From assembly GCA_040183005.1 (NCBI GenBank), contig JAMPIW010000002.1, forward strand, positions 62,001-126,000: a DNA stretch of 64,000 nt, written 5' to 3'. Each line of letters starts with the position of its first letter. Position 1 is the stretch's first letter. Positions 1-64,000 of the stretch are shown in pieces. The DNA is from Gammaproteobacteria bacterium (GTDB lineage Bacteria > Pseudomonadota > Gammaproteobacteria > Ga0077554 > Ga007554). The notes beneath the pieces are model-generated. The model was not told where the DNA came from. It saw only the letters and a program-made list of their open reading frames with translations, and made no database searches. The position numbers were made by a program, and so were the translations under genes.

Positions 1-42
1 AAAATTGGAATAGGCGTGAACCACGTACCAGCGCATCGCCAT
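1..42 (-). CDS. nusG: NusG N-terminus (partial, runs off window)
   Basis: Reading the minus strand from 42 gives MAMRWYVVHAYSNF, which matches the N-terminus of the transcription antitermination factor NusG (RWYVV.A.S in the family). Only 14 codons are in the window. It follows secE by 4 nt, and a GGGAGG ribosome-binding site lies inside the end of secE. The secE-nusG pair is the standard bacterial arrangement and the rest of the gene lies left of the window. Confidence 0.9.
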   Translation of the reverse strand, partial: MAMRWYVVHAYSNF

Positions 43-46
43 GCGT

Positions 47-394
47 TCAGCCTCCCTGACCGGTCAACAATCGAACCGCCCACAACAAAAACATATCAAC
101 CAGCCATAGAAAAATGGCTACCACGACAACCATGACCATGACAACCAGCGTCGTTTGCAATGTTTCTTTACGTGTCGGCCAAACCACCTTACGCACTTCA
201 ACCTTAGACTCACGGATGAAGCCCAACGTCTTTTGGCCAACTGCGGTCTGCATCGCAATGGCGGTGGAAATGCCCATCGCCACCAAGATGCCAATGACAC
301 GCAACAACATGGAGTGATCGGCGTAGTAATAAAAGGCGCCTATAGCGCCACTCACTACCAGAACCGCCAATGTTAATTTTATTTTATCTGCCAT
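47..394 (-). CDS. secE: SecE, preprotein translocase subunit
   Basis: This 115-aa protein is the SecE subunit of the SecYEG inner-membrane protein channel. It begins MADKIKLT and has three hydrophobic segments (about residues 5-22, 30-48 and 82-112), the three-helix form typical of gammaproteobacteria. Between helices 2 and 3 lies the conserved amphipathic stretch with EVRKVVWPTRKE, which contacts SecY. The open frame continues upstream to 490, but that part is the tRNA-Trp gene read through, so the ATG at 394 is the start. It lies between tRNA-Trp and nusG, as in the secE-nusG operon of Proteobacteria. Confidence 0.95.
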   Translation of the reverse strand: MADKIKLTLAVLVVSGAIGAFYYYADHSMLLRVIGILVAMGISTAIAMQTAVGQKTLGFIRESKVEVRKVVWPTRKETLQTTLVVMVMVVVVAIFLWLVDMFLLWAVRLLTGQGG

Positions 395-429
395 GCCTGC
401 TTCTAATAATTCCGGTAACCACCGGATTG

Positions 430-505
430 TGGCAGGCCAGGAGGGAATCGAACCCCCAACCTGCGGTTTTGGAGACCGCCGCTCTGCCAATTGAGCTACT
501 GGCCT
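430..505 (-). tRNA. tRNA-Trp (CCA)
   Basis: The 76-nt cloverleaf reads AGGCCAG at the 5' acceptor arm and CTGGCCTGCCA at the 3' end, with an encoded CCA. The anticodon stem-loop carries CTCCAAA, giving anticodon CCA for tryptophan, and the T-loop is GGTTCGATTCC. It lies between tuf and secE, a position seen in several gammaproteobacteria. Confidence 0.95.
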
Positions 506-588
506 AGAACCTTACGTTTTTTTAGTTGCGGCTCCGGGTTTGCCAGCCCCAACAACTGGGGTCTGCAACACAAGATCCGAAACTGTCT

Positions 589-1779
589 TTACTCAATCAC
601 CTTAGTTACAACACCGGCGCCGACAGTACGGCCACCCTCACGAATCGCAAAACGCAATCCTTCGTCCATAGCAATCGGGGCAATCAGGCTCACCGTGACA
701 CGCACGTTGTCACCCGGCATCACCATCTCGATCCCCTCCGGCAGATCCACCGAACCGGTAACGTCGGTGGTGCGGAAGTAAAACTGCGGACGGTAGCCAT
801 TGAAGAACGGGGTGTGACGTCCACCTTCGTCCTTGGACAAGACGTACACTTCGGCTTCGAACTTGGTGTGCGGCTTGATTGAACCCGGCTTGCACAGTAC
901 CTGTCCGCGCTCGACGTCTTCGCGCTTGGTGCCGCGCAACAGGACGCCGACGTTGTCACCGGCACGGCCTTCGTCCAGCAGCTTGCGGAACATTTCCACG
1001 CCGGTGCAGGTGGTCTTGACGGTGGGCTTCAAGCCGACGATTTCCACTTCTTCGCCAACTTTGACAATGCCCTTTTCAACACGGCCCGTCACGACGGTGC
1101 CACGGCCAGAGATCGAGAACACGTCTTCGATCGGCAGCAGGAAGGGCTTGTCAATCGGACGCTCAGGCAAGGGAATGTACGAATCCATCGCTTCGAGCAG
1201 CTTGATCACGGCAGGCACGCCGATATCGCTCTGGTCGCCTTCGAGCGCCTTGAGGGCGGAACCGGTGATGATCGGGGTGTCGTCGCCGGGGAATTTGTAT
1301 TTATCCAGCAGCTCGCGCACTTCCATTTCCACCAGCTCCAGGAGCTCGGGATCGTCCACCATGTCGGCCTTGTTCAGGAATACGACGATGTAGGGCACGC
1401 CGACCTGGCGGGCCAGCAGGATGTGCTCGCGGGTCTGCGGCATGGGGCCGTCGGCAGCGGAGACGACCAGGATCGCGCCGTCCATCTGCGCTGCGCCGGT
1501 GATCATGTTTTTTACATAGTCGGCATGGCCGGGGCAGTCCACATGCGCATAGTGACGGGCGTCGGATTCGTACTCGACGTGCGCGGTGGCAATGGTGATG
1601 CCGCGCGCGCGCTCTTCGGGCGCCGAGTCAATCTGGTCATAGGCCTTGAATTCGCCGCCATGACGCTCTGCCATCACTTTCGTCAACGCTGCCGTCAACG
1701 TGGTCTTGCCATGGTCTACGTGACCAATCGTGCCTACGTTAACATGCGGCTTGGTACGCTCAAACTTTCCCTTGGACAT
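589..1779 (-). CDS. tuf: Elongation factor Tu
   Basis: The 396-aa translation is EF-Tu, the GTPase that brings aminoacyl-tRNA to the ribosome. GTP-binding motifs are visible: GHVDHGKT near residue 19, DCPGHADY near 81, NKADMVDD near 136 and a SALK element near 174. Domains II and III follow to the C-terminus. It starts at ATG 1779 behind a G-rich Shine-Dalgarno (GAGGGGG). It sits directly after tRNA-Tyr, -Gly and -Thr, as in the E. coli tufB operon, and is probably cotranscribed with them. A second tuf copy may exist elsewhere, since two copies are usual in this class, but it is not in this window. Confidence 0.98.
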
Positions 1780-1899
1780 TCCGCGACCCCCTCACTAGAT
1801 ATTAAGTAAACTTTTCAACAAGAAACCTGCGACGATGCCAACAACCGCCCGTCGCACTTAAAGAATTCAACCAGCCTGGGCCGATAATCCATCAAATTT

Positions 1900-1975
<76 letters not shown>

Positions 1976-2031
1976 ATTTTTATTTCCAGCAGCTCGCTCG
2001 GTTATACTAACTCAAGACCTTGGCAAACTTA

Positions 2032-2105
2032 TGGAGCGGGTGATGGGAATCGAACCCACGCTATCAGCTTGGAAGGCTGAAGTTCTACCATTGAACTACA
2101 CCCGC
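2032..2105 (-). tRNA. tRNA-Gly (TCC)
   Basis: This 74-nt tRNA has acceptor GCGGGTG paired with CACCCGC, an encoded CCA and anticodon TCC in the loop CTTCCAA (glycine). It is the second tRNA of the cluster upstream of tuf. Confidence 0.95.
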
Positions 2106-2122
2106 CTTTTCTTCAAAGCTTT

Positions 2123-2207
2123 TGGTGGAGGGGGGAGGATTCGAACCTCCGAAGGCAGAGCCGTCAGATTTACAGTCTGATCCCTTTGGCCGCTCGGGAA
2201 CCCCTCC
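2123..2207 (-). tRNA. tRNA-Tyr (GTA)
   Basis: This 85-nt class II tRNA has a long variable arm, acceptor GGAGGGG paired with CCCCTCC, an encoded CCA and anticodon GTA (tyrosine). It is the first gene of the tRNA-tuf transcription unit. Confidence 0.95.
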
Positions 2208-2226
2208 GAAAATATCTAAGTCGACT

Positions 2227-2255
2227 ATTATGATAGTGACGCCATGACCTGTCAA
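2227..2255 (-). promoter_or_regulatory. sigma70-type promoter of the tRNA-tuf operon
   Basis: On the minus strand there is a perfect -35 box TTGACA (2255-2250), a 17-nt spacer and a CATAAT -10 box (2232-2227). The predicted transcription start is near 2220, about 13 nt before tRNA-Tyr. No other good promoter is obvious between here and tuf, so the three tRNAs and tuf are probably read from this site. Confidence 0.75.
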
Positions 2256-2325
2256 CCACTTGCTTGCCAACAAACTAGGATTATCTGTTATTAATCCGCT
2301 ATCACGGATCATCGAGGATGGACAC

Positions 2326-3828
2326 ATGAAAAACCACAGCCCATTCACCACCGCGCTGCAATCCTTTCTGTCAACCCCTCTGACGGACACACTAACGCGC
2401 CATCAGGAAACATCACCCCAAGCCGCCGCGCTGGACCTATTTCATGCCGTTGCCACAGAGGTTCCGGCCTACCGTGACTTTTTGGTACAGCACGGCATTG
2501 ACCAGGCAAGCGTGCGTGATCACACCGATTTTCAGAAGCTCCCGCTGGTCACCAAACAAAACTATATGCTGGCATATCCATTGCCCGCACGGTGTCGCAA
2601 CGGCAAGCTGGAAGACTGCGAGATGATTGCCGTTTCATCGGGCTCCACCGGCACACCCCTGTTCTGGCCGCGCTCAACGCGCCATGAGCTGGATATTGCA
2701 ACGCGCTTTGAGCAGGTCTTTAGCGATAGCTTTCATGCCGACACCCGCAGCACTCTGGTGGTAGTGTGTTTTGCGCTAGGCACGTGGGTGGGAGGCATGT
2801 ATACCACGCTGTGCTGCCGTTATCTTTCACAAAAGGGCTACCCTATAACAGTGGTGACTCCGGGCAATAACAAGGCCGAGATCTACCGCATCATCGAAGA
2901 ACTCAGCCCCCACTTCGACCAGACTGTTCTGGCGGGCTATCCACCTTTCGTCAAGGATGTGATCGACAGCGGCAGTGTGCAAGGTATCGACTGGCCGCGA
3001 TACTCCGTGAAACTGGTATTTGCAGGCGAGGTGTTCAGCGAGGAATGGCGCAGCCTGGTATGCGCAAGGATCGGCTCAGGCAACCCCTGCTATGATACGG
3101 CTTCGCTTTACGGTACGGCGGATGCCGGGGTGCTGGGCAACGAAACCCCGCTGAGCATCACATTGCGCCGCTTCTTCGCCAACCACCCCGAGGCCGGGCG
3201 CGCGCTGTTCGGGGAATCGCGCCTGCCTACGCTGGTACAATATGATCCGTTAAGCCGTTTTTTTGAGGTTCACGAAGGCACGCTGGTTGTGACGGGTGAC
3301 AATGGCGTCCCCCTGCTGCGCTATCATATCGCCGACAAGGGCGGCATCGTCGGATACGATGAGATGCTAAACTTTGCCAATGAATGGGGCGGCAACTCGC
3401 TAGCCGAGCTGCAGCCCCATAATCTGAGAGGCACCCGCCCCCTGCCCTTTGCATACCTGTTTGGCCGGGCGGATTTCACGGTTTCTTACTATGGAGCTAA
3501 CATTTACCCTGAAAATGTAACTGTGGGCCTTGAGCAGCCGATTATTAAAGATTGGGTGACGGGCAAGTTTGTATTGGAGGTTAAGGAGAATACAGACCAG
3601 AACAAGGTTCTCAGCGTGACAGTCGAATTGTTGCCCAATGTTGCCGCGACCGTTGAGATGCGGGATGCCATAGGCGCTTCGATCCGGCAACATTTGTTGC
3701 GCCTCAACAGCGAATTTGCGCATTACACGCCGCCGGAACACCAGACTCCCGAGATCACACTGCTGCCGGCGGGCGACTCGAACTATTTCCCCGCCGGGAT
3801 CAAACATAGATATGTAAAAAAATCCTGA
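2326..3828 (+). CDS. PaaK-like adenylate-forming ligase (phenylacetate-CoA ligase family)
   Basis: The 500-aa protein carries the AMP/ATP-binding loop SSGSTGTP (residues 104-111) typical of phenylacetate-CoA ligase-like adenylating enzymes. A YGTADAG segment near residue 264 matches the family's adenylate-binding region. The C-terminal domain ends near a lysine in GIKHRYVKK, the expected adenylation lysine position. Such enzymes activate a carboxylic acid with ATP and pass it to CoA or another thiol; the substrate here cannot be deduced. The ATG at 2326 is chosen because GAGG lies 9 nt upstream, although the frame is open from 2260. Its TGA overlaps the Shine-Dalgarno of ttcA, so the two are likely cotranscribed. 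No phenylacetate pathway genes are nearby. Confidence 0.8.
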
Positions 3829-3838
3829 GGAAGCATCA

Positions 3839-4696
3839 TTGTCCAAAATAGAAAAAAAGTTGCTGCATTATGTCGGCAAGGCGATTGCCGATTACAATTT
3901 GATCCAGACCGGGGATCGCGTCATGGTCTGCCTTTCCGGCGGCAAGGATTCCTACACGCTGCTCTCCATTTTGCGCCTGCTGAGAATGCACTCGAACAAC
4001 AAATTCGAGATCCTTGCGTTCACACTGGATCAATCACAGCCCGGCTGGGACGACAGCGGCATGAGGGCATGGCTGGAACACTATAAGATCCCTTATGAGA
4101 TACTCAAAAAGGATACTTATTCTGTAGTTATAGAAAAAGTGCCGGAGGGAAGCACCTATTGTTCGCTATGTTCACGTCTGCGCCGAGGCAATATTTACAG
4201 ATACGCGGAAGATCACGGCTACACCAAAATCGCGCTGGGGCATCACCGCGACGATATGATCCACAGCCTGCTGATGTCGATACTCTACAATGGCGAAATA
4301 CGCTCCATGCCGCCCAAATTGCTCACCGACAATAAGCGCCACATCGTGATCCGTCCTCTGGCCTACTGCCAGGAACAGGACATCATCGAATACGCAAAGG
4401 AACGTGAATTCCCTATTATTCCCTGCAACCTGTGCGGTTCACAGGAAAATTTGGCGCGTCAACGCATCAAAAGACTGGTCAATGACCTTGCCCAGGAAAA
4501 CCCCAAAATACCCAGCAACATTCTCCATGCGCTAGGTCACATAAAACCCAGCCAGCTTATGGACAAACAGCTTTGGAATTTCAAGGGCTTGGAAGCGCAG
4601 CGCGAAAGCGAAGAAATGACGTTTGATATTGCAGAAAAAGGGGATCAGGAAATTGTATTCCCTGATCCCTTTCATGACCTGAGAGAGGTAGTCTGA
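3839..4696 (+). CDS. ttcA: TtcA, tRNA cytidine(32) 2-thiolation enzyme
   Basis: The 285-aa protein matches TtcA, which makes 2-thiocytidine at position 32 of tRNAs. It has the PP-loop ATP motif SGGKDS (residues 33-38), the CSLC pair (C108 and C111) and a further CNLCGSQ pair (C196 and C199). In this family three cysteines hold a [4Fe-4S] cluster. The start is a TTG at 3839, preceded by GAGG, which itself overlaps the stop of the upstream ligase. No ATG fits the family N-terminus. Length and motif order are normal. Confidence 0.93.
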
Positions 4697-4807
4697 AAAA
4701 TCATTACCAACAAGGGCAGCAAACCCATCCGTGGCTTGCACAACACCTGTCCGCATCTGGAGTAACGGCTTATATCAGCCGCCTACCCCTGTTATTCAAT
4801 ACTTGTT

Positions 4808-4927
4808 TTAGTGGCCCACCGGGTAATGCGCCAGGACGTTGGTCCCCAGCCAAGTAAGAATCAGGACGAACGCAATAACCGAAATTGGGATAATCGTGTC
4901 GTCGTTGGTATGGGATTTGTTGGACAT
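4808..4927 (-). CDS. 39-aa single-pass membrane peptide, unknown function
   Basis: Within a longer open frame, an ATG at 4927 is preceded by GGAG at 8-nt spacing. It encodes a 39-aa peptide beginning MSNKSHTNDD with one strong hydrophobic helix (about residues 13-32) and ending HYPVGH. The hydrophilic N-terminus is followed by a helix with a conserved-looking TWLGTN. I do not recognise a family. Size and topology are like small accessory subunits of membrane complexes, but no partner gene is adjacent. The upstream 390 bp are AT-rich and non-coding, consistent with its own promoter. Confidence 0.6.
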   Translation of the reverse strand: MSNKSHTNDDTIIPISVIAFVLILTWLGTNVLAHYPVGH

Positions 4928-5314
4928 GGTCGTCTCCTTCGTAAATAGTTGACTGGAACTGTAAGACATTAACCACAATAAATATAAGGTTAACGTTAGG
5001 CTACTTATACATAACATCAGAATCATTGTCAACATATTCTTACATCAAGCAAATGAGGGGTAATATGTCAATATTTTTCGAGGCTTGACTAAAAAAACCT
5101 GGCCGGTAAATTCATATAATTAATTTATTATCAACATGTTAATTATCACCCCTCAATGTTAATAATATTCGAGATTAGCCACCGGCAGCCTGTCCGGGAA
5201 CAAGCGTTGTTGCAGGACTGGAATGCGGGACGAAATAATTTCACATGCTAACCTCTCTATACGACGCACTCCTGGCCCACTCTAATTACTCAAATCATCC
5301 CCAGGTGACTGCCA
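4928..5314. promoter_or_regulatory. AT-rich divergent intergenic region with a palindrome at 5127-5146
   Basis: This 387-bp stretch separates the minus-strand 39-aa gene from the plus-strand flavoprotein and has no credible gene. It is markedly AT-rich between 4960 and 5170. At 5127-5146 there is an imperfect palindrome centred on CATG (ATTATcAACATGTTaATtAT), which looks like a dimeric operator. The regulator is unknown. Confidence 0.35.
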
Positions 5315-6562
5315 GTGTCAACGAATAGCCCGCACCGCCGCTCGGTGGTCGTCATTGGCGGTGGCCCTGCCGGACTCATGGCGGCGGAAGCGTTGATTAA
5401 CGGTGGCGTATCCGTCGATCTCTATGATGCTATGCCTTCCGTCGGCCGCAAATTTCTGATGGCGGGCAAGGGCGGCATGAATCTCACTCATTCGGAGCCG
5501 CTTGAGCAATTTCTTTCGCGCTACGGCACACGCCGGACACAACTCGAACCGTTGCTCAAGGCCTTCGGGCCTGAGGATCTGCGCGCATGGGCGCACGGGC
5601 TGGGTGTTGAAACGTTTATCGGCACCTCCCGCCGCGTGTTTCCCGTTGACATGAAAGCAGCGCCGCTGCTGCGTGCTTGGTTGCATCGCTTGCGCGAAGC
5701 CGGCGTTTGTTTCCACATGCGCCACCGCTGGTGCGGGTGGAACGCAGACGGCACCCTTCGATTTGCCGCGCCTCAGGGCGTACAATCCCTACACGCCGAC
5801 GCCGTGGTGCTTGCGCTGGGCGGCGGCAGTTGGGCACGGCTGGGTTCCGATGGCGCGTGGGTGCCTCTGCTTGTGGAGCGTGGCGTTCATGTCGAAGCGC
5901 TACAGGCTGCCAACTGCGGTTTCGATATCGGCTGGAGCGATCACTTTCGCGAACGGTACGCCGGGCAGGCCCTGAAAGCGATAAGCATTAACTTTACAGG
6001 TTCCACCCCTGTTGCCGTTAACCAACAGGGCGAACTTATGATTACGGACAGCGGTGTTGAAGGCGGTGTGATCTATGCACTATCCGGGCGTTTACGTGAT
6101 GAAATAACTGCCTCGGGTTCCGCAACCATCCACCTTGATCTGGCGCCCGGACGGGAACTCCCTCGCCTGATCAGCGACCTCTCACGGCCACGCGGCTCGC
6201 ACTCGATGGCCAAGCACCTCCGCCGGGCGGGCATTGAAGGTGTGAAAGCAGGGTTGCTGCGGGAGCGTGCGCCTCCGCAAATTTTCGAAGACCCAAGCCG
6301 CCTCGCCACAGCAATCAAGGCACTACCGCTAACACTCATCGCACCCCGCCCCATTGATGAAGCCATCAGCAGCGCAGGAGGCGTCGCCTTCGACGCGCTC
6401 GACGAACACCTGATGATCCGATCCTTGCCGGGCGTGTTCTGCGCAGGTGAAATGCTGGACTGGGAAGCACCGACAGGCGGCTATTTATTCACTGCCAGCT
6501 TCGCCAGCGGCCACGCGGCGGGGCTTGGAGTCATCGCCTGGCTCAATAGAGAGACAACGTAA
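5315..6562 (+). CDS. BaiN/HI0933-like FAD-dependent oxidoreductase (TIGR03862-type flavoprotein)
   Basis: The 415-aa protein starts with a dinucleotide-binding fold (VVVIGGGPAGLMAAEAL, residues 11-27). It continues with the MAGKGGMNLTHSE signature of the HI0933/BaiN flavoprotein family. A C-terminal FAD-contact segment reads GVFCAGEMLDWEAPTGGY. Members bind FAD, but most have no defined substrate. The start is a GTG at 5315 with AGGTGA 6 nt upstream. The gene ends 5 nt before the MscS gene and is probably cotranscribed with it. Confidence 0.85.
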   Translation: MSTNSPHRRSVVVIGGGPAGLMAAEALINGGVSVDLYDAMPSVGRKFLMAGKGGMNLTHSEPLEQFLSRYGTRRTQLEPLLKAFGPEDLRAWAHGLGVETFIGTSRRVFPVDMKAAPLLRAWLHRLREAGVCFHMRHRWCGWNADGTLRFAAPQGVQSLHADAVVLALGGGSWARLGSDGAWVPLLVERGVHVEALQAANCGFDIGWSDHFRERYAGQALKAISINFTGSTPVAVNQQGELMITDSGVEGGVIYALSGRLRDEITASGSATIHLDLAPGRELPRLISDLSRPRGSHSMAKHLRRAGIEGVKAGLLRERAPPQIFEDPSRLATAIKALPLTLIAPRPIDEAISSAGGVAFDALDEHLMIRSLPGVFCAGEMLDWEAPTGGYLFTASFASGHAAGLGVIAWLNRETT

Positions 6563-6567
6563 AGCAC

Positions 6568-7872
6568 ATGCAAAACACCCCTGAAATTTACAACCTGTTA
6601 GCGGACTTTATGTCTGACATGCAGCAAACTGCGCTGCTATGGCAGTTTGCCGTACTCGCGCTGAGCCTTGGCGTGGGGTGGTGGGTTGGGCGATTGGCAA
6701 AGCGGCATTTTGCCGAGCATCCGTTCGCTGAACAAGATGCGTTCGCCGGGGTTAGCGCACGCCGGATGTTTGGCGGCTTTAACCGCGTGATCTTCCCTCT
6801 CACAGCGTTATGCCTGGTGCTGATCGGCAAGGCGTTGCTCCGGCATAGCTATCACGTCAACCTGCTCAACATCGCGGCGGCGCTGCTGGTTTCGCTGGCG
6901 CTGGTGCGTTTGACCGTATACGTGCTGCGTAACATCTTTACGCCAAGTGGCTGGCTGCACACGTCCGAACGCTTCATCGCCGGACTGATCTGGCTTGGCG
7001 TTGCATTGCATATCACGGGTTTCCTGCCGGAAATCGAGCGGGTTTTTGACGAGCTCAGCTTTACCGTTGGCAAGCACCGGCTTTCGTTGCTGCTCGTTGT
7101 GCAAACGGTGTTTACCGTCGGCATTACCCTGTTGTTGGCGCTGTGGCTGGGCAGCGTTCTGGAGCGGCGCATTTTAGGTGCCGGCCAGATGGACATGAAT
7201 CTGCGCGTGGTGGCAACCAAGCTGGTCCGGGCGGCATTGCTCGTGATCGGCATCCTGATTGCGCTGCCGATATTAGGCATAGACATTACCGTGCTGTCCG
7301 TGTTTGGTGGCGCGCTCGGCGTGGGTCTGGGGCTGGGGTTACAGAAAATCGCCAGCAATTATGTCAGTGGCTTCATCATTCTGCTCGACAAATCCATCCA
7401 CCTGGACGACATCATCACCGCCGACAATCGTTATGGCAGCGTATCACGCCTCACCGCACGATATATCGTATTGAAAGCGCTCGACGGCACCGAAGCGATC
7501 ATTCCCAATGACACGCTGATCACCTCGACCGTGGTCAACCACTCCTACTCAGACCGCAAAATCAGAATCGGAATCCCGGTGCAAATCAGCTACGGCAGTC
7601 CCCTTGAAACCGCCATGAATATAGTGTTGCACACAGCTCAACACCATCCGCGCGTCATCAATGACCCTGAACCTAAAGTCTACCTCAAGGAATTTGCCGA
7701 AAACGGCATCGGCCTGGAGCTTTCAATATGGATTAGCGACCCGGAGGAAGGCCAACTCTCGCTGCGTTCCGACATCAACCTGGAAATCTGGCGCGAATTC
7801 CAAAAACAGGGAATTGAAATCCCTTACCCACAGCGCGCTATACACATCATCGGCCAGCCTTTGCAACCATAA
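6568..7872 (+). CDS. MscS-family mechanosensitive channel
   Basis: The 434-aa inner-membrane protein has several N-terminal hydrophobic helices. The diagnostic pore-lining helix (FGGALGVGLGLGLQKIA, about residues 248-264) is followed by the beta domain with DDIITAD and IPNDTLI. This glycine/alanine-rich helix marks MscS channels that open under membrane tension to release osmolytes. It lies 5 nt after the flavoprotein gene. Length exceeds small MscS (about 290 aa) because of additional N-terminal helices, like YbdG/YnaI-type members. Confidence 0.9.
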   Translation: MQNTPEIYNLLADFMSDMQQTALLWQFAVLALSLGVGWWVGRLAKRHFAEHPFAEQDAFAGVSARRMFGGFNRVIFPLTALCLVLIGKALLRHSYHVNLLNIAAALLVSLALVRLTVYVLRNIFTPSGWLHTSERFIAGLIWLGVALHITGFLPEIERVFDELSFTVGKHRLSLLLVVQTVFTVGITLLLALWLGSVLERRILGAGQMDMNLRVVATKLVRAALLVIGILIALPILGIDITVLSVFGGALGVGLGLGLQKIASNYVSGFIILLDKSIHLDDIITADNRYGSVSRLTARYIVLKALDGTEAIIPNDTLITSTVVNHSYSDRKIRIGIPVQISYGSPLETAMNIVLHTAQHHPRVINDPEPKVYLKEFAENGIGLELSIWISDPEEGQLSLRSDINLEIWREFQKQGIEIPYPQRAIHIIGQPLQP

Positions 7873-8019
7873 AAGACATGGGGACTAATGGCAGGAGACT
7901 TCCCATCAAACTACCTACGCTGCGCCGCCGTGCTCATTTTTCATTTTGGACCCGGTGCCTCCACCCCTAAAAGGTCGTATAGTGCGCAAGTCGCCAAATA
8001 AAAATAACGAGAACTTTTA

Positions 8020-10155
8020 ATGTCCCAACTCGAACACATCGAAGCCATCGAAAAACGCCTGTGGAGTGCCGCCGACAACCTGCGCGCCAACTCCAACTAT
8101 GCCAGCAACGAATACTTCCTGCCTGTCATGGGTCTGGTGTTTCTGCGCCACGCTTACAGTCGCTATCTGGCGGTGAAGGCGCGCATCGAGTCCAACCTGC
8201 CCAGTCGCGGCGGCAAGACGCGCGCGCTGACCAAGGAGGATTTCTCCCAGCAGGGGGCCATCTTCCTGCAACCCAAGGCCCAGTTCGATTATCTCGTTTC
8301 ACTCCCCGACAGCGAGGACCGCGCCCGCGCCATCATCGAGGCGATGGACTCCATCGAGGCGAACTACGAGAACCTGCGCGGCACCCTGCCCAAGGGTGAA
8401 TATCAGCTGCTGGAAAATCAGGTCCTTGGACATCTCCTGCGCACCCTCAACCCCGAAGAGCTAAAGAGGGTCAAGGGCGATGTCTTCGGCCGCATCTACG
8501 AATACTTCCTCACCCAGTTCGCCGGTCAGGGCGCCCACGACGGCGGCGAGTTCTTCACCCCGGTATCCCTGGTCTCGCTCATCGCCCACGTGCTCGACCC
8601 CGAGCGCGGCACCGTGCTGGACCCGGCCTGCGGCTCCGGCGGCATGTTCGTGCAGAGCGCGCGCATCGTCGAGGAGCATGGCGACAGCCCCACGGAAAAA
8701 CTCACCTTCCGTGGCCTGGAGAAGAACGCCACCACCATCCGTCTGGCCAAGATGAACCTCGCCGTCCACGGCCTGGAGGGCGACATCCAGAAGGCCATCA
8801 CCTACTACGAAGACCCGCACGAACTGCTCGGCAAGGCCGACTACGTGATGGCCAATCCGCCCTTCAACGTCGACGAGATCGACGCCGACAAGGTCAAGAG
8901 CGACCCACGCCTGCCCTTCGGCCTGCCCGGCGTCAACAAAAAGGAAAAGGTCAGCAACGGCAACTACATCTGGATCAGCTACTTCTACAGCTACCTGAGC
9001 GACAAGGGCAAAGCCGGTTTCGTCATGTCCTCCCAGGCCTCCAGCGCCGGTGGCGGCGAGGCCAAGGTGCGGCAGAAGCTGATCGAGACCGGCGACGTCG
9101 ACGCCATGATCGCCATCCGCTCCAACTTCTTCTACACCCGCACCGTGCCCTGCGAACTGTGGTTTTTTGATAAAGCCAAAGGAAACTCCCCTCTCTCGCA
9201 TTCAAGGGTGAGAGGCCACAACACCGTCCTCATGATCGACGCGCGCAACGTCTATCGCAAGGTCACGCGCAAGATCTACGACTTCTCCCCCGAGCAGCAG
9301 CAGAACCTGCAAGCCATCGTCTGGCTCTACAGGGGGGAAACTGAACGCTACCTGCAACTGGTATCGCAATACCTCGGCAATGTCGTCGACGAGGCGCAAG
9401 CCTGTTTTGAATGGGAAGATGAAACTGGTCAGACTGCACAGCCATTACCTGAATATGCTGAGACACTTCAGGTATTACGAAAAACAGTGGCTCCATTCCT
9501 CAAAAGCCAGCCCCAAACCGGACCGCAGGCGGAAGTGCTGAAAGAGCTGGAAAAAGAGATAGAACTGTTCGATCAAGACACCGAACAGTTTCGCAAGCGT
9601 GCGCAGAAGGCCGCCAAACAATGGCAGGCCGCACCGGACAACAACGCCGCACTGCTCAAACTCACCCAAGAGTTCGCGCCCATGGCCGAGGCCAGCCGCG
9701 ACCTGATCAAACAGACCGACCTCATCTACAAGCTCGCCACTCGCCTCATCGACGCCCTGGAATCCTCCCCTCTCCCTCCGGGAGAGGGGCCGGGGGTGAG
9801 GACCACCACCCGCGCCCGCAAGGCCACCGACGAAGCCCGCCACTTCGCCATCGAACAACTCAAGCAGGTGCGCTACTTCTGGAAGCAGGCCCACTGGCTC
9901 ACCGAACGTTTCCCTGAGGCCAAACTGCGCGACGTGGCAGGGCTGGTTAAATTGGTGGACATCAAAGAGATCGAAGCCAACGACTGGAGCCTCACCCCCG
10001 GCCGCTACGTCGGTGTTGCCCCTGAGGAAGTTGACGAAAACTTCGACTTCGAAGAGACCCTGCGCGAGATCCACGTCGAGCTGGAAGACCTCAACGCCGA
10101 GGCCGTCACCCTGGCTGCGACCATCAAAAGGAATTTTGAGGAGTTGGGGGTATGA
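8020..10155 (+). CDS. hsdM: Type I restriction-modification methyltransferase subunit HsdM
   Basis: The 711-aa protein has an HsdM N-terminal helical domain, the SAM-binding motif DPACGSG (201-207) and the N6-adenine catalytic motif NPPF (279-282). With HsdS it methylates adenine in the recognition site. It is longer than a typical HsdM (about 500 aa). The C-terminal third (about 470-680) is charged and helical, as in long HsdM variants. Two short segments, NSPLSHSRVRG and SSPLPPGEGPGVR, are encoded by low-complexity hairpin sequence and look like in-frame repeat insertions. The stop overlaps the hsdS start by 4 nt (ATGA). Confidence 0.95.
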   Translation: MSQLEHIEAIEKRLWSAADNLRANSNYASNEYFLPVMGLVFLRHAYSRYLAVKARIESNLPSRGGKTRALTKEDFSQQGAIFLQPKAQFDYLVSLPDSEDRARAIIEAMDSIEANYENLRGTLPKGEYQLLENQVLGHLLRTLNPEELKRVKGDVFGRIYEYFLTQFAGQGAHDGGEFFTPVSLVSLIAHVLDPERGTVLDPACGSGGMFVQSARIVEEHGDSPTEKLTFRGLEKNATTIRLAKMNLAVHGLEGDIQKAITYYEDPHELLGKADYVMANPPFNVDEIDADKVKSDPRLPFGLPGVNKKEKVSNGNYIWISYFYSYLSDKGKAGFVMSSQASSAGGGEAKVRQKLIETGDVDAMIAIRSNFFYTRTVPCELWFFDKAKGNSPLSHSRVRGHNTVLMIDARNVYRKVTRKIYDFSPEQQQNLQAIVWLYRGETERYLQLVSQYLGNVVDEAQACFEWEDETGQTAQPLPEYAETLQVLRKTVAPFLKSQPQTGPQAEVLKELEKEIELFDQDTEQFRKRAQKAAKQWQAAPDNNAALLKLTQEFAPMAEASRDLIKQTDLIYKLATRLIDALESSPLPPGEGPGVRTTTRARKATDEARHFAIEQLKQVRYFWKQAHWLTERFPEAKLRDVAGLVKLVDIKEIEANDWSLTPGRYVGVAPEEVDENFDFEETLREIHVELEDLNAEAVTLAATIKRNFEELGV
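9187..9215. repeat. Short hairpin repeat inside hsdM, in frame
   Basis: The sequence TCCCCTCTCTCGC...GGGTGAGAGG forms an imperfect hairpin. It encodes NSPLSHSRVRG at a point where related HsdM proteins run directly from the FFDK segment to VLMIDARN. The composition resembles the other CCCCTCTC hairpins at 9764-9801 and 32142-32176. Confidence 0.45.
9764..9801. repeat. CCCTCTCCC/GGGAGAGGG hairpin repeat inside hsdM, in frame
   Basis: The hairpin CCCCTCTCCCTCC-GGGAGAGGGG encodes SSPLPPGEGPGVR in the hsdM frame. This is a well-known product of a dispersed palindromic repeat that inserts in open frames. Its length leaves the reading frame intact. A longer relative lies at 32142-32176. Confidence 0.6.
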
Positions 10156-11285
10156 AACCCGCAAGGCTCGGTGAACTGTGTACCTTGAACTACGGGAGGG
10201 CTCACTGCGGCTATGAACAGGAACCTCAAGAGACGCTGCCCGTCGAAGTATTTGGAACAAACGGCCCCATTGGCTGGGCTACGAGGCCGCTCTATGAGCA
10301 GCCCACAATCATCATTGGGAGAAAGGGGGCTTATCGAGGCGTTCATTATTCATCTGGTCCTTCATGGACGATCGACACTGCGTACTATCTTACTTTGCTA
10401 GATGACGATATTGATCTGAAATGGCTGTATTACCGCCTTCTACTCGTTGATATCAATCGCATGGATAGCGGTTCTGCAATCCCGTCCACGAAGCGTGAGG
10501 ATTTCTATAGCGTTAGCATCGGAGTGCCTTCTTTCCAGGAACAGAAATGTATCGCCTCCATTCTCTCCGCCTACGACGACCTGATCGAAAACAACCGGCG
10601 GCGGATACAGTTGCTGGAACAGGCCGCACGTCTGCTCTACAAGGAATGGTTCGTCCACCTCCGCTTCCCCGGCCACGAACACGTCAAAATCAAAGACGGT
10701 GTGCCGGAGGGGTGGGAGAAGACAACAGTGGGCGATGCATCCTCTTTTATTTCGCGTGGCATAACACCCACTTATGACGACGAAGCTCTTGGCACTGTTA
10801 TCAATCAGAAATGCATTCGCGATCAGCGAGTGTCGACGAATTTCGCTCGACGGCAGTCCAAAGAAGTAACGCCCAACAAGCTCGTTAGATATGGCGATGT
10901 TCTAGTGAATTCTACCGGGCAAGGAACGCTTGGGCGTGTTGCTCAGTTTCTTGATGCTATAGAAAACTGCACCGTTGATTCTCACATCACAATTGCGCGA
11001 CCCGATGAGGACGTGCCGGTTTTCCTCTACGGCCATCATATTGCTTCGATGGAAGATTACTTAGCAAGCATGGGTCGAGGCGCAACGAACCAAACAGAAT
11101 TATCCAAGGATGTCGTGGCTGGGTTACCTTTATTGAAACCACCTCATCTGCTGGCGGAGCAATTCGAGTCCTTTGCCAAGGATACCGCGGATCAAGTTAG
11201 GAACCTGACACAACAAAACGCTATGCTCGCCAAAGCTCGCGACCTACTCCTGCCGCGATTGATGAGCGGGGTGTTGGCGGTATGA
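10152..11285 (+). CDS. hsdS: Type I restriction-modification specificity subunit HsdS
   Basis: The 377-aa protein has the two-repeat layout of HsdS. Target-recognition domain 1 (about 1-125) is followed by a conserved helix with PSFQEQKCIASILSAYDDL and ENNRRRIQLLEQAARLLY. Target-recognition domain 2 (about 180-320) is followed by a second conserved helix ending ARDLLLPRLMSG. The recognition domains set the bipartite DNA target, which cannot be read from sequence. The start overlaps hsdM by ATGA and the stop overlaps the HNH gene start in the same way, so the operon is translationally coupled. Confidence 0.93.
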   Translation: MKPARLGELCTLNYGRAHCGYEQEPQETLPVEVFGTNGPIGWATRPLYEQPTIIIGRKGAYRGVHYSSGPSWTIDTAYYLTLLDDDIDLKWLYYRLLLVDINRMDSGSAIPSTKREDFYSVSIGVPSFQEQKCIASILSAYDDLIENNRRRIQLLEQAARLLYKEWFVHLRFPGHEHVKIKDGVPEGWEKTTVGDASSFISRGITPTYDDEALGTVINQKCIRDQRVSTNFARRQSKEVTPNKLVRYGDVLVNSTGQGTLGRVAQFLDAIENCTVDSHITIARPDEDVPVFLYGHHIASMEDYLASMGRGATNQTELSKDVVAGLPLLKPPHLLAEQFESFAKDTADQVRNLTQQNAMLAKARDLLLPRLMSGVLAV

Positions 11286-12043
11286 GTATGAGCAGGAAAT
11301 ATCCTCAGTCCGATATCAAGATACTATACGGACTAGCTGCCGCTCGATGTGCGTTTCGGAAGTGTCGCCATGAGTTGGTGCTTGAGGGCACCTCCACCGA
11401 TAAAACCAAACAGATCGGTAAGATCGCCCATATTGTTGCACATTCTCAGGGAGGGCCTCGCTCAGACCCGGCATACCCTAAGCACAAACTGGACGCATAC
11501 GAAAACTGGCTGCTCCTCTGTCCGACTTGCCACGACACCGTTGATGCCCACGAGGGCAAATACGATGCGCAGTTTCTGCGAGACCTGAAGACCGAGCATG
11601 AACGATGGGTTCAAGAAACCCTCAATGACTCCATGTCAGAAGTTACGTTTGCAGAGCTAGAGGTAGCCATTTGTGGCATTGCTCAGCAGAAAACAGATAG
11701 GACCGTTGGATTCACGGTCATTACGCCAGACGAAAAGATCGCCAAGAATCAATTGTCAGATGCCAGCCGCGCCATGATCGCCATGGGATTGATGCAGGGA
11801 AGTCAAGTAAAGTCATACCTTGAGAGCGTGGAACAGTTGGACTCTGGATTTATCGATCGTTTGATAGCGGGATTCAAAGAAAGATACATCCAATTGGTCG
11901 GTGATTCTCAACTGAATAGCGACGCGATATTTGAAGAGTTGCTTGATTTTTCCTGCGGGAGTGCGACTGACTTCCGCACGCGAGCTGCTGGGCTCGCTCT
12001 CCTTGCGCATTTGTTCGAGACATGCGAGGTCTTCGAGAAATGA
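11282..12043 (+). CDS. HNH nuclease effector of an ABC-three-component (ABC-3C) system
   Basis: This 253-aa protein has a zinc-bound HNH nuclease fold in residues 20-110: C23/C28, HIVAH (50-54), N75 and CPTCH (80-84). The C-terminal part (about 125-253) is helical and has no catalytic motif. In ABC-3C conflict systems, effectors carry a nuclease or other toxic domain fused to a C-terminal domain that binds the middle component. Its fused architecture and position directly before a middle component and a DUF2326 ATPase support that role. Its ATG overlaps the hsdS stop (ATGA) and its stop overlaps the next start. The function is inferred from family and context. Confidence 0.8.
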   Translation: MSMSRKYPQSDIKILYGLAAARCAFRKCRHELVLEGTSTDKTKQIGKIAHIVAHSQGGPRSDPAYPKHKLDAYENWLLLCPTCHDTVDAHEGKYDAQFLRDLKTEHERWVQETLNDSMSEVTFAELEVAICGIAQQKTDRTVGFTVITPDEKIAKNQLSDASRAMIAMGLMQGSQVKSYLESVEQLDSGFIDRLIAGFKERYIQLVGDSQLNSDAIFEELLDFSCGSATDFRTRAAGLALLAHLFETCEVFEK

Positions 12044-12267
12044 TCCTGCCGTCAAAGCACATCTCGGAGGAGCAGGCACTGCTCGGCGTTGGTGCGGTTC
12101 TTCTCGACGAGTTGCGGAACCCGCAAACGGTGACCAGCCTTTGGGAAAAGGTGCGGACACATCGTTCCGTCGGTACCTTTGAGCGCTTCGTCTTGGCTCT
12201 GGATATGCTACACATAACCGGCGTCGTATCAATGTCGAATGGACTGATCGAGAGGGAAAGCAGATGA
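12040..12267 (+). CDS. ABC-3C middle component (MC6-like)
   Basis: This 75-aa protein starts MILPSKHISEEQALLG and contains a compact helical domain (LLDELRNPQTVTSLWEKV and FVLALDMLHITG) resembling the winged-helix-like middle components of ABC-3C systems, closest to MC6. Its proposed role is an adaptor between the effector C-terminal domain and the ABC ATPase. The start at 12040 overlaps the HNH stop (ATGA), and its TGA overlaps the ATG of the DUF2326 gene. An earlier in-frame ATG at 12022 would give 81 aa but lacks the coupling. Confidence 0.75.
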   Translation: MILPSKHISEEQALLGVGAVLLDELRNPQTVTSLWEKVRTHRSVGTFERFVLALDMLHITGVVSMSNGLIERESR

Positions 12268-14027
12268 TTCATGGCATTTATGCCAACCAGCCTAGCTTCC
12301 ACCCGGTTGAATTTACAACGGGGCTTAATGTTGTCCTGGCAGAACGCACTGATGCTTCGTCCAAAAAGGACACACGAAATGGACTCGGGAAATCGACGCT
12401 GATTGAGATCATCGATTTTTGCTTGGGGTCCAGAGCAACAAAAGGCAAGGGGCTGATTCAAGAATCGCTCGCGGATTGGGCCTTCACCATTGATATAACG
12501 CTTGCCGGTCACCGTATCAAGGCCACTCGCGCCATCGCGACCCCGAATCGCATTAGCATTGAGGGGCCGACGGCCAGCTGGATCGAACAGCCCGATAGGG
12601 ATGAAGAAACTGGCGAACGCATTTTCAACTGGGAACGGTGGAAAACTCTTCTCGGGTGGGCGCTATTCGGGCTGCCACGCTCCAATGATGCCTTCAAATA
12701 CACGCCCACCTATCGCAGCCTGATCTCCTACTATGTCCGGCGTGGCCCCGATGCCTATAACGATCCCTTTCGGCACTTCAGACAGCAGCAGACATGGGAC
12801 ATCCAACTGAACACCGCCTATCTGCTGGGTTTAAATTGGGAGTATGTAGCTCAATGGCAGAGCCTGAAGGATCAGGAGAATGGCATCAAGGCGATTGATC
12901 AAGCCATCAAGACCAGAGCCATGGACGGGATGATGGGTACCGTTGGCGAACTGGAGGCGCAGCGGATTCAGTTGGAACAAGAGGTGAAAGGGGCCGAAAG
13001 CGCTCTGACCTCATTTAAGGTTCACCCACAGTACGAGTCGATCCAGACGGAAGCAGATCGAATCACCGGCGAACTGCATGAACTGACCAACCAGAACGTC
13101 GCAGATAGAAGGCGGCTGGCGCGGTACAAAGAGTCAATATCGGACGAGAAGCCGCCAAATCCGTTGGCCCTTGAGAAACTTTATGAAGAATCTGGCCTCG
13201 TGTTCCCTGCGGCCGTTCGCCGCACCCTCACAGAGGCTAAAGAGTTTCATGAACGCATTGTCGTTAACCGTCGTGCTTTTCTGGAAACTGAAATCGCCAG
13301 AATCGAAAGGGCAATCCAGGAGCGCAACGCGAAAATCAAACAGCTTACCGAGTCTCGCGCTGCCTCGTTGGAAGTCTTGCGCACTCACGGGGCGCTTCAG
13401 GAGATGACCAAGCTACAAGAGCGGAATGTTGAGATAAAGGGCCGTCTTGACAGGGTGCAATCCAGAATCCGAGAGGTTAAGGAACTCAACGCCCGCAAAC
13501 GTGAGATAAAAGTAGTTAAGGCGGAACTCACCAAAGTTGCCGAGCAGGATTACGACCAAAGACGCGAGTCATGGAGCGAGGCTGTCCGGTTATTTAACGA
13601 TCACTCGCAATCTCTCTACAAAACCCCTGGCAAGCTCGTGATTGACATCGGGGATACAGGATACAAATACCAGGTCGAGATCGAACGCAGCGGTAGCGGA
13701 GGTATTGGGAAGATGAAGGTCTTTTGTTTCGACCTTATGCTGCTCCAGCTCGCCCAAAAAACCCCTGGCCGTGTCGATTTCCTGGTGCACGACAGCATTC
13801 TTTACGATGGTGTTGATTCCCGTCAAAGGGCACTTGCACTTGAACGGGCAGCTAACGTGACCGATGAGGCCGGTATTCAATACATATGTACCCTGAATTC
13901 GGACATGGTTCCCCGCGATGACTTCTCTGAGGGCTTCGATTTTGACCAGCATGTCCGTTTGACGCTCACGGATAAAGCTCAATCGGGGAGTCTTCTTGGT
14001 GTCAGGTTCGAAAGGCGAGGGAAATGA
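12264..14027 (+). CDS. DUF2326 SMC/Rad50-like ABC ATPase of the ABC-3C system
   Basis: The 587-aa protein has Walker A GLGKST (40-45) followed by LIEIIDFCLG. A long charged coiled-coil region (about 200-430) resembles Rad50/SbcC. The C-terminal DUF2326 region contains FCFDLMLLQLA and the Walker-B-like FLVHDSILYDGVD. In ABC-3C systems this ATPase is thought to sense invading or damaged nucleic acid and license the effector. Its TGA overlaps by ATGA the start of a broken hsdR copy at 14024, showing that the set was once coupled directly to an hsdR gene. Confidence 0.88.
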   Translation: MIHGIYANQPSFHPVEFTTGLNVVLAERTDASSKKDTRNGLGKSTLIEIIDFCLGSRATKGKGLIQESLADWAFTIDITLAGHRIKATRAIATPNRISIEGPTASWIEQPDRDEETGERIFNWERWKTLLGWALFGLPRSNDAFKYTPTYRSLISYYVRRGPDAYNDPFRHFRQQQTWDIQLNTAYLLGLNWEYVAQWQSLKDQENGIKAIDQAIKTRAMDGMMGTVGELEAQRIQLEQEVKGAESALTSFKVHPQYESIQTEADRITGELHELTNQNVADRRRLARYKESISDEKPPNPLALEKLYEESGLVFPAAVRRTLTEAKEFHERIVVNRRAFLETEIARIERAIQERNAKIKQLTESRAASLEVLRTHGALQEMTKLQERNVEIKGRLDRVQSRIREVKELNARKREIKVVKAELTKVAEQDYDQRRESWSEAVRLFNDHSQSLYKTPGKLVIDIGDTGYKYQVEIERSGSGGIGKMKVFCFDLMLLQLAQKTPGRVDFLVHDSILYDGVDSRQRALALERAANVTDEAGIQYICTLNSDMVPRDDFSEGFDFDQHVRLTLTDKAQSGSLLGVRFERRGK

Positions 14028-14282
14028 ACGCATACACAGAAGACACCCTCGTCCAGCAGACCAGCTCCGACTACCTGGAACAGCAGCTCTGCTGGAAGTT
14101 GCTGGCTGCCTATATTAAACCCAGATTGTCCATTAGCCCCAAAACCGTTCGCCCTAAGCCTGTCGAAGGGTCGTTCATGGTTCGACAAGCTCACCACGAA
14201 CGGCGTTGTGCGCTCTATTTCACCTAATGGACAATCTGGGTTAAACGAGGGTTTCGCGCCGGGAAATCTGCTGGGACGCGAC
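14024..14282 (+). pseudogene. hsdR 5'-end relic A, interrupted by a 125-bp element
   Basis: Starting at the ATGA overlap, the frame reads MNAYTEDTLVQQTSSDYLEQQL, closely matching intact hsdR at 17021 (YTEDTLVQQTTADYFEQQL). At 14118-14242 an inverted-repeat element intervenes. After it the hsdR similarity resumes as NEGFAPGNLLGRD, compared with NEDFGPGSLLGRA in the intact gene. Nothing further of hsdR follows before the RhuM-Fic gene. The frame shown by translation closes inside the element at 14227, so this is a dead N-terminal fragment of about 45 codons. Confidence 0.85.
14118..14242. mobile_element. 125-bp inverted-repeat element (MITE-like), copy 1
   Basis: The ends are inverted repeats, AACCCAGATTGTCCATTAG at the left and its complement at the right. 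Inside is a second imperfect palindrome (GTTCGCCCT..., ...CACCACGAACGGCG). A second 125-bp copy in opposite orientation with very similar sequence lies at 55002-55126. It has no coding capacity. The flanks at both sites are TTA/TAA-rich. It splits an hsdR relic whose similarity resumes on the other side, which defines the insertion. Confidence 0.85.
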
Positions 14283-14298
14283 ACAACAAGGAGGCTAT

Positions 14299-15306
14299 AT
14301 GAGTGACATCGTCATCTTCGAGGCGGATGCGCAGCAGGTCGAGGTGCGGCTGGAGGGGGAAACCCTGTGGGTTACCCAGAGCCAGATGGGGGAGTTGTTT
14401 GGCACTTCTACTGACAACATCAGCCTACATCTGAAGAACATATATCAAGACAATGAGTTAGGCGAGCAGGCAACTACCGAGGATTTCTCGGTAGTTCGTC
14501 AGGAAGGTGCCAGACAGGTCAAGCGCCAGCTCAAGCACTATAACCTCGACGCTATTATATCAGTCGGCTACCGGGTCAATTCCAGCCAAGCCACCCGTTT
14601 CCGCCAGTGGGCCACCCGCGTGCTGCGCGAGCATCTGACCCAGGGCTACAGCCTCAACGAACACCGCCTAGCCCAGCAAGGTCTGGCGGAACTGGAGCAG
14701 ACGGTGGACCTGCTGGGCAAGACGCTGACCCGGCAGGCGCTGGTGACTGATATCGGACGGGAGGTGGTCGGCCTGATTCTCGGCTATGCCAAGACCTGGC
14801 GATTGCTGCTGGACTACGATGAGAACAAGCTTAGTGTGCCTGCCGATGCCCAACCCGCTCGCGGGGTGTTGGGGCTTGAAGAGGCGCGCCGGGCGCTCGA
14901 TGCCTTAACAGGAGAGTTACGCCAGCGCGGCGAGGCCAGCGAGTTGTTTGCCCGCGACCGGGGTGATGGGCTGGCGGCCATCCTGGGCAATATCGAGCAG
15001 ACCATGTTTGGTGACCCGCTTTATAAGACCCGTGAGGAACGCGCCGCGCATCTGCTTTACTTTGTGATCAAAAATCACCCGTTCTCGGACGGCAACAAGC
15101 GTTCCGGGGCCTTTCTATTTTTGCTCTATCTGCGCCAGGAGGGGATGCGGCTGACGCTGGATGAAAACGGCCTGACGGCACTGACGCTGTTGATTGCCGA
15201 GAGTGACCCGAAGGCCAAGGATCTGATGGTGCGGCTGGCGATGAACCTGCTGGCCGTGGGGGCTGGGATAAATAAAAACGAGAACGCACCCCAGGCCGCA
15301 CCATGA
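14299..15306 (+). CDS. RhuM-Fic/DOC fusion protein
   Basis: The 335-aa protein has an N-terminal RhuM domain (about 1-120, WVTQSQMGELF, VGYRVNSSQATRFRQWAT). The C-terminal Fic/DOC-type domain has the motif HPFSDGNKRSG (260-270), matching the Fic catalytic HxFxDGNKR. Fic proteins transfer AMP or phosphate groups to targets. The fusion is common in defence islands and type I restriction loci but its target is unknown. AAGGAGG lies just before the ATG. It is a cargo gene between two hsdR relics. A degenerate second copy of its LEQTVDLLGKTLTRQA region is visible at 15641-15690. Confidence 0.85.
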   Translation: MSDIVIFEADAQQVEVRLEGETLWVTQSQMGELFGTSTDNISLHLKNIYQDNELGEQATTEDFSVVRQEGARQVKRQLKHYNLDAIISVGYRVNSSQATRFRQWATRVLREHLTQGYSLNEHRLAQQGLAELEQTVDLLGKTLTRQALVTDIGREVVGLILGYAKTWRLLLDYDENKLSVPADAQPARGVLGLEEARRALDALTGELRQRGEASELFARDRGDGLAAILGNIEQTMFGDPLYKTREERAAHLLYFVIKNHPFSDGNKRSGAFLFLLYLRQEGMRLTLDENGLTALTLLIAESDPKAKDLMVRLAMNLLAVGAGINKNENAPQAAP

Positions 15307-15327
15307 GGCACAATAATTAACATCAAA

Positions 15328-15339
15328 TGATATGTATCA
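15328..15339. promoter_or_regulatory. Palindrome upstream of vapB-like gene
   Basis: TGATATGTATCA has 5-bp arms around TG and lies 17 nt upstream of the VapB-like start, within an AT-rich leader. VapB-type ribbon-helix-helix or AbrB-fold proteins usually bind such short palindromes to repress their own operon. Confidence 0.35.
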
Positions 15340-15356
15340 CTAAATAAGGTGTTGCT

Positions 15357-15554
15357 ATGCGCACGACCCTGAATATTGATGACCAATTACTGGATGAAGC
15401 CCGGCGCATTACCGGCATGACCGAGAAGGCGGCCCTGGTGCGGGAGGGGCTGCGCGCCTTGATCGAACGCGAGAGTGCCCGCCGCCTGGCGCGACTGAGG
15501 GGCAGTGAGCCGCAGTTGGAGTCTGTGTCCCGTCGGCAGTCTGTGAAAGATTGA
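15357..15554 (+). CDS. VapB-family (DUF2191-type) antitoxin, orphan
   Basis: The 65-aa protein starts MRTTLNIDDQLLDEA, the N-terminal beta strand and helix of ribbon-helix-helix VapB antitoxins. It continues with TGMTEKAALVREGLRALIERE. AAGGTG precedes the ATG. In type II systems a PIN-domain vapC gene normally follows directly. Here the next sequence is an hsdR relic and no PIN-domain frame is present, so the partner has been lost or was never in this place. Confidence 0.8.
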   Translation: MRTTLNIDDQLLDEARRITGMTEKAALVREGLRALIERESARRLARLRGSEPQLESVSRRQSVKD

Positions 15555-15566
15555 TCGTCTGACATT

Positions 15567-15690
15567 GAACTACACCGAAGATACCCTTGTCCGGCGGATC
15601 ACCGCCGACTACCTGGAGCAGCAGTGCAAGGATTGGCCGGCCATGACCAGACGGTGAACCTGCCGGGCAAGACCTTGACCGGCCAGGCCT
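15567..15690 (+). pseudogene. hsdR 5'-end relic B fused to a RhuM-Fic fragment
   Basis: From 15567 the plus strand reads LNYTEDTLVRRITADYLEQQ, again the HsdR N-terminus. At about 15640 it switches to sequence resembling 14691-14740 of the RhuM-Fic gene (gaccagacggtgaacctgcc against gagcagacggtggacctgct). Both parts are degenerate and not connected in one frame. This is a junction scar of two earlier genes. The 90 bp that follow, up to the ATPase start, show no gene. Confidence 0.75.
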
Positions 15691-15776
15691 GCCTTTCATC
15701 TGGCCAGCACAAAACATTTCATTTGGACGGCCGCCAAACTTTCATTTAGTCGGCCCCAGGGTTACACTTGGCCTCT

Positions 15777-17024
15777 ATGACAGACGCTCCTCTCCATGCC
15801 CGATTTCTGTTGCCTCGCCTGACCGAGGCGCTGGCCGATACGCCAGTGGTGCTGATTCATGGGCCGCGCCAATGCGGCAAAACCACCTTGGCCCGGCAGG
15901 TGGGCGATGCCGAGGGTTATGCCTATCTCAGTTTTGATGATGATGTGCAGCGCGCCTCGGCGCAGGCTGACCCGGTCGGCTTTGTCGCCGATCTGCCCGA
16001 TAAGGTGGTGCTGGACGAAGTGCAGCGGGTGCCGGGCCTGTTCACTTCGCTGAAGGCGACTGTGGATGCTAATCGGCGGCCGGGGCGCTTCATTCTGACT
16101 GGCTCGGCCAATGTGCTGCTGGTTCCCAAGCTGGCGGATTCGCTGGCGGGGCGGATGGAAATCCTGCGCCTGCATCCGCTAGCCCAGGCCGAACTGGCCG
16201 GGGCAGAACCCGGTTTTCTGCCCGCGTTATTCGGCAAGGGTTTCAAGGCGGGTGCTTCCGGCCATCGGCTGGGAAAGGCACTGGCCGAGCGCGTGGCCGC
16301 CGGTGGTTATCCGGCCGCGTTGGCGCGCTCCACCGCCCGCCGCCGCGCTGCCTGGTATCGCGACTACACCGACACCCTGGTGCAGCGCGATGTACGTGAC
16401 CTCGCCCGCATCCGTGCCCTGGACGCCTTGCCCCGTTTGCTGGCACTGGCCGCCGGGCAGTCCTCACGCTTATTGAATGTGGCCGATCTGACCGCGCCGT
16501 TCCAGTTGAGCCGACCAACCATTCGAGACTATATGACCCTGCTGGCGCGGTTGTTCCTGCTGGAAGAACTGCCGCCCTGGCACAGCAACCGCCTGAGCCG
16601 CCTGATCAAGACACCCAAGCTGCACTTGGGCGACACCGGGCTGGCCTGCGCCCTGCTCGGCGTGGACGCGGCTACCCTGTGGGCGGATCGCGCCCTGTAT
16701 GGGCAACTGCTGGAAACCTTCGTTTATCAGGAGCTGCGCCGCCAGGCAAGCTGGCAGGAAGAGCCGGTGACGTTCCATCATTACCGCGACAAGGAAGCTG
16801 CCGAAGTGGATGTGGTGCTGGAGTCCGGCGGACAACTGTCCGGTGTCGAGGTCAAGGCCGCCGCTACGGTCACCACTGCCGACTTCAAGGGTTTGCGCAA
16901 GCTCAAGGATGCGGTCGGTGATCGCTTTGCGGCGGGCGTGGTGCTTTACGATGGCAGTGCGGTCGCCTCCTTCGGCGACGGCCTGTTTGCGGTGCCAATT
17001 TCGATGTTGTGGGAAATGCCATGA
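15777..17024 (+). CDS. AAA ATPase with DUF4143 domain
   Basis: The 415-aa protein has Walker A GPRQCGKTT (29-37), a Walker-B-like VVLDEVQR near 80, a TGSANVLL sensor segment and a C-terminal DUF4143 region with FHHYRDKEAAEVDVVLE and GVEVKAA, like a degraded PD-(D/E)XK nuclease fold. Such AAA/DUF4143 proteins are frequent accessory genes with unproven roles. A TTG at 15768 is an alternative start. The stop overlaps the hsdR ATG (ATGA), so it is translationally coupled to hsdR. It is placed as the last cargo gene of the restriction operon. Confidence 0.85.
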   Translation: MTDAPLHARFLLPRLTEALADTPVVLIHGPRQCGKTTLARQVGDAEGYAYLSFDDDVQRASAQADPVGFVADLPDKVVLDEVQRVPGLFTSLKATVDANRRPGRFILTGSANVLLVPKLADSLAGRMEILRLHPLAQAELAGAEPGFLPALFGKGFKAGASGHRLGKALAERVAAGGYPAALARSTARRRAAWYRDYTDTLVQRDVRDLARIRALDALPRLLALAAGQSSRLLNVADLTAPFQLSRPTIRDYMTLLARLFLLEELPPWHSNRLSRLIKTPKLHLGDTGLACALLGVDAATLWADRALYGQLLETFVYQELRRQASWQEEPVTFHHYRDKEAAEVDVVLESGGQLSGVEVKAAATVTTADFKGLRKLKDAVGDRFAAGVVLYDGSAVASFGDGLFAVPISMLWEMP

Positions 17025-20000
17025 GCCCAAGCCACTACACCGAAGACACCCTCGTCCAGCAGACCACCGCCGACTATTTTGAGCAGCAGCTTGGCTGGAA
17101 GTCGGTGTACGCTTACAACAACGAGGACTTCGGTCCGGGTAGCCTGTTGGGCCGCGCTTCTGATCGTGAGGTGGTGCTGACTCGTACACTACGCGAGAAA
17201 CTGGTGGCGCTGAATCCGGGCCTGCCGGATGCGGCCTATGATGATGCCGTGCGGCAGATCACCGCCATTGTCGCCTCGCAGACCCTGGCCGCCACCAACC
17301 GCGAAAAATACGCCCAGATGCGCGATGGGGTGCAGGTTACCTTTCGCAACGACAACGGCGAGCGGGTACGGCAACGGCTGCGGATGTTTGATTTCGATGA
17401 GCCGGACAATAACGATTTTCTCTGCGTGCGCGAACTGTGGGTGCGCGGTGACCTCTACCGGCGGCGGGCGGATATCATTGGTTTCGTCAACGGCCTGCCG
17501 CTGCTGTTCATCGAATGCAAGAACCTGCACAAGAATCTCAAGACTGCCTTCGAGCAGAACTTCTCCGACTATCGCGACACCATTCCACATCTGTTTCACC
17601 ACAACGCCATCGTGATGTTCGGCAACGGTGAGCAGGCGAAGATCGGTTCTATTACCAGCCGCTGGGGACATTTTAACGAGTGGAAACGTCTGGCCGAAGA
17701 GGCGCCGGGAGTTGTGGACATGGAGACGCTGCTCAAGGGCGTGTGTGAGAAGCGTAATTTTCTCGACCTGGTGGAGAACTTCATTCTGTTTGATGAGTCT
17801 GCCGGCGAGCCGAGGAAGATCATCGCCCGTAACCACCAGTTTCTTGGCGTCAACCGCGCCATCGCATCAGTGCGAGACCGCAAGGCGCGACAAGGCAAAT
17901 TGGGGGTATTCTGGCACACCCAGGGCTCGGGCAAGAGCTACTCGATGGTGATGTTCACCCGCAAGGTACACCGCAAGCTCGGTGGCAACTTTACCTTCCT
18001 GGTGCTGACCGACCGCGAGGACCTCGACACTCAGATCTACAAGACCTTTGCCAATTGCGGCGTGGTGAGTGACCAGGAGCCGAGCCGGGCCGCCAGCGGC
18101 CATCACCTGAATGAGCTGCTGACCCAGCACAAGGCCTATGTGTTCTCGCTGATCCAGAAATTCAATCAAAAGGTGGAGCCGGAACAGCCCTATAGCGAGC
18201 GTGACGATATCATCGTCATCACCGACGAGGCGCACCGCACCCAGTACGGCACGCTGGCGCTCAACCTGCGCAACGCCCTGCCCAATGCCAGCTACATCGG
18301 CTTTACCGGCACGCCGCTGTTCAAAGACGATGAAATCACGCGACGGGTGTTCGGTGAGTATGTCTCCACCTACGATTTTCAGCGGGCGGTGGAAGACAAG
18401 GCCACGGTGCCGCTCTATTACGACGCCCGTGGCGAGAAACTGGGAGTGGCCATTGGCGACCTCAACGAACGCATTGCCGAAAAACTGGAAGAGCTGGAGA
18501 CCGACAATATCGATGTCGAACAGCGGTTGGAGCGGGAACTCAAGCGCGACTACCACATCATTACCGCCGACAAGCGGCTCGATCAGGTGGCGCGCGACTT
18601 CGTGCGTCACTACTCCACCGCATGGGAGACCGGCAAGGCAATGCTGGTGTGCATCGACAAGGTGACCTGTGTACGCATGCATAAGTTGATCGGGTTTTAT
18701 TGGGATGAATGCACCCGCAAGCTGGAGAAGGAACTGGCATCGATCACCGACGAACAGGAGGAGCTGTTCCGCCAACGCCAGATCGACTGGATGCGCGAGA
18801 CACGCATGGCGGTGGTGGTAAGCGAAGAGCAGGGCGAGGTGGACAAGTTCCGCAAGTGGGAGCTGGACATCACCCCGCACCGCAGGTTGATGAAAGAAGG
18901 CATCGACCTGCCCGAGTCGATGCAAGGCAAGCCCGAGTACCGCAACCTGCAGGCGATGGCGCTGGATGATGCCTTCAAGGCAGAGGAGCATCCGTTGCGC
19001 GTCGCCATCGTATGCGCGATGTGGCTGACCGGTTTCGATGTGCCGAGCCTCTCCACACTCTACCTCGACAAACCACTCAAGGCCCATACCCTGATGCAGG
19101 CCATCGCCCGCGCTAACCGCGTGAATGAAGGTAAGAACAACGGCCTGATCGTGGATTATTGTGGCATCCTCAAACACCTGCGCAAGGCGCTAGCAACCTT
19201 TGCCGGTACGCAGCCGGAAGGCGAAGGTGGTGAGATCGATCCCGCGCGGCCGGACGAGGAATTGTTGGCAGACCTGGCGGAAGCGATTGCCTTCGTGCGC
19301 GCATTCCTCGACGAACGGGATGCTACACTTGACGACGTCATTCAGAAGTCTGGCTTCGAACGCAATGCGGCCATTGCCGCATGTAAGGAAGCAGCCAACG
19401 AAAACGACGAGAGCCGCAAGCGTTTCGAGGTGATGTGCCGCGAGGTGTTCAAGAAGTTTAAGGCGTGCATCAACGTTGAGGGCATCAACGCCTACCGCTC
19501 TGATCGGGATGCGATCAATATCATCTACAAGAGCTTGCAGCAGGACCGCGAGCAGGCCGATATCACCGACATCATCCGGCAACTGCACTTGGTGGTGAAC
19601 GAGGCAATTGACGTGCGCAGCGGTAGCCAAGATTATCCATCTTCGACATATGACATCAGCAAGATCGATTTTGACCGCCTACGCAAAGAGTTTGAGCGCA
19701 GCCCGCGAAAAAACACCACCGTCCAGAACCTGCGGCAGGCCGTGGAGCAACGATTGCAACGCCTCTTGCTGCAAAATCCGCTACGCACCGACTTCCAGCA
19801 ACACTACGAACAGATCGTTTCCGAGTACAACCGCGAGAAGGACAGAGTGACCATTGAGAAGACCTTCGAGTCCTTATTCAAGCTGGTTCAGGAACTCGAT
19901 GATGAAGAGCACCGCGCAGTGCGCGAGGGACTGGATGAAGAATCGCTGGCGATTTTCGACCTGATGAGAAAACCGGATCTCGACGCAGCCGAGATCAAAC

Positions 20001-20287
20001 GCATCAAGACGGTCGCGGTGCAATTGCTTGAAAGGTTGAAGGCCGAAAAACTCCAGGTGGACCACTGGCGCGAGAAGGAATCCACGCGCGACGCCGTCCG
20101 CATTGCCATTCGGGACTTCTTGTGGAGCGATGACACGGGTTTGCCTGTAGATAGTTACACCGATGCCGATGTGGGCACCAGGGCCGAGGAGGTTTTCAAG
20201 CATGTTTATCGCGTCTATCCGAGAGTGCCATCGCCCTACTATGCGAATCTGCCGAGCCAGCAACATGTCGGACTTAGGGGGTCGTAG
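17021..20287 (+). CDS. hsdR: Type I restriction endonuclease subunit HsdR
   Basis: The 1088-aa motor/nuclease subunit begins MSPSHYTEDTLVQQT. The N-terminal PD-(D/E)XK nuclease shows ADIIGFVNGLPLLFIECKN near 150-168. The helicase part has Walker A HTQGSGKSYS (about 299-308), DEAH in VITDEAHRTQ (about 402) and later helicase motifs such as VAIVCAMWLTGFDVPSL and QAIARANRV. It translocates and cuts DNA lacking HsdM methylation. The start at 17021 overlaps the DUF4143 stop. It is full length, unlike the two 5' relics at 14024 and 15567. With hsdM and hsdS it completes a functional-looking type I system, although about 5.7 kb of other genes separate hsdS from hsdR. Confidence 0.96.
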   Translation: MSPSHYTEDTLVQQTTADYFEQQLGWKSVYAYNNEDFGPGSLLGRASDREVVLTRTLREKLVALNPGLPDAAYDDAVRQITAIVASQTLAATNREKYAQMRDGVQVTFRNDNGERVRQRLRMFDFDEPDNNDFLCVRELWVRGDLYRRRADIIGFVNGLPLLFIECKNLHKNLKTAFEQNFSDYRDTIPHLFHHNAIVMFGNGEQAKIGSITSRWGHFNEWKRLAEEAPGVVDMETLLKGVCEKRNFLDLVENFILFDESAGEPRKIIARNHQFLGVNRAIASVRDRKARQGKLGVFWHTQGSGKSYSMVMFTRKVHRKLGGNFTFLVLTDREDLDTQIYKTFANCGVVSDQEPSRAASGHHLNELLTQHKAYVFSLIQKFNQKVEPEQPYSERDDIIVITDEAHRTQYGTLALNLRNALPNASYIGFTGTPLFKDDEITRRVFGEYVSTYDFQRAVEDKATVPLYYDARGEKLGVAIGDLNERIAEKLEELETDNIDVEQRLERELKRDYHIITADKRLDQVARDFVRHYSTAWETGKAMLVCIDKVTCVRMHKLIGFYWDECTRKLEKELASITDEQEELFRQRQIDWMRETRMAVVVSEEQGEVDKFRKWELDITPHRRLMKEGIDLPESMQGKPEYRNLQAMALDDAFKAEEHPLRVAIVCAMWLTGFDVPSLSTLYLDKPLKAHTLMQAIARANRVNEGKNNGLIVDYCGILKHLRKALATFAGTQPEGEGGEIDPARPDEELLADLAEAIAFVRAFLDERDATLDDVIQKSGFERNAAIAACKEAANENDESRKRFEVMCREVFKKFKACINVEGINAYRSDRDAINIIYKSLQQDREQADITDIIRQLHLVVNEAIDVRSGSQDYPSSTYDISKIDFDRLRKEFERSPRKNTTVQNLRQAVEQRLQRLLLQNPLRTDFQQHYEQIVSEYNREKDRVTIEKTFESLFKLVQELDDEEHRAVREGLDEESLAIFDLMRKPDLDAAEIKRIKTVAVQLLERLKAEKLQVDHWREKESTRDAVRIAIRDFLWSDDTGLPVDSYTDADVGTRAEEVFKHVYRVYPRVPSPYYANLPSQQHVGLRGS

Positions 20288-20396
20288 CAAGCGCGAAGCG
20301 CCCATGAAGGGCGTAATACCTGCCCTTGGGGGAAAAAGCGGGGGGTGCAAAGACGGTTTTTCGCTATTTCGGAGGAAAATAGCTGAATGATTTAAT

Positions 20397-20471
20397 TGGT
20401 GGGCGATACTGGGATCGAACCAGTGGCCCCTGCCGTGTGAAGGCAGTGCTCTACCGCTGAGCTAATCGCCC
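20397..20471 (-). tRNA. tRNA-Val (CAC)
   Basis: This 75-nt tRNA has acceptor GGGCGAT paired with ATCGCCC, an encoded ACCA end and anticodon loop TTCACAC (anticodon CAC, valine). Its 3' end faces the restriction island about 110 bp away. I found no repeat of its 3' end at the other island edge and no integrase. Confidence 0.93.
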
Positions 20472-20598
20472 CAATGTGAGGGGCGAATTTTACGGCTATA
20501 GACAGGAACCGTCAAATATTTCCTGCGCTTTAGGGATAGGTATGCGCAAAGACGGCGCAACTTTTGCTAATATGGCGCTATTACCCGGAGGTATTCAC

Positions 20599-20856
20599 AT
20601 GATCGACCCCAAAATTCTTGATGATCTGGCAAAACGCCTCGCCGATGCCGTCCCTTCCGGTATCCGCGACCTGCAGCGTGATCTGGAAAAAAACTTCCGA
20701 GCGGTACTCCAGGGGGCGTTTGCCAAGTTGGATCTGGTGACGCGTGAGGAGTTCGATGTGCAAACAGCGGTGCTTAACCGCACGCGCACCAAGCTTGATG
20801 CGCTGGAGCAACAGGTCGCCGACATGGAAAAGTTGATCAAGAATCAGGCAGAGTGA
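20599..20856 (+). CDS. ubiK: UbiK (BMFP/YqiC-type) ubiquinone biosynthesis accessory protein
   Basis: The 85-aa protein starts MIDPKILDDLAKRLADAVP, has an amphipathic N-terminal helix and ends in a coiled coil (LDALEQQVADMEKLIK). This matches the BMFP/UbiK family, which helps organise the aerobic ubiquinone-making enzymes with UbiJ. The start is set by GGAGG 7 nt upstream; the frame opens earlier at 20476. It is followed 38 nt later by comM, a frequent pairing in gammaproteobacteria. Confidence 0.88.
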   Translation: MIDPKILDDLAKRLADAVPSGIRDLQRDLEKNFRAVLQGAFAKLDLVTREEFDVQTAVLNRTRTKLDALEQQVADMEKLIKNQAE

Positions 20857-20894
20857 GCGCGGTAAACGGCTGCGTGTGCGGGATCTGATCAACC

Positions 20895-22418
20895 ATGTCG
20901 CTCGCCATAGTCTTCAGCCGGGCGCAGGCCGGCATCGACGCCCCACTGGTAACGGTGGAGGTGCATCTTTCCAATGGTCTGCCCAGCCTGTCCATCGTTG
21001 GGCTGCCTGAGATGGCGGTCAAGGAGAGTAAAGACCGTGTGCGCGGTGCTTTGCTGAATGCGAACTTTGATTTCCCCGCGCGGCGAATTACCGTCAATCT
21101 TGCCCCCGCTGATCTGCCCAAAGAGGGTGGACGCTTTGACCTGCCGATCGCCTTGGGGATTCTGGCCGCGTCCGGGCAAATACCCGCTCAAGGGCTGGCT
21201 GAATACGAGTTTGCCGGAGAGCTGGCGCTGAGCGGCGAGCTACGCCCGCTGCGTGGCGTGCTCCCTGTCGCCGTCCAGGCACGCAATGCCGAGCATACTT
21301 TGGTAATCCCCCTGGAAAACGCCGCCGAGGCCGCGCTGGTCGGCGACGCGACGGTGCTGGGCGCCCGCCACTTGCTGGAGGTATGCGCCCATCTCCATGG
21401 GAGCCGGTTGTTGCCGCCCCATGTTGCAACGCCGAGCAGTCCAGCCGGACATCCTGAGGAGCATGAGCCGAACGATCTGGCTGAGGTACGCGGCCAGCAT
21501 CACGCCAAGCGTGCCCTTGAAATCGCTGCAGCAGGCGGTCACAGCCTGCTGCTGATCGGCCCGCCCGGCACCGGCAAAACCATGCTGGCCAGCCGTCTGC
21601 CAGGCATCCTGCCATTGATGACGGAGGATGAGGCACTGGAAACCGCCGCCATCACGTCCATCAGCGATGCTGGCTTCGCACCGACCCGCTTCAATAAGCG
21701 CCCATTTCGTGCGCCCCATCATACGGCGTCCGGAGTGGCTCTGGTGGGGGGTGGCTCTCACCCCCGCCCAGGCGAGATCTCGCTGGCACACAACGGCGTG
21801 CTGTTTCTCGATGAATTGCCGGAATTTGATCGAAAAGTGCTGGAGGTGTTGCGTGAACCGCTGGAATCCGGCCATATCACAATTTCACGCGCCGCACGGC
21901 AGGCGACCTTCCCGGCGCGCTTCCAGTTTGTCGCGGCGATGAATCCCTGTCCGTGCGGCTATCATGGTGATGCCAACGGCCGCTGCCGCTGCACTGTGGA
22001 ACAGGTGCAGCGCTACCGGGCACGCGTGTCCGGCCCGCTGCTGGACCGCATCGACATGCACATCGAAGTGCCCCGTTTGCCACGCGAACTTCTGCGCGCC
22101 GGGGCTGAGAACAGCGGCGAAACCAGCGCCCAGGTACGCGCACGCGTCGCGACCGCACGCGCGCATCAGATGCAGCGCACCAACAAGCCGAACTGCGCAC
22201 TGAGCAACCGTCAGATCGAACGCGTCTGCCGCCTGAATGACAGTGATGCAAAATTGCTGGAACAGGCCATCGAACGCTTGGGGCTGTCGGCACGTGCCTA
22301 TCACCGTATTCTGAAGGTGGCGCGCACCATCTCCGATCTGGCGGGCAGCGAGACGATCAACACTGCCCACCTTAGCGAGGCCATATCCTACCGGCGGCTA
22401 GACCGCCGCGGGCAATAA
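20895..22418 (+). CDS. comM: ComM/YifB Mg-chelatase-like AAA+ ATPase
   Basis: The 507-aa protein has the N-terminal ChlI-like domain ([34 protein letters not shown]). The AAA+ core has Walker [10 protein letters not shown] near 224-232 and Walker [11 protein letters not shown] zinc-like [15 protein letters not shown] segment and a C-terminal Mg-chelatase domain ([16 protein letters not shown]) follow. ComM is a hexameric branch-migration helicase needed for recombination of incoming single strands in natural transformation. The length is standard. Confidence 0.95.
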
Positions 22419-22459
22419 ATCCCCCTCAATCCCCCTTTGGAAAAGGGGGCGGGGGGATT
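22418..22459. repeat. C-rich/G-rich hairpin between convergent genes
   Basis: AATCCCCCTC..CCCCC then TTTGGAAAA then GGGGG..GGGGGGATT forms a long GC-rich stem between comM and the converging lipoprotein gene. It lacks a clear U-tract. It may act as a bidirectional terminator or be a dispersed repeat; both readings are possible. Confidence 0.5.
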
Positions 22460-22926
22460 CAGGGCGCCGGATTAGCCGCCGGTGCTGCTGGGGCATTTGC
22501 CTGAGGCTTCTTCTGGCGGGGGTTAATCTTGTACATCGCAATGCTGACACCCTTCATCGTGTCATCCCGCACCGTCAAAACCTCGTTGGCCTCGCCTTTG
22601 GAGTATTTGGTTTTATAGCGGGAAATATACACCGTGCCCGTCAAAATAGTGTTGGTCACCGTATCTTTCAGCTCATAGCTTTGCAAGTCACCCAACTCTT
22701 CATTGTTGTGTGTCAGATAGGCCATCCATTCATCAGGGGATTCCTCCGGCGCAAACATCGCCGTCGCCTGCTCAAAATTCTTCTGTTTGATCAGCTCGTA
22801 AAATTGCTTGTCAATATCACGCATCTCTGGGCTGCGCGGCGGATCACTGCAGCCGGCCAACATGAACGACAAAAGGAAAAACATGCCAGACAGAAAAATG
22901 GTCTTGGATGTCCTGGAATTATTCAT
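22459..22926 (-). CDS. Putative lipoprotein, unknown function
   Basis: The 155-aa protein has a signal peptide with the lipobox LAGC (cysteine at residue 26) and a mature helical/strand domain. That domain contains DKQFYELIKQKNFEQATAMF and a strand-rich part (TGTVYISRYKTKYSKG), and the protein ends in a proline/alanine-rich tail. The layout resembles DUF4019/DUF3887-like lipoproteins in which a helical stretch is followed by a cone-like fold, but I am not certain of the family. It is monocistronic and convergent with comM. Confidence 0.7.
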   Translation of the reverse strand: MNNSRTSKTIFLSGMFFLLSFMLAGCSDPPRSPEMRDIDKQFYELIKQKNFEQATAMFAPEESPDEWMAYLTHNNEELGDLQSYELKDTVTNTILTGTVYISRYKTKYSKGEANEVLTVRDDTMKGVSIAMYKINPRQKKPQANAPAAPAANPAP

Positions 22927-23090
22927 GATGATGTACCCTAATCCAAACCGTTATAAAAGATGCGTGCTCTCTTGCGAGCCGACGACATTACATATTGTAT
23001 TAAAATTTGTGGCACAAGAATACCTGCGTGCGCGCACCCACCTGCTCGGATATGATAGAACCCATACACTGTTCAGAGAGACATCCATCA

Positions 23091-24317
23091 TTGCATAACA
23101 ACACCTGTAACACCATCACAACCACGCATCTCGCCAACAACGTGACCATTGTCAGCCGCGCCATGCCCAACACACATAGCGCAGCGCTTGGAGCATGGAT
23201 ACTCAATGGCGGACGTCATCAGACAGAGGAACAGGCTGGTTACGCCCATCTGCTGGAACACCTGCTGTTCAAAGGCTGCGAGGGAATGGATGCGCTGACC
23301 ATGGCGCGCCGCTTCGAGGCGATGGGTGGACAGATCAACGCGCATACCGGGCGTGAGCTGACGGCCCTGCATGGGCTTGTGCCGGAGCAGAATCTGCTGG
23401 AATTGCTCGACATGTTTATCACCATGCTGCTCACCCCCCGCTTTAATGAGCGCGATCTGGCCGTAGAGCGTGAAGTGGTGCTACAGGAAATGGCGATGAT
23501 CGAGGATACGCCGGAAGAGGCTGTGGAAGAGTCCGCCATCGAACTGGCGTGGCCCCACCATCCACTCGGCTGGCCGATTCTGGGCCGCCAGGCGGTCGTC
23601 GAGAACGCCACAGCCGAAGGGATGCATGACTACTTGCGTAGCCTGCTAACGGGTAACCGCTTATGGATAATAGCGGCTGGCGCGGTGGATCACGTGGCGC
23701 TGGTGGAGGCATGCGCACGGTTGGCGGCGTTGCCGCGGGGCGCACCGCCAGCCCAACCACCACCGGTTTTTACCGGTGGACACCATAGTGCGCAGCAAGA
23801 TCTGACGCAGAGCCATTTATTGTGGGGCATGGTGGCGCCGTCGGTGAGTGATGAGCGTTACCCAACATTGGTGCTTGCCAATCATTTGCTGGGCGGAGGG
23901 GTGTCTTCACGGCTCTTCCAGGAGATCCGTGAACAACGCGGCCTGGCCTACGCTATTCAATCGCGCCTTGAGCTATATTCCGATTGTGGCCTATGGCTGA
24001 TCCAGACCGCCTGCGAACCCGATCGCGCCCAGGAATGCCACCAGGCAGTGGAAGACACTCTCTTGCGGCTTATGCGTAACGGGCCGGATACGGACGAGGT
24101 GGAAAATTCGCGCAACCACCTGCGCGCCTCCATGCTCATCGCAGAGGATGACCCCGAAGAAAATATGGAACGTCTGGCGCGCGAGGCGATCTATCTGAAA
24201 CGGCACCCGACAATGGAAGAACGTCTGGCACAATTGGCGGAGATCACGCCGGAAGCGGTGATGGATAATTTACATCGGGCTTGGTCTAGCACATTAAATT
24301 TGGAATGGTCACCATGA
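23091..24317 (+). CDS. M16 family zinc metallopeptidase
   Basis: The protein, about 408 aa, has the inverted zinc motif HLLEHLLFKG (HxxEH) near residue 57 and a downstream VEREVVLQEM supplying the third ligand glutamate. The C-terminal M16 half has LLGGGVSSRLFQEIREQRGLAYAI. Members are insulinase/PqqL/mitochondrial-processing-peptidase-like proteases; the substrate is unknown. The start is uncertain. A TTG at 23091 follows AGAGAG and gives an N-terminus (LHNNTCNTITTTHLANN) that lines up with the family; ATGs at 23052 and 23007 are alternatives. Active-site residues are all present, unlike inactive M16 partners. Confidence 0.85.
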   Translation: MHNNTCNTITTTHLANNVTIVSRAMPNTHSAALGAWILNGGRHQTEEQAGYAHLLEHLLFKGCEGMDALTMARRFEAMGGQINAHTGRELTALHGLVPEQNLLELLDMFITMLLTPRFNERDLAVEREVVLQEMAMIEDTPEEAVEESAIELAWPHHPLGWPILGRQAVVENATAEGMHDYLRSLLTGNRLWIIAAGAVDHVALVEACARLAALPRGAPPAQPPPVFTGGHHSAQQDLTQSHLLWGMVAPSVSDERYPTLVLANHLLGGGVSSRLFQEIREQRGLAYAIQSRLELYSDCGLWLIQTACEPDRAQECHQAVEDTLLRLMRNGPDTDEVENSRNHLRASMLIAEDDPEENMERLAREAIYLKRHPTMEERLAQLAEITPEAVMDNLHRAWSSTLNLEWSP

Positions 24318-24329
24318 ATAGGGGGCATC

Positions 24330-25082
24330 ATGATCTTCAAGCAACTTTTCGAGCCTAACTCATCAAGCTACACCTATCTGCTGGGCTGCCGTGACTCAGG
24401 GCTGGCGGTGCTTATCGACCCGGTTTTAGAGACCGTGGAGCGCGATCAGCAGGTCTTGCAGGAACTTGGGTTGAAGCTCGCCTATTCCATAGAAACACAT
24501 ATCCATGCCGACCATCTTACCGGCGCACGCAAACTGAAATACCAGCTGGGCAGCAAAATTGCCGGGCCCGCAATGGATGACATTCCCTGCCGCGATATTG
24601 GATTGCAGGAAGGCGAAACATTCCGCGTGGGCACGATGGAGATACACCCGTTGCTCACTCCCGGACATACCGCCACACATCACGCCTATCTGCTCGACAA
24701 TAGCGTGCATCAAATGCTGTTCAGCGGCGATGCCTTATTGATTGATGGCTGTGGGCGCACGGATTTTCAGGGTGGCAACCCCGTTACGCTTTATGAATCC
24801 ATACAAAGAAAATTATTTACCCTGCCCGATGAAACCCTGGTGTATCCGGGGCACGACTACGTCGGCCATCAGATCTCCACCATAGGCCAGGAAAAGACAC
24901 GGAACCCACGGCTTGGCGGCGGCAAGACCCTGGATGAATTCATAGAGATCATGAACGCGCTGAAACTACCCTACCCAAGAAAAATGGACTTCGCAGTGCC
25001 TGGGAATCTGTTGTGCGGCGAATGCCCGCCCGATGTACCTGAGGAATTCAGGGGGCCGTGCGAGGTTGATTATCAGGGTTAA
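24330..25082 (+). CDS. Persulfide dioxygenase (ETHE1-like metallo-beta-lactamase fold)
   Basis: The 250-aa protein has the metal-binding THIHADHLTG (H57, H59, D61, H62), a GHTATHH histidine near 112 and the LLIDGCGRTDFQGG segment that distinguishes ETHE1-type persulfide dioxygenases from glyoxalase II. These enzymes oxidise glutathione persulfide to sulfite with a single iron. The start ATG at 24330 follows GGGGG. It lies 12 nt after the M16 gene and may be cotranscribed. It suggests sulfide detoxification or sulfur metabolism. Confidence 0.88.
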   Translation: MIFKQLFEPNSSSYTYLLGCRDSGLAVLIDPVLETVERDQQVLQELGLKLAYSIETHIHADHLTGARKLKYQLGSKIAGPAMDDIPCRDIGLQEGETFRVGTMEIHPLLTPGHTATHHAYLLDNSVHQMLFSGDALLIDGCGRTDFQGGNPVTLYESIQRKLFTLPDETLVYPGHDYVGHQISTIGQEKTRNPRLGGGKTLDEFIEIMNALKLPYPRKMDFAVPGNLLCGECPPDVPEEFRGPCEVDYQG

Positions 25083-25112
25083 AAAAACGCCCTGCACACA
25101 ATACGGGGCGCT
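25079..25112 (-). terminator. Rho-independent terminator of the minus-strand small-protein gene
   Basis: Read on the minus strand: GCGCCCC, a loop of about 12 nt, GGGCG, then seven T. It lies about 50 bp downstream of the stop at 25160. On the plus strand it is also just beyond the persulfide dioxygenase stop but has no U-run in that direction. Confidence 0.7.
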
Positions 25113-25159
25113 TTCAGAATATGAAGAAACGTATTAATTATTTCGGCGTTTTTTCAGAA

Positions 25160-25390
25160 TTACTTCTTCTCTTCTTTCTTCTCTTCAGCCTTGGTTTCTT
25201 TCTTCTCTTCGGCCTTTGTTTCTGCCTTATGATGCTTCTTCATTTCCGTGTGCTTCTTCATTTCCTTGTGCTCAGCGGCCGGTGCCGGTGCCGCTGCCCC
25301 AGCTGCCTTCTCATCGGCGTTAGCCACGGTCGAGAAACCGAACAAGGTGGTAATAGCAATCGCAGCAGCACCAATTAAAGCTTTATTCAT
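25160..25390 (-). CDS. Small exported Lys/Glu-rich protein
   Basis: The 76-aa protein begins MNKALIGAAAIAI, has a signal peptide cleaved near ANA-DEKA and a mature part made of alanine, lysine, glutamate and histidine with repeated units (KAEEKKETKAEEKKEEKK, preceded by HKEMKKHTEMKKHH). A GAGG site lies 8 nt before the ATG. No catalytic motif is present. It is a paralogue of the next minus-strand gene (25602-25844), with closely matching signal peptides. The charge pattern would suit metal or polyanion binding in the periplasm, but that is only a guess. Confidence 0.7.
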   Translation of the reverse strand: MNKALIGAAAIAITTLFGFSTVANADEKAAGAAAPAPAAEHKEMKKHTEMKKHHKAETKAEEKKETKAEEKKEEKK

Positions 25391-25601
25391 TTCGCAATCC
25401 TCGCTAGATAATGACGTACCTGACATCTGGTGGCTTAGGCAATAAACATCCTGTTCACCATCGGTTTTGATGATACCACAAATAATTATAGGGTTTAGCA
25501 ATGCGCTGTTATTGATATCTGACCGCGAGCCACGACAAAAAACTGACACACTGACTCATTACCCCCCATAAGCAGCACTTCAACAAACTCGCTCGCCCTG
25601 G

Positions 25602-25844
25602 TTATTTAGGAATATTTCTGTCGTCCTCTTTTTTCCGTTCTTTATTGCCTTCTGCTTTGGCGGCATGTTTATCCATTTTGCTCATGTCCGCATGTTTATT
25701 GTGACCTTTGGTGTCGTGTCCGTCGCGCTCAACGGCCACTATTCCTGCCGCTTCAGCCTCCTTATCGCCGGCATTCGCCACGGCGAAAACACCAAACGAA
25801 GCAACCATCGCCATCGCGGCAGCGCCAATCAGAATCTTATTCAT
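25602..25844 (-). CDS. Small exported His/Lys/Asp-rich protein, paralogue of 25160-25390
   Basis: The 80-aa protein starts MNKILIGAAAMAM with a signal peptide cleaved near ANA-GDKE. The mature part is rich in H, K, D and E (DGHDTKGHNKHADMSKMDKH). AGGAGA precedes the ATG, and the preceding in-frame TTG is unlikely. No known domain is recognised. The pair differs in charge order: this member has more histidine and aspartate, the other more glutamate and lysine. Confidence 0.7.
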   Translation of the reverse strand: MNKILIGAAAMAMVASFGVFAVANAGDKEAEAAGIVAVERDGHDTKGHNKHADMSKMDKHAAKAEGNKERKKEDDRNIPK

Positions 25845-25892
25845 CAAGCAGATCTCCTTAAAAAGTTGAATTTGACAACGAACCAGATCTTT

Positions 25893-26375
25893 TCACTTTT
25901 TATTTTTTGGTGAAAAGATGTGCAGGCGCGCCCGCAAACGCCTGAGCGTCATTGCGTCGCTGCTGTCCGGCGCGAGCACCACGGAACGGCGGCGAGCCCG
26001 TAGCGGCAGGCGTTCTTGTATATCGGCACGATCCAGCTCAAAGTTGAGCACTACCAGCAATGGGTGTACATAACTGCCGGGCAGCAGACGCGCAACAATC
26101 TCTTTGCCGCCAGCGGTATGGAGCTTCCAGCCATCATCGCAGTCCCATACCAAACGGAGAATGGCGCGCTTGTCGCGCAACAAGGCGTGGGTGTTGAGAG
26201 TGTACGTCAAACTGGCAAGAATCACGCCTGCCAGCAGCAGCATTTCCCATACAGGCAGGGCAAGCGGCGGGATCAAGGCCAACGCGCCGCCGTGGGCAAG
26301 CAGCATCAGCCCTGCAAGCTGGGGAGAATAACGCAGATCAATTTGTAACGGGGCGGCGGATTTTAGCGACGACAT
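25893..26375 (-). CDS. ygfX: YgfX/CptA-like membrane protein
   Basis: The 160-aa protein has two close hydrophobic helices (about 20-60: LAGLMLLAHGGALALIPP, WEMLLLAGVILASLTYTL), then a soluble strand-rich part ending ARLHIF. This is the layout of YgfX, which is encoded next to SdhE across gammaproteobacteria and has been reported as a membrane partner or toxin-like protein. It starts at ATG 26375 inside sdhE (38-nt overlap), so it is translated from the same transcript. Confidence 0.75.
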   Translation of the reverse strand: MSSLKSAAPLQIDLRYSPQLAGLMLLAHGGALALIPPLALPVWEMLLLAGVILASLTYTLNTHALLRDKRAILRLVWDCDDGWKLHTAGGKEIVARLLPGSYVHPLLVVLNFELDRADIQERLPLRARRRSVVLAPDSSDAMTLRRLRARLHIFSPKNKK

Positions 26376-26586
26376 CAGCAATGGCCTTATCAGTTGGGAT
26401 CATGCGTCCCAGCATATATTCAAGTAAAACGGTGTCAGGATAGCCGAGCAGATCAGCAAATGCCTGCTGTTCCGGCGTGGTCAGGGCGTCAAACTGCCCA
26501 TCAAGAAACGCCTGCAGCAGGAGATCCAGCTCCAGCATGCCACGGCGGCATTGCCAGTACAATCGCGCACGTTCTGCATTCTCCAT
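26338..26586 (-). CDS. sdhE: SdhE, succinate dehydrogenase FAD-assembly factor
   Basis: The 82-aa protein contains the RLYWQCRRGMLELDLLL signature (RGxxE) of SdhE/YgfY, which promotes covalent flavin attachment to SdhA. It starts directly after the sdhB stop codon (26589-26587) with no gap, and belongs to the sdhCDAB-sdhE-ygfX operon. In many relatives sdhE-ygfX is a separate locus; here it is joined to the structural genes. Confidence 0.92.
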   Translation of the reverse strand: MENAERARLYWQCRRGMLELDLLLQAFLDGQFDALTTPEQQAFADLLGYPDTVLLEYMLGRMIPTDKAIADVVAKIRRPVTN

Positions 26587-27288
26587 TTAGATCAAATGCT
26601 TCAACATTAGTTTCTTGATTTTCCCGATTGCCTTGGTGGGATTCAATCCCTTGGGGCAGACATCGACACAGTTCATGACGGTGTGGCAACGGAACAGCCG
26701 GTACGGACCTTCCAGCGCTTCCAGACGCTCTGCCGTAGCCTGGTCGCGGCTATCGGCGAGAAAGCGATAGGCTTGCAATAGCGCTGCCGGACCACGGAAT
26801 TTGTCAGGGTTCCACCAGAACGAGGGGCAGGCGGTGGAGCAGCAGCCACACAGGATACATTCATACAAACCGTCGAGTTCGTCGCGCTGTTCGGGCGTCT
26901 GAAGATACTCAACTTCAGGCTCGGGATCATGAACGATGAGATAGGGCTGGATGGCACGGTACTGGTGGTAAAACTGGCTCATATCAACCACCAGATCGCG
27001 GATCACCGGCATGCCGGGCACGGGTCTAATCTCGATCGGTTGTTTGAGGTTGGCAAGCGGTGTGATGCAAGCCAGCCCGTTGCGTCCATTGATGTTCATG
27101 GCATCCGAACCGCACACGCCTTCGCCGCAGGAGTGGCGGAAGGACAGGCTTTCGTCGTTGGCTTTGATCAGGCGCAGCGCGTCGAGCAGCATCATGCCAG
27201 GGGCGACATCCGCGTCCGGCAGATCAATGTCCTGCATGCGGGGCGCGGCATCCGTTTCAGGGTTGTAGCGGTAAATGGAGAAGCGCAT
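26587..27288 (-). CDS. sdhB: Succinate dehydrogenase iron-sulfur subunit SdhB
   Basis: The 233-aa protein has the [2Fe-2S] segment (CGEGVCGSDAMNINGRNGLAC) split over residues 55-75, and the later CILCGCCSTACPSFWW and CHTVMNCVDVCPKGLNP motifs for the [4Fe-4S] and [3Fe-4S] clusters. It transfers electrons from the SdhA flavin to ubiquinone at the membrane. Upstream, 146 bp of repeat element separate it from sdhA; its ribosome-binding site (AGGGG) lies inside that element's inverted repeat. Confidence 0.96.
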   Translation of the reverse strand: MRFSIYRYNPETDAAPRMQDIDLPDADVAPGMMLLDALRLIKANDESLSFRHSCGEGVCGSDAMNINGRNGLACITPLANLKQPIEIRPVPGMPVIRDLVVDMSQFYHQYRAIQPYLIVHDPEPEVEYLQTPEQRDELDGLYECILCGCCSTACPSFWWNPDKFRGPAALLQAYRFLADSRDQATAERLEALEGPYRLFRCHTVMNCVDVCPKGLNPTKAIGKIKKLMLKHLI

Positions 27289-27434
27289 ATGGGTACCCCT
27301 AAAAATTCACTGAAGGCGCGCTGGCGGCGTTGCAAAGCCGCTCAAAATGCTCATGTACTATGTGTACACTGCGCTTTTTCGCGTCTTTGCGCCTTGCCAT
27401 CATCGCCTTGATTGCATTTTTAGAGGTACCCATA
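27289..27434. mobile_element. Inverted-repeat element between sdhA and sdhB
   Basis: The gap between sdhA and sdhB is bounded by inverted repeats: ATATGGGTACCCCTAAAAAT at the sdhB side and ATTTTTAGAGGTACCCATAT at the sdhA side. They share a KpnI-like GGTACC core and differ at one base. Inside is a GC-rich stretch (GCGCGCTGGCGGCGTTGC) and no coding frame. sdh genes are normally adjacent, so this looks like a MITE-type insertion that conserved operon function. Confidence 0.65.
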
Positions 27435-29213
27435 TCAATACACCCTCGGCTTGGGCGGGAAACTCTCCACGGTCAGTGGTTTCATCCGCACCGGCTTGTA
27501 ATCAATCTGACGGTTCTGTTTGGAGTACAGACTGTGCTTCAGCCATTTAACATCGTCACGCTCGGGATAGTCGATGCGGGAGTGGGCGCCGCGACTCTCC
27601 TGGCGCGCCAGGGCGCAGCTCACCGTGGCGAGCGCGATGTCGACCAGATTCTCCAGCTCCAAGGCCTCGATGCGTGCAGTATTGAAAACCTTGCTGTGAT
27701 CCTTGAGATAGACATTCTGCAGGCGCGCCTCGATCTCCCGCACCTTCTCCAGCCCCTCACGCAACACATCCTCGGTGCGGAACACGCCGCAGTAATGCTC
27801 CATGGCGCGCTTGAGATCATTGCGCAGCGCATCCACCGTTTCGCCATCGCCGCGCCGATCCCAGCGCGCGAGACGCTCAAGCGCCTGATCCACGCTGTTC
27901 GCTGCCGGGGGGCGGCTGTAGCGGTTTTCGCGCAGATATTCACTGATGTGATTGCCCGCCGCACGACCAAACACGACGATATCCAGCAGCGAATTGCCAC
28001 CCAGGCGGTTGGCGCCATGCACCGAAACACAGGCACATTCGCCGACGGCATAGAGTCCGGGCACCGGCTCTTCCGCGCCCTGTTGTTGCGGTGCAACTAC
28101 TTGTCCAAAGCGGTTGGTAGGAATGCCGCCCATGGTATAGTGCGCCGTGGGAAATACGGGTATGGCGGTGTTAATTGGGTCGATATGCAAAAAGGTCTGC
28201 ACCATGTCGCGTATCCCTGGCAGGCGTTTGCGTATCACCTCCTCGCCGAGATGATCGACCTTCAGCAGTATAAAATCCTTGCTGGGTCCGCAGCCCCGGC
28301 CTTCGCGCACCTCGGTGGCGATGGCGCGACTCACGACATCGCGGCTCGCCAGGTCTTTGGCGTGGGGGGCGTAGCGCTCCATAAAGCGTTCGCCTTCGCC
28401 ATTCACAAGGTAACCACCCTCACCACGCGCGGCTTCCGTAATCAACATACCCTTACCGGCAATGCCGGTGGGATGAAACTGGAAGAACTCCATGTCTTGC
28501 AGCGGAACACCGGCGCGCAGCGCCATCGCCATGCCGTCGCCGGTGTTGATTCGGGCATTGGTGTTGGTGCGGAATAGCTGCCCTGCCCCACCAGTCGCAA
28601 GCAGCGTGGTCTTGGCCTGGATCACCAGCGGCTCGCCAGTCTCGATTTCCAGCACCAGCGCGCCAAGAATATAACCCTCGTCATCCTTGAGCAGATCAAT
28701 GGCGAAATATTCGTCGAAAAAATGGGTCTTGGCGCGGATGTTTTGCTGATACAACGCGTGCAGAATGGCGTGCCCGGTGCGATCCGCCGCAGCGCAGGTG
28801 CGCGCCGCCTGGTCGCCGCCGAAATTCTGGCTCTGGCCGCCGAATGCGCGCTGATAGATCTTGCCATTATCCAGCCTCGAAAACGGTACGCCGATATGCT
28901 CAAGCTCGATCACCAAGCGCGGCGCGGCGCGGCACATGTATTCGATGGCGTCTTGATCGCCGAGGAAGTCGCCACCTTTGACGGTATCGTACATATGCCA
29001 GTGCCAGTTGTCCGGCGACACATTGGCCAGTGCGGCGTTCATCCCGCCCTGCGCGGCGACGGTGTGCGAGCGCGTCGGAAACACCTTGGACACCACCGCC
29101 ACGTTGGCCTCGTCCTGCGCTAGCTGCAAGGCCGCGCGCAGCCCGCCACCGCCCGCGCCGATCACCAGTACATCAAACTTGCGGCTTGGTATATTGGCCT
29201 TGATCTGGCTCAT
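27435..29213 (-). CDS. sdhA: Succinate dehydrogenase flavoprotein subunit SdhA
   Basis: The 592-aa protein starts MSQIKANIPSRKFDV with the FAD fold VLVIGAGGGGLRAAL. SHTVAAQGGMNAAL carries the histidine for covalent FAD. Other conserved parts are FQFHPTGI, the HYTMGGIPTN active-site region, and GANRLGGNSLLDIVVFGRAAG. It oxidises succinate to fumarate in the citric acid cycle and complex II. The ATG at 29213 overlaps the sdhD stop (ATGA); the open frame extends 12 codons upstream but that part is sdhD. Confidence 0.97.
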   Translation of the reverse strand: MSQIKANIPSRKFDVLVIGAGGGGLRAALQLAQDEANVAVVSKVFPTRSHTVAAQGGMNAALANVSPDNWHWHMYDTVKGGDFLGDQDAIEYMCRAAPRLVIELEHIGVPFSRLDNGKIYQRAFGGQSQNFGGDQAARTCAAADRTGHAILHALYQQNIRAKTHFFDEYFAIDLLKDDEGYILGALVLEIETGEPLVIQAKTTLLATGGAGQLFRTNTNARINTGDGMAMALRAGVPLQDMEFFQFHPTGIAGKGMLITEAARGEGGYLVNGEGERFMERYAPHAKDLASRDVVSRAIATEVREGRGCGPSKDFILLKVDHLGEEVIRKRLPGIRDMVQTFLHIDPINTAIPVFPTAHYTMGGIPTNRFGQVVAPQQQGAEEPVPGLYAVGECACVSVHGANRLGGNSLLDIVVFGRAAGNHISEYLRENRYSRPPAANSVDQALERLARWDRRGDGETVDALRNDLKRAMEHYCGVFRTEDVLREGLEKVREIEARLQNVYLKDHSKVFNTARIEALELENLVDIALATVSCALARQESRGAHSRIDYPERDDVKWLKHSLYSKQNRQIDYKPVRMKPLTVESFPPKPRVY

Positions 29214-29557
29214 GCCGCCCCCCCCATCATCAGAATACGCAGCACCCACAACCCCATTGCCAACAGACCTGCCGCCACCAATGCCAACAACACAAAACGC
29301 ACCCCCAGTGGATGCACATAATCCATAATCACGTCACGCAGACCCACCCAGGCGTGGATCAACAGCGCGGCAAAAAATATACTGGCTGTCACAGCGATAA
29401 AAGGGAGCGTCATCCAGGTTCGCCACTCCTGATAGGAGTTTGGCGCATCCAACACCAGATGCAATACAAACATGCCGATGAAGAGCGCCATATAAACCGC
29501 GCTCAAACGCTGCAACAGCCAGGCGCGAAAACCGGAGGCGCGCCAGATCATAGCCAT
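29210..29557 (-). CDS. sdhD: Succinate dehydrogenase membrane anchor SdhD
   Basis: The 115-aa protein has three hydrophobic helices and the segment HAWVGLRDVIMDYV, which holds the heme/quinone-side histidine and aspartate-tyrosine pair of SdhD. It overlaps sdhC by 10 nt and sdhA by 4 nt. Confidence 0.93.
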   Translation of the reverse strand: MAMIWRASGFRAWLLQRLSAVYMALFIGMFVLHLVLDAPNSYQEWRTWMTLPFIAVTASIFFAALLIHAWVGLRDVIMDYVHPLGVRFVLLALVAAGLLAMGLWVLRILMMGGAA

Positions 29558-29928
29558 ACCAATAGTGCGATGATCGGCACGATCAAGCCACCAACATTGA
29601 CGACCCAGGCGCTACGGCGCGCGCTATCGCGCTCGACACCGATATCGGCATCAATCAATAAAAAGCGAATACCCGCCAGCAGGTGATGAGAAAATCCCCA
29701 CAACAGTATCACCGCTATAAATTTGACGGGCGATGAAGCCAGTATTGCCAGCGCCTCGGCATAACCCTGCTCATCGCGTAGCGACAGATCCAGCAGATAG
29801 ATAACAAACGGAATGAGCAGACACAGCATCACGCCCGTAACACGGTGAGCGAAGGAAAGAACGGCGACCACTGGCATGCGAATGCGCAGCAGATCCATGA
29901 AGATGGGACGTTTTATATTTTTAGCCAT
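29548..29928 (-). CDS. sdhC: Succinate dehydrogenase cytochrome b subunit SdhC
   Basis: The 126-aa protein has RPIFMDLLRIRMP at the N-terminus, SFAHRVTGVML (the conserved S..HR quinone-site element) and FSHHLLAGIRFLLID with heme-ligand histidine, in three transmembrane helices. An ATG four codons upstream (29940) is possible; MAKNIKRP fits the family start better. First gene of the sdhCDAB-sdhE-ygfX operon. Confidence 0.93.
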   Translation of the reverse strand: MAKNIKRPIFMDLLRIRMPVVAVLSFAHRVTGVMLCLLIPFVIYLLDLSLRDEQGYAEALAILASSPVKFIAVILLWGFSHHLLAGIRFLLIDADIGVERDSARRSAWVVNVGGLIVPIIALLVWL

Positions 29929-30090
29929 TTTCTTTATCATCGGACATTAGTTTATATCACTTGAGGCATCCGTCCAGTATTATGCGGAAACTGGTTATTA
30001 GCTACCTTTGTAATATGCACAAAAAGGCCGTTTAAACTATGCAATTAACGACTAAAATGAGCGGTCAACTGCCGTTTCTAGGTTTATAGT

Positions 30091-31143
30091 ATGCACGCAG
30101 AATGGAAAACCCTTATCGAAGCCGCTGGCGCTGTTATCGAGTCTGGTGGTGTGCGCCATTTCGGCAATCCATCGCAGGAGCTACAGACGTTGGCAACCGG
30201 CACCGTTATTGCCGACCTGTCGCACACTGGGCTGATCGCCGTCCGCGGGCCGGATGCCGCAACCTTTCTTCAGAATCAGTTCAGCAACGATGTGCGCGGG
30301 GTGTCGCAGCAGCACAGCCAGATGAGCGCCTATTGCAACCCAAAGGGGCGAATTCTGGCGTGTTTCCGCATTTTTATGCGCGATGACACTTATTACTTGC
30401 GCATGCCGCAGGAGCTCGTTGACGCCACCCTCAAGCGCTTGCGCATGTTTGTATTGCGCGCCAAGGTCACGCTGGAAGATGCCGGCGACGCGCTGGTGCG
30501 CATCGGCATTGCCAGCCCGCATGGCATAACTGAATTAAAAGACATACTGGGCGGCTTGCCGGAAGACGTTGACGATACTGTGCACTGCAACGGACTTACC
30601 GTGATACGCCTCCCCGGCGCGCAGCCACGCTTTGAGATTACTGGAGAATTTGCAGCCGCCAGGGATATCTGGAACAAGCTCGGTGTCCATGCCACCCCGG
30701 TGGGTGCAAGCGTATGGGATCTGCTCGACATTCGCGCCGGCATTCCCACCATCCATGTCGTCACCAGCGAAGCCTTTGTGCCGCAGATGGTCAACCTGCA
30801 CCTCATTAACGGCGTCAGCTTTAAAAAAGGCTGCTATCCCGGCCAGGAAATTGTAGCGCGCATGCACTACCTCGGCACGCTCAAGCGGCGCATGTATCTT
30901 GCCCATATCCTGTCGGACACGGCCCCTCAACCGGGTGACACACTGTATGGCTCCGGCACTGAAAATACTCAAAGCATCGGAACTATCGTCACCGCGCAAC
31001 CGGCGCCCGAAGGCGGCTTTGACGCGCTCGCCGTGGTGGAAATCAAGGCTGCCGAACATAGCAGCGTGCATTTACATAGCACTGGTGGGGCAGCGCTTGC
31101 ATTCCGGGATCTGCCTTATCCGCTATCCCCTTCAGAAACCTGA
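30091..31143 (+). CDS. ygfZ: YgfZ, folate-binding Fe-S cluster maintenance protein
   Basis: The 350-aa protein is a GcvT-like fold with the diagnostic KKGCYPGQEIVARMHYLG near residue 248, where the cysteine in KGCYPGQE is essential. YgfZ uses folate and supports the activity of Fe-S enzymes such as MiaB. It is divergent from sdhC, which encodes part of another Fe-S-dependent complex, so a shared intergenic region (29941-30090) separates them. Confidence 0.93.
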   Translation: MHAEWKTLIEAAGAVIESGGVRHFGNPSQELQTLATGTVIADLSHTGLIAVRGPDAATFLQNQFSNDVRGVSQQHSQMSAYCNPKGRILACFRIFMRDDTYYLRMPQELVDATLKRLRMFVLRAKVTLEDAGDALVRIGIASPHGITELKDILGGLPEDVDDTVHCNGLTVIRLPGAQPRFEITGEFAAARDIWNKLGVHATPVGASVWDLLDIRAGIPTIHVVTSEAFVPQMVNLHLINGVSFKKGCYPGQEIVARMHYLGTLKRRMYLAHILSDTAPQPGDTLYGSGTENTQSIGTIVTAQPAPEGGFDALAVVEIKAAEHSSVHLHSTGGAALAFRDLPYPLSPSET

Positions 31144-31222
31144 TGAGCCGCCACTAAAGTTATCCAGGGAGGCTGCCGAAAACCAGACAGGCTCTAAGTT
31201 CAGCAAAACAAAGGATTGCGGC

Positions 31223-32101
31223 ATGACAGCCACCCAGCACGCTAAAAAAGACGCCACAGCAGATCTCGAAGACAGGTTCATCTCCAGGCTGCTCGATGAC
31301 ATCCGGCACAAGCGAATAGGATTACCCACCCTCCCGGAAGTCGCCATCAGGGTGCGCAAAGCAGCCTCTGCACCGAATGTCACAGCCGCACAGCTTGCGC
31401 AGCTTGTCGGCACTGACCCTGTTTTGTCGGCACGCCTGTTACAGGTGGCAAACAGCCCGCTCTATCGCGGCAACAAATCAATCCTTAACATACAAACCGC
31501 CATCGCCCGGCTCGGAAACACACTGGTACGCAACCTGATCACCAGCGTCGTCGTCAGCCAGCTATTTCAGGCCCAGGTGCCCTCCGCCATCAAACACCGC
31601 TTAAAAACGACGTGGGCACATACTATTCAAGTGGCGGCCATCAGCCACGTGCTGGCCCATAAATTCACCCGGCTCATGCCGGAGCAGGCCATGCTGGCCG
31701 GACTGATACATGACATCGGAAAGTTACCGATTCTGATGCAACTGGAGATGTTCCCCGGCCTGCTTGAGAATGAACAAACCGTTGACCGTCTGGTTACCCT
31801 TCTGCACCCCCAGATCGGCAAAGTCATACTCGAAGCCTGGAACTTCCCCCCGGAAATGGTTGCGGTGGCCGCCGAGCACGAAAATCTGGCGCGCAATCCC
31901 GGACCGCAAGCCGATTATGTCGATGTCGTCCTCATGGCAAATCTATACAGCCACATCGGCACCAGCCACCATTTTGGCATAGCCGAATGGCCCTCGATTC
32001 CAGCCTGCGGCAAATTGGGCCTCACGGCTGAACAATGTCTTATTACCCTCAATGACGCGCAGGCGGAAGTAATGGAAATACAGAAACTGCTGACTGCCTA
32101 A
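31223..32101 (+). CDS. HDOD domain signalling protein
   Basis: The 292-aa protein begins MTATQHAKKDA and is made mainly of an HDOD domain: LPTLPEVAIRVRKA, DPVLSARLLQVANSPLY, IQTAIARLGN, then GLIHDIGKLP and a helix with EHE. HDOD proteins lack full HD phosphodiesterase activity and work as regulators, often in stress or motility control. No partner domain is attached. The open frame extends upstream to 30899 but overlaps ygfZ; the ATG at 31223 fits the family. Confidence 0.85.
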   Translation: MTATQHAKKDATADLEDRFISRLLDDIRHKRIGLPTLPEVAIRVRKAASAPNVTAAQLAQLVGTDPVLSARLLQVANSPLYRGNKSILNIQTAIARLGNTLVRNLITSVVVSQLFQAQVPSAIKHRLKTTWAHTIQVAAISHVLAHKFTRLMPEQAMLAGLIHDIGKLPILMQLEMFPGLLENEQTVDRLVTLLHPQIGKVILEAWNFPPEMVAVAAEHENLARNPGPQADYVDVVLMANLYSHIGTSHHFGIAEWPSIPACGKLGLTAEQCLITLNDAQAEVMEIQKLLTA

Positions 32102-32141
32102 CTTCAATTCCATTTCAATGGGAAAATCAACGCATCCCCTC

Positions 32142-32176
32142 ATCCCCTCTCTCCCGCCCTGCGGGAGAGAGGGGAT
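32142..32176. repeat. Perfect 16-bp-arm hairpin after HDOD gene
   Basis: ATCCCCTCTCTCCCGC, a CCT loop, and GCGGGAGAGAGGGGAT form a perfect hairpin. It lies 40 bp beyond the HDOD stop. It resembles the hairpins embedded in hsdM, so it is likely a dispersed repeat that also serves as a transcript-end structure. Confidence 0.7.
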
Positions 32177-32276
32177 TTCTATATCAGAGGCTTGAGCCAA
32201 CGGGACAAGGACGGGTGCTGTGTCTTCGAAGGTGGTGCGGCTCACCACGAAATGTAGCCATTCATTCAACCCTGAG

Positions 32277-32497
32277 TAGTTCGCATCCCCCGAAGGCAGG
32301 CGCCAAATGCAATGCAAATGATCCGGTAAAAGCACAAAGGCTTCAATATCGAAAGGGTGCGACTCCTTGACTCGCCAGATCGCCGTTTTGAGCGCGGTGT
32401 ATATTCGTGGCTCGGTCAAAATGGGTTGGCGGCGGTATGCGTTGACCGTGAAGAAATATGTGCCACCCGGCGTCAAGGCTCTACGAAATGTAGCCAT
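32277..32497 (-). pseudogene. RAYT (REP-associated tyrosine transposase) N-terminal remnant
   Basis: The frame begins MATFRRALTPGGTYFFTVNAYRR and keeps about 74 residues including HLHCIWRLPSGDANYS, which contains the Y1_Tnp metal motif (HLHCIW). At 32276 similarity to the second copy (35563 downward) stops. Beyond this the frame continues in unrelated sequence; there a second copy of its own start region (tacgaaatgtagccattcat) occurs at 32246-32270. The catalytic tyrosine part is absent. Confidence 0.8.
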
Positions 32498-32515
32498 TCA
32501 TTCAAGCCTTCTTGT

Positions 32516-32532
32516 CGTGCGCATGGCGCACG
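32516..32532. repeat. REP-like hairpin upstream of RAYT remnant
   Basis: CGTGCGC-ATG-GCGCACG forms a perfect 7-bp-arm hairpin just upstream of the RAYT start. The same hairpin occurs at 34994-35010 (loop TGT) and 35582-35598 (loop ATG) at the two ends of the second RAYT gene. Confidence 0.7.
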
Positions 32533-32667
32533 CTACGCTTGCTGCCCGCCACGTCCAGTTCGGCCGACGTGACCGCTCCTGCGCTTCCGGCAACTGCTCT
32601 CTGCGTTGATCTACCTCCGGCATCCATGCCGCTTCGCGGAACCGACCACTTTGCAGACGAACCATTG

Positions 32668-32997
32668 TCAAGCGTGCGCGTGATTTTCTGGCTCGACGGA
32701 TAAACGCAACCCGACTGTCTTAAGCACCGCCAATAAGGTCTTTAGCGTTGGGTTGCCCTTTGGTGACAAGGCACGATATAGAGATTCGCGGCTTATACCG
32801 GCCTCAGCAGCCACCGCCCCGAGACCGCCATAGGCCTCCGCCACTGTGCGTAGCGCCAACAATCCAGCAGCGCGATCATCCGGGTTGTCGAGCGACTCCA
32901 TTGCTGCTTTCAGATATTCGACCGCCAGTTCCCGATCTGCCTGCAGCTCGGCCACTTCCGCCTCATGATGTGAAACAGCACCTTTCAATATACTCAT
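32668..32997 (-). CDS. HigA-like antitoxin (TIGR02684-type)
   Basis: The 109-aa protein has a C-terminal helix-turn-helix (GGLGAVAAEAGISRESLYRALS, then NPTLKTLLAVLKTVGLRL) and an N-terminal helical dimerisation part. It matches the probable addiction-module antidote family that pairs with RelE-like killer proteins. The ATG at 32997 overlaps the toxin stop (ATGA). It would neutralise the upstream toxin and bind the operator at 33326-33343. Confidence 0.85.
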   Translation of the reverse strand: MSILKGAVSHHEAEVAELQADRELAVEYLKAAMESLDNPDDRAAGLLALRTVAEAYGGLGAVAAEAGISRESLYRALSPKGNPTLKTLLAVLKTVGLRLSVEPENHAHA

Positions 32998-33317
32998 GAT
33001 TGCCTCCGTTTCCATTCCGACCATAGTTTTTTGGCCCGCTTGATGTCCGTTGCCTGAGCGCGTTTATCGCCCCCACACAACAGAATAACGACCGTTTTCC
33101 CGTGCCGACCACAGTAGACGCGGTATCCTGCGCCGACATGTACGCGCAGCTCAATTACCCCTTCGCCGACCGGTTCGCAATCGCCGAAGTTACCTGCTTG
33201 CACCTGCCGTAAACGGACACGGATACGTGCCTGGGCCACCTTGTCGCGCACAGCATCCAACCATTCCGTGAATGGCTCACGACCGCCTTCATGTTGATAT
33301 CGGAATAGTTCTATCAT
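32994..33317 (-). CDS. RelE/HigB-like toxin (TIGR02683-type)
   Basis: The 107-aa protein has the RelE/ParE fold of the addiction-module killer family (FTEWLDAVRDKVAQARIRVRL, ELRVHVGAGYRVYC, ILLCGGDKRAQATDIKRAKKLW). Such toxins usually cleave mRNA at the ribosome. Toxin before antitoxin is the usual order for this subfamily. A perfect palindrome 9 bp upstream of the start is a probable autoregulatory operator. Confidence 0.88.
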   Translation of the reverse strand: MIELFRYQHEGGREPFTEWLDAVRDKVAQARIRVRLRQVQAGNFGDCEPVGEGVIELRVHVGAGYRVYCGRHGKTVVILLCGGDKRAQATDIKRAKKLWSEWKRRQS

Positions 33318-33325
33318 GGGTAAAT

Positions 33326-33343
33326 TGTAGCTTAAAAGCTACA
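33326..33343. promoter_or_regulatory. Palindromic operator of the toxin-antitoxin pair
   Basis: TGTAGCTT-AA-AAGCTACA is a perfect 8-bp-arm palindrome ending 9 bp before the toxin start. Its placement is consistent with binding by the HigA-like HTH antitoxin to repress its own transcription. Confidence 0.6.
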
Positions 33344-33365
33344 GACATACTACCCCCTCATTCCG

Positions 33366-33560
33366 TTATGCACCTCCCCCCGTCTTAATCCTCACCACCA
33401 GCCCAGTCTCCTTGGCCAGGCCAGTGTGCTTGGCGTCCTTGCCCCCGATGAAGTCGTCGAGCCAGCCATAGGTATGTAGCGGCTTCTTCTTGTTCCTGGC
33501 CAAGGTGCTGTCGTCATCCGCGCTGCCGTTGGTGGTCTGGGCCGCCCATTGGATGAGCAA
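33366..33560 (-). pseudogene. Unrecognised C-terminal gene fragment beside an IS
   Basis: The 64-codon frame ends QWAAQTTNGSADDDSTLARN...GLVVRIKTGGGA and has no plausible ribosome-binding site before its TTG. The reading frame stops in the direction of the IS, a few codons from the TGGACTCCACCC repeat that marks the IS end at 33571. It is therefore probably the tail of a gene truncated at that junction. I do not recognise the family. Confidence 0.4.
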
Positions 33561-33570
33561 GCGTATCTAT

Positions 33571-34984
33571 GGACTCCACCCGTTTTGCAAGGGGAAGATT
33601 GAAATTTTGCTCTCAGGATAAGGATTGCGTGTATCTATCCGGCCTCAGTGTGAGCCATTAATCGGCTCGGGCCATAATGCAATACGCACGTCGGGTTCCA
33701 AATAGCGTCTCGGCCTTGCTGGCCATACGCCGTTGCGGAGTGTCCCGTCGTCGGTCTTACCTGTTGGGCATCGTTCGTTTCTTCACCTTCGCAATCGTGG
33801 CAGGTCTTGCTGCTTCGTTTACTAAAAAAACTTAACGGCTTGGCAATATCAGCTGATCGCCACAGTGGGTTGCGGGTTCCACTGCGCCTCATAACGGCGG
33901 CCATGCGCAAGCATGGCCCAGGCTACTCGCGCCAGTTTATTCGCCAAGGCTACGGCGGCGACATTAAAACCCTTGGTTGCCTTGAGCTTCAAGGCCCAGA
34001 GCAGCAAACGGTCCTGCTTGCCCTCGGCACAGCGTAGCGCACTGCGCGCCCCGTGGATCAGCAAGGTGCGCAGGTAGCGGTCTCCACGCTTGGAGATGCC
34101 GAATAGCTGTTGTTTGCCGCCGCTGGAATGCTCGTGTGGCGTGAGACCCAGATTTGCCGCAAAGTTACGCCCTGCCGGGAAATGATGCGGGTCACCCACA
34201 GCCGCGACAAAGGCGGTGGCGGTGAGCGGGCCAACACCCGGCAGCCCCATCAATCGCGCGGCCTGAGCGTCTTGGCGTGCCAGCCGCTGGATGCGCTCGT
34301 CGTAGTGCTCGATCCGTTTATCCAGCGCCGTCAACTGTTCCTGCAGGTCGGCAAATGTCTCCAGGGCGCTGGGGGAGAGTCCGTTATGTTCTCCGCCGAG
34401 CACGCGGGGTAACGCCTTGCGCAACGCCGTAGCCCCTTGGGAGAAACTCATACCGTATTCGCCCAGCAGACTGCGTGCCTGCAACATCAGTGCTGTGCGG
34501 TTTTCCACCAGGCGCTGACGAACCCGGTGCAGCATCTGCACATCCTGCTGCGCCTCGGTGTTGGTCGGCACATACAGGGTCTCGGGTTCGGCCCTCAGCT
34601 CGCAAATCGCCTTCGCATCGCGATAATCATTCTTGTTGCCGACCACCCGTCGGCTCACGCGCTGGCCGGCAATAAGCCGTACTTCATGCCCCAGTTTACT
34701 GATTTCTCGCGCCCAGTAATGCGCACTGGCACAGGCCTCAATCCCGACCTTCGCGGCAGGCAGATTGGCAAAAAATGTCAGCACCTGGTCCCGCGACATC
34801 TTTCGTTTCAATACCTCATTGCCACGCTCATCCCGGCCCACGGCGTAAAACACGTTCTTGGCAATATCCAAACCAATTACTGTTGCGTTATGCTTCATGT
34901 CGGACTCCTCCTTTTTCGTTTGGCCGGTGACCTAACTCACCCGCTTGGCACACTATGATGCCGTTTGAAGAAGGGTGGAGTCCA
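33571..34984. mobile_element. IS110-family (IS1111-group) insertion sequence
   Basis: The element holds a 349-aa transposase and is bounded by a 12-bp inverted repeat: TGGACTCCACCC at 33571-33582, inverted at 34973-34984. Subterminal inverted repeats are a feature of the IS1111 group. About 270 bp between the left repeat and the transposase 3' end hold no gene. The right boundary sits 9 bp from a REP hairpin (34994-35010), in agreement with the preference of many IS1111-group members for REP or other hairpin targets. Confidence 0.75.
33849..34898 (-). CDS. IS110/IS1111-type transposase (DEDD)
   Basis: The 349-aa protein has the DEDD-type N-terminal domain, GLDIAKN with D10, IEACASAHYWA with E54, and NKNDYRDAKAI supplying the last two acidic residues. 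The C-terminal Transposase_20 domain shows LMGLPGVGPLTATAFV, NFAANLGLTP and KRGDRYLRTLLIHGA with the conserved serine/glycine context. No frameshift is seen, so it appears intact. Only one copy is in the window. Confidence 0.92.
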   Translation of the reverse strand: MKHNATVIGLDIAKNVFYAVGRDERGNEVLKRKMSRDQVLTFFANLPAAKVGIEACASAHYWAREISKLGHEVRLIAGQRVSRRVVGNKNDYRDAKAICELRAEPETLYVPTNTEAQQDVQMLHRVRQRLVENRTALMLQARSLLGEYGMSFSQGATALRKALPRVLGGEHNGLSPSALETFADLQEQLTALDKRIEHYDERIQRLARQDAQAARLMGLPGVGPLTATAFVAAVGDPHHFPAGRNFAANLGLTPHEHSSGGKQQLFGISKRGDRYLRTLLIHGARSALRCAEGKQDRLLLWALKLKATKGFNVAAVALANKLARVAWAMLAHGRRYEAQWNPQPTVAIS

Positions 34985-34993
34985 TTTCATTAG

Positions 34994-35010
34994 CGTGCGC
35001 TGTGCGCACG
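34994..35010. repeat. REP hairpin at the 3' side of the RAYT gene
   Basis: CGTGCGC-TGT-GCGCACG, perfect arms, directly downstream of the RAYT stop at 35012 and 9 bp from the IS boundary. It is an inverted companion of the hairpin at 35582-35598. Confidence 0.75.
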
Positions 35011-35011
35011 A

Positions 35012-35563
35012 TCAACCACTATCAGACTGCTCACCGTATACCTCGCCATCATCGCCACATCCGGCCCAATCGATTGGGCGCAAGCCTTTCCTCACATGCG
35101 CATGAAAACTCGAATACGGCCAATCCACCACACGTTGCACATACCCATGCTTCACGGGATTGAAATGAATCTAATCAACATGCCGCATGAAATCACCTTC
35201 ATCCCGAATTTGATGCTCCCAGAATCGCCGCTGCCACAAACCCAGCTCCCGGCGTTTCATACGTGAGTCCGTAACGCTCTCCACTAAATGAGCACGCACA
35301 GATTGGCTCACCTGCCGCTTGATCAAATTCCATCTCGGCGAGTAGTTCGCATCCCCCGAAGGCAGGCGCCAAATGCAATGCAAATGATCCGGTAAAAGCA
35401 CAAAGGCTTCAATATCGAAAGGATGCGATTCCTTGACTCGCCGGATCGCCGTTTTGAGCGCGGTGTATATTCGTGGCTCGGTCAAAACGGGTTGGCGGCG
35501 GTATGCGTTGACCGTGAAGAAATATGTGCCACCCGGCGTCAGCGCTCTACGAAATGTAGCCAT
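35012..35563 (-). pseudogene. RAYT gene with an internal amber stop
   Basis: The N-terminal 130 codons form a complete RAYT head (MATFRRALTPGGTYFF, HLHCIW near residue 60, WQRRFWEHQIRDEGDFMRHVD). At 35173-35171 a TAG replaces the tyrosine codon of the family's [13 protein letters not shown]. Reading on, the same frame continues [23 protein letters not shown] to a TGA at 35012. The HVD-tyrosine is not the main nucleophile in all family members, so readthrough is not excluded, but the gene is most likely inactivated by one nonsense change. Confidence 0.8.
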
Positions 35564-35581
35564 TCATTCAGCCCTTGCTGT

Positions 35582-35598
35582 CGTGCGCATGGCGCACG
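35582..35598. repeat. REP hairpin upstream of the RAYT gene
   Basis: CGTGCGC-ATG-GCGCACG with perfect arms, 18 bp upstream of the RAYT start and touching the stop codon (35599) of the thioesterase gene. Confidence 0.75.
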
Positions 35599-36000
35599 CT
35601 ACGCTTCCGGCACTACCTTCGGCCTGCGATGCTCATCCAGGGCAACATACGTCAGCGTCGCCTCCGTCACTTTGATGGTCTTCGAGCCGTCGTGCCAGAC
35701 GCGCTCCGCGAAAACTTCGACACTGGTTGTGATGGAGGTGCGCCCTACTTTTATGACTTCCGCATAGCAGCTCACGAGGTCACCGACGAACACCGGCTCA
35801 TGGAATTGCACGGAGTTCACTGCAACGGTGACGACTCTGCCTTTGGCGCGGCGGTGGGCTTCGATGCTGCCGGCGATGTCGATCTGGGAGATGATCCAGC
35901 CGCCGAAGATATCACCCGCAGCATTGACGTCAGTGGGCATAGCCACCAGGCGCAGGGTGGGTTGACGATTTTCGGGCAGGGTGGCGTGAGTTGTTTGCAT
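35599..36000 (-). CDS. yciA: YciA-type acyl-CoA thioesterase
   Basis: The 133-aa hotdog-fold protein has MPTDVNAAGDIFGGWIISQIDIAGSI and VAVNSVQFHEPVFVGDLVSCYAEV, the YciA/BFIT-type acyl-CoA hydrolase signatures with the catalytic aspartate of GDIFGGW. It hydrolyses acyl-CoA to free acid and CoA. The start is ATG 36000, with GGAAG 6 nt before it; the ATG at 36012 is less likely. It is the downstream end of the fatty-acid block and might balance CoA levels with FadD. Confidence 0.88.
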   Translation of the reverse strand: MQTTHATLPENRQPTLRLVAMPTDVNAAGDIFGGWIISQIDIAGSIEAHRRAKGRVVTVAVNSVQFHEPVFVGDLVSCYAEVIKVGRTSITTSVEVFAERVWHDGSKTIKVTEATLTYVALDEHRRPKVVPEA

Positions 36001-36031
36001 TGGAACTTCCATCCGAAACGCGGATAATTAT

Positions 36032-36082
36032 GTAGGGTGCGTCCCACGCACCACAATCATTGGTGCGTGGGACGCACCCTAC
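36032..36082. repeat. BIME-like perfect 22-bp inverted repeat
   Basis: GTAGGGTGCGTCCCACGCAC plus CA, then a 7-nt loop (CAATCAT), then the exact complement. It lies between yciA and fadD. Shorter relatives with the core GTAGGGTGCG are at 37936-37996, 45631-45657 and 47316-47340. Confidence 0.8.
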
Positions 36083-36114
36083 GATTTCACCCTATTGATT
36101 TAGAGGTGAGCTAA

Positions 36115-37917
36115 TCAATGCCCTTCATAAAGCTTTTCCACAGACTCATGATACCGCTCCAGAACGCGGCTGCGCCGCAGCTTGAGGGTAGGGGTAATCA
36201 GCCCGTTTTCCACGGTCCACGGCTCAAGATCAAGCGCGACGCGTCGGACCTGTGCGTAGGCGTGGAAGCCGCGCAATTGCTCGGCGATTCTTTGCAACAC
36301 GGCACTGGATACACGTTTATCTTTTAATGAAGCAGGGACGGCAGGATCAAGGCCTAATTCACCCGCCAGACCCACCCAGTGATCTTTGTTCAACACCACC
36401 AGCGCACTTAAATACGGCTTTCCTTCACCGATAACCATCACCTGTTCAAACAAGGGGTCGAGAGCAATGGCCATCTCCATGTCGGCGGGGGGCATCTTCT
36501 CGCCATTGGCCATGACGATGATTTCCTTGAGGCGTCCGGTGATGTAGATGTGTCCATTTTCAATGCGTGCCTTGTCGCCGGTGTGTAGCCAGCCATCGGC
36601 ATCAATGGCCTTGGCAGTGGCATCGGGGTTGTGCCAATAGCCCAGCATGACGCCCGGTGTTTTGGCTAATAGCTCCCCTTCCTCGCCAATGCGGACCAGC
36701 GCATCGCGGATCGGCGGGCCGATGCCGGACGGGTCGTTATCATGTTCTTTGTTGGTACTGATGACGGGGCTGGCCTCGGTAAGGCCATAGCCTTGCAGGA
36801 GAGGCAGACCAAGCCCGATAAAAAGCTTTGCCACCGGCAGGGAAATCGGTGCGCCACCACACATGGCGACGCGCAGCCTGCCACCCATCTTTGCCATCAC
36901 CTTGCTTGCCACCAGCTTATCGAACAGCGGCCAGAGCAGATGGGAAAAGCGCCATGGACCACGCCCTTGCTTATGCTCAAAACGTGACCACCCTATTTCA
37001 ACGGCGGCATTGAAAAGATTGCGCTTGAGCGCTGGCCCTTCCTCTAATTGCGTCTTGATCTTGGCATGGATTCTTTCATAAATGCGCGGCACGGACACCA
37101 TGATGGTAGGCCGCACGGAAAGCATGTCCTCGGCCAATAAAGGAATGGCGCGAGCATAGGCAATCGTAGCGCCCGACATCATTGGCAAATAATAGCCCAC
37201 CAGACGTTCGTAGGTGTGGCACAGCGGTAAGAACGACAGGAACAGGTCTTCACGGTAAACGGGAACACTGTCCAGACAACTGTGCGCATTCCACAATATA
37301 TTAAGGTGGCTGAGCATGACACCTTTGGGGCGCCCTGTGGTACCGGAGGTATAAACGATGGTGGCAAGCGCCGTGGGTTCGCAATCATGGGTATGTAGTT
37401 CGCCGCAGTGCTCAGGCAGCCATTCTGTGACAGATTGCAGTCGCGGCTCTGTGGCGTCAATCACGGGCCGTAGGGTAACGATGCGCAATAATCCTTCAAG
37501 CTGCGCACGCACTTCCGACAAGCTGCGCCACTGCTCTCCATTTTCGGTCAATAATAATCGCACACCGGCGCCTTGCACGATGTAGGCGATATTATCGGCG
37601 CGGTCGTTGGGATAAAGCGGTACCACCACCAGCCCCAGGCCGAGTGCGGCTTGTTCGAATATCACCCATTCGCGGCAATTGCGCATCAACAGCGCCACGC
37701 GCTCACCCGGCTGCAATCCTTCACGCGCCAACGCCGCCTGCCAGCATGCCACGTGGCCGGCCATCTCTGCCCAGGTGGTGTCTTTCCATTGCTTGGCCTG
37801 CTCATCGAAATGGCGATAGGCGACCGCCTCGGGCGTGCGCCTGACGCGCTCGCGAAACAAGCCGTGCAAGGTACGGGCTGTTTCAATGGAAATGATGTCG
37901 GATGTTTTTGTCATCAT
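36115..37917 (-). CDS. Long-chain acyl-CoA synthetase (FadD/FAA1-like)
   Basis: The 600-aa AMP-binding enzyme has YTSGTTGRPKG (189-199), the A8-type GWLHTGDKARIENGHIYITGRLKEIIV and the C-terminal lysine region ending LKLRRSRVLERY. It activates fatty acids to acyl-CoA using ATP. Its length and lid domain resemble the FAA1/FadD15 long-chain group more than the shorter E. coli FadD. The next gene upstream on this strand is fadJ-like (about 90 bp away), so they may be coregulated; I see no operator. Confidence 0.9.
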   Translation of the reverse strand: MMTKTSDIISIETARTLHGLFRERVRRTPEAVAYRHFDEQAKQWKDTTWAEMAGHVACWQAALAREGLQPGERVALLMRNCREWVIFEQAALGLGLVVVPLYPNDRADNIAYIVQGAGVRLLLTENGEQWRSLSEVRAQLEGLLRIVTLRPVIDATEPRLQSVTEWLPEHCGELHTHDCEPTALATIVYTSGTTGRPKGVMLSHLNILWNAHSCLDSVPVYREDLFLSFLPLCHTYERLVGYYLPMMSGATIAYARAIPLLAEDMLSVRPTIMVSVPRIYERIHAKIKTQLEEGPALKRNLFNAAVEIGWSRFEHKQGRGPWRFSHLLWPLFDKLVASKVMAKMGGRLRVAMCGGAPISLPVAKLFIGLGLPLLQGYGLTEASPVISTNKEHDNDPSGIGPPIRDALVRIGEEGELLAKTPGVMLGYWHNPDATAKAIDADGWLHTGDKARIENGHIYITGRLKEIIVMANGEKMPPADMEMAIALDPLFEQVMVIGEGKPYLSALVVLNKDHWVGLAGELGLDPAVPASLKDKRVSSAVLQRIAEQLRGFHAYAQVRRVALDLEPWTVENGLITPTLKLRRSRVLERYHESVEKLYEGH

Positions 37918-37935
37918 GGTTTTCTGAATTCCAAC

Positions 37936-37996
37936 GTAGAGTGCATCTCACGCATCACATGAACAACGAACGAATGATGCGCACAGCGCACCCTAC
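37936..37996. repeat. Imperfect GTAGnGTGC inverted repeat between fadD and fadJ
   Basis: GTAGAGTGCATCTCACGCATCA on one side and TGATGCGCACAGCGCACCCTAC on the other form an imperfect stem with a loop of about 17 nt. It belongs to the same family as 36032-36082. Confidence 0.6.
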
Positions 37997-38008
37997 AATA
38001 CTAACCAA

Positions 38009-40039
38009 TCACAACTCCGCCCACTCCGCATCTGCTACGAAGCGCTTGCCATAATGCTCCTCCAGCGCTTGCAGTTTTTTGCGCTGGGTCTCGACACCAG
38101 ACTCATGAACGTAATTAATCGGTCCGCCGCGGAACGGGGCAAACCCTGTGCCGAATATCACCCCCGCATCGAGCAGGTCGGCATCGGCGACCACACCTTC
38201 GCGCAGGCACGCCGCCGCTTCATTCAGAAAGCGCAGGATCAGACGCTCCGCCACATCGGAAGGCGGAACATACCCCGGCTTGAGGCGTGGCATCTGCGGC
38301 TTGTCACCGTGATAGGTGTAAAATCCCTGCCCGCTCTTGACACCCAGCCGACCGGCACTCACCAGTTCACGCAGGCGCGGCGGCACATCGACATTCAAGC
38401 GTTGCGACAGAATCTCCGCAACAGACAGGCAAATGTCCAGGCCCACAGTATCCGCCAGACGGATCGGCCCCATCGGCATGCCAAAATCGAGCGCTGCCTT
38501 GTCAATAACTGTGGCTGGCACACCTTCCCACTCCATCGTCACGGCCTCAAGCAAATAGGGCATGAGCACACGGTTAACCAGAAAACCCGGCGAGCTTTTC
38601 ACTGACAAAGGCAAACGGTCGATATGGCGCGTAAAGGCGGCGGCCTGCCGCGCCACTTCGGGGTCTGTAATCGGGCTGCTAACAATCTCCACCAATTGCA
38701 TTTGCGCCACGGGATTGAAGAAGTGCAGCCCGACCAGACGCGACGGATTGGCGAGCGCCTCGCTCAGTACTTCGAGTGGGATACTAGAGGTATTGGTGGC
38801 AAGCAATGCACCCGGTTTGAGCTTGGGCTCAATTTCGCGGTAGAGATTCTGTTTCGCGGTAATGTCCTCAAAGATCGCCTCGATCACCACATCGGCATGG
38901 CTCACGCCCACGCCCTTGTCGTCCGGGATCAGGCGATCCAGCGCTGCCTGGATCAGGCGCGGTTGTTTGAGGCGCTTTTTGTATAGCGCATAGGCACGCT
39001 TGATGACCTTCGCCAAGGTTTCGTGCTTGCGGTCCTGCACCGTAACGCGCATGCCTTGCAGCGCGCACCAGATGGCAATATCGCCACCCATCACACCGCC
39101 ACCGATAACATGTACATGGCGTGGCGCAATCAGCTCTTTTTTGCCCAATGATTTAAGCCGCTCTTGCAGAAAGAACACGCGCACCAGATTATGCGCCGTG
39201 TCGCCGAGCACAAAGCGGGCAACGGAGACAGCCTCTTCCTCCATCATCCGCGCCGGGACATCGGCGTATTTCTGCCACAAATCGATCAGCGCATACGGCG
39301 CAGGATAATGCGCGGCGGGGGCCTTCTCCGCCACTTTCGCGCGCATCGTCCGCGCCAGCAATGGACGCACCAGACTGTTGTTGGTGAGCGCCAGCCAGCC
39401 CTTGGGGCGATGCGGCGCGGGGGGATTCATCACCACGCCGCGCGCGGCGCGCTTTAAATGACGGGTGGGTACGGCATAATCGATCAGCCCCATCTTTTTC
39501 GCGGCACGCGTGTCAATCGCTCTGCCGGTGAGCATCAGGTCCATCGCGGCGGGCGCACCCACCAGCGGCGGCAGGCGTACCGTGCCGCCGAAGCCGGGGT
39601 GAATGCCAAGCTTAATTTCGGGTAACCCAAGGCGAGTGCGCGCGTCATCATCCGCGATACGATAACGGCACGCCAACGCCAGCTCCATGCCGCCGCCAAG
39701 ACAAAAGCCATGGATCAACGCCACGGTGGGGCATTTCAGAGCGGCAATCTTGTCGCACGCCTTTTGCCCCCGCCGGATCAGCGCCAATGCCTCGGCGGGT
39801 TCTTTCAGTGGCACAAATTCATTGATATCCGCCCCGGCGATAAAGCCGTTGGGCTTGTCGGACAGAATGATCAGGCCACGAGGTTGTTCCGAGACGAATG
39901 GATCGAGGATGGCATTGAGCTCTTCCAGCACATCACTGGAGAGCACGTTGGTGGCGCTTCCGGCCTTATCCAGATGCAGCCAGACGATAGCGTCGCTATC
40001 ACGCTCAATGCGCCAATTCTTGTAAGTAGGTTCTGTCAT
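38009..40039 (-). CDS. FadJ-like enoyl-CoA hydratase/3-hydroxyacyl-CoA dehydrogenase
   Basis: The 676-aa bifunctional protein has an N-terminal crotonase domain (FIAGADINEF, then GFCLGGGMELALACRYRI and IHPGFGGTVRLPPLVG). The C-terminal NAD-binding dehydrogenase shows HVIGGGVMGGDIAIW, ATNTSSIPL, LVGLHFFNPVAQMQLVEIV. It catalyses two steps of fatty-acid beta-oxidation. The start at ATG 40039 follows GGGAG and lies 2 nt after the upstream fadI stop; a GTG at 40045 overlaps that stop. Gene pairing with fadI and lack of an alpha/beta FadB arrangement argue for FadJ/FadI-like. Confidence 0.93.
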   Translation of the reverse strand: MTEPTYKNWRIERDSDAIVWLHLDKAGSATNVLSSDVLEELNAILDPFVSEQPRGLIILSDKPNGFIAGADINEFVPLKEPAEALALIRRGQKACDKIAALKCPTVALIHGFCLGGGMELALACRYRIADDDARTRLGLPEIKLGIHPGFGGTVRLPPLVGAPAAMDLMLTGRAIDTRAAKKMGLIDYAVPTRHLKRAARGVVMNPPAPHRPKGWLALTNNSLVRPLLARTMRAKVAEKAPAAHYPAPYALIDLWQKYADVPARMMEEEAVSVARFVLGDTAHNLVRVFFLQERLKSLGKKELIAPRHVHVIGGGVMGGDIAIWCALQGMRVTVQDRKHETLAKVIKRAYALYKKRLKQPRLIQAALDRLIPDDKGVGVSHADVVIEAIFEDITAKQNLYREIEPKLKPGALLATNTSSIPLEVLSEALANPSRLVGLHFFNPVAQMQLVEIVSSPITDPEVARQAAAFTRHIDRLPLSVKSSPGFLVNRVLMPYLLEAVTMEWEGVPATVIDKAALDFGMPMGPIRLADTVGLDICLSVAEILSQRLNVDVPPRLRELVSAGRLGVKSGQGFYTYHGDKPQMPRLKPGYVPPSDVAERLILRFLNEAAACLREGVVADADLLDAGVIFGTGFAPFRGGPINYVHESGVETQRKKLQALEEHYGKRFVADAEWAEL

Positions 40040-40041
40040 CG

Positions 40042-41349
40042 TCACTCCCTTCCGCTTTCAACCAGCATCGCGCCACCCTGGCCACCGCCAATGCACAGGC
40101 TGGCCATGCCGCGCCGTGTGTTGGTGCGTTTTAATACATTCAACAGATGCAACACAATGCGCGCGCCGCTCGCCCCCACGGGATGCCCAAGGCTCACGCC
40201 ACCGCCATCAATATTGAGCCGCGCGTGGTCGATCTCCCCCAGCGCTCCATCCAGTCCCAGCTCAGTGCGGCAATAATCAGCATCTTTCCATGCCGCCAAG
40301 CATGCCAACACCTGCGCGGCGAATGCCTCATTGATCTCCCAGTAATCGATATCTCCAATCGTCAAGCCGCGCCGCCGCATAATCGGCGCCATGGCGTGGG
40401 CAGGGCCAAGTCCCATTTGCGCTGGTTCCAATCCTGCCCATTGGCTGTCGATAATGCGGCCCAGCACTGGCAGTTGATATTTATCAACGGCCTCTTCACT
40501 TGCCAAAATCAGCAGTGCCGCGCCATCAGTGATCTGCGCGCTGTTGGCTGCGGTGACATTACCAAAATGGCGGTCGAAGACCGGCTTGAGCTTGGCGAGT
40601 TTAGCCAGGTCGCCATCGCGGCGCAGGCCATCATCGTGTTCGTAAGCATTACCCCGCGTGTCGTAGAGGGTCTCGATCTCACTCAGCAGACCATCATCCT
40701 GCGCCTTGGCCAGACGGCGGTGACTTTCCAGGGCAAAAGCGTCCATCTGCTCGCGGCTGATGTTAAAGCGGTGCGCGATATTTTCGGCGGTCTGCCCCAT
40801 GGACAGGCCAACAACGGGATCGGTGAGTCCACGCAGCAAGCCGATAATCGGTGTAAAGTAGGCAGGGCGCAATTTGCTCAGCGCAACCAGTTTAGCGCCA
40901 AAGTTGCGCGCCGCGCTCCATTCGCCCAGCCAGCCCACCATATCGGTGTTGAGCAGCACAGGCGCATGGCTCATCGACTCCACACCGCCCGCCAGCACCA
41001 GGTTGGCGCGGCCCGCAGCGATGTCGTGTGCGGCACAGTCGAGCGCCTGCATGCCAGAGGCGCAATTACGTTGCACCGTCCATGCCGGAACGTGCTTGCC
41101 GCATCCCAGACGCAGCGCTGTAACGCGCGCGATATTGGCCTCATCCGGCCCCGGCATCACACAGCCCAGAATCACTTCGTCAAAATCACCGGGTTCAAAG
41201 GGCTGGCGCGCCAGCAGCGGACGACCCGCCGCCACCGCCAGATCACCGGCGGTAAACGGCCCCGGCTTGTTTTTAGCCTTGATCTGCGGCGTGCGGCTGC
41301 CGTCGATTATATAAACCGTTTTGCCGGCATTTTCTGTTCCGTTGGCCAC
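40042..41349 (-). CDS. FadI-like acetyl-CoA C-acyltransferase (thiolase)
   Basis: The 435-aa thiolase has the acyl-accepting cysteine in QRNCASGMQALDCAA, GGVESMSHAP, INEAFAAQVLA and the C-terminal CIGGGQGGAML. It performs the final beta-oxidation cleavage. The start is a GTG at 41349 with GGAGG 7 nt upstream, giving VANGTENAG; an in-frame ATG at 41370 has no ribosome-binding site. It overlaps the fadE 3' end by 43 nt. Confidence 0.93.
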   Translation of the reverse strand: MANGTENAGKTVYIIDGSRTPQIKAKNKPGPFTAGDLAVAAGRPLLARQPFEPGDFDEVILGCVMPGPDEANIARVTALRLGCGKHVPAWTVQRNCASGMQALDCAAHDIAAGRANLVLAGGVESMSHAPVLLNTDMVGWLGEWSAARNFGAKLVALSKLRPAYFTPIIGLLRGLTDPVVGLSMGQTAENIAHRFNISREQMDAFALESHRRLAKAQDDGLLSEIETLYDTRGNAYEHDDGLRRDGDLAKLAKLKPVFDRHFGNVTAANSAQITDGAALLILASEEAVDKYQLPVLGRIIDSQWAGLEPAQMGLGPAHAMAPIMRRRGLTIGDIDYWEINEAFAAQVLACLAAWKDADYCRTELGLDGALGEIDHARLNIDGGGVSLGHPVGASGARIVLHLLNVLKRTNTRRGMASLCIGGGQGGAMLVESGRE

Positions 41350-43658
41350 TCGATTTCCTCCGTTTTCCAATACTCAGGCGCAAAGTCGTCGACTTTAATC
41401 ACCTCTTTGCGCGCGGCGATGGCGTCAAGCAATACCCCTGCTTCATCTTCGCTGATCACACTTTGTTTGACGGCTTCGCGTATCCGCGCCACCTCGTCAT
41501 TGCCGTTCGCTGCGCCCGCGTTCAACGCTGCACGCAGCTTTTTCTCCACCGCCTCGGCGGCGATAGTCTTGCGCAATGCGTCTTCCAGACGCCCCAGCGG
41601 CTCGGCAAAATCAGTGGGAGCATACATTCCCAGCGTCAGCCGGTCGCGGGCCTCGGAAGGCTCAAGCAGCAGGCTTGCTGCCTTGTGGCCCAGCGCGTCA
41701 TGCGGTGCAGCATACGGCTTGCCGAGAGGAAAGACCAGCAGGCGCAACAGCGCGGCGGCGCCCCGGTTGGGGAGGTTGCGCAGCAGGCCGTCCAGCGCCT
41801 CCTGCATTTGATGCAGCGCATCATCGCACGCCCATTGCAGCAGAGGCAGGTCGGCGGCGGGACGCCCCTGATCGGCAAAGCGCTTGAGCACGGTGGATGC
41901 CAGATATAATTGACTCAACACATCGGCCAGCCGCCCAGAAAGTTTTTCCTTGCGTTTGAGCGCCCCGCCCAGCATCAACATGGACGCATCGGCCACCAAT
42001 GCGAACGCTGCGCTCATGCGCGTTAATTGCCGATAATAATGACGCTCCGACCCAGCCTGCGCTGGCGCGCCCGCAAAATTTGCTCCCGTCAAACCATGCA
42101 GCAGCGCGCGAATGGCATTGCCCACGGTGAATCCGATGTGCCCGAAAAATGCCTTGTCAAACTGCTCGGATGCGCGTTGCGGATCGGTATCCGTCGCCGC
42201 CCGCATTTCCTTCAACACATAGGGATGGGCGCGCACTGCGCCTTGGCCGAAGATGATCAGGCTACGCGTGAGAATGTTCGCGCCCTCCACTGTAATACCG
42301 ATGGGAATGGACTGATAAACACGCCCCAGCAGGTTGCGCGGCCCCATGCAGATGCCACTGCCGCCCTGCACATCCATCGCGTCGTTGACCACCTTGCGCA
42401 TACGTTCAGTGAGATGATATTTGACGATGGCCGACACCACCGAGGGCTTCTCGCCCAGATCCACGGCGCCTGCCGTCATGATGCGCGCGGCGTCCATCAT
42501 GTATGTATAACCGGCGATACGCGCCAAGGCCTCTTCCACGCCTTCGAAGCGGCCAATGGGCATCTTGAATTGCTTGCGGATGCGCGCATAGGCGCCTGTG
42601 GCGCGGCATGCCAGCTTGCTCGCCCCCACACTCTGCGCAGGCAACGAGATGGAACGCCCTGCCGCCAGGGACTCCATGAGCATGCGCCAGCCCTGGCCCG
42701 CACCTGCCGCACCACCGATAATCCAATCCAGCGGAATAAACACATCCTTGCCGCTGTTCGGCCCGTTCTGGAAGGGAATGTTGAGAGGGAAATGGCGATT
42801 GCCGATAGTGATGCCCGGCGTATTGGTCGGGATCAGCGCGCAGGTGATGCCCAATTCCTTTTTGCTGCCCAGCAACCCGTCGGGGTCATAGAGCTTGAAG
42901 GCCAGACCCAGCACCGTCGCCACCGGGCCGAGGGTGATATAGCGCTTATCCCAATTGAGACGAATGCCAACGATATCGTTCCCTTGAAACGTGCCACGGC
43001 ACACCACACCTGTATCCGGGATAGAGCTGGCATCCGAACCCGCCTCCGGGCCAGTGAGCGCAAAGCACGGCACCTCTTCACCACGCGCCAGACGCGGCAG
43101 GTAATGGTTCTTCTGCTCCTCCGTGCCGTAGTTCAGCAGTAGCTCCGCCGGACCTAAGGAATTGGGCACCATCACCGTCACGCCCGCCGTCACGCTGCGG
43201 CCAGAGATCTTCATCACCACTGCGGAATGCACCAGGGCGGAGAATTCCAGACCACCGTATTTTTTCGGGATGATCATGCCGAAGAAACGGTTGTCCTTGA
43301 TGAATTGCCAGACGTGCGGCGGCAGGTCGTGTAATTCTTCGGTGATGTGCCAGTCGTTGAGCATGCGGCACAGCTCTTCCACCGGGCCGTCGAGAAACGC
43401 CTGCTCCTCGACACTGAGTTTCGGCGCGGGGATGGCGAGTAGTTTGTTCCAGTCGGGACGACCACTGAAGAGGTCGCCCTCCCACCATACCGTACCCGCC
43501 TCAATCGCATCGCGCTCGGTTTGCGACATGGGCGGCAACGCAGCGCGGAACCATGGCAGTATCCGGTTACTGATTAATGGCCGCCGTAATGCCGGAATAC
43601 CGAGCAGCGCCACCAACGCGGCCAGCAAAACACCTACTACCAACAAAAAGGACATCAT
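41307..43658 (-). CDS. fadE: FadE-type acyl-CoA dehydrogenase
   Basis: The 783-aa protein has an N-terminal membrane helix (about 3-22), then an acyl-CoA dehydrogenase core (FALTGPEAGSDASSIPD, DVQGGSGICMGPRN) and the long C-terminal DUF1974 extension of FadE. It introduces the first double bond of beta-oxidation. The ATG at 43658 overlaps the stop of the upstream YiiX-type gene (43655-43657), so the two are cotranscribed. Confidence 0.93.
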   Translation of the reverse strand: MMSFLLVVGVLLAALVALLGIPALRRPLISNRILPWFRAALPPMSQTERDAIEAGTVWWEGDLFSGRPDWNKLLAIPAPKLSVEEQAFLDGPVEELCRMLNDWHITEELHDLPPHVWQFIKDNRFFGMIIPKKYGGLEFSALVHSAVVMKISGRSVTAGVTVMVPNSLGPAELLLNYGTEEQKNHYLPRLARGEEVPCFALTGPEAGSDASSIPDTGVVCRGTFQGNDIVGIRLNWDKRYITLGPVATVLGLAFKLYDPDGLLGSKKELGITCALIPTNTPGITIGNRHFPLNIPFQNGPNSGKDVFIPLDWIIGGAAGAGQGWRMLMESLAAGRSISLPAQSVGASKLACRATGAYARIRKQFKMPIGRFEGVEEALARIAGYTYMMDAARIMTAGAVDLGEKPSVVSAIVKYHLTERMRKVVNDAMDVQGGSGICMGPRNLLGRVYQSIPIGITVEGANILTRSLIIFGQGAVRAHPYVLKEMRAATDTDPQRASEQFDKAFFGHIGFTVGNAIRALLHGLTGANFAGAPAQAGSERHYYRQLTRMSAAFALVADASMLMLGGALKRKEKLSGRLADVLSQLYLASTVLKRFADQGRPAADLPLLQWACDDALHQMQEALDGLLRNLPNRGAAALLRLLVFPLGKPYAAPHDALGHKAASLLLEPSEARDRLTLGMYAPTDFAEPLGRLEDALRKTIAAEAVEKKLRAALNAGAANGNDEVARIREAVKQSVISEDEAGVLLDAIAARKEVIKVDDFAPEYWKTEEIEWPTEQKMPAKRFI

Positions 43659-44584
43659 GTCTTGGTCGCTCCCACTATAACTCTATGCCTTCGGGCACGG
43701 CGGCTGCGCCATTGCATACCATTGCGCGCGGCGGCTTCATCGCTGGCATTGGCCGCCAGGAATGATGCCGGAGCCACGGGCATGACGCAGTCATTTTCGT
43801 CATTGCAAATCGCCCTGCTGCTGTCCCAAGGGAGATGGCGATAAACACCGACATCGTCCAGGGCCGGCAAAGGACACTTCACAACATCAAAGTAGGGAGA
43901 ATAATCAAAGTCACGGGGTATGCACAAGCGCGCATTGCGCGGGTAGAGCCGCAGCCCGCCATCATCACTGCGGCGCGCCACCGGCAATACCGGGTAATTC
44001 ACGGATTCAAACGCTGCCGCAATCAGCGTGGAGCAGATGGTGCGCTTGGAAATATCCGCGCGAATATCAAACAGGCTAGACCGCCAACGCCGTGGCAGCA
44101 CGCTGTAAGGAGACATCAGCCGCGCCAGATCGAACAGTTGGCGAATATCATACTCGACACCCAGGTGCCGCACGGCAAATTCAATCACCTTATACGCATC
44201 ATCGGATGACAAGCCGCGCGGCTGGCAAACACGCAGATGCGCACCACGGTAACGGCTCAGTGGCGCAACAATAATACCTTGGCCAATCAGCCCCTCGATC
44301 AATAACGGCTCACTGAGATCACCTTCATAAAACCTGCGGATATGCCAGCGCACTCCCTCATCCTCGATTTCATGAAGATAACCCACATAGAGCGCAGAGT
44401 GGGTCCACTGGCTTTGCGTGATATTTTTGATAAAACCGCTAAGACGGGTACTCCCCTCCACCAGCACCACATCACCGGGGCGAACCACCCGGCGCAAACG
44501 CTCGAAATCACACAGCGGGGTGGCCTTGGCGTCCATCTCCTGGGCAAGCCATCGGTCGAATCTTTTTCTCAGCCAGCCTAACAT
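43655..44584 (-). CDS. YiiX/YebB-type permuted papain-fold (NlpC/P60-like) protein
   Basis: The 309-aa protein has GDVVLVEG, the histidine in SQWTHSALYVGYLHEI and a later cysteine in KRTICSTLIAAAFESV. This is the permuted order (His before Cys) of YaeF/YiiX NlpC/P60-like enzymes. No signal peptide is visible, although an amphipathic N-terminus (MLGWLRKRFDRWL) may associate with membranes. It is the first gene of a unit continuing into fadE, fadI and fadJ. Relatives of this fold include LRAT-like acyltransferases, so an acyl substrate is plausible, but this is inference. Confidence 0.78.
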   Translation of the reverse strand: MLGWLRKRFDRWLAQEMDAKATPLCDFERLRRVVRPGDVVLVEGSTRLSGFIKNITQSQWTHSALYVGYLHEIEDEGVRWHIRRFYEGDLSEPLLIEGLIGQGIIVAPLSRYRGAHLRVCQPRGLSSDDAYKVIEFAVRHLGVEYDIRQLFDLARLMSPYSVLPRRWRSSLFDIRADISKRTICSTLIAAAFESVNYPVLPVARRSDDGGLRLYPRNARLCIPRDFDYSPYFDVVKCPLPALDDVGVYRHLPWDSSRAICNDENDCVMPVAPASFLAANASDEAAARNGMQWRSRRARRHRVIVGATKT

Positions 44585-44804
44585 AACTCACCTCTCTGTC
44601 TGACGTTACTTCTGCGCCGTGAGAGCCGGCATGAAACGGGGCATCTATAATGGTAGACAATGCCAGTTGCTACATGTTCTATAGCGGCAGGATGCGGGGG
44701 TTTTTAAAGGGGATAAGAGCTGGTGCAGTGAGTAACCTGAGGCATTAAAACCTGTATACTTGCGGGATTGTATATCTACAGTATTTTGCTAATTACTGAA
44801 TCCC

Positions 44805-45611
44805 ATGACTACCAATTCCAATAACGCCATCGGCGTATTCGACTCCGGCGTCGGCGGCCTTACCGTCGTGCGCGCGCTCATGGAGCGTCTGCCCTTTGAG
44901 AACATCGTTTACTTCGGCGACACGGCACGTGTGCCCTATGGGGTGAAGTCGGTCGAAACCATCTCCCATTTCACAACACAGATCACGGAGTTCCTGCTCC
45001 AGCAGAACGTCAAGCTGCTCATCATTGCGTGCAACACCATGGCCGCCGTAGCCTCGCAGGTGGTGCGCGACCTCTCCCCCGTGCCGGTGCTGGATGTGAT
45101 TGATGCCGGCGCGCTGGGCGCCATTGCCGCAACACACAAAAAATATGTGGGGGTGATTGGCACTCCAACCACCATCAATAGTAACGCCTATACCCGCGCA
45201 ATACATCAGCACGCCCCAGACATCCGGGTGTTTTCACAGGCCTGCCCGTTATTCGTGCCGCTCGTGGAAGAAGGCTGGCTCGATCACCAGGTCACCCGCC
45301 TTACCGCACAGGAATATCTCAAGCCCGTACTGGCGCAAAACATCGACACCCTGGTGCTGGGATGCACACACTACCCCCTGCTCAAACCGCTGCTGCAAGA
45401 AGCCGCCGGATCGAAAATTCAACTCGTTGATTCCGCCGAAAGCATGGCAGAACAGACTGCTGACTTGCTCGACAAAATGGGCTTGGCGAATCCGCAACGT
45501 TCAGCGCCCGATTATCATTTTTATGTCACCGATGTACCGCTGCGTTTTCAGACCATCGGCGAGCGGTTTTTGGGGCGAACACTTTACAATGTGCATGTAG
45601 TGAAGTGGTGA
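44805..45611 (+). CDS. murI: Glutamate racemase
   Basis: The 268-aa protein has GVFDSGVGGLTV, FGDTARVPYG, the catalytic cysteine pair in IIACNTMAA (C76) and LGCTHYPLL (C187). It makes D-glutamate for peptidoglycan. The length and motif spacing are normal. It is separated from the yiiX-like gene by 220 bp of promoter-like, AT-rich sequence without a gene. Confidence 0.96.
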   Translation: MTTNSNNAIGVFDSGVGGLTVVRALMERLPFENIVYFGDTARVPYGVKSVETISHFTTQITEFLLQQNVKLLIIACNTMAAVASQVVRDLSPVPVLDVIDAGALGAIAATHKKYVGVIGTPTTINSNAYTRAIHQHAPDIRVFSQACPLFVPLVEEGWLDHQVTRLTAQEYLKPVLAQNIDTLVLGCTHYPLLKPLLQEAAGSKIQLVDSAESMAEQTADLLDKMGLANPQRSAPDYHFYVTDVPLRFQTIGERFLGRTLYNVHVVKW

Positions 45612-45630
45612 GATGAAGCTTGGCAGCCTG

Positions 45631-45657
45631 CGTAGGGTGCGCACGGCGCGCCCTACG
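45631..45657. repeat. GTAGGGTGCG-type hairpin after murI
   Basis: CGTAGGGTGCGC, a 3-nt loop and GCGCGCCCTACG pair with one mismatch. It lies 20 bp past the murI stop, between convergent genes, and may help end transcription. Confidence 0.65.
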
Positions 45658-45748
45658 TTTGAAACTCAGGCACTCCACATCGGCAACTGCTCCCATCCGA
45701 CGTGCATCCATGCACGTCGCAGGATGCCAAAGAGCCGCCACGGACTCG

Positions 45749-46279
45749 TCACCGAAAATGGCGGTGCATGAAAGGCGATGGCCAGAAAGGATCATAATAG
45801 CCGTAGGGATAAAACGGGCGAGCGGGATAATAATAAGGCGGCGGCATCGTAGAAAAATCGGGGCGTACCGGCCACAGATAAAGCCGTTCGATTGTTACAC
45901 GCGGATAGCGATAGTCATACTCACCAATTTTGCCGCTCACCGGCTCTATCACTGTGCCCACCACGGTCATCTCCCTACCCTTGGCATACACGGCTGGATC
46001 GTAGAACTGGGGGGCACAGGCAATAAAGCGGCTATCTGAGTTATCACTGCGCAGTGGACGCGCCGAGCTATCAAGTGGCCTGGCGAGCAATTCGAAGCAG
46101 GTCTCTTCCTTGTTCACCGTAACCTTGATGATCTCACCGCCCCAGCGCACACGATTGCCACTTGCATCCTCGCGTAACGTCTGTTGCGGCGAAATGGCGG
46201 CGACGTTCCCCATGATCGGCTTGGGGATGGAAGCGCAGCCAGACAGCAGCACAACGATTAATACGGTCCAGCGCAACAT
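45749..46279 (-). CDS. Slp-family outer membrane lipoprotein
   Basis: The 176-aa protein starts MLRWTVLIVVLLSGC with the lipobox LLSGC (cysteine 15). It then shows the Slp family pattern GNVAAISPQQTLREDASGNRVRWGG and a strand with GREMTVVGTVIEPVSGKIGEYDYRYPRVTI. The tail is rich in aromatic, proline and histidine residues. GGAG 7 nt upstream fixes the ATG at 46279; the frame opens further upstream. Slp proteins are starvation or acid-inducible in E. coli; the role here is not known. Confidence 0.82.
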   Translation of the reverse strand: MLRWTVLIVVLLSGCASIPKPIMGNVAAISPQQTLREDASGNRVRWGGEIIKVTVNKEETCFELLARPLDSSARPLRSDNSDSRFIACAPQFYDPAVYAKGREMTVVGTVIEPVSGKIGEYDYRYPRVTIERLYLWPVRPDFSTMPPPYYYPARPFYPYGYYDPFWPSPFMHRHFR

Positions 46280-46470
46280 TTGATTACTCCGCATATGTTT
46301 CAATCCTATTGATTTCGACCAATCAGCGTGGCAATAGTTTCGCCGCGGCCAAATCGCCAACAGGGATTGCCGGGGCATAGCAAAAAGTAGATACTGGAAT
46401 AGGGCAGGCATTGGAAATACCATAACATATCGGCTCCGCCCATCCCATCCTGAAACAGGAGTAACCCAGG

Positions 46471-47268
46471 ATGAATAACAACACAATATCAGTGCAGCGT
46501 CAGGGTATTTTCAGGATGCCCAGGATACGCAACATTTTCTGTTTTTTTGCCTTGATTTTCATATACGTCCCAGCGAACGCATTTGACCTCGGCGACCTCA
46601 AACGGCTCACCACGCCGCAGCCGTCCCAACCCGCGGACAATGCCGGAATCGCCGCGCTTTCCGACGGCGATGTAGTGAATGGCCTAAAAGAGGCGCTTAC
46701 TCAGGGCGCTGGCAACGCAGTGACCAGCCTCGGACGGCAGGACGGATTTCTCGGCAACGACAAGGTCCGCATTCCCCTCCCTGATGCAGTCCGGAAAGCA
46801 GAACCCATGCTGCGCACGCTGGGCCAAGGCAAGGCGATCGACGATCTGGTCACCTCGATGAACCGTGCCGCGGAAGCTGCAGTGCCGGAAGCAAAGACCC
46901 TGCTGGTAGCCGCGATCAAACAGATGTCCGTGCAAGATGCGAAGCAGATCCTGACTGGCCCACAGGATGCAGCAACTCAATATTTCCGCAAATCCACCGA
47001 ACCGGAGCTGCGCACCCGCTTTCTTCCTATAGTGGACAAGGCGGTGGGGCGACTTGGCGTAGCCGGGAAATATAACCGCGTCGCCGGTTCGGCATCCAAA
47101 CTTGGCCTGGTAGGGAAGGATCAAGCGACAGTACAGGATTATGTAACGCAAAAGGCTCTGGACGGCCTGTTCCTCATGGTTGCCGACGAGGAGCGCGCCA
47201 TCCGCACCGACCCCGTCGCGCGCACCGGGCACTGGGTAAAGAAAGTCTTCGGTGCGCTCGGCAATTGA
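46471..47268 (+). CDS. DUF4197 domain protein, exported
   Basis: The 265-aa protein has an N-terminal signal-like helix (IRNIFCFFALIFIYVPANAFD), then a DUF4197 domain (ALSDGDVVNGLKEALTQGAGNAV, DGFLGNDKVRIPLPD). A conserved end reads YVTQKALDGLFLMVADEERAIRTDP. Family function is unknown. An AGGAG site lies 9 nt before ATG. It is divergent from the Slp-type gene. Confidence 0.85.
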   Translation: MNNNTISVQRQGIFRMPRIRNIFCFFALIFIYVPANAFDLGDLKRLTTPQPSQPADNAGIAALSDGDVVNGLKEALTQGAGNAVTSLGRQDGFLGNDKVRIPLPDAVRKAEPMLRTLGQGKAIDDLVTSMNRAAEAAVPEAKTLLVAAIKQMSVQDAKQILTGPQDAATQYFRKSTEPELRTRFLPIVDKAVGRLGVAGKYNRVAGSASKLGLVGKDQATVQDYVTQKALDGLFLMVADEERAIRTDPVARTGHWVKKVFGALGN

Positions 47269-47315
47269 GGCGTGGCCTACCCTGAAACGCATTCTATTTC
47301 GAAAGCACATTTTTT

Positions 47316-47340
47316 GTAGGGTGCGTCATACGCACCCTAC
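47316..47340. repeat. GTAGGGTGCG hairpin between DUF4197 and hrpB
   Basis: GTAGGGTGCG-TCATA-CGCACCCTAC, perfect 10-bp arms. It belongs to the same family as the element at 36032-36082. Confidence 0.75.
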
Positions 47341-47429
47341 TATTGACCTAGAAATGGAATGAAGAGCAAGGACGCTCCGACCATTTAAAAAATAGCACCT
47401 TTGCTTTTCGTTACCAAAAAAAGCCACGT

Positions 47430-50027
47430 ATGCCCGCCTCCTTACCTATCGAAGTAACCCTCCCCGAGTTGCGCACCGCGCTCGCCACGCATCCCGCAGC
47501 CGTGCTGCAAGCCCCGCCCGGCGCGGGCAAAACCACGCTGGTGCCACTCGCACTCCTTGATGAACCCTGGCTGCAAGGCCGCTCGATCGTGATGCTCGAA
47601 CCACGTCGTCTTGCGGCACGGGCGGCAGCGGCGCGCATGGCAGATTTGCTGGGCGAAAAGGTGGGGCACACCGTGGGTTACCGCATTCGCTTCGACAGCC
47701 AGATCTCACGCCAGACGCGCATTGAGGTGCTCACCGAGGGCATACTCACCCGCCGCCTGCAAAGCGATCCGGCGCTGGAGGGGGTAGGACTGGTGATCTT
47801 CGATGAGTTTCACGAGCGCAATCTCAACGCTGATCTCGCGCTGGCGCTGTGCATCGACAGCCAGCGCGGCCTGCGCGACGATTTGAAGGTGCTGGTGATG
47901 TCAGCCACGCTCGATACCGAAGGCGTCGCCAAGCTATTAAATAACGCACCCATTATCACCAGCATGGGGCGTAGCTTTCCAGTGACAGTCAACTACCTGC
48001 CCCGCGACCCGGAAAGCAGAACGCCCGAGACCGTAGCCACCGCAGTGCGCCGTGCCTTATACGAGCAACAAGGCGACGTGCTGGCCTTTCTTCCAGGTGG
48101 CGGCGAGATCCGGCGCACACAGCGATTATTGGAAGCCGATCCCGCCTGCGCAGAGGTCCGTATCCATCCCCTCTATGGCGACCTGCCGAAAGAGGCACAG
48201 GACCGGGCAATCCGGCCGGATTCCAGCGGCCAGCGCAAGGTGGTGTTAGCTACCTCCATCGCCGAAACCAGCCTGACTATCGAGGGCATCGTCAGCGTAG
48301 TGGATAGCGGTTTCGCGCGCGTACCGCGCTTCGACCCGAACAGCGGCCTAACAAGACTCGACACTGTGCGCGTATCACGTGCGTCAGCCGAGCAACGCGC
48401 CGGACGCGGCGGACGCCTCGGGCCAGGTCACTGCTACCGGCTGTGGAGCGAATCCACCCAGCGCGGACTGCAGGCCCAGACCATACCGGAAATACTCACC
48501 GCAGACCTCGCCCCGCTGGCACTGGATCTTGCACAATGGGGGGTGCGTAATGCGGCAGACCTGGCGTGGCTGGACCCACCCCCGCCCGGCGCGCTGGCTC
48601 AGGCGCGGCAGTTGCTCATCGAGCTGGGCGCGCTGGATGACAAGGGCTTGATCACCCCCTCCGGCCAGGCAATGGCCGCGTTGCCCGCGCACCCACGTCT
48701 CGCTCACCTGCTGCTGGAGGGCAACAAGCTGGGATTGGGCGCGCTGGCCTGCGATATATCAGCTCTACTAGCCGAGCGCGACATTCTCACCAACGACTAC
48801 CCTCAAGGGGACAAGAACCAGAGTCGTAAACGCACCTGCGACCTACTGGAGCGCGTCGAAGCGATAATGGCATTCCGCAAACGCGGCAGGGCCGGTGCGC
48901 AATCCTATGGGGCAGACCCTTATGCCTGTGAACGCATCGAACAGGCGGCCAGCCAGTGGCGGCGACAGCTGAATATCAAACAACCTGCGCCGTCCAGGGA
49001 CGGACCAGTGTCGCGGGAGGCAGGAAGCCGGGAGCGACCAAACGCCAGCGACGAAGAGGTAGGCCTACTCTTGGCTCTCGCCTATCCAGACCGCATCGCC
49101 GCGCAGCGTGAAGCCAACACTGGGCGCTACCTGCTCGCCAATGGCCGTGGTGCGCGCCTGGCATGCGAGGATCATCTGATCAAATACACCTACCTGGTAG
49201 CCGCGCAGATGGATGCAGGAAAAATCGAAAGCATAATCCACCTCGCCGCGCCAGTCACTGTGCAGGCGTTGCGCAAACATCTCGCGGGACGAATACAAAC
49301 ACAAGACGTAGTGCGCTGGGACAGCCAGCAGCAAGCCATCATCGCGCGGCGCGAAGAACGAACTGGAGAACTCGTGCTCGCCAGCCAAACGCTGACAAAA
49401 GCCAGCCCAGAGGCGTTACGCAAAGCCATGCTTGAAGGTGTGCGCCGTCTCGGACTGGAAGCATTGCCCTGGACACGCGAAACCAGAGAATGGCAAACGC
49501 GGGTACTATCGTTGCGCCACTGGTGCCCAGAGGAAGGCTGGCCGGACGTGAGCGACGCACAGCTTGATGCAACACTGGAAGACTGGCTGGAGCCATACCT
49601 CGACGGCATCACCCGCCGCGACCATCTGACCCGCCTCGACCTGCCGGCAATATTGCAAAACACGCTGGACTGGACGCAGCGCACCCGCCTCGACGAAGGC
49701 GCGCCCACCCACCTCACCGTGCCCAGCGGATCGCGCCTGCGCCTGCAATATACCCCCGGCGAATCGCCGGTGCTGGCGGTGAAACTGCAAGAAATGTTCG
49801 GCCTCGCCGACACACCGCGCGTGGCCTGGGGACGTGTGCCGGTAACCCTGCACCTGCTCTCCCCGGCACAAAACCCCATCCAGGTAACACAAGACCTGCG
49901 CGGCTTCTGGGAACGCACCTACACCGAAGTAAAAAAAGAACTCAAAGGCCGCTACCCCAAACACCCCTGGCCGGATGACCCGTGGAACGCCGAACCTACG
50001 GCACGCAGAAAACCTAGGCCCCGCTGA
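47430..50027 (+). CDS. hrpB: ATP-dependent helicase HrpB
   Basis: The 865-aa DExH-box helicase has Walker A GAGKTT (31-36), DEFHERN (near 126) for motif II, SATLDT, and helicase C-terminal motifs SIAETSLTI and RVSRASAEQRAGRGGR. The HrpB-specific C-terminal domain includes WLEPYLDGITRR and the terminal PKHPWPDDPW. The E. coli homologue is a putative RNA helicase with no essential function defined. A hairpin terminator follows. Confidence 0.95.
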   Translation: MPASLPIEVTLPELRTALATHPAAVLQAPPGAGKTTLVPLALLDEPWLQGRSIVMLEPRRLAARAAAARMADLLGEKVGHTVGYRIRFDSQISRQTRIEVLTEGILTRRLQSDPALEGVGLVIFDEFHERNLNADLALALCIDSQRGLRDDLKVLVMSATLDTEGVAKLLNNAPIITSMGRSFPVTVNYLPRDPESRTPETVATAVRRALYEQQGDVLAFLPGGGEIRRTQRLLEADPACAEVRIHPLYGDLPKEAQDRAIRPDSSGQRKVVLATSIAETSLTIEGIVSVVDSGFARVPRFDPNSGLTRLDTVRVSRASAEQRAGRGGRLGPGHCYRLWSESTQRGLQAQTIPEILTADLAPLALDLAQWGVRNAADLAWLDPPPPGALAQARQLLIELGALDDKGLITPSGQAMAALPAHPRLAHLLLEGNKLGLGALACDISALLAERDILTNDYPQGDKNQSRKRTCDLLERVEAIMAFRKRGRAGAQSYGADPYACERIEQAASQWRRQLNIKQPAPSRDGPVSREAGSRERPNASDEEVGLLLALAYPDRIAAQREANTGRYLLANGRGARLACEDHLIKYTYLVAAQMDAGKIESIIHLAAPVTVQALRKHLAGRIQTQDVVRWDSQQQAIIARREERTGELVLASQTLTKASPEALRKAMLEGVRRLGLEALPWTRETREWQTRVLSLRHWCPEEGWPDVSDAQLDATLEDWLEPYLDGITRRDHLTRLDLPAILQNTLDWTQRTRLDEGAPTHLTVPSGSRLRLQYTPGESPVLAVKLQEMFGLADTPRVAWGRVPVTLHLLSPAQNPIQVTQDLRGFWERTYTEVKKELKGRYPKHPWPDDPWNAEPTARRKPRPR

Positions 50028-50049
50028 AAAAAATTAGCCACAGAAAAAT

Positions 50050-50084
50050 AGCCGATACTGTGGTGCTTCACCTCGGCTTTTTTT
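50050..50084 (+). terminator. Rho-independent terminator of hrpB
   Basis: AGCCGA, a loop of about 17 nt, TCGGCT and then a run of seven T. The start of the stem is about 22 bp past the hrpB stop. Confidence 0.7.
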
Positions 50085-50254
50085 GCCCAGACTTGCTACA
50101 GGCAATACAGGGGGGGTGCGTGGCAAGCATATTATTAGAAATGGCGCACTGAAAACACAACGGCGACAGATGAAAACGAATTGAACTGATTTCTAATGAG
50201 CGTTATAGTCGGAATCAATTTTCCATACCACCCTCATAAAAGGATTTTGCCACC

Positions 50255-51199
50255 ATGATCAAAACCAGCCTGCTTGTCCGTGTCTTTGGCTTGTTGCTGT
50301 TATTCTCGCCACCCTTCGCTTCCGCGCTGCCTTACAACAGTCTTTATGTCTTCGGCGACAGTCTTTCCGATAATGGAAATGCATACTTGTTGACAGGAGG
50401 CGTGATTCCGCCGAGTCCGCCGTATGCCCAACAGTTTTCCAACGGGCCGGTGGCGGTTGAAAATCTTGCTGCAGCACTCGGGGTCGGGCTTTCCCCTTCT
50501 GTTCTGGGCGGCACGAACTATGCGGTTGGCGGCGCCACTACAGGTGCCGCGAGCTTTATTCCCCCTTTAAACGGTACAGGCATCAGCTCCCAGATTTCGG
50601 ATTTCACATCCACGCCGCCGTCGTTTGATCCAGCTCAAAGCCTATTTGTTGTGTGGGGCGGGCCAAATGATTTCTTTCTCAACCCGACCACCGCGGCAAT
50701 TGCTCCTGCAATGACAAATTTGGAAAATGCCATAACGGCACTGGCGGGGATAGGGGCTCAACATATCCTGGTGCCTAACATGCCGGATCTGGGACTGACA
50801 CCGTTTGGCCTTTCCCTGGGCGCGGCCGGTTCGACCGGCTTAACTGCATTGAGCCACGGTTTCAATCAGGGGCTGGCACAGATGCTTGGGTCGCTTGGTC
50901 AGTCACTGCCTGTCGATATCATAGCCTTCGATACCTTTGCTCTGCTGAGCGAGGTCCGACTTAACCCTTCCGCATACGGTCTTACGAATATCAGCGAACA
51001 ATGCTTGGGCAATCCTGCATGTACAGACCCCAATACCTTTCTGTTTTGGGATGGCGTGCATCCGACCACAAGCGGTCATGCCATTCTTGGTGAAAGATTT
51101 GCTACTGCGGTACCAGAGCCGTCAATTGTAGTGTTGCTTCTAGCGGGCTTGACCGTGATCTTCATGCTACGTCGCCGAGAGGTGAAGGTTCTGGTATAG
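50255..51199 (+). CDS. SGNH/GDSL-type lipase with PEP-CTERM sorting signal
   Basis: The 314-aa protein has a signal peptide and then the GDSL block YVFGDSLSDNGN with nucleophile S36, WGGPNDFF (oxyanion asparagine) and DGVHPTTSGH (Asp and His). The C-terminus reads VPEPS, a hydrophobic LLLAGLTVIFML helix and RRR. That is a PEP-CTERM signal for processing by exosortase/archaeosortase-like enzymes. The exosortase gene is not in this window. It would act on ester substrates at the cell surface or in secreted polysaccharide. Confidence 0.9.
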   Translation: MIKTSLLVRVFGLLLLFSPPFASALPYNSLYVFGDSLSDNGNAYLLTGGVIPPSPPYAQQFSNGPVAVENLAAALGVGLSPSVLGGTNYAVGGATTGAASFIPPLNGTGISSQISDFTSTPPSFDPAQSLFVVWGGPNDFFLNPTTAAIAPAMTNLENAITALAGIGAQHILVPNMPDLGLTPFGLSLGAAGSTGLTALSHGFNQGLAQMLGSLGQSLPVDIIAFDTFALLSEVRLNPSAYGLTNISEQCLGNPACTDPNTFLFWDGVHPTTSGHAILGERFATAVPEPSIVVLLLAGLTVIFMLRRREVKVLV

Positions 51200-51422
51200 A
51201 TTTACATAGCGTACGCACGGTTAGGACGCATGAAAGGAAATGGCTGGAAAAGACACGCGTCCAAGGCGAGGAGTTGGTGGGTCTTGGCAACAAAGTTAGG
51301 GACGCTGTTGCCCTGATGGATAAGTCCTAGTGTAGTGATGCACTCTTGATGGAGCTTAAAATCGGCATGAAAACCGCGCAAATGCTGGGTTTCATATAGT
51401 TTCATTAGCGTGCAACACTACA

Positions 51423-51732
51423 CTAGATAGTGTCGTCACGAGATAGCAAGCCAAAGCGCAAGGCATCGCATGTGAATCGCCGCGAGGAATGAGGCCGCAT
51501 TTTTGGCATAGCGCGTAGCAATGCCCCGCCAGCGTTTGAGGTGTAGAAATGCGTTCTCAACAAGATGTGGCAAATCCCGCCACGGGGCGGCCTGGCAAAT
51601 GCGGCGCCAGCAACGCCCAGACGTGATCCGGTATGTCGTGCCGACAATACGCCAAATCCATTGCAAACCTCCCAAAAATCAAAAGTGATTTGCAAATTAT
51701 CTCATACCCTATCTCGTGACGACTCTATCTAG
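51423..51732. mobile_element. IS5-family deletion derivative with intact 24-bp inverted repeats
   Basis: The ends CTAGATAGTGTCGTCACGAG plus ATAG (left) and its inverse (right) differ at one position. CTAG at both outer edges is a candidate target duplication. Inside, the minus-strand frame ends VENAFLHLKRWRGIATRYAK, the C-terminus of an IS5-family (IS427-like) transposase. The N-terminal two-thirds is missing. At 310 bp it is a MITE-like element that could only be moved in trans. Confidence 0.8.
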
Positions 51733-52059
51733 ACTATGCGTCACAAAGGTGAAACACTGCGCCAGCGGGTAGCTTGGGTTGAACGGAATGAAACCCGGGA
51801 TGCGCAGCATCCGAGGCCCAGCAGCCACGGTGTTCGCAAACAGTGCTCAGGCTATTCGCTTTGCTGCTTGATGCCTTGGCGGGTATCGTGGCCGGTGTGG
51901 TGGCCTTGGCTGGCGTGATCGCTGCCAGCCGCGCTTTTCGGGTAATCAAAGGGCAGGCCTAAATTGATAGGCCATGTGGCAGCAAGCAAATCGCCAATGA
52001 TTTCACCACCTCTGATACCATATCTTCGGTATATTCAGAAAAACCTCAGCAGGTAAATC
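51733..52059 (+). other. Gene-poor region with possible membrane-protein tail
   Basis: This stretch precedes ffh and has no convincing complete gene. A short plus-strand frame (about 51860-51961) encodes a hydrophobic end LLLDALAGIVAGVVALAGVI and is followed by a stop. It lacks a start and ribosome-binding site and could be the remnant of a membrane protein. Sequence near 51770-51810 (GTAGCTTGGGTTGAACGGAA) looks like a dispersed repeat. Confidence 0.3.
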
Positions 52060-53406
52060 ATGTTTAACAATCTGACAGAACGGCTAAATGGCGTATTGCA
52101 GCGCCTGCGTGGGCAGGGACGGCTGACCGAGGACAATATCAAGGAGACGCTGCGCGAGGTACGCATGGCGTTGCTGGAGGCGGATGTTGCGCTGCCGGTC
52201 GTGCGTGACTTTATCGAGCATGTACGGGAGCGTGCCGTCGGCCATGAGGTTATGCAAAGCCTGACTCCCGGCCAGGCGCTGGTCAAGGTGGTGCACGATG
52301 AGCTGGTCGCCGTCATCGGCGAGGCATCGGATATCAACCTGAGTGTGCAGCCACCCGCGATTATCCTGATGGCCGGTTTGCAGGGTTCCGGTAAGACCAC
52401 CACGGTCGCCAAACTCTCACGCTTCCTTAAGGAGCGCCGCAAGAAGACCGTGCTGGTGGCAAGCTGCGACATCTACCGCCCTGCCGCTATCGACCAGCTC
52501 GAAACACTGGCCAAAGAGGTCGGCGCGGTGTTTTATCCGAGCGACCCCTCCCAGGATCCGGTCAAAATCGCTCAAGGGGCGGTGGAGGAGGCCCGCAAGC
52601 GTTTCATCGATGTTGTGATCATCGACACCGCAGGCCGTTTGCACATCGACACGGAGATGATGGACGAGATCAAGCGTCTGCACGGCGCGTTACAGCCCAT
52701 TGAGACGCTGTTCGTGGTTGACAGCATGACCGGCCAGGACGCGATCAATACCGCTAAGGCCTTCAATGAGGCCCTGCCGCTGACCGGCGTGGTGCTCACC
52801 AAAACCGACGGTGATGCGCGCGGCGGCGCGGCGCTGTCAATCCGGCACGTTACCGGCAAGCCCATCAAATTCCTCGGCGTCGGCGAAAAGACTGCGGCGC
52901 TGGAGCCATTCCACCCTGACCGCGTCGCCTCACGCATCCTCGGCATGGGCGATGTATTGAGTCTGGTGGAAGAGGTCGAACGAAGCATCGACCGTGACCA
53001 GGCGGAAAAACTCGCGGGCAAACTCAAAAAAGGCAAGGGCTTTGACCTGGAGGATTTCCGCGACCAGATGCAGCAAATGCGCAAAATGGGCGGCATGGCG
53101 AGCTTGATGGACAAGCTGCCGGGCATGTCCAACGTGCCACAAAAGGTCAAGGATCAGGTCAACGACAAAGAGGTGGTGCGCATGGAGGCGATCATCAACT
53201 CGATGACCCGCCAGGAGCGCCGCGCCCCTGACGTCATCAAAGGCTCACGCAAGCGCCGCATCGCCGCCGGGTCTGGCGTCCAGGTGCAGGATGTCAACCG
53301 CCTGCTCAAGCAGTTCGATCAGATGCAGCGGATGATGAAGCAGATGTCCAAGGGCGGCGGCATCGCCAAACTGATGCGCGGGATGAAAGGGCGACTGCCT
53401 TTTTAA
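52060..53406 (+). CDS. ffh: Signal recognition particle protein Ffh
   Basis: The 448-aa GTPase has the N domain, G domain with GLQGSGKTTT near 107, DTAGRLHID and TKTDGDARGG, and a C-terminal methionine-rich M domain (FRDQMQQMRKMGGMASLM, SRKRRIAAGSGVQV, QMQRMMKQM). With 4.5S RNA it directs membrane proteins to FtsY and SecYEG. No 4.5S RNA gene was seen in the window. The common rpsP-rimM-trmD neighbours are not downstream here. Confidence 0.97.
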   Translation: MFNNLTERLNGVLQRLRGQGRLTEDNIKETLREVRMALLEADVALPVVRDFIEHVRERAVGHEVMQSLTPGQALVKVVHDELVAVIGEASDINLSVQPPAIILMAGLQGSGKTTTVAKLSRFLKERRKKTVLVASCDIYRPAAIDQLETLAKEVGAVFYPSDPSQDPVKIAQGAVEEARKRFIDVVIIDTAGRLHIDTEMMDEIKRLHGALQPIETLFVVDSMTGQDAINTAKAFNEALPLTGVVLTKTDGDARGGAALSIRHVTGKPIKFLGVGEKTAALEPFHPDRVASRILGMGDVLSLVEEVERSIDRDQAEKLAGKLKKGKGFDLEDFRDQMQQMRKMGGMASLMDKLPGMSNVPQKVKDQVNDKEVVRMEAIINSMTRQERRAPDVIKGSRKRRIAAGSGVQVQDVNRLLKQFDQMQRMMKQMSKGGGIAKLMRGMKGRLPF

Positions 53407-53412
53407 TCAGGG

Positions 53413-54141
53413 ATGATGGCTGCACACCAGACATTTCGCATCAGCGGCATCAGGCTGCTGGCGCCAGCTCTTGGTGCTGTGGTCATATTGGCCGTCACTG
53501 CTCTAGGGATATGGCATGACAAGGCGCAGTTCGAGCTGGGTTACGCCTACTACTCCGGCAACTTCCACGGTTGGACAGTGGGTTTTGCCCAGAACCACAC
53601 GAAGGCTGCGCAGTGGTTACAGAAAGCGGCCGAGCGCGGTCACCCGAGAGCACAGCACACCCTTGGCATCCTTTATGCCCATGGCTGGGGCGTCACGAAG
53701 AATGAGGCTCAGTCTGTCCAATGGTTTACGCTAGCTGCTCAGCGAGGCTATGGGCCGTCCATGTACCATCTTGGCTGGATGTATCACAAGGGAGATGGTG
53801 TGCCACAAAACTACACCCGATCAATGCGCTTAATGCGTGATGCTGCGGAGCAAGGCATGGCAGCGGCGCATTATGCGCTTGGTAGCTTTTTCGAACATGG
53901 AAACGGCGTAGCGCCTGACCCGGTAGTGGCCCTCAAGTGGTACACCTTGGCAGCCTACTTCAGCAACAACCTTCCAAAGCCATTTGACAACGCTGCGGTT
54001 GCCATAAGGGCAACTGCTGCCCACGACGGGCTGATAGCCCGGATGAACCCGCCCCAGGTCGCGCAGGGCCAGCGCTTGGTTGGGGAATGGCTGACTGCCC
54101 GGAAGCCGGGCTTAGGATTACACGTGAAAAGTGGGCAGTAG
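53413..54141 (+). CDS. Sel1-repeat protein
   Basis: The 242-aa protein has an N-terminal hydrophobic anchor (about 15-35) and four Sel1-like repeats: AAQWLQKAAERGHPRAQHTL, SVQWFTLAAQRGYGPSMYHL, SMRLMRDAAEQGMAAAHYAL and ALKWYTLAAYFSNN. These alpha-helical repeats mediate protein contacts. Its start (53413) lies 6 nt after ffh stops, so it may be cotranscribed. No specific partner is suggested. Confidence 0.8.
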   Translation: MMAAHQTFRISGIRLLAPALGAVVILAVTALGIWHDKAQFELGYAYYSGNFHGWTVGFAQNHTKAAQWLQKAAERGHPRAQHTLGILYAHGWGVTKNEAQSVQWFTLAAQRGYGPSMYHLGWMYHKGDGVPQNYTRSMRLMRDAAEQGMAAAHYALGSFFEHGNGVAPDPVVALKWYTLAAYFSNNLPKPFDNAAVAIRATAAHDGLIARMNPPQVAQGQRLVGEWLTARKPGLGLHVKSGQ

Positions 54142-54163
54142 AACCGTAGGGCCAACTCCACTA

Positions 54164-54991
54164 TCAAGGCAAGGATTTGGGCAAGTAACGTAGCGGGTCC
54201 ACCGGCTTTCCCTGGAAGCGCATTTCAAAGTGCAGCATCACCCTCTCCGTCCCGCTTTTCCCCATGTCGGCGATACGCTGCCCCGCGGTCACCTGATCGC
54301 CTTCCCGGACGTGCAGCTTATTGTTATGGGCATAGGCAGTTAAATAATTGTCATCATGCTTGATGATCACCATATTGCCATAGCCGACCAGTCCGCTGCC
54401 ACCATACACCACGCGCCCTGGCGCCGCAGCCAGAACAGGCTGGCCGTGTCGCCCGCCGATATCCAGGCCTTTTTTTCCCGGCGCATTACCGAAAAATGTG
54501 CTCAGCACGGCACCCTGGGTTGGCCATAACCACCTCAGCGGGTCGAATGTTCTGGATTGGGGGGCGGCCGCAACGGGATTAACGGGCGGCGAGGTTAAAG
54601 GAGTTGCCTTGAGTTCCGGGGCCACCGGGATAGCTGCGGTAGTTACGACGGTGCTCGACACGGATGGATTTTGGGACGAAACCACCCCTCGGCTTGCCCG
54701 CGCCTCCACCACAGGCGCAGGACCCGCAGCAGGGGCGCTCGCGGATGAAAGCTCGCTGACTGGCGCGCCGTCGCGGGAAGGAGCGACACGCAGCCACTGG
54801 CCATCGTGAATCGCATAGGGCGACCTGATGTTATTCCACTCGGCCACTTGCCGATAATCATAGCCATACTGCCAGCCGATGGAGTACAGGGTATCCCCCT
54901 GCTTGACCCTGTGATAGACGTGGTTGCCGCACGCGGTTACCAGCCATGCCAAGATCAGGATGCCGATGATTCTCGCGCGCTTGCACAACAT
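54164..54991 (-). CDS. nlpD: NlpD, LysM/M23 amidase activator
   Basis: The 275-aa lipoprotein has a lipobox ending TAC (C21), a LysM domain (HRVKQGDTLYSIGWQYG near 26) and a C-terminal M23/LytM domain (YGNMVIIKHDDNYLTAYAHN, VMLHFEMRFQGKPVDP). The first metal motif reads KKGLDIGG with lysine in place of histidine, so it is probably catalytically inactive like other NlpD activators of AmiC. The ATG at 54991 is 11 bp from a 125-bp inverted-repeat element; no strong Shine-Dalgarno is seen. rpoS, the usual neighbour, is not downstream. Confidence 0.92.
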   Translation of the reverse strand: MLCKRARIIGILILAWLVTACGNHVYHRVKQGDTLYSIGWQYGYDYRQVAEWNNIRSPYAIHDGQWLRVAPSRDGAPVSELSSASAPAAGPAPVVEARASRGVVSSQNPSVSSTVVTTAAIPVAPELKATPLTSPPVNPVAAAPQSRTFDPLRWLWPTQGAVLSTFFGNAPGKKGLDIGGRHGQPVLAAAPGRVVYGGSGLVGYGNMVIIKHDDNYLTAYAHNNKLHVREGDQVTAGQRIADMGKSGTERVMLHFEMRFQGKPVDPLRYLPKSLP

Positions 54992-55001
54992 CGCTGCTTT
55001 A

Positions 55002-55126
55002 AACCCAGATTGTCCATTAGGCAAAATAAAGCGCACAACGCCGTTCGTGGTGAGCTTGTCGAACCATGAACGGCCCTTCGACAGGCTCAGGGCGAACGGT
55101 TGTGGGGATAATGGACAATCTGGGTT
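55002..55126. mobile_element. 125-bp inverted-repeat element (MITE-like), copy 2
   Basis: It has the same ends (AACCCAGATTGTCCATTAG and complement) and the same length as 14118-14242 but the opposite orientation. It lies between pcm and nlpD: one end is 11 bp upstream of the nlpD start, and the other contributes to the stop codon of pcm (55125-55127). Its internal palindrome could form a hairpin in the mRNA. Confidence 0.85.
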
Positions 55127-55799
55127 AAAAATGCGCCTGATCTCTCCCTGAAAGCAGCGGCACAAAGCTGACGGTCTCCAGGGTCTCTTGCTGATAGCCC
55201 TCCGCCGTGCGGGTAATCGACAGCAGCGTCTGACTGCGCCCCGAGGCGCCGACCGGGATGATGAGCCGCCCTCCCACGGCGAGCTGCTCCAGCAGCGCAG
55301 TGGGCACGTCCGAGGGTGCGGCGGTGACAATGATCCCGTCATAGGGTGCGTACTCCGGCCAGCCCAGCTTTCCATCACAGTGTTTGAGACGAATATTGCG
55401 CAGGCCAAGTTCCATGAAATGCTGGCGCGCCAGCTTCAGCAGCGCATCAATCCGCTCTACGCTGTATACCTGCCCCACCAATTGGGCAAGAATCGCCGCC
55501 TGATAACCGGAGCCCGTGCCGACCTCCAGGACTTTATCAAGTTTGCCGCCGTTGAGCAGGACTTCGGTCATACGCGCCACCATGTAGGGCTGGGAAATGG
55601 TCTGACCATGCCCAATAGGCAGGGCAGTGTCTTCGTAGGCGCGGCTGGCCAAAGCCTCGTCAACGAAGATATGACGGGGGGTGCTGCGGATTGCATCCAG
55701 AACCGCCGTGCTGCGGATACCCTCCTCTTGCAGACGATTGATCAGCCGCTCGCGGGTACGCTGCGATGTCATGCCGATGCCGCGGTGATGCGATTTCAT
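55125..55799 (-). CDS. pcm: Protein-L-isoaspartate O-methyltransferase
   Basis: The 224-aa enzyme has [17 protein letters not shown], the SAM motif [16 protein letters not shown] and [15 protein letters not shown]. It repairs isoaspartyl residues. The TAA at 55125-55127 overlaps the border of the neighbouring inverted-repeat element, so its last residues (LSGRDQAHF) may differ from the ancestral ending. It overlaps surE by ATGA. Confidence 0.93.
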
Positions 55800-56551
55800 A
55801 CCTTATTCAACCCTTCCAGCCAACTCGCCACGGTATCCAGCGCAGCATAGCGCGTCAGATCCACCTGGATGGGCGTGATCGAGACGCGGCGGTTTTTGAT
55901 GGCATGAAAATCCGTGCCCGGCCCGGCGTCCTGTTCAGGACCGGCAGGGCCTACCCAGAAAACCTCGCGCCCCCGAGGATCGGTGGCCCTGATTACCGGC
56001 TCGGATTTATGCCGGTGCCCCAGGCGCGTCGCCTCGAAGCCTTCAAGCTGATCCCACGGCACATCAGGCACGTTCACATTAAGAATAGTGTCCGCCGGTA
56101 ACGGATCATGCTGCAAGCGGCCCAGCAATTCTTTTACGACCCTGGCTGCCGTTTCATAGTGTCGCAAGTCATGCCCGGCCAACGATACGGCCAGCGCCGG
56201 GAATCCCAGAAAACGCCCTTCCATCGCGGCGGCCACGGTGCCGGAATAAATCACGTCATCGCCGAGATTGGCTCCGGCATTGATGCCCGAAATCACCATG
56301 TCAGGTTCATGCTCCAGCAGGCCGGTAATCGCCAGATGCACGCAATCGGTCGGCGTACCGTCGACGCGTAAAAAGCCGCGCTCAGCAAGCGTGGCGCGGA
56401 TCGGCCGTGACAGCGTCAGCGAATTGCTGGCACCACTGCGATCCCGGTCCGGCGCGATTACAGTAACTTCCGCAATCTCCTGCAGCACTTCCGCCAGACA
56501 GATCAGGCCGGGAGCAAGATAGCCATCGTCGTTACTTAACAGAATTCTCAT
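55796..56551 (-). CDS. surE: 5'/3'-nucleotidase SurE
   Basis: The 251-aa protein starts [15 protein letters not shown] with the metal-binding DD pair. It continues with [40 protein letters not shown] and NVNVPD. It dephosphorylates nucleoside monophosphates. A longer in-frame start at 56593 exists but the M at 56551 matches the family. The surE-pcm-nlpD order is conserved in gammaproteobacteria. Confidence 0.94.
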
Positions 56552-56668
56552 TACCTGCCCCCAGCGGTTTTTGGCAAATTTTATAATACGCAAGACAGCG
56601 ATATGTTTTAAACTCGCAAACTATACTCGAATCGCACGGATTCTCACACCGGGAACGTTCACCTTTCT

Positions 56669-58541
<1,873 letters not shown>

Positions 58542-58584
58542 AATCCCGGCAAATGTAAGATGCGCGTGGCGTATCCCACAATGA

Positions 58585-58854
<270 letters not shown>

Positions 58855-58860
58855 CTACCC

Positions 58861-60549
58861 ATGTTAAGGCGGCACACCATGCTGCAACGCTGGCCTTTTC
58901 TCATCGTTATTATCGTCAGTGCTTGGCTGACGCCACTTCAGGCCGCCACGCCACCCGCGGCCGCCATCGCCTCCGCCCACCCACTGGCCACTGGCGCGGG
59001 TCATGAAATCCTCGCGCTGGGCGGCAACGCCTTTGATGCTGCCGTCGCCATCACCGCCACACTGGCCGTCGTGGAACCCACCGGCTCCGGCTTGGGCGGT
59101 GGCGGCTTCTGGCTGCTGCACCGCGCCAGGGATCGCCGCGAAGTAATGATCGACGGCCGCGAACGCGCCCCACACGCAGCCCACCGCGACATGTATCTGA
59201 ACAACACAGGCGAAACCATTCCCGGCCTCTCCGTAGACGGCCCCCTCGCCGCAGCCATCCCAGGCGTGCCCGCCGCCATGGCGCATCTGGCGCAAAAATA
59301 CGGCCGCCTGCCGCTGAGCAAAACGCTTGCGCCCGCCATCCGTCTGGCACGGAACGGCTTTGCCATCAGCGAATCCTACCGGCGCATGGCGCAATTCCGC
59401 CTCGGCGCGCTGCGCAAATCGGACGCAGCTGCCCGCACATTCCTCCACGAAAACGATGCGCCACCCGCCGCTCATGTCATTAAGCAACCGGATCTGGCCG
59501 CCACCCTGGAGGCCATCGCCAAACACGGCGCAGCGGGCTTTTATGACGGCCCCGTCGCCGAAAAACTGGTCAACGGCGTGCGCGAAGCGGGCGGCATCTG
59601 GACGCGGCAAGACCTCGCCAGCTACCGCGTGGTCGAACGCAAGCCCGTCACCGGCAAGTACCGCGGCCTGCGTATTACTTCCGCCGCCCCACCCTCCTCG
59701 GGCGGCGTGGCGCTGATTACCATGCTGAATATCCTGGCAGGCTATGATCTGAACCGCCTCGACCCCGTCACCCTCGATCACCTGATCATTGAGGCTATGC
59801 GCCGCGCCTACCGTGATCGCGCGATATATCTGGGAGACCCAGACTACGTCACCGTCCCGCTACGGCGCCTCACCCATCCACTCTATGCTGACGGACTGCG
59901 TGCCTCGATACGCCCGGACAAAGCCACGCCCAGCAATGCCCTGCCCGGCGAAGCCACCCTTAATGCCGGCAATGACACCACCCACTTCTCGGTACTGGAC
60001 CGCCACGGCAACCGCGTCGCCGCGACACTCTCCATCAATTTCCCGTTCGGCTCCGCCTTCGTACCCCCCGGCACCGGCGTGCTGCTCAACGACGAGATGG
60101 ATGACTTTTCCACCAAGCCCGGCGCGCCCAATATGTACGGCCTAGTAGGCGGCGAAGCCAACGCCATCGCCCCCGGCAAGCGTCCCTTGTCGAGCATGTC
60201 CCCCACTTTTCTAGAAAATGAACGCGGCGTCGCCATCCTCGGCACCCCCGGCGGGAGCCGCATCATTTCCATGGTGCTACTCGCCACGCTTGACGCAGCA
60301 AACGGCAACGAACCCGCCTCATGGGTCAGCCTGAAACGCTTCCACCACCAGTTCCTGCCCGACGTGGTGCAACACGAACCCGGCACCTTCGACACCGATC
60401 AAGCCGCCGCGCTGGAAAAATTGGGCCATACTCTCAAGCAACTCGACAGCCCCTATGGCAACATGCAAGCCATATTGTGGGATCGCAAACTCGGCAAAGT
60501 GCTGGCGGCAAGCGACCCACGCGGCGGAGGCAAGGCACAAGTGCGTTGA
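58861..60549 (+). CDS. ggt: Gamma-glutamyltransferase
   Basis: The 562-aa protein has a signal peptide, then GSGLGGGGFWLLHRA and the autoprocessing site NDTTHFSVLD with the threonine near residue 373 that becomes the nucleophile. PLSSMSPTF and GTPGGSRIISM follow. It cleaves gamma-glutamyl bonds of glutathione in the periplasm. An ATG at 58879 has AAGG 8 nt upstream and is an equally good start, giving 556 aa. Confidence 0.93.
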   Translation: MLRRHTMLQRWPFLIVIIVSAWLTPLQAATPPAAAIASAHPLATGAGHEILALGGNAFDAAVAITATLAVVEPTGSGLGGGGFWLLHRARDRREVMIDGRERAPHAAHRDMYLNNTGETIPGLSVDGPLAAAIPGVPAAMAHLAQKYGRLPLSKTLAPAIRLARNGFAISESYRRMAQFRLGALRKSDAAARTFLHENDAPPAAHVIKQPDLAATLEAIAKHGAAGFYDGPVAEKLVNGVREAGGIWTRQDLASYRVVERKPVTGKYRGLRITSAAPPSSGGVALITMLNILAGYDLNRLDPVTLDHLIIEAMRRAYRDRAIYLGDPDYVTVPLRRLTHPLYADGLRASIRPDKATPSNALPGEATLNAGNDTTHFSVLDRHGNRVAATLSINFPFGSAFVPPGTGVLLNDEMDDFSTKPGAPNMYGLVGGEANAIAPGKRPLSSMSPTFLENERGVAILGTPGGSRIISMVLLATLDAANGNEPASWVSLKRFHHQFLPDVVQHEPGTFDTDQAAALEKLGHTLKQLDSPYGNMQAILWDRKLGKVLAASDPRGGGKAQVR

Positions 60550-60693
60550 CCGCGATGCCACTTGCCTTGCAGGACAATCCGGGTTTCGCTAAACTTTCTC
60601 GCTTGCTTGGCGTCAAACTTGGCGGATAGGTGCTAAGCCTCGCACATCCCAAACAAACCGGCATCACAACAACATAACGGGATCCTTACCATA

Positions 60694-61233
60694 ATGCCTT
60701 CCAATCAGTCGGACACAGTAATCGGCAAGCCAGAACACCGTTACCTGCTCAAATTTTTGCTCATGTCGGCCGTATTCCTGTTCATCGGAACGGTGCATGG
60801 CGTGATCCAGATTCAGCCTCCTGTGCGCGCCTGGCTGGAGTCGGTTGGCACGCCGCATAGCGGCCCGGGCCACATGATAGACCCGCTGGCCCATGCACAC
60901 ATGAACATCGTCGGCGGGGTTATCCTGTTCCTCATGGCAGGCACCTATTACCTGTTTCCCACCATTTCCGGGCAGCCGCTCTATTCGCGCCGCCTGGTTG
61001 AACACACCTTCTGGTGGACGAGCATTGGCCAGAGTTGTTTTTACCTGACGCTGGTGACCTTCGGCATCATCGAGGGCAACGTCCTGCTCACCAACCCCGA
61101 CGCGCTGCCGGAAGTACACCGTTATTACAAGCCGACCATCGGCGTCGCGGCCACCATCATGGGTATCGGTTTCTGGGTCTATTTCACCAACATCTTTCTC
61201 ACCGCCAGACAGGTTTTCAAGAGCAAACCATGA
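60694..61233 (+). CDS. Half-size heme-copper oxidase subunit I-like protein
   Basis: The 179-aa protein has four hydrophobic helices. One carries LAHAHMNIVGGVILFLMAG, resembling helix II of cbb3/NorB-type subunit I with a low-spin-heme histidine. FGIIEGNVLL and WVYFTNIFL follow. The helices carrying the copper/high-spin-heme histidines are absent, so it cannot reduce oxygen alone. It could bind a heme b and move electrons to a quinone or partner. Its stop overlaps the next ORF (ATGA). Small proteins like this are annotated in several gammaproteobacteria beside cytochrome genes, without known function. Confidence 0.75.
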   Translation: MPSNQSDTVIGKPEHRYLLKFLLMSAVFLFIGTVHGVIQIQPPVRAWLESVGTPHSGPGHMIDPLAHAHMNIVGGVILFLMAGTYYLFPTISGQPLYSRRLVEHTFWWTSIGQSCFYLTLVTFGIIEGNVLLTNPDALPEVHRYYKPTIGVAATIMGIGFWVYFTNIFLTARQVFKSKP

Positions 61234-61751
61234 CACTGGAATGCGGTTGCCCGGAAAATTATCCAGACTGGCACGAGCAAGACATTGATCTTGGCGGGCA
61301 ATGTGTACATGCGCTGCCCGTCCCCATGGTGGCGCACATGCCGCTGTCGTACGACCTCTATATGCACAAACAGCGCGAGGAAATTCAGCAATTGGAAGTA
61401 AAGGAACGCTGGCCCGGCTTCGTGATGATGGCCACCGGGGCTTTTCGCGGCAGGCTCATCCGGCTGCTGGAAAACAACGACTCCCCCTCCCGCCGCATCG
61501 AATATTTGCCCAGCCCCTTCCAACTCAGGGCACGGCTACACCCCGGTGACGTCGGCACCATTCGCCGGCCCGTGCATGAAATGCAAATCGACCTGCTCGA
61601 TAAAGGCCGCACTCCCAAAGAGTTATATCTGTGCTATCTCACCTGCACTCGCTGCTACGAACAACGCGGCGGACATAAAACCCTGTTATTGCGCCGCTAT
61701 GCCGAGAGTCCGACACTGCAAAAACGCATCAAAAGCGGAGGAAAAAATTAA
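61230..61751 (+). CDS. Conserved hypothetical protein with Cys pairs
   Basis: The 173-aa protein begins MTLECGCPENYPDWHEQDID, has HALPVPMVAHMPLSYDLY and later CYLTCTRCYEQRGG, with three cysteines in a CxxxCxxC pattern. I do not recognise the fold. The ATG is fixed by ATGA overlap with the preceding oxidase-like gene, so they are translationally coupled. A metal- or heme-handling role would suit the context, but there is no direct evidence. Confidence 0.65.
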   Translation: MTLECGCPENYPDWHEQDIDLGGQCVHALPVPMVAHMPLSYDLYMHKQREEIQQLEVKERWPGFVMMATGAFRGRLIRLLENNDSPSRRIEYLPSPFQLRARLHPGDVGTIRRPVHEMQIDLLDKGRTPKELYLCYLTCTRCYEQRGGHKTLLLRRYAESPTLQKRIKSGGKN

Positions 61752-61788
61752 CGTGCAGACCTCTTGCCCAAGCACTATCAATTGATGC

Positions 61789-61836
61789 AAGATAGCAAAG
61801 GACTAGCGGCCCCCTTGCGAGCGGGGGTGCCATCTT
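61789..61836. other. Stem-loop upstream of a small membrane-protein gene
   Basis: AAGAT...GGCCCCC-TTGCGAG-CGGGGGTGC..ATCTT forms a nested stem, with an inner 6-bp GC-rich arm pair and an outer AAGAT/ATCTT. It lies 37 bp before the ATG at 61873 and is followed by A-rich sequence, so it is not a classical terminator. Confidence 0.4.
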
Positions 61837-61872
61837 AAAAAAATCAACTACGGCGTTTATGGGAGAAATTTG

Positions 61873-62010
61873 ATGTCTATGCCTGAGATTCTAACTTACA
61901 TGGTCGGCACCATGGGCGCCATCGTCACTGTATTGATAGGGCTGCTAACCTATCAGGTTTACAAAACTGATATGTACAGGCCGGATCTTAACGAAAAAAA
62001 CAAAAAGTAA
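61873..62010 (+). CDS. 45-aa single-pass membrane peptide, unknown function
   Basis: The ATG at 61873 is preceded by GGGAG at 7-nt spacing. It encodes MSMPEILTYMVGTMGAIVTV, a continuing hydrophobic helix to about residue 27, then YQVYKTDMYRPDLNEKNKK. It resembles small CcoQ/CydX-type accessory subunits in size and topology but not in clear sequence. Its location in a respiratory cluster supports a subunit role. Confidence 0.65.
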   Translation: MSMPEILTYMVGTMGAIVTVLIGLLTYQVYKTDMYRPDLNEKNKK

Positions 62011-62110
62011 TACAGCCTTCCGCCCTGTGGGTTCCAGCAAAGCCCCCGCAGGGCAACTCTCCGCAGCACAAATTGTTGCGTCGCGGATAGAAATCAGACA
62101 ACCGCACGAT

Positions 62111-62482
62111 CTACTTCACTTTTAGCGGAAAACGCAGCTCCCTCGTTTTACCTTTCTGCTCAATCCGCACAAATACCGCCTGGGTTGCGGGATCGTCAAC
62201 CATGAGCGCCCTACGGTAGACCCCCACATGGCCATCCTGAATGGCCTGCCGCCAGACATCGCTTTCGCTCATTCGTACGGACACGATCAGATCAAACGCT
62301 GGCCTGCTGGGCTTACGGGTTGCCGTCACCAGAAATTCGTTCATGCCTACGATGGGAATTTCCGGCCTGGGTTCGACGCTGATCTGCACATCATCCGACA
62401 TTTGTGGCGGAATGACCGGAGCATCCTGATTCGCGCACGCAGCCAGCGCCAAACTTAGCAGGCCCAGCAGTATCATTTTCAT
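62111..62482 (-). CDS. Putative lipoprotein near cytochrome c genes
   Basis: The 123-aa protein has a signal peptide with the lipobox ALAAC (C16), then a strand-rich domain (MNEFLVTATRKPSRPAFDLIV, GVYRRALMVDDPATQAVFVRI). It resembles YtkA/FixH-like extracytoplasmic domains that accompany cytochrome oxidases, but identity is not certain. Its ATG overlaps the stop of the cytochrome gene (ATGA), so it is in the same operon. Confidence 0.7.
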   Translation of the reverse strand: MKMILLGLLSLALAACANQDAPVIPPQMSDDVQISVEPRPEIPIVGMNEFLVTATRKPSRPAFDLIVSVRMSESDVWRQAIQDGHVGVYRRALMVDDPATQAVFVRIEQKGKTRELRFPLKVK

Positions 62483-62793
62483 GACTGGCCCGCCGCGTAT
62501 TTTTGCAGATATCCCAAAATTTCCCGTTGCTCCTCATCAGTAAGCGGTGCAGAGCCGCGCATTACCAGATTATGCTGCATCCTGCCCACGATATTTGGCC
62601 ATTCATTCACTTTGCGGCTGGAGGGCTGCGGCGGCACGTGACATTCCGCGCAGCGCGCTTTAAACATTTTCGCGCCGGTAGACTGAGGATCAGGATACGC
62701 ACTTAAAGAAGCGGTGCCCGATTGTTTCGACGAACATCCCACTGCCAAAACCAACATCACCCCAAGGAATCCAACTTTTATTGTTCTACTCAT
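62479..62793 (-). CDS. Lipoprotein c-type cytochrome
   Basis: The 104-aa protein has a signal peptide with the lipobox AVGC (C20), one CAECH heme-binding motif near residue 49 and a later methionine in RMQHNLVMRGSAPLT as the likely distal ligand. It ends in YLQKYA, as in small class I cytochromes. It would anchor at the membrane and shuttle electrons in the periplasm. It lies 9 nt after the next gene upstream. Confidence 0.88.
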   Translation of the reverse strand: MSRTIKVGFLGVMLVLAVGCSSKQSGTASLSAYPDPQSTGAKMFKARCAECHVPPQPSSRKVNEWPNIVGRMQHNLVMRGSAPLTDEEQREILGYLQKYAAGQS

Positions 62794-62802
62794 TTCCAGC
62801 CA

Positions 62803-63216
62803 TCAATCCTGCTTTGGTGTTTTTGAATTTTTCTCTCGCTCCGCCTTTTTGGCGCTACGGATGTGGCGATAATCAACCAGCCAGTAAATAACAGCGATCG
62901 CTATTGAGGTATAAACTACCGCCAACGGCAAGCCCCAGTTAAACCAGTCACGCTCATAGCCGGGGCGATCTCCCCAGAAGGGAAAATTCAACCCAATTGC
63001 AACCAGCAACAGGGCGAGAAAAATAGCTATAAACCAGTAAGGAATATTGTGCTGGGACTCGGAGATGTTCTCCACCATCTCCCAGTCTTCCAGTCCGCGT
63101 TTATTCAGGCGCTCGGCCTCGCTGGCATAGCCGTACTGATTTTCTGGCTGCTCCCCCCATTCCGCCTCTTTCACCGCCGACGGCGGGGCCTTCTTTTCTT
63201 TGCTTGCATCGCTCAT
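62803..63216 (-). CDS. Two-helix membrane protein, CcoP-anchor-like
   Basis: The 137-aa protein has a soluble charged N-terminal part (about 1-60) and then two helices (IPYWFIAIFLALLLVAIGLN, WGLPLAVVYTSIAIAVIYWL). It ends charged. The sequence around HNIPYWF loosely recalls the first helix of cbb3 CcoP, yet no heme motif is present here; the cytochrome domain could be the separate lipoprotein next door. GGAGG before the ATG at 63216 overlaps the upstream gene's stop region. Confidence 0.6.
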   Translation of the reverse strand: MSDASKEKKAPPSAVKEAEWGEQPENQYGYASEAERLNKRGLEDWEMVENISESQHNIPYWFIAIFLALLLVAIGLNFPFWGDRPGYERDWFNWGLPLAVVYTSIAIAVIYWLVDYRHIRSAKKAEREKNSKTPKQD

Positions 63217-63217
63217 C

Positions 63218-64000
63218 TCAACTCCTCCCGGCAAAATGGTGTACACGGAAACTTTCCTGCCAACCATCTGCGGACCGGGCATGCACCACAAATGGATGTA
63301 TCCCTGATGGCATGGCCTTGCTGATATTCAAAATAATATCCTTACGCTCGGCAGTCGTGAATTCGGCATGTGTGGCTGCCAGGCTGTACATCTCTTTAGG
63401 CAGGCCCTCGACGCTTACGTTCACTGCGCCACGCTCATAAATCTTATGCGCAATATTAATCCGGTATTCCTGAACCTGGGCGCTCTGAAGCACATCGGAG
63501 CGGTATACGGAGAAGCTATACGGCTGGTAGTTCCACAGCCCCCAGGCCACCATCAAAACACCCAGCGTGAATGCTGGCGCCGCCCAGCCCGCGCGTTGCG
63601 CCAGCGAAGCCAGGTTTGAATTGGAAACGGCGCCGCCCGCTACAGCTTTGCGCTCGCCAAATTCGAAATTCAATAGCCCCGAAGCCCCGTGCTTGTTATG
63701 GAGCGAATCACAGGCGCTGATGCACTCGCCACAGTTGGTACAGCTATCAAAGACCAGCGTATTGCGGGGATCAATATCGACCGGACAGGTGGTAACACAA
63801 AAATTGCATTTGGCGCACTCGTCAGAACGAGATTGATCGTATACCACGTGCAGCGTCTGCCGGGTTTTAAACAAAAACTGCCAGATTCGGTAAACACAGG
63901 TGTAACGGCAGATGTAATAGCGCATCACCGCCAGATTGCCCAATGCCAGCAAGACAAAAACCGAATATATCAGGTACAGAGAGCCGATCACGCGCGGATC
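63218..64000 (-). CDS. CcoG/FixG-like ferredoxin (partial)
   Basis: The visible 257-plus residues include a transmembrane segment and the RYTCVYRIWQF region. Two ferredoxin motifs, CAKCNFCVTTCPVDIDP and CTNCGECISACDSLHNKHG, follow, then a further membrane helix (AAPAFTLGVLMVAWGLW) and a C-terminal Ig-like FixG domain. CcoG/FixG proteins reduce copper or supply electrons for cbb3 oxidase assembly. The gene continues beyond 64000; the GTG at 63991 is not a real start because the frame is open to the window end. Confidence 0.85.
   Translation of the reverse strand, partial: DPRVIGSLYLIYSVFVLLALGNLAVMRYYICRYTCVYRIWQFLFKTRQTLHVVYDQSRSDECAKCNFCVTTCPVDIDPRNTLVFDSCTNCGECISACDSLHNKHGASGLLNFEFGERKAVAGGAVSNSNLASLAQRAGWAAPAFTLGVLMVAWGLWNYQPYSFSVYRSDVLQSAQVQEYRINIAHKIYERGAVNVSVEGLPKEMYSLAATHAEFTTAERKDIILNISKAMPSGIHPFVVHARSADGWQESFRVHHFAGRS

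Follow-up and report, generated by a model that had tools for sequence, protein, structure and literature searches.

A family of MITEs is usually pictured as being defined by its terminal repeats, its inside being free to drift. Several described systems resemble the insert between sdhA and sdhB presented here, and they are compared below as far as excerpts of the cited papers describe them. MITEPsy1 of Pseudomonas syringae is a 100-nt element with 18-nt terminal repeats and a 4-nt target duplication that moves in vivo, and its relatives were suggested to be widespread (PMC3189936). The terminal repeats differ (GGAAGGTCTGAAAAAGCC), the likeness was judged by length, ends, duplication and mobility, and the excerpts of PMC3189936 describe no Shine-Dalgarno (SD) role. 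The Correia/NEMIS elements are, like the sdhA-sdhB insert, MITEs of similar size with a long hairpin, which is co-transcribed and acts on neighbouring messages; however, their effects go through promoters, an IHF site and RNase III, and they have TA at their termini and are not described in these excerpts as carrying an outward SD sequence (PMC10969869, PMC2229807). ERIC is also a co-transcribed MITE hairpin that affects the message, but it acts through an RNase E site at the 3' ends of genes (PMC10969869). Chunjie-1 of Geobacter uraniireducens is a MITE in an operon, the structure of which is undisturbed according to a title cited in PMC10969869, but it measures 235 bp and the excerpt states no ribosome-binding role for it. 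CGTC-tagged REPs are small palindromic repeats, and two elements of the genome studied here carry a CGTC-like REP inside ends of the same type as those of the insert; REPs differ from the insert in their size of 20-40 bp and are apparently without a dedicated transposase (PMC3733652). The known contributions of MITEs comprise promoters, IHF sites, RNase sites and insertional inactivation, and an outward ribosome-binding site in a transposon end is absent from the effects reviewed in the excerpts of PMC10969869, as it is from the literature matches listed. Two properties of the elements described below look new: their ends contain a probable outward ribosome-binding site, and a core that is conserved across the class is combined with interchangeable ends.

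The sdh operon is needed for respiration. In the DNA stretch analysed (64,000 nucleotides, referred to as the window), sdhC, sdhD, sdhA, sdhB and sdhE all lie on the minus strand, sdhA and sdhB being supported by Pfam. The features of the sdhA-sdhB junction are as follows.

26587-27288, minus strand: sdhB, the downstream gene, its ATG 2 nt past the element (Pfam)
27287-27290: target-site duplication ATAT, sdhB-side copy, overlapping the first two bases of the sdhB ATG
27291-27431: MITE GGGTACC...GGTACCC, 141 bp, recognised from its sequence and from the empty site in 7/7 relatives
27291-27306, plus strand: terminal inverted repeat, sdhB side, 16 nt
27296-27300, minus strand: Shine-Dalgarno-like AGGGG for sdhB, part of the terminal repeat and 7 nt from the ATG
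27323-27400, plus strand: conserved core hairpin, matching covariance model R1 with 98.7 bits, this copy being among the 32 used to build R1
27416-27431, minus strand: terminal inverted repeat, sdhA side, 16 nt
27432-27435: target-site duplication ATAT, sdhA-side copy, its last base being the A of the sdhA TGA
27435-29249, minus strand: sdhA, the upstream gene, its TGA (27437-27435) ending 3 nt before the element (Pfam)

The sdhA TGA and the sdhB ATG (27288-27286) are separated by 146 bp, and the net insertion amounts to 145 bp, i.e. the 141-bp element and one extra copy of ATAT. The initial annotation had placed a MITE-like insert at 27289-27434; the element does lie inside this span, which however takes in part of both ATAT copies. 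The inverted-repeat ends described there are real: the one inverted repeat in the 146 bp has 32-nt arms (27287-27318 and 27404-27435) that are 88% complementary, and the predicted RNA fold of the insert reaches -72 kcal/mol, compared to -38.7 +/- 3.6 for shuffled sequences (z -9.3; 0/200 as low). Compared both with the opposite end and with the form most frequent among other copies, the sdhB-side terminal repeat shows a single T-to-C difference. The MITE-like character was also borne out by the 4-bp duplication, by the empty site in relatives and by the presence of multiple copies in the same genome. The element is short and has no transposase gene, and it is unlike the 20-40 bp palindromes with a GTAG or CGTC tag of the REP/RAYT type in its length and its 4-bp duplication. 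Judged by its sequence, the sdhA-sdhB insert is a MITE.

The sdhA-sdhB site is empty in all seven other genomes of the family, where only 1-2 nt separate the sdhA stop from the sdhB start (five have TGA-T-ATG, one TGA-AT-ATG and one TAA-T-ATG). These relatives bear on whether the insert could be a regulated intergenic element, which the initial annotation had envisaged in case relatives shared the same 146 bp, for instance a riboswitch or a conserved leader of the sdh operon. The core is indeed conserved and covarying, but the relatives lack it at this junction, the same ends occur beside unrelated genes elsewhere and no covariance model of Rfam 15 matched up to E 1 in 27000-27700. The empty sites refute such an element for this locus, and we regard it as extremely improbable. 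The internal promoter for which a search had been proposed was not encountered either, as no promoter-like or terminator-like site (intrinsic terminators) was found in 27100-27600.

The view that sdhA and sdhB are usually contiguous holds for the near relatives and only partly further out. Among 80 SdhB-related loci fetched, 70 had a usable sdhA-sdhB gap, and 19 of these gaps were of at least 60 nt, compared to 0/62 for sdhC-sdhD, 1/62 for sdhD-sdhA and 14/74 for sdhB-sdhE. Strong hairpins (z below -4) numbered 7, 0, 1 and 3 at these four junctions, respectively, and stretches with inverted repeats were found in the sdhA-sdhB gap of several other relatives. An insertion hotspot at sdhA-sdhB was considered and rejected: sdhC-sdhD and sdhD-sdhA usually overlap (medians -7 and -1), so the contrast between gaps shows tolerance and not targeting. 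One distant gammaproteobacterium (L119, JAADJE010000012.1; 68% SdhB identity) carries a separate GGGCACC...GGTGCCC element in its sdhA-sdhB junction, an independent occupant of the same operon junction that was recognised by its ends.

The genome-wide repeat search suggested in the initial annotation yielded 21 matches in the genome itself, this copy included. Three of them have GGGYRCC-type ends over most of their length and one is an end fragment, while most of the others have the inner part in common and different ends. Matches were found in 8/8 genomes of the family, this one included. Phage records gave none and plasmid records a single weak one, both at E up to 1e-5. Fetched copies are typically 140 bp long. 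They were collected by similarity from a few genomes, some are orthologous, and they are defined by their ends, so that a few are without the standard core. A perfect 4-bp duplication flanks 49 of the 96 elements with GGGYRCC-type ends, compared to about one expected by chance, a figure that is a rough and not a computed estimate. Away from start codons, 44 perfect duplications have T at position 1 in 35 cases and A at position 4 in 37 cases; the preferred duplication is TNNA. Among the 184 flanks there are 17 cases in which the stop codon of a long ORF ends 0 or 1 nt short of the element, probably because a TNNA target often contains TAA or TGA.

Some elements combine the same ends with other insides. 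L041 (G000 C7:1413139) and L042 (G000 C2:138000) have the same end type around a different inside, GTCATTCCCGCG, a CGTC-like, REP-like palindrome, and the L041 copy has the duplication GTCA. Four G332 loci (L339, L346, L348 and L363) have the same ends around elements of 45 to 245 bp, one consisting of nearly the ends only and others containing extra GTCGCTCCTGCGC-type blocks.

Read outward, an element end gives TTTTTAGAGGTRCCC and resembles a Shine-Dalgarno sequence (TAGAGGTRCCC). The statement in the initial annotation that the AGGGG of sdhB comes from the element's own repeat was correct as to position, and the same arrangement, as far as sequence can tell, recurs in the family. For each element end, the distance to the closest ATG beyond it that opens an ORF of 100 codons or more was determined. 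The first 74 elements, with 144 flanks, gave 10 such ATGs at a distance of exactly 2 nt. A further 22 elements (40 flanks), taken from 18 of 20 stretches fetched after the peak had been seen (the loci L367 and L385 had no intact end pair), added three starts at 2 nt, with every other distance below 30 nt empty; two of the 22 are without a core-like block, and leaving them out gives 3/38 flanks at 2 nt. In the pooled set of 96 elements and 184 flanks, 13 starts lie at 2 nt, one at 1 nt, one at 5 nt, none at 6-17 nt and 25 at 18-33 nt. The peak of 13 compares to a background of 1.04 per position (18-63 nt; Poisson 1e-10) and the single start at 3-17 nt to 15.7 expected (Poisson 2.7e-6), these P values being approximate and only guides, as the elements are not fully independent. 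With the ATG 2 nt past the element, the spacing from AGAGG to ATG is 7 nt. Pfam families were assigned to 11 of the 13 genes downstream, including pantoate ligase, MoeA, a BamB-like protein, Methyltransf_4 and an ABC permease, and the domains of the pantoate ligase and of the ABC permease start within the first two residues; the downstream genes at L043 and L374 had no Pfam family. These data suggest that the element end may be a ready-made ribosome-binding site, which would let the MITE enter operons without silencing the next gene, and we infer that the terminal repeat probably works as such a site. Throughout the family, insertions up to about 17 nt upstream of starts occur only where AGAGG falls 6-10 nt from the ATG.

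The peak at 2 nt could also be attributed to the transposase, if it favoured NNAT^G and the peak thus reflected targeting and not the survival of working sites. The duplications are indeed non-random, as described above, and six ATGs without a long ORF were found at 2 nt, compared to about two per position; they apparently stem from TTAT or ATAT duplications followed by G, and they indicate that a small chance background exists. However, an insertion that ends 2 nt before an ATG requires NNAT as its target, and only 4 of the 44 perfect duplications elsewhere end in T. As 37 of them end in A, the preferred target being TNNA, start-adjacent sites are not preferred. Moreover, a long ORF follows 13 of the 19 ATGs at 2 nt, compared to 4 of the 35 ATGs found elsewhere within 0-17 nt, and even with targeting, selection would be required to account for the empty zone at 6-17 nt. 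We consider targeting very unlikely and infer that the peak reflects selection in favour of insertions by which a ribosome-binding site is restored. An empty zone at 6-17 nt would be expected if insertions there cost genes their native SD sequences. Elements with other ends have no 2-nt peak (0/119 flanks with approximate ends), but they have no empty zone either: with exact ends, 1/65 flanks have a start at 0-5 nt and 7/65 at 6-17 nt, and by eye several starts at 12-17 nt have an SD-like sequence between the element and the ATG.

Many of the start-adjacent copies lie at operon junctions, as 8 of the 13 have a same-strand stop (ORF of at least 80 codons) within 8 nt before the element. At L368 and L376 the sequence implies an original junction TGATG, in which a duplicated TGAT keeps both the stop and the start. 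The corresponding junctions of moeA and bamB are without such an insert in relatives, since the upstream stop lies 5-52 nt before the expected start in seven relatives for moeA and in the 4/7 resolved by script for bamB, the bamB relatives without a row being L396 and L397 (full-length match) and the split L402/L403.

The best explanation of the sdhA-sdhB junction, which we consider probable, is a MITE mobilised in trans, with ATAT keeping the stop and the start and the terminal repeat replacing the SD sequence, as a property of the whole family. A transposase that makes 4-bp duplications would have moved the element into TGA-T-ATG, where the duplicated ATAT left the stop of sdhA and the start of sdhB intact. 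In its outward reading (TAGRGGTACCC-NN-ATG), the terminal repeat would have replaced the SD sequence that sdhB formerly had inside the end of sdhA; there, in the empty site, an SD-like GAGGG begins 14 nt upstream of the ATG. The sequence is AGAGG in most listed copies and AGGGG in the sdhA-sdhB copy, and this single change replaces an A-U pair in the base of the hairpin by a G-U pair. The predicted duplex with the anti-SD sequence is worth -6.5 kcal/mol for the copy's own AGGGG, -7.1 for the family's AGAGG and -6.4 for the old site in sdhA. If true, this explains how a hairpin enters a core operon without loss of the next gene. The family would also offer natural, base-resolution insertion data on the closeness to a start codon at which inserted DNA is tolerated.

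The 18-bp base of the hairpin would close the SD sequence until a ribosome ending at the sdhA stop, which adjoins the first arm, opens the hairpin, and sdhB would thereby stay coupled to sdhA. In the folded mRNA, the SD sequence is predicted to be fully paired (unpaired 0.0), compared to 0.13 for the unmasked SD of the empty site. When the nucleotides behind the sdhA stop are masked, it becomes unpaired to about 0.2 (0.21 at most) at 15-18 nt and to 0.03-0.06 at 9-12 nt. Excerpts of PMC12548453 give two models of translational coupling, in one of which a ribosome translating the preceding gene melts the structure around the next start codon; they also report, however, that coupling tends to be weaker where structure directly follows a stop codon. 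Coupling of sdhB through the opening of the hairpin, as modelled here, is thus put forward tentatively and with some doubt.

In an alternative reading the MITE is passive: RNase III or another nuclease would cut the transcribed hairpin and sdhB would be translated from the processed message, the SD likeness of the repeat being accidental. The hairpin is long and strong enough to fit such processing, and excerpts of a review report RNase III cutting at Correia terminal repeats (PMC10969869), but both the 2-nt peak and the empty 6-17 nt zone would be left unexplained; we judge this reading, the accidental likeness included, to be unlikely.

The inside of the element is shared more widely than its ends. 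With the element as query, 62/369 genomes of the class matched (E up to 1e-6), four of them from the same family, often only over positions near 36-110. From 97 matches, removal of the chance matches L084, L085 and L129 and of sequences more than 88% identical left a core set of 39, and the A1/A2 alignments omit seven more with long insertions or shifted frames (L036, L040, L137, L193, L205, L206 and L288). In the resulting 32 diverse cores, 14 of 21 base pairs show changes on both sides. Core cells are paired in 95.1%, compared to 81.6% after shuffling (0/500 as high) and to far less when the partners are slid, and internal-loop blocks such as CTCAAAATGCTCA are nearly fixed. In L036, L040, L137, L206 and L288 an extra block of about 12-22 nt adjoins GCGTT or GCCTTG in the core, and in some of these cores the opposite arm holds a corresponding block, which gives the impression of a stem extended simultaneously on its two sides. 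Selection at the RNA level for one functional strand of the core was hinted at by 7 G-U, 39 A-C and 745 standard pairs (helix-1, plus strand), but was dropped, since the counts were 4 vs 7 after thinning to below 80% identity and the orientation was 13 vs 10 in 23 tandem gene pairs (by hand).

The covariance model R1 (core of about 78 nt) detected 98/274 genomes of the class at E up to 1e-5, three of them from the same family. In a sample of the phylum it matched 83/299 genomes, 63 of them outside the class, where the matches are clear in four (G380, G401, G430 and G442, below 1e-12) and weaker in the rest; the E-values are rough and the weaker out-of-class matches are without a control. The core was found within at least six clearly different types of ends (GGGYRCCTCTAWAAA, AGAACCTGTTCAYGATCTC, TCCTACTGTGTCACAAAG, AGCAGGCTGTTGAAAAA, GAGCGCTTTGCACGAA and TAGGACTTACGCAAAACG), to one or other of which the further types AGCAGGCTGTGGATTTTC, TAGGAGGCTGTCCGAAAA and AGGGAGCCTCTGATTAATTA may be related. 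Several of the ends that enclose the core are, as we take them, similar to IS ends. At 71 of the 86 R1 matches in fetched loci an inverted repeat around the core is recognisable, and in 49 of the 71 both of its arms start 30-36 nt from the core. Core and end sequences sought in paper texts matched 7 and 1 papers, none of which, going by titles, concerns such an element, and a Xanthomonas PCR primer contains one of the end sequences. The usual view of MITE families is inverted by a core that outlasts its ends. We propose an old mobile-hairpin lineage of Gammaproteobacteria that is defined by its core and would have switched transposases repeatedly, one of its ends being a portable outward ribosome-binding site that makes coupled junctions survivable, a proposal for and against which we see the case as evenly balanced. 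The range of such a lineage would probably extend to other Pseudomonadota.

A partner transposase was sought through DDE_Tnp_1 matches in four genomes, and no matching end pair was found at the 30 of 48 that came with loci. No partner IS was found at 15 loci around ends without an exact mate (in G001, G004, G006 and G000); several of these were short elements with an imperfect mate, and the rest were lone ends or chance matches. Five further genomes gave no exact end pair at an IS-like distance, only two of them having any match. The GGGTAACTATAAAAA repeats of the genome itself were rejected as candidate ends, as they differ from the MITE repeat and flank a separate multi-copy element, which we take to be IS66-like.

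In the window, an ORF at 31943-32497 (minus strand), 4.5 kb from the insert, shows a weak Y1_Tnp (IS200-like) match (20 bits vs a Pfam cut-off of 23 bits) and is possibly a decayed REP-type transposase. Two adjoining small ORFs at 25160-25847 (minus strand) have signal-like starts and Lys/Glu/Ala-rich tails and, judged by eye, appear to be paralogous.
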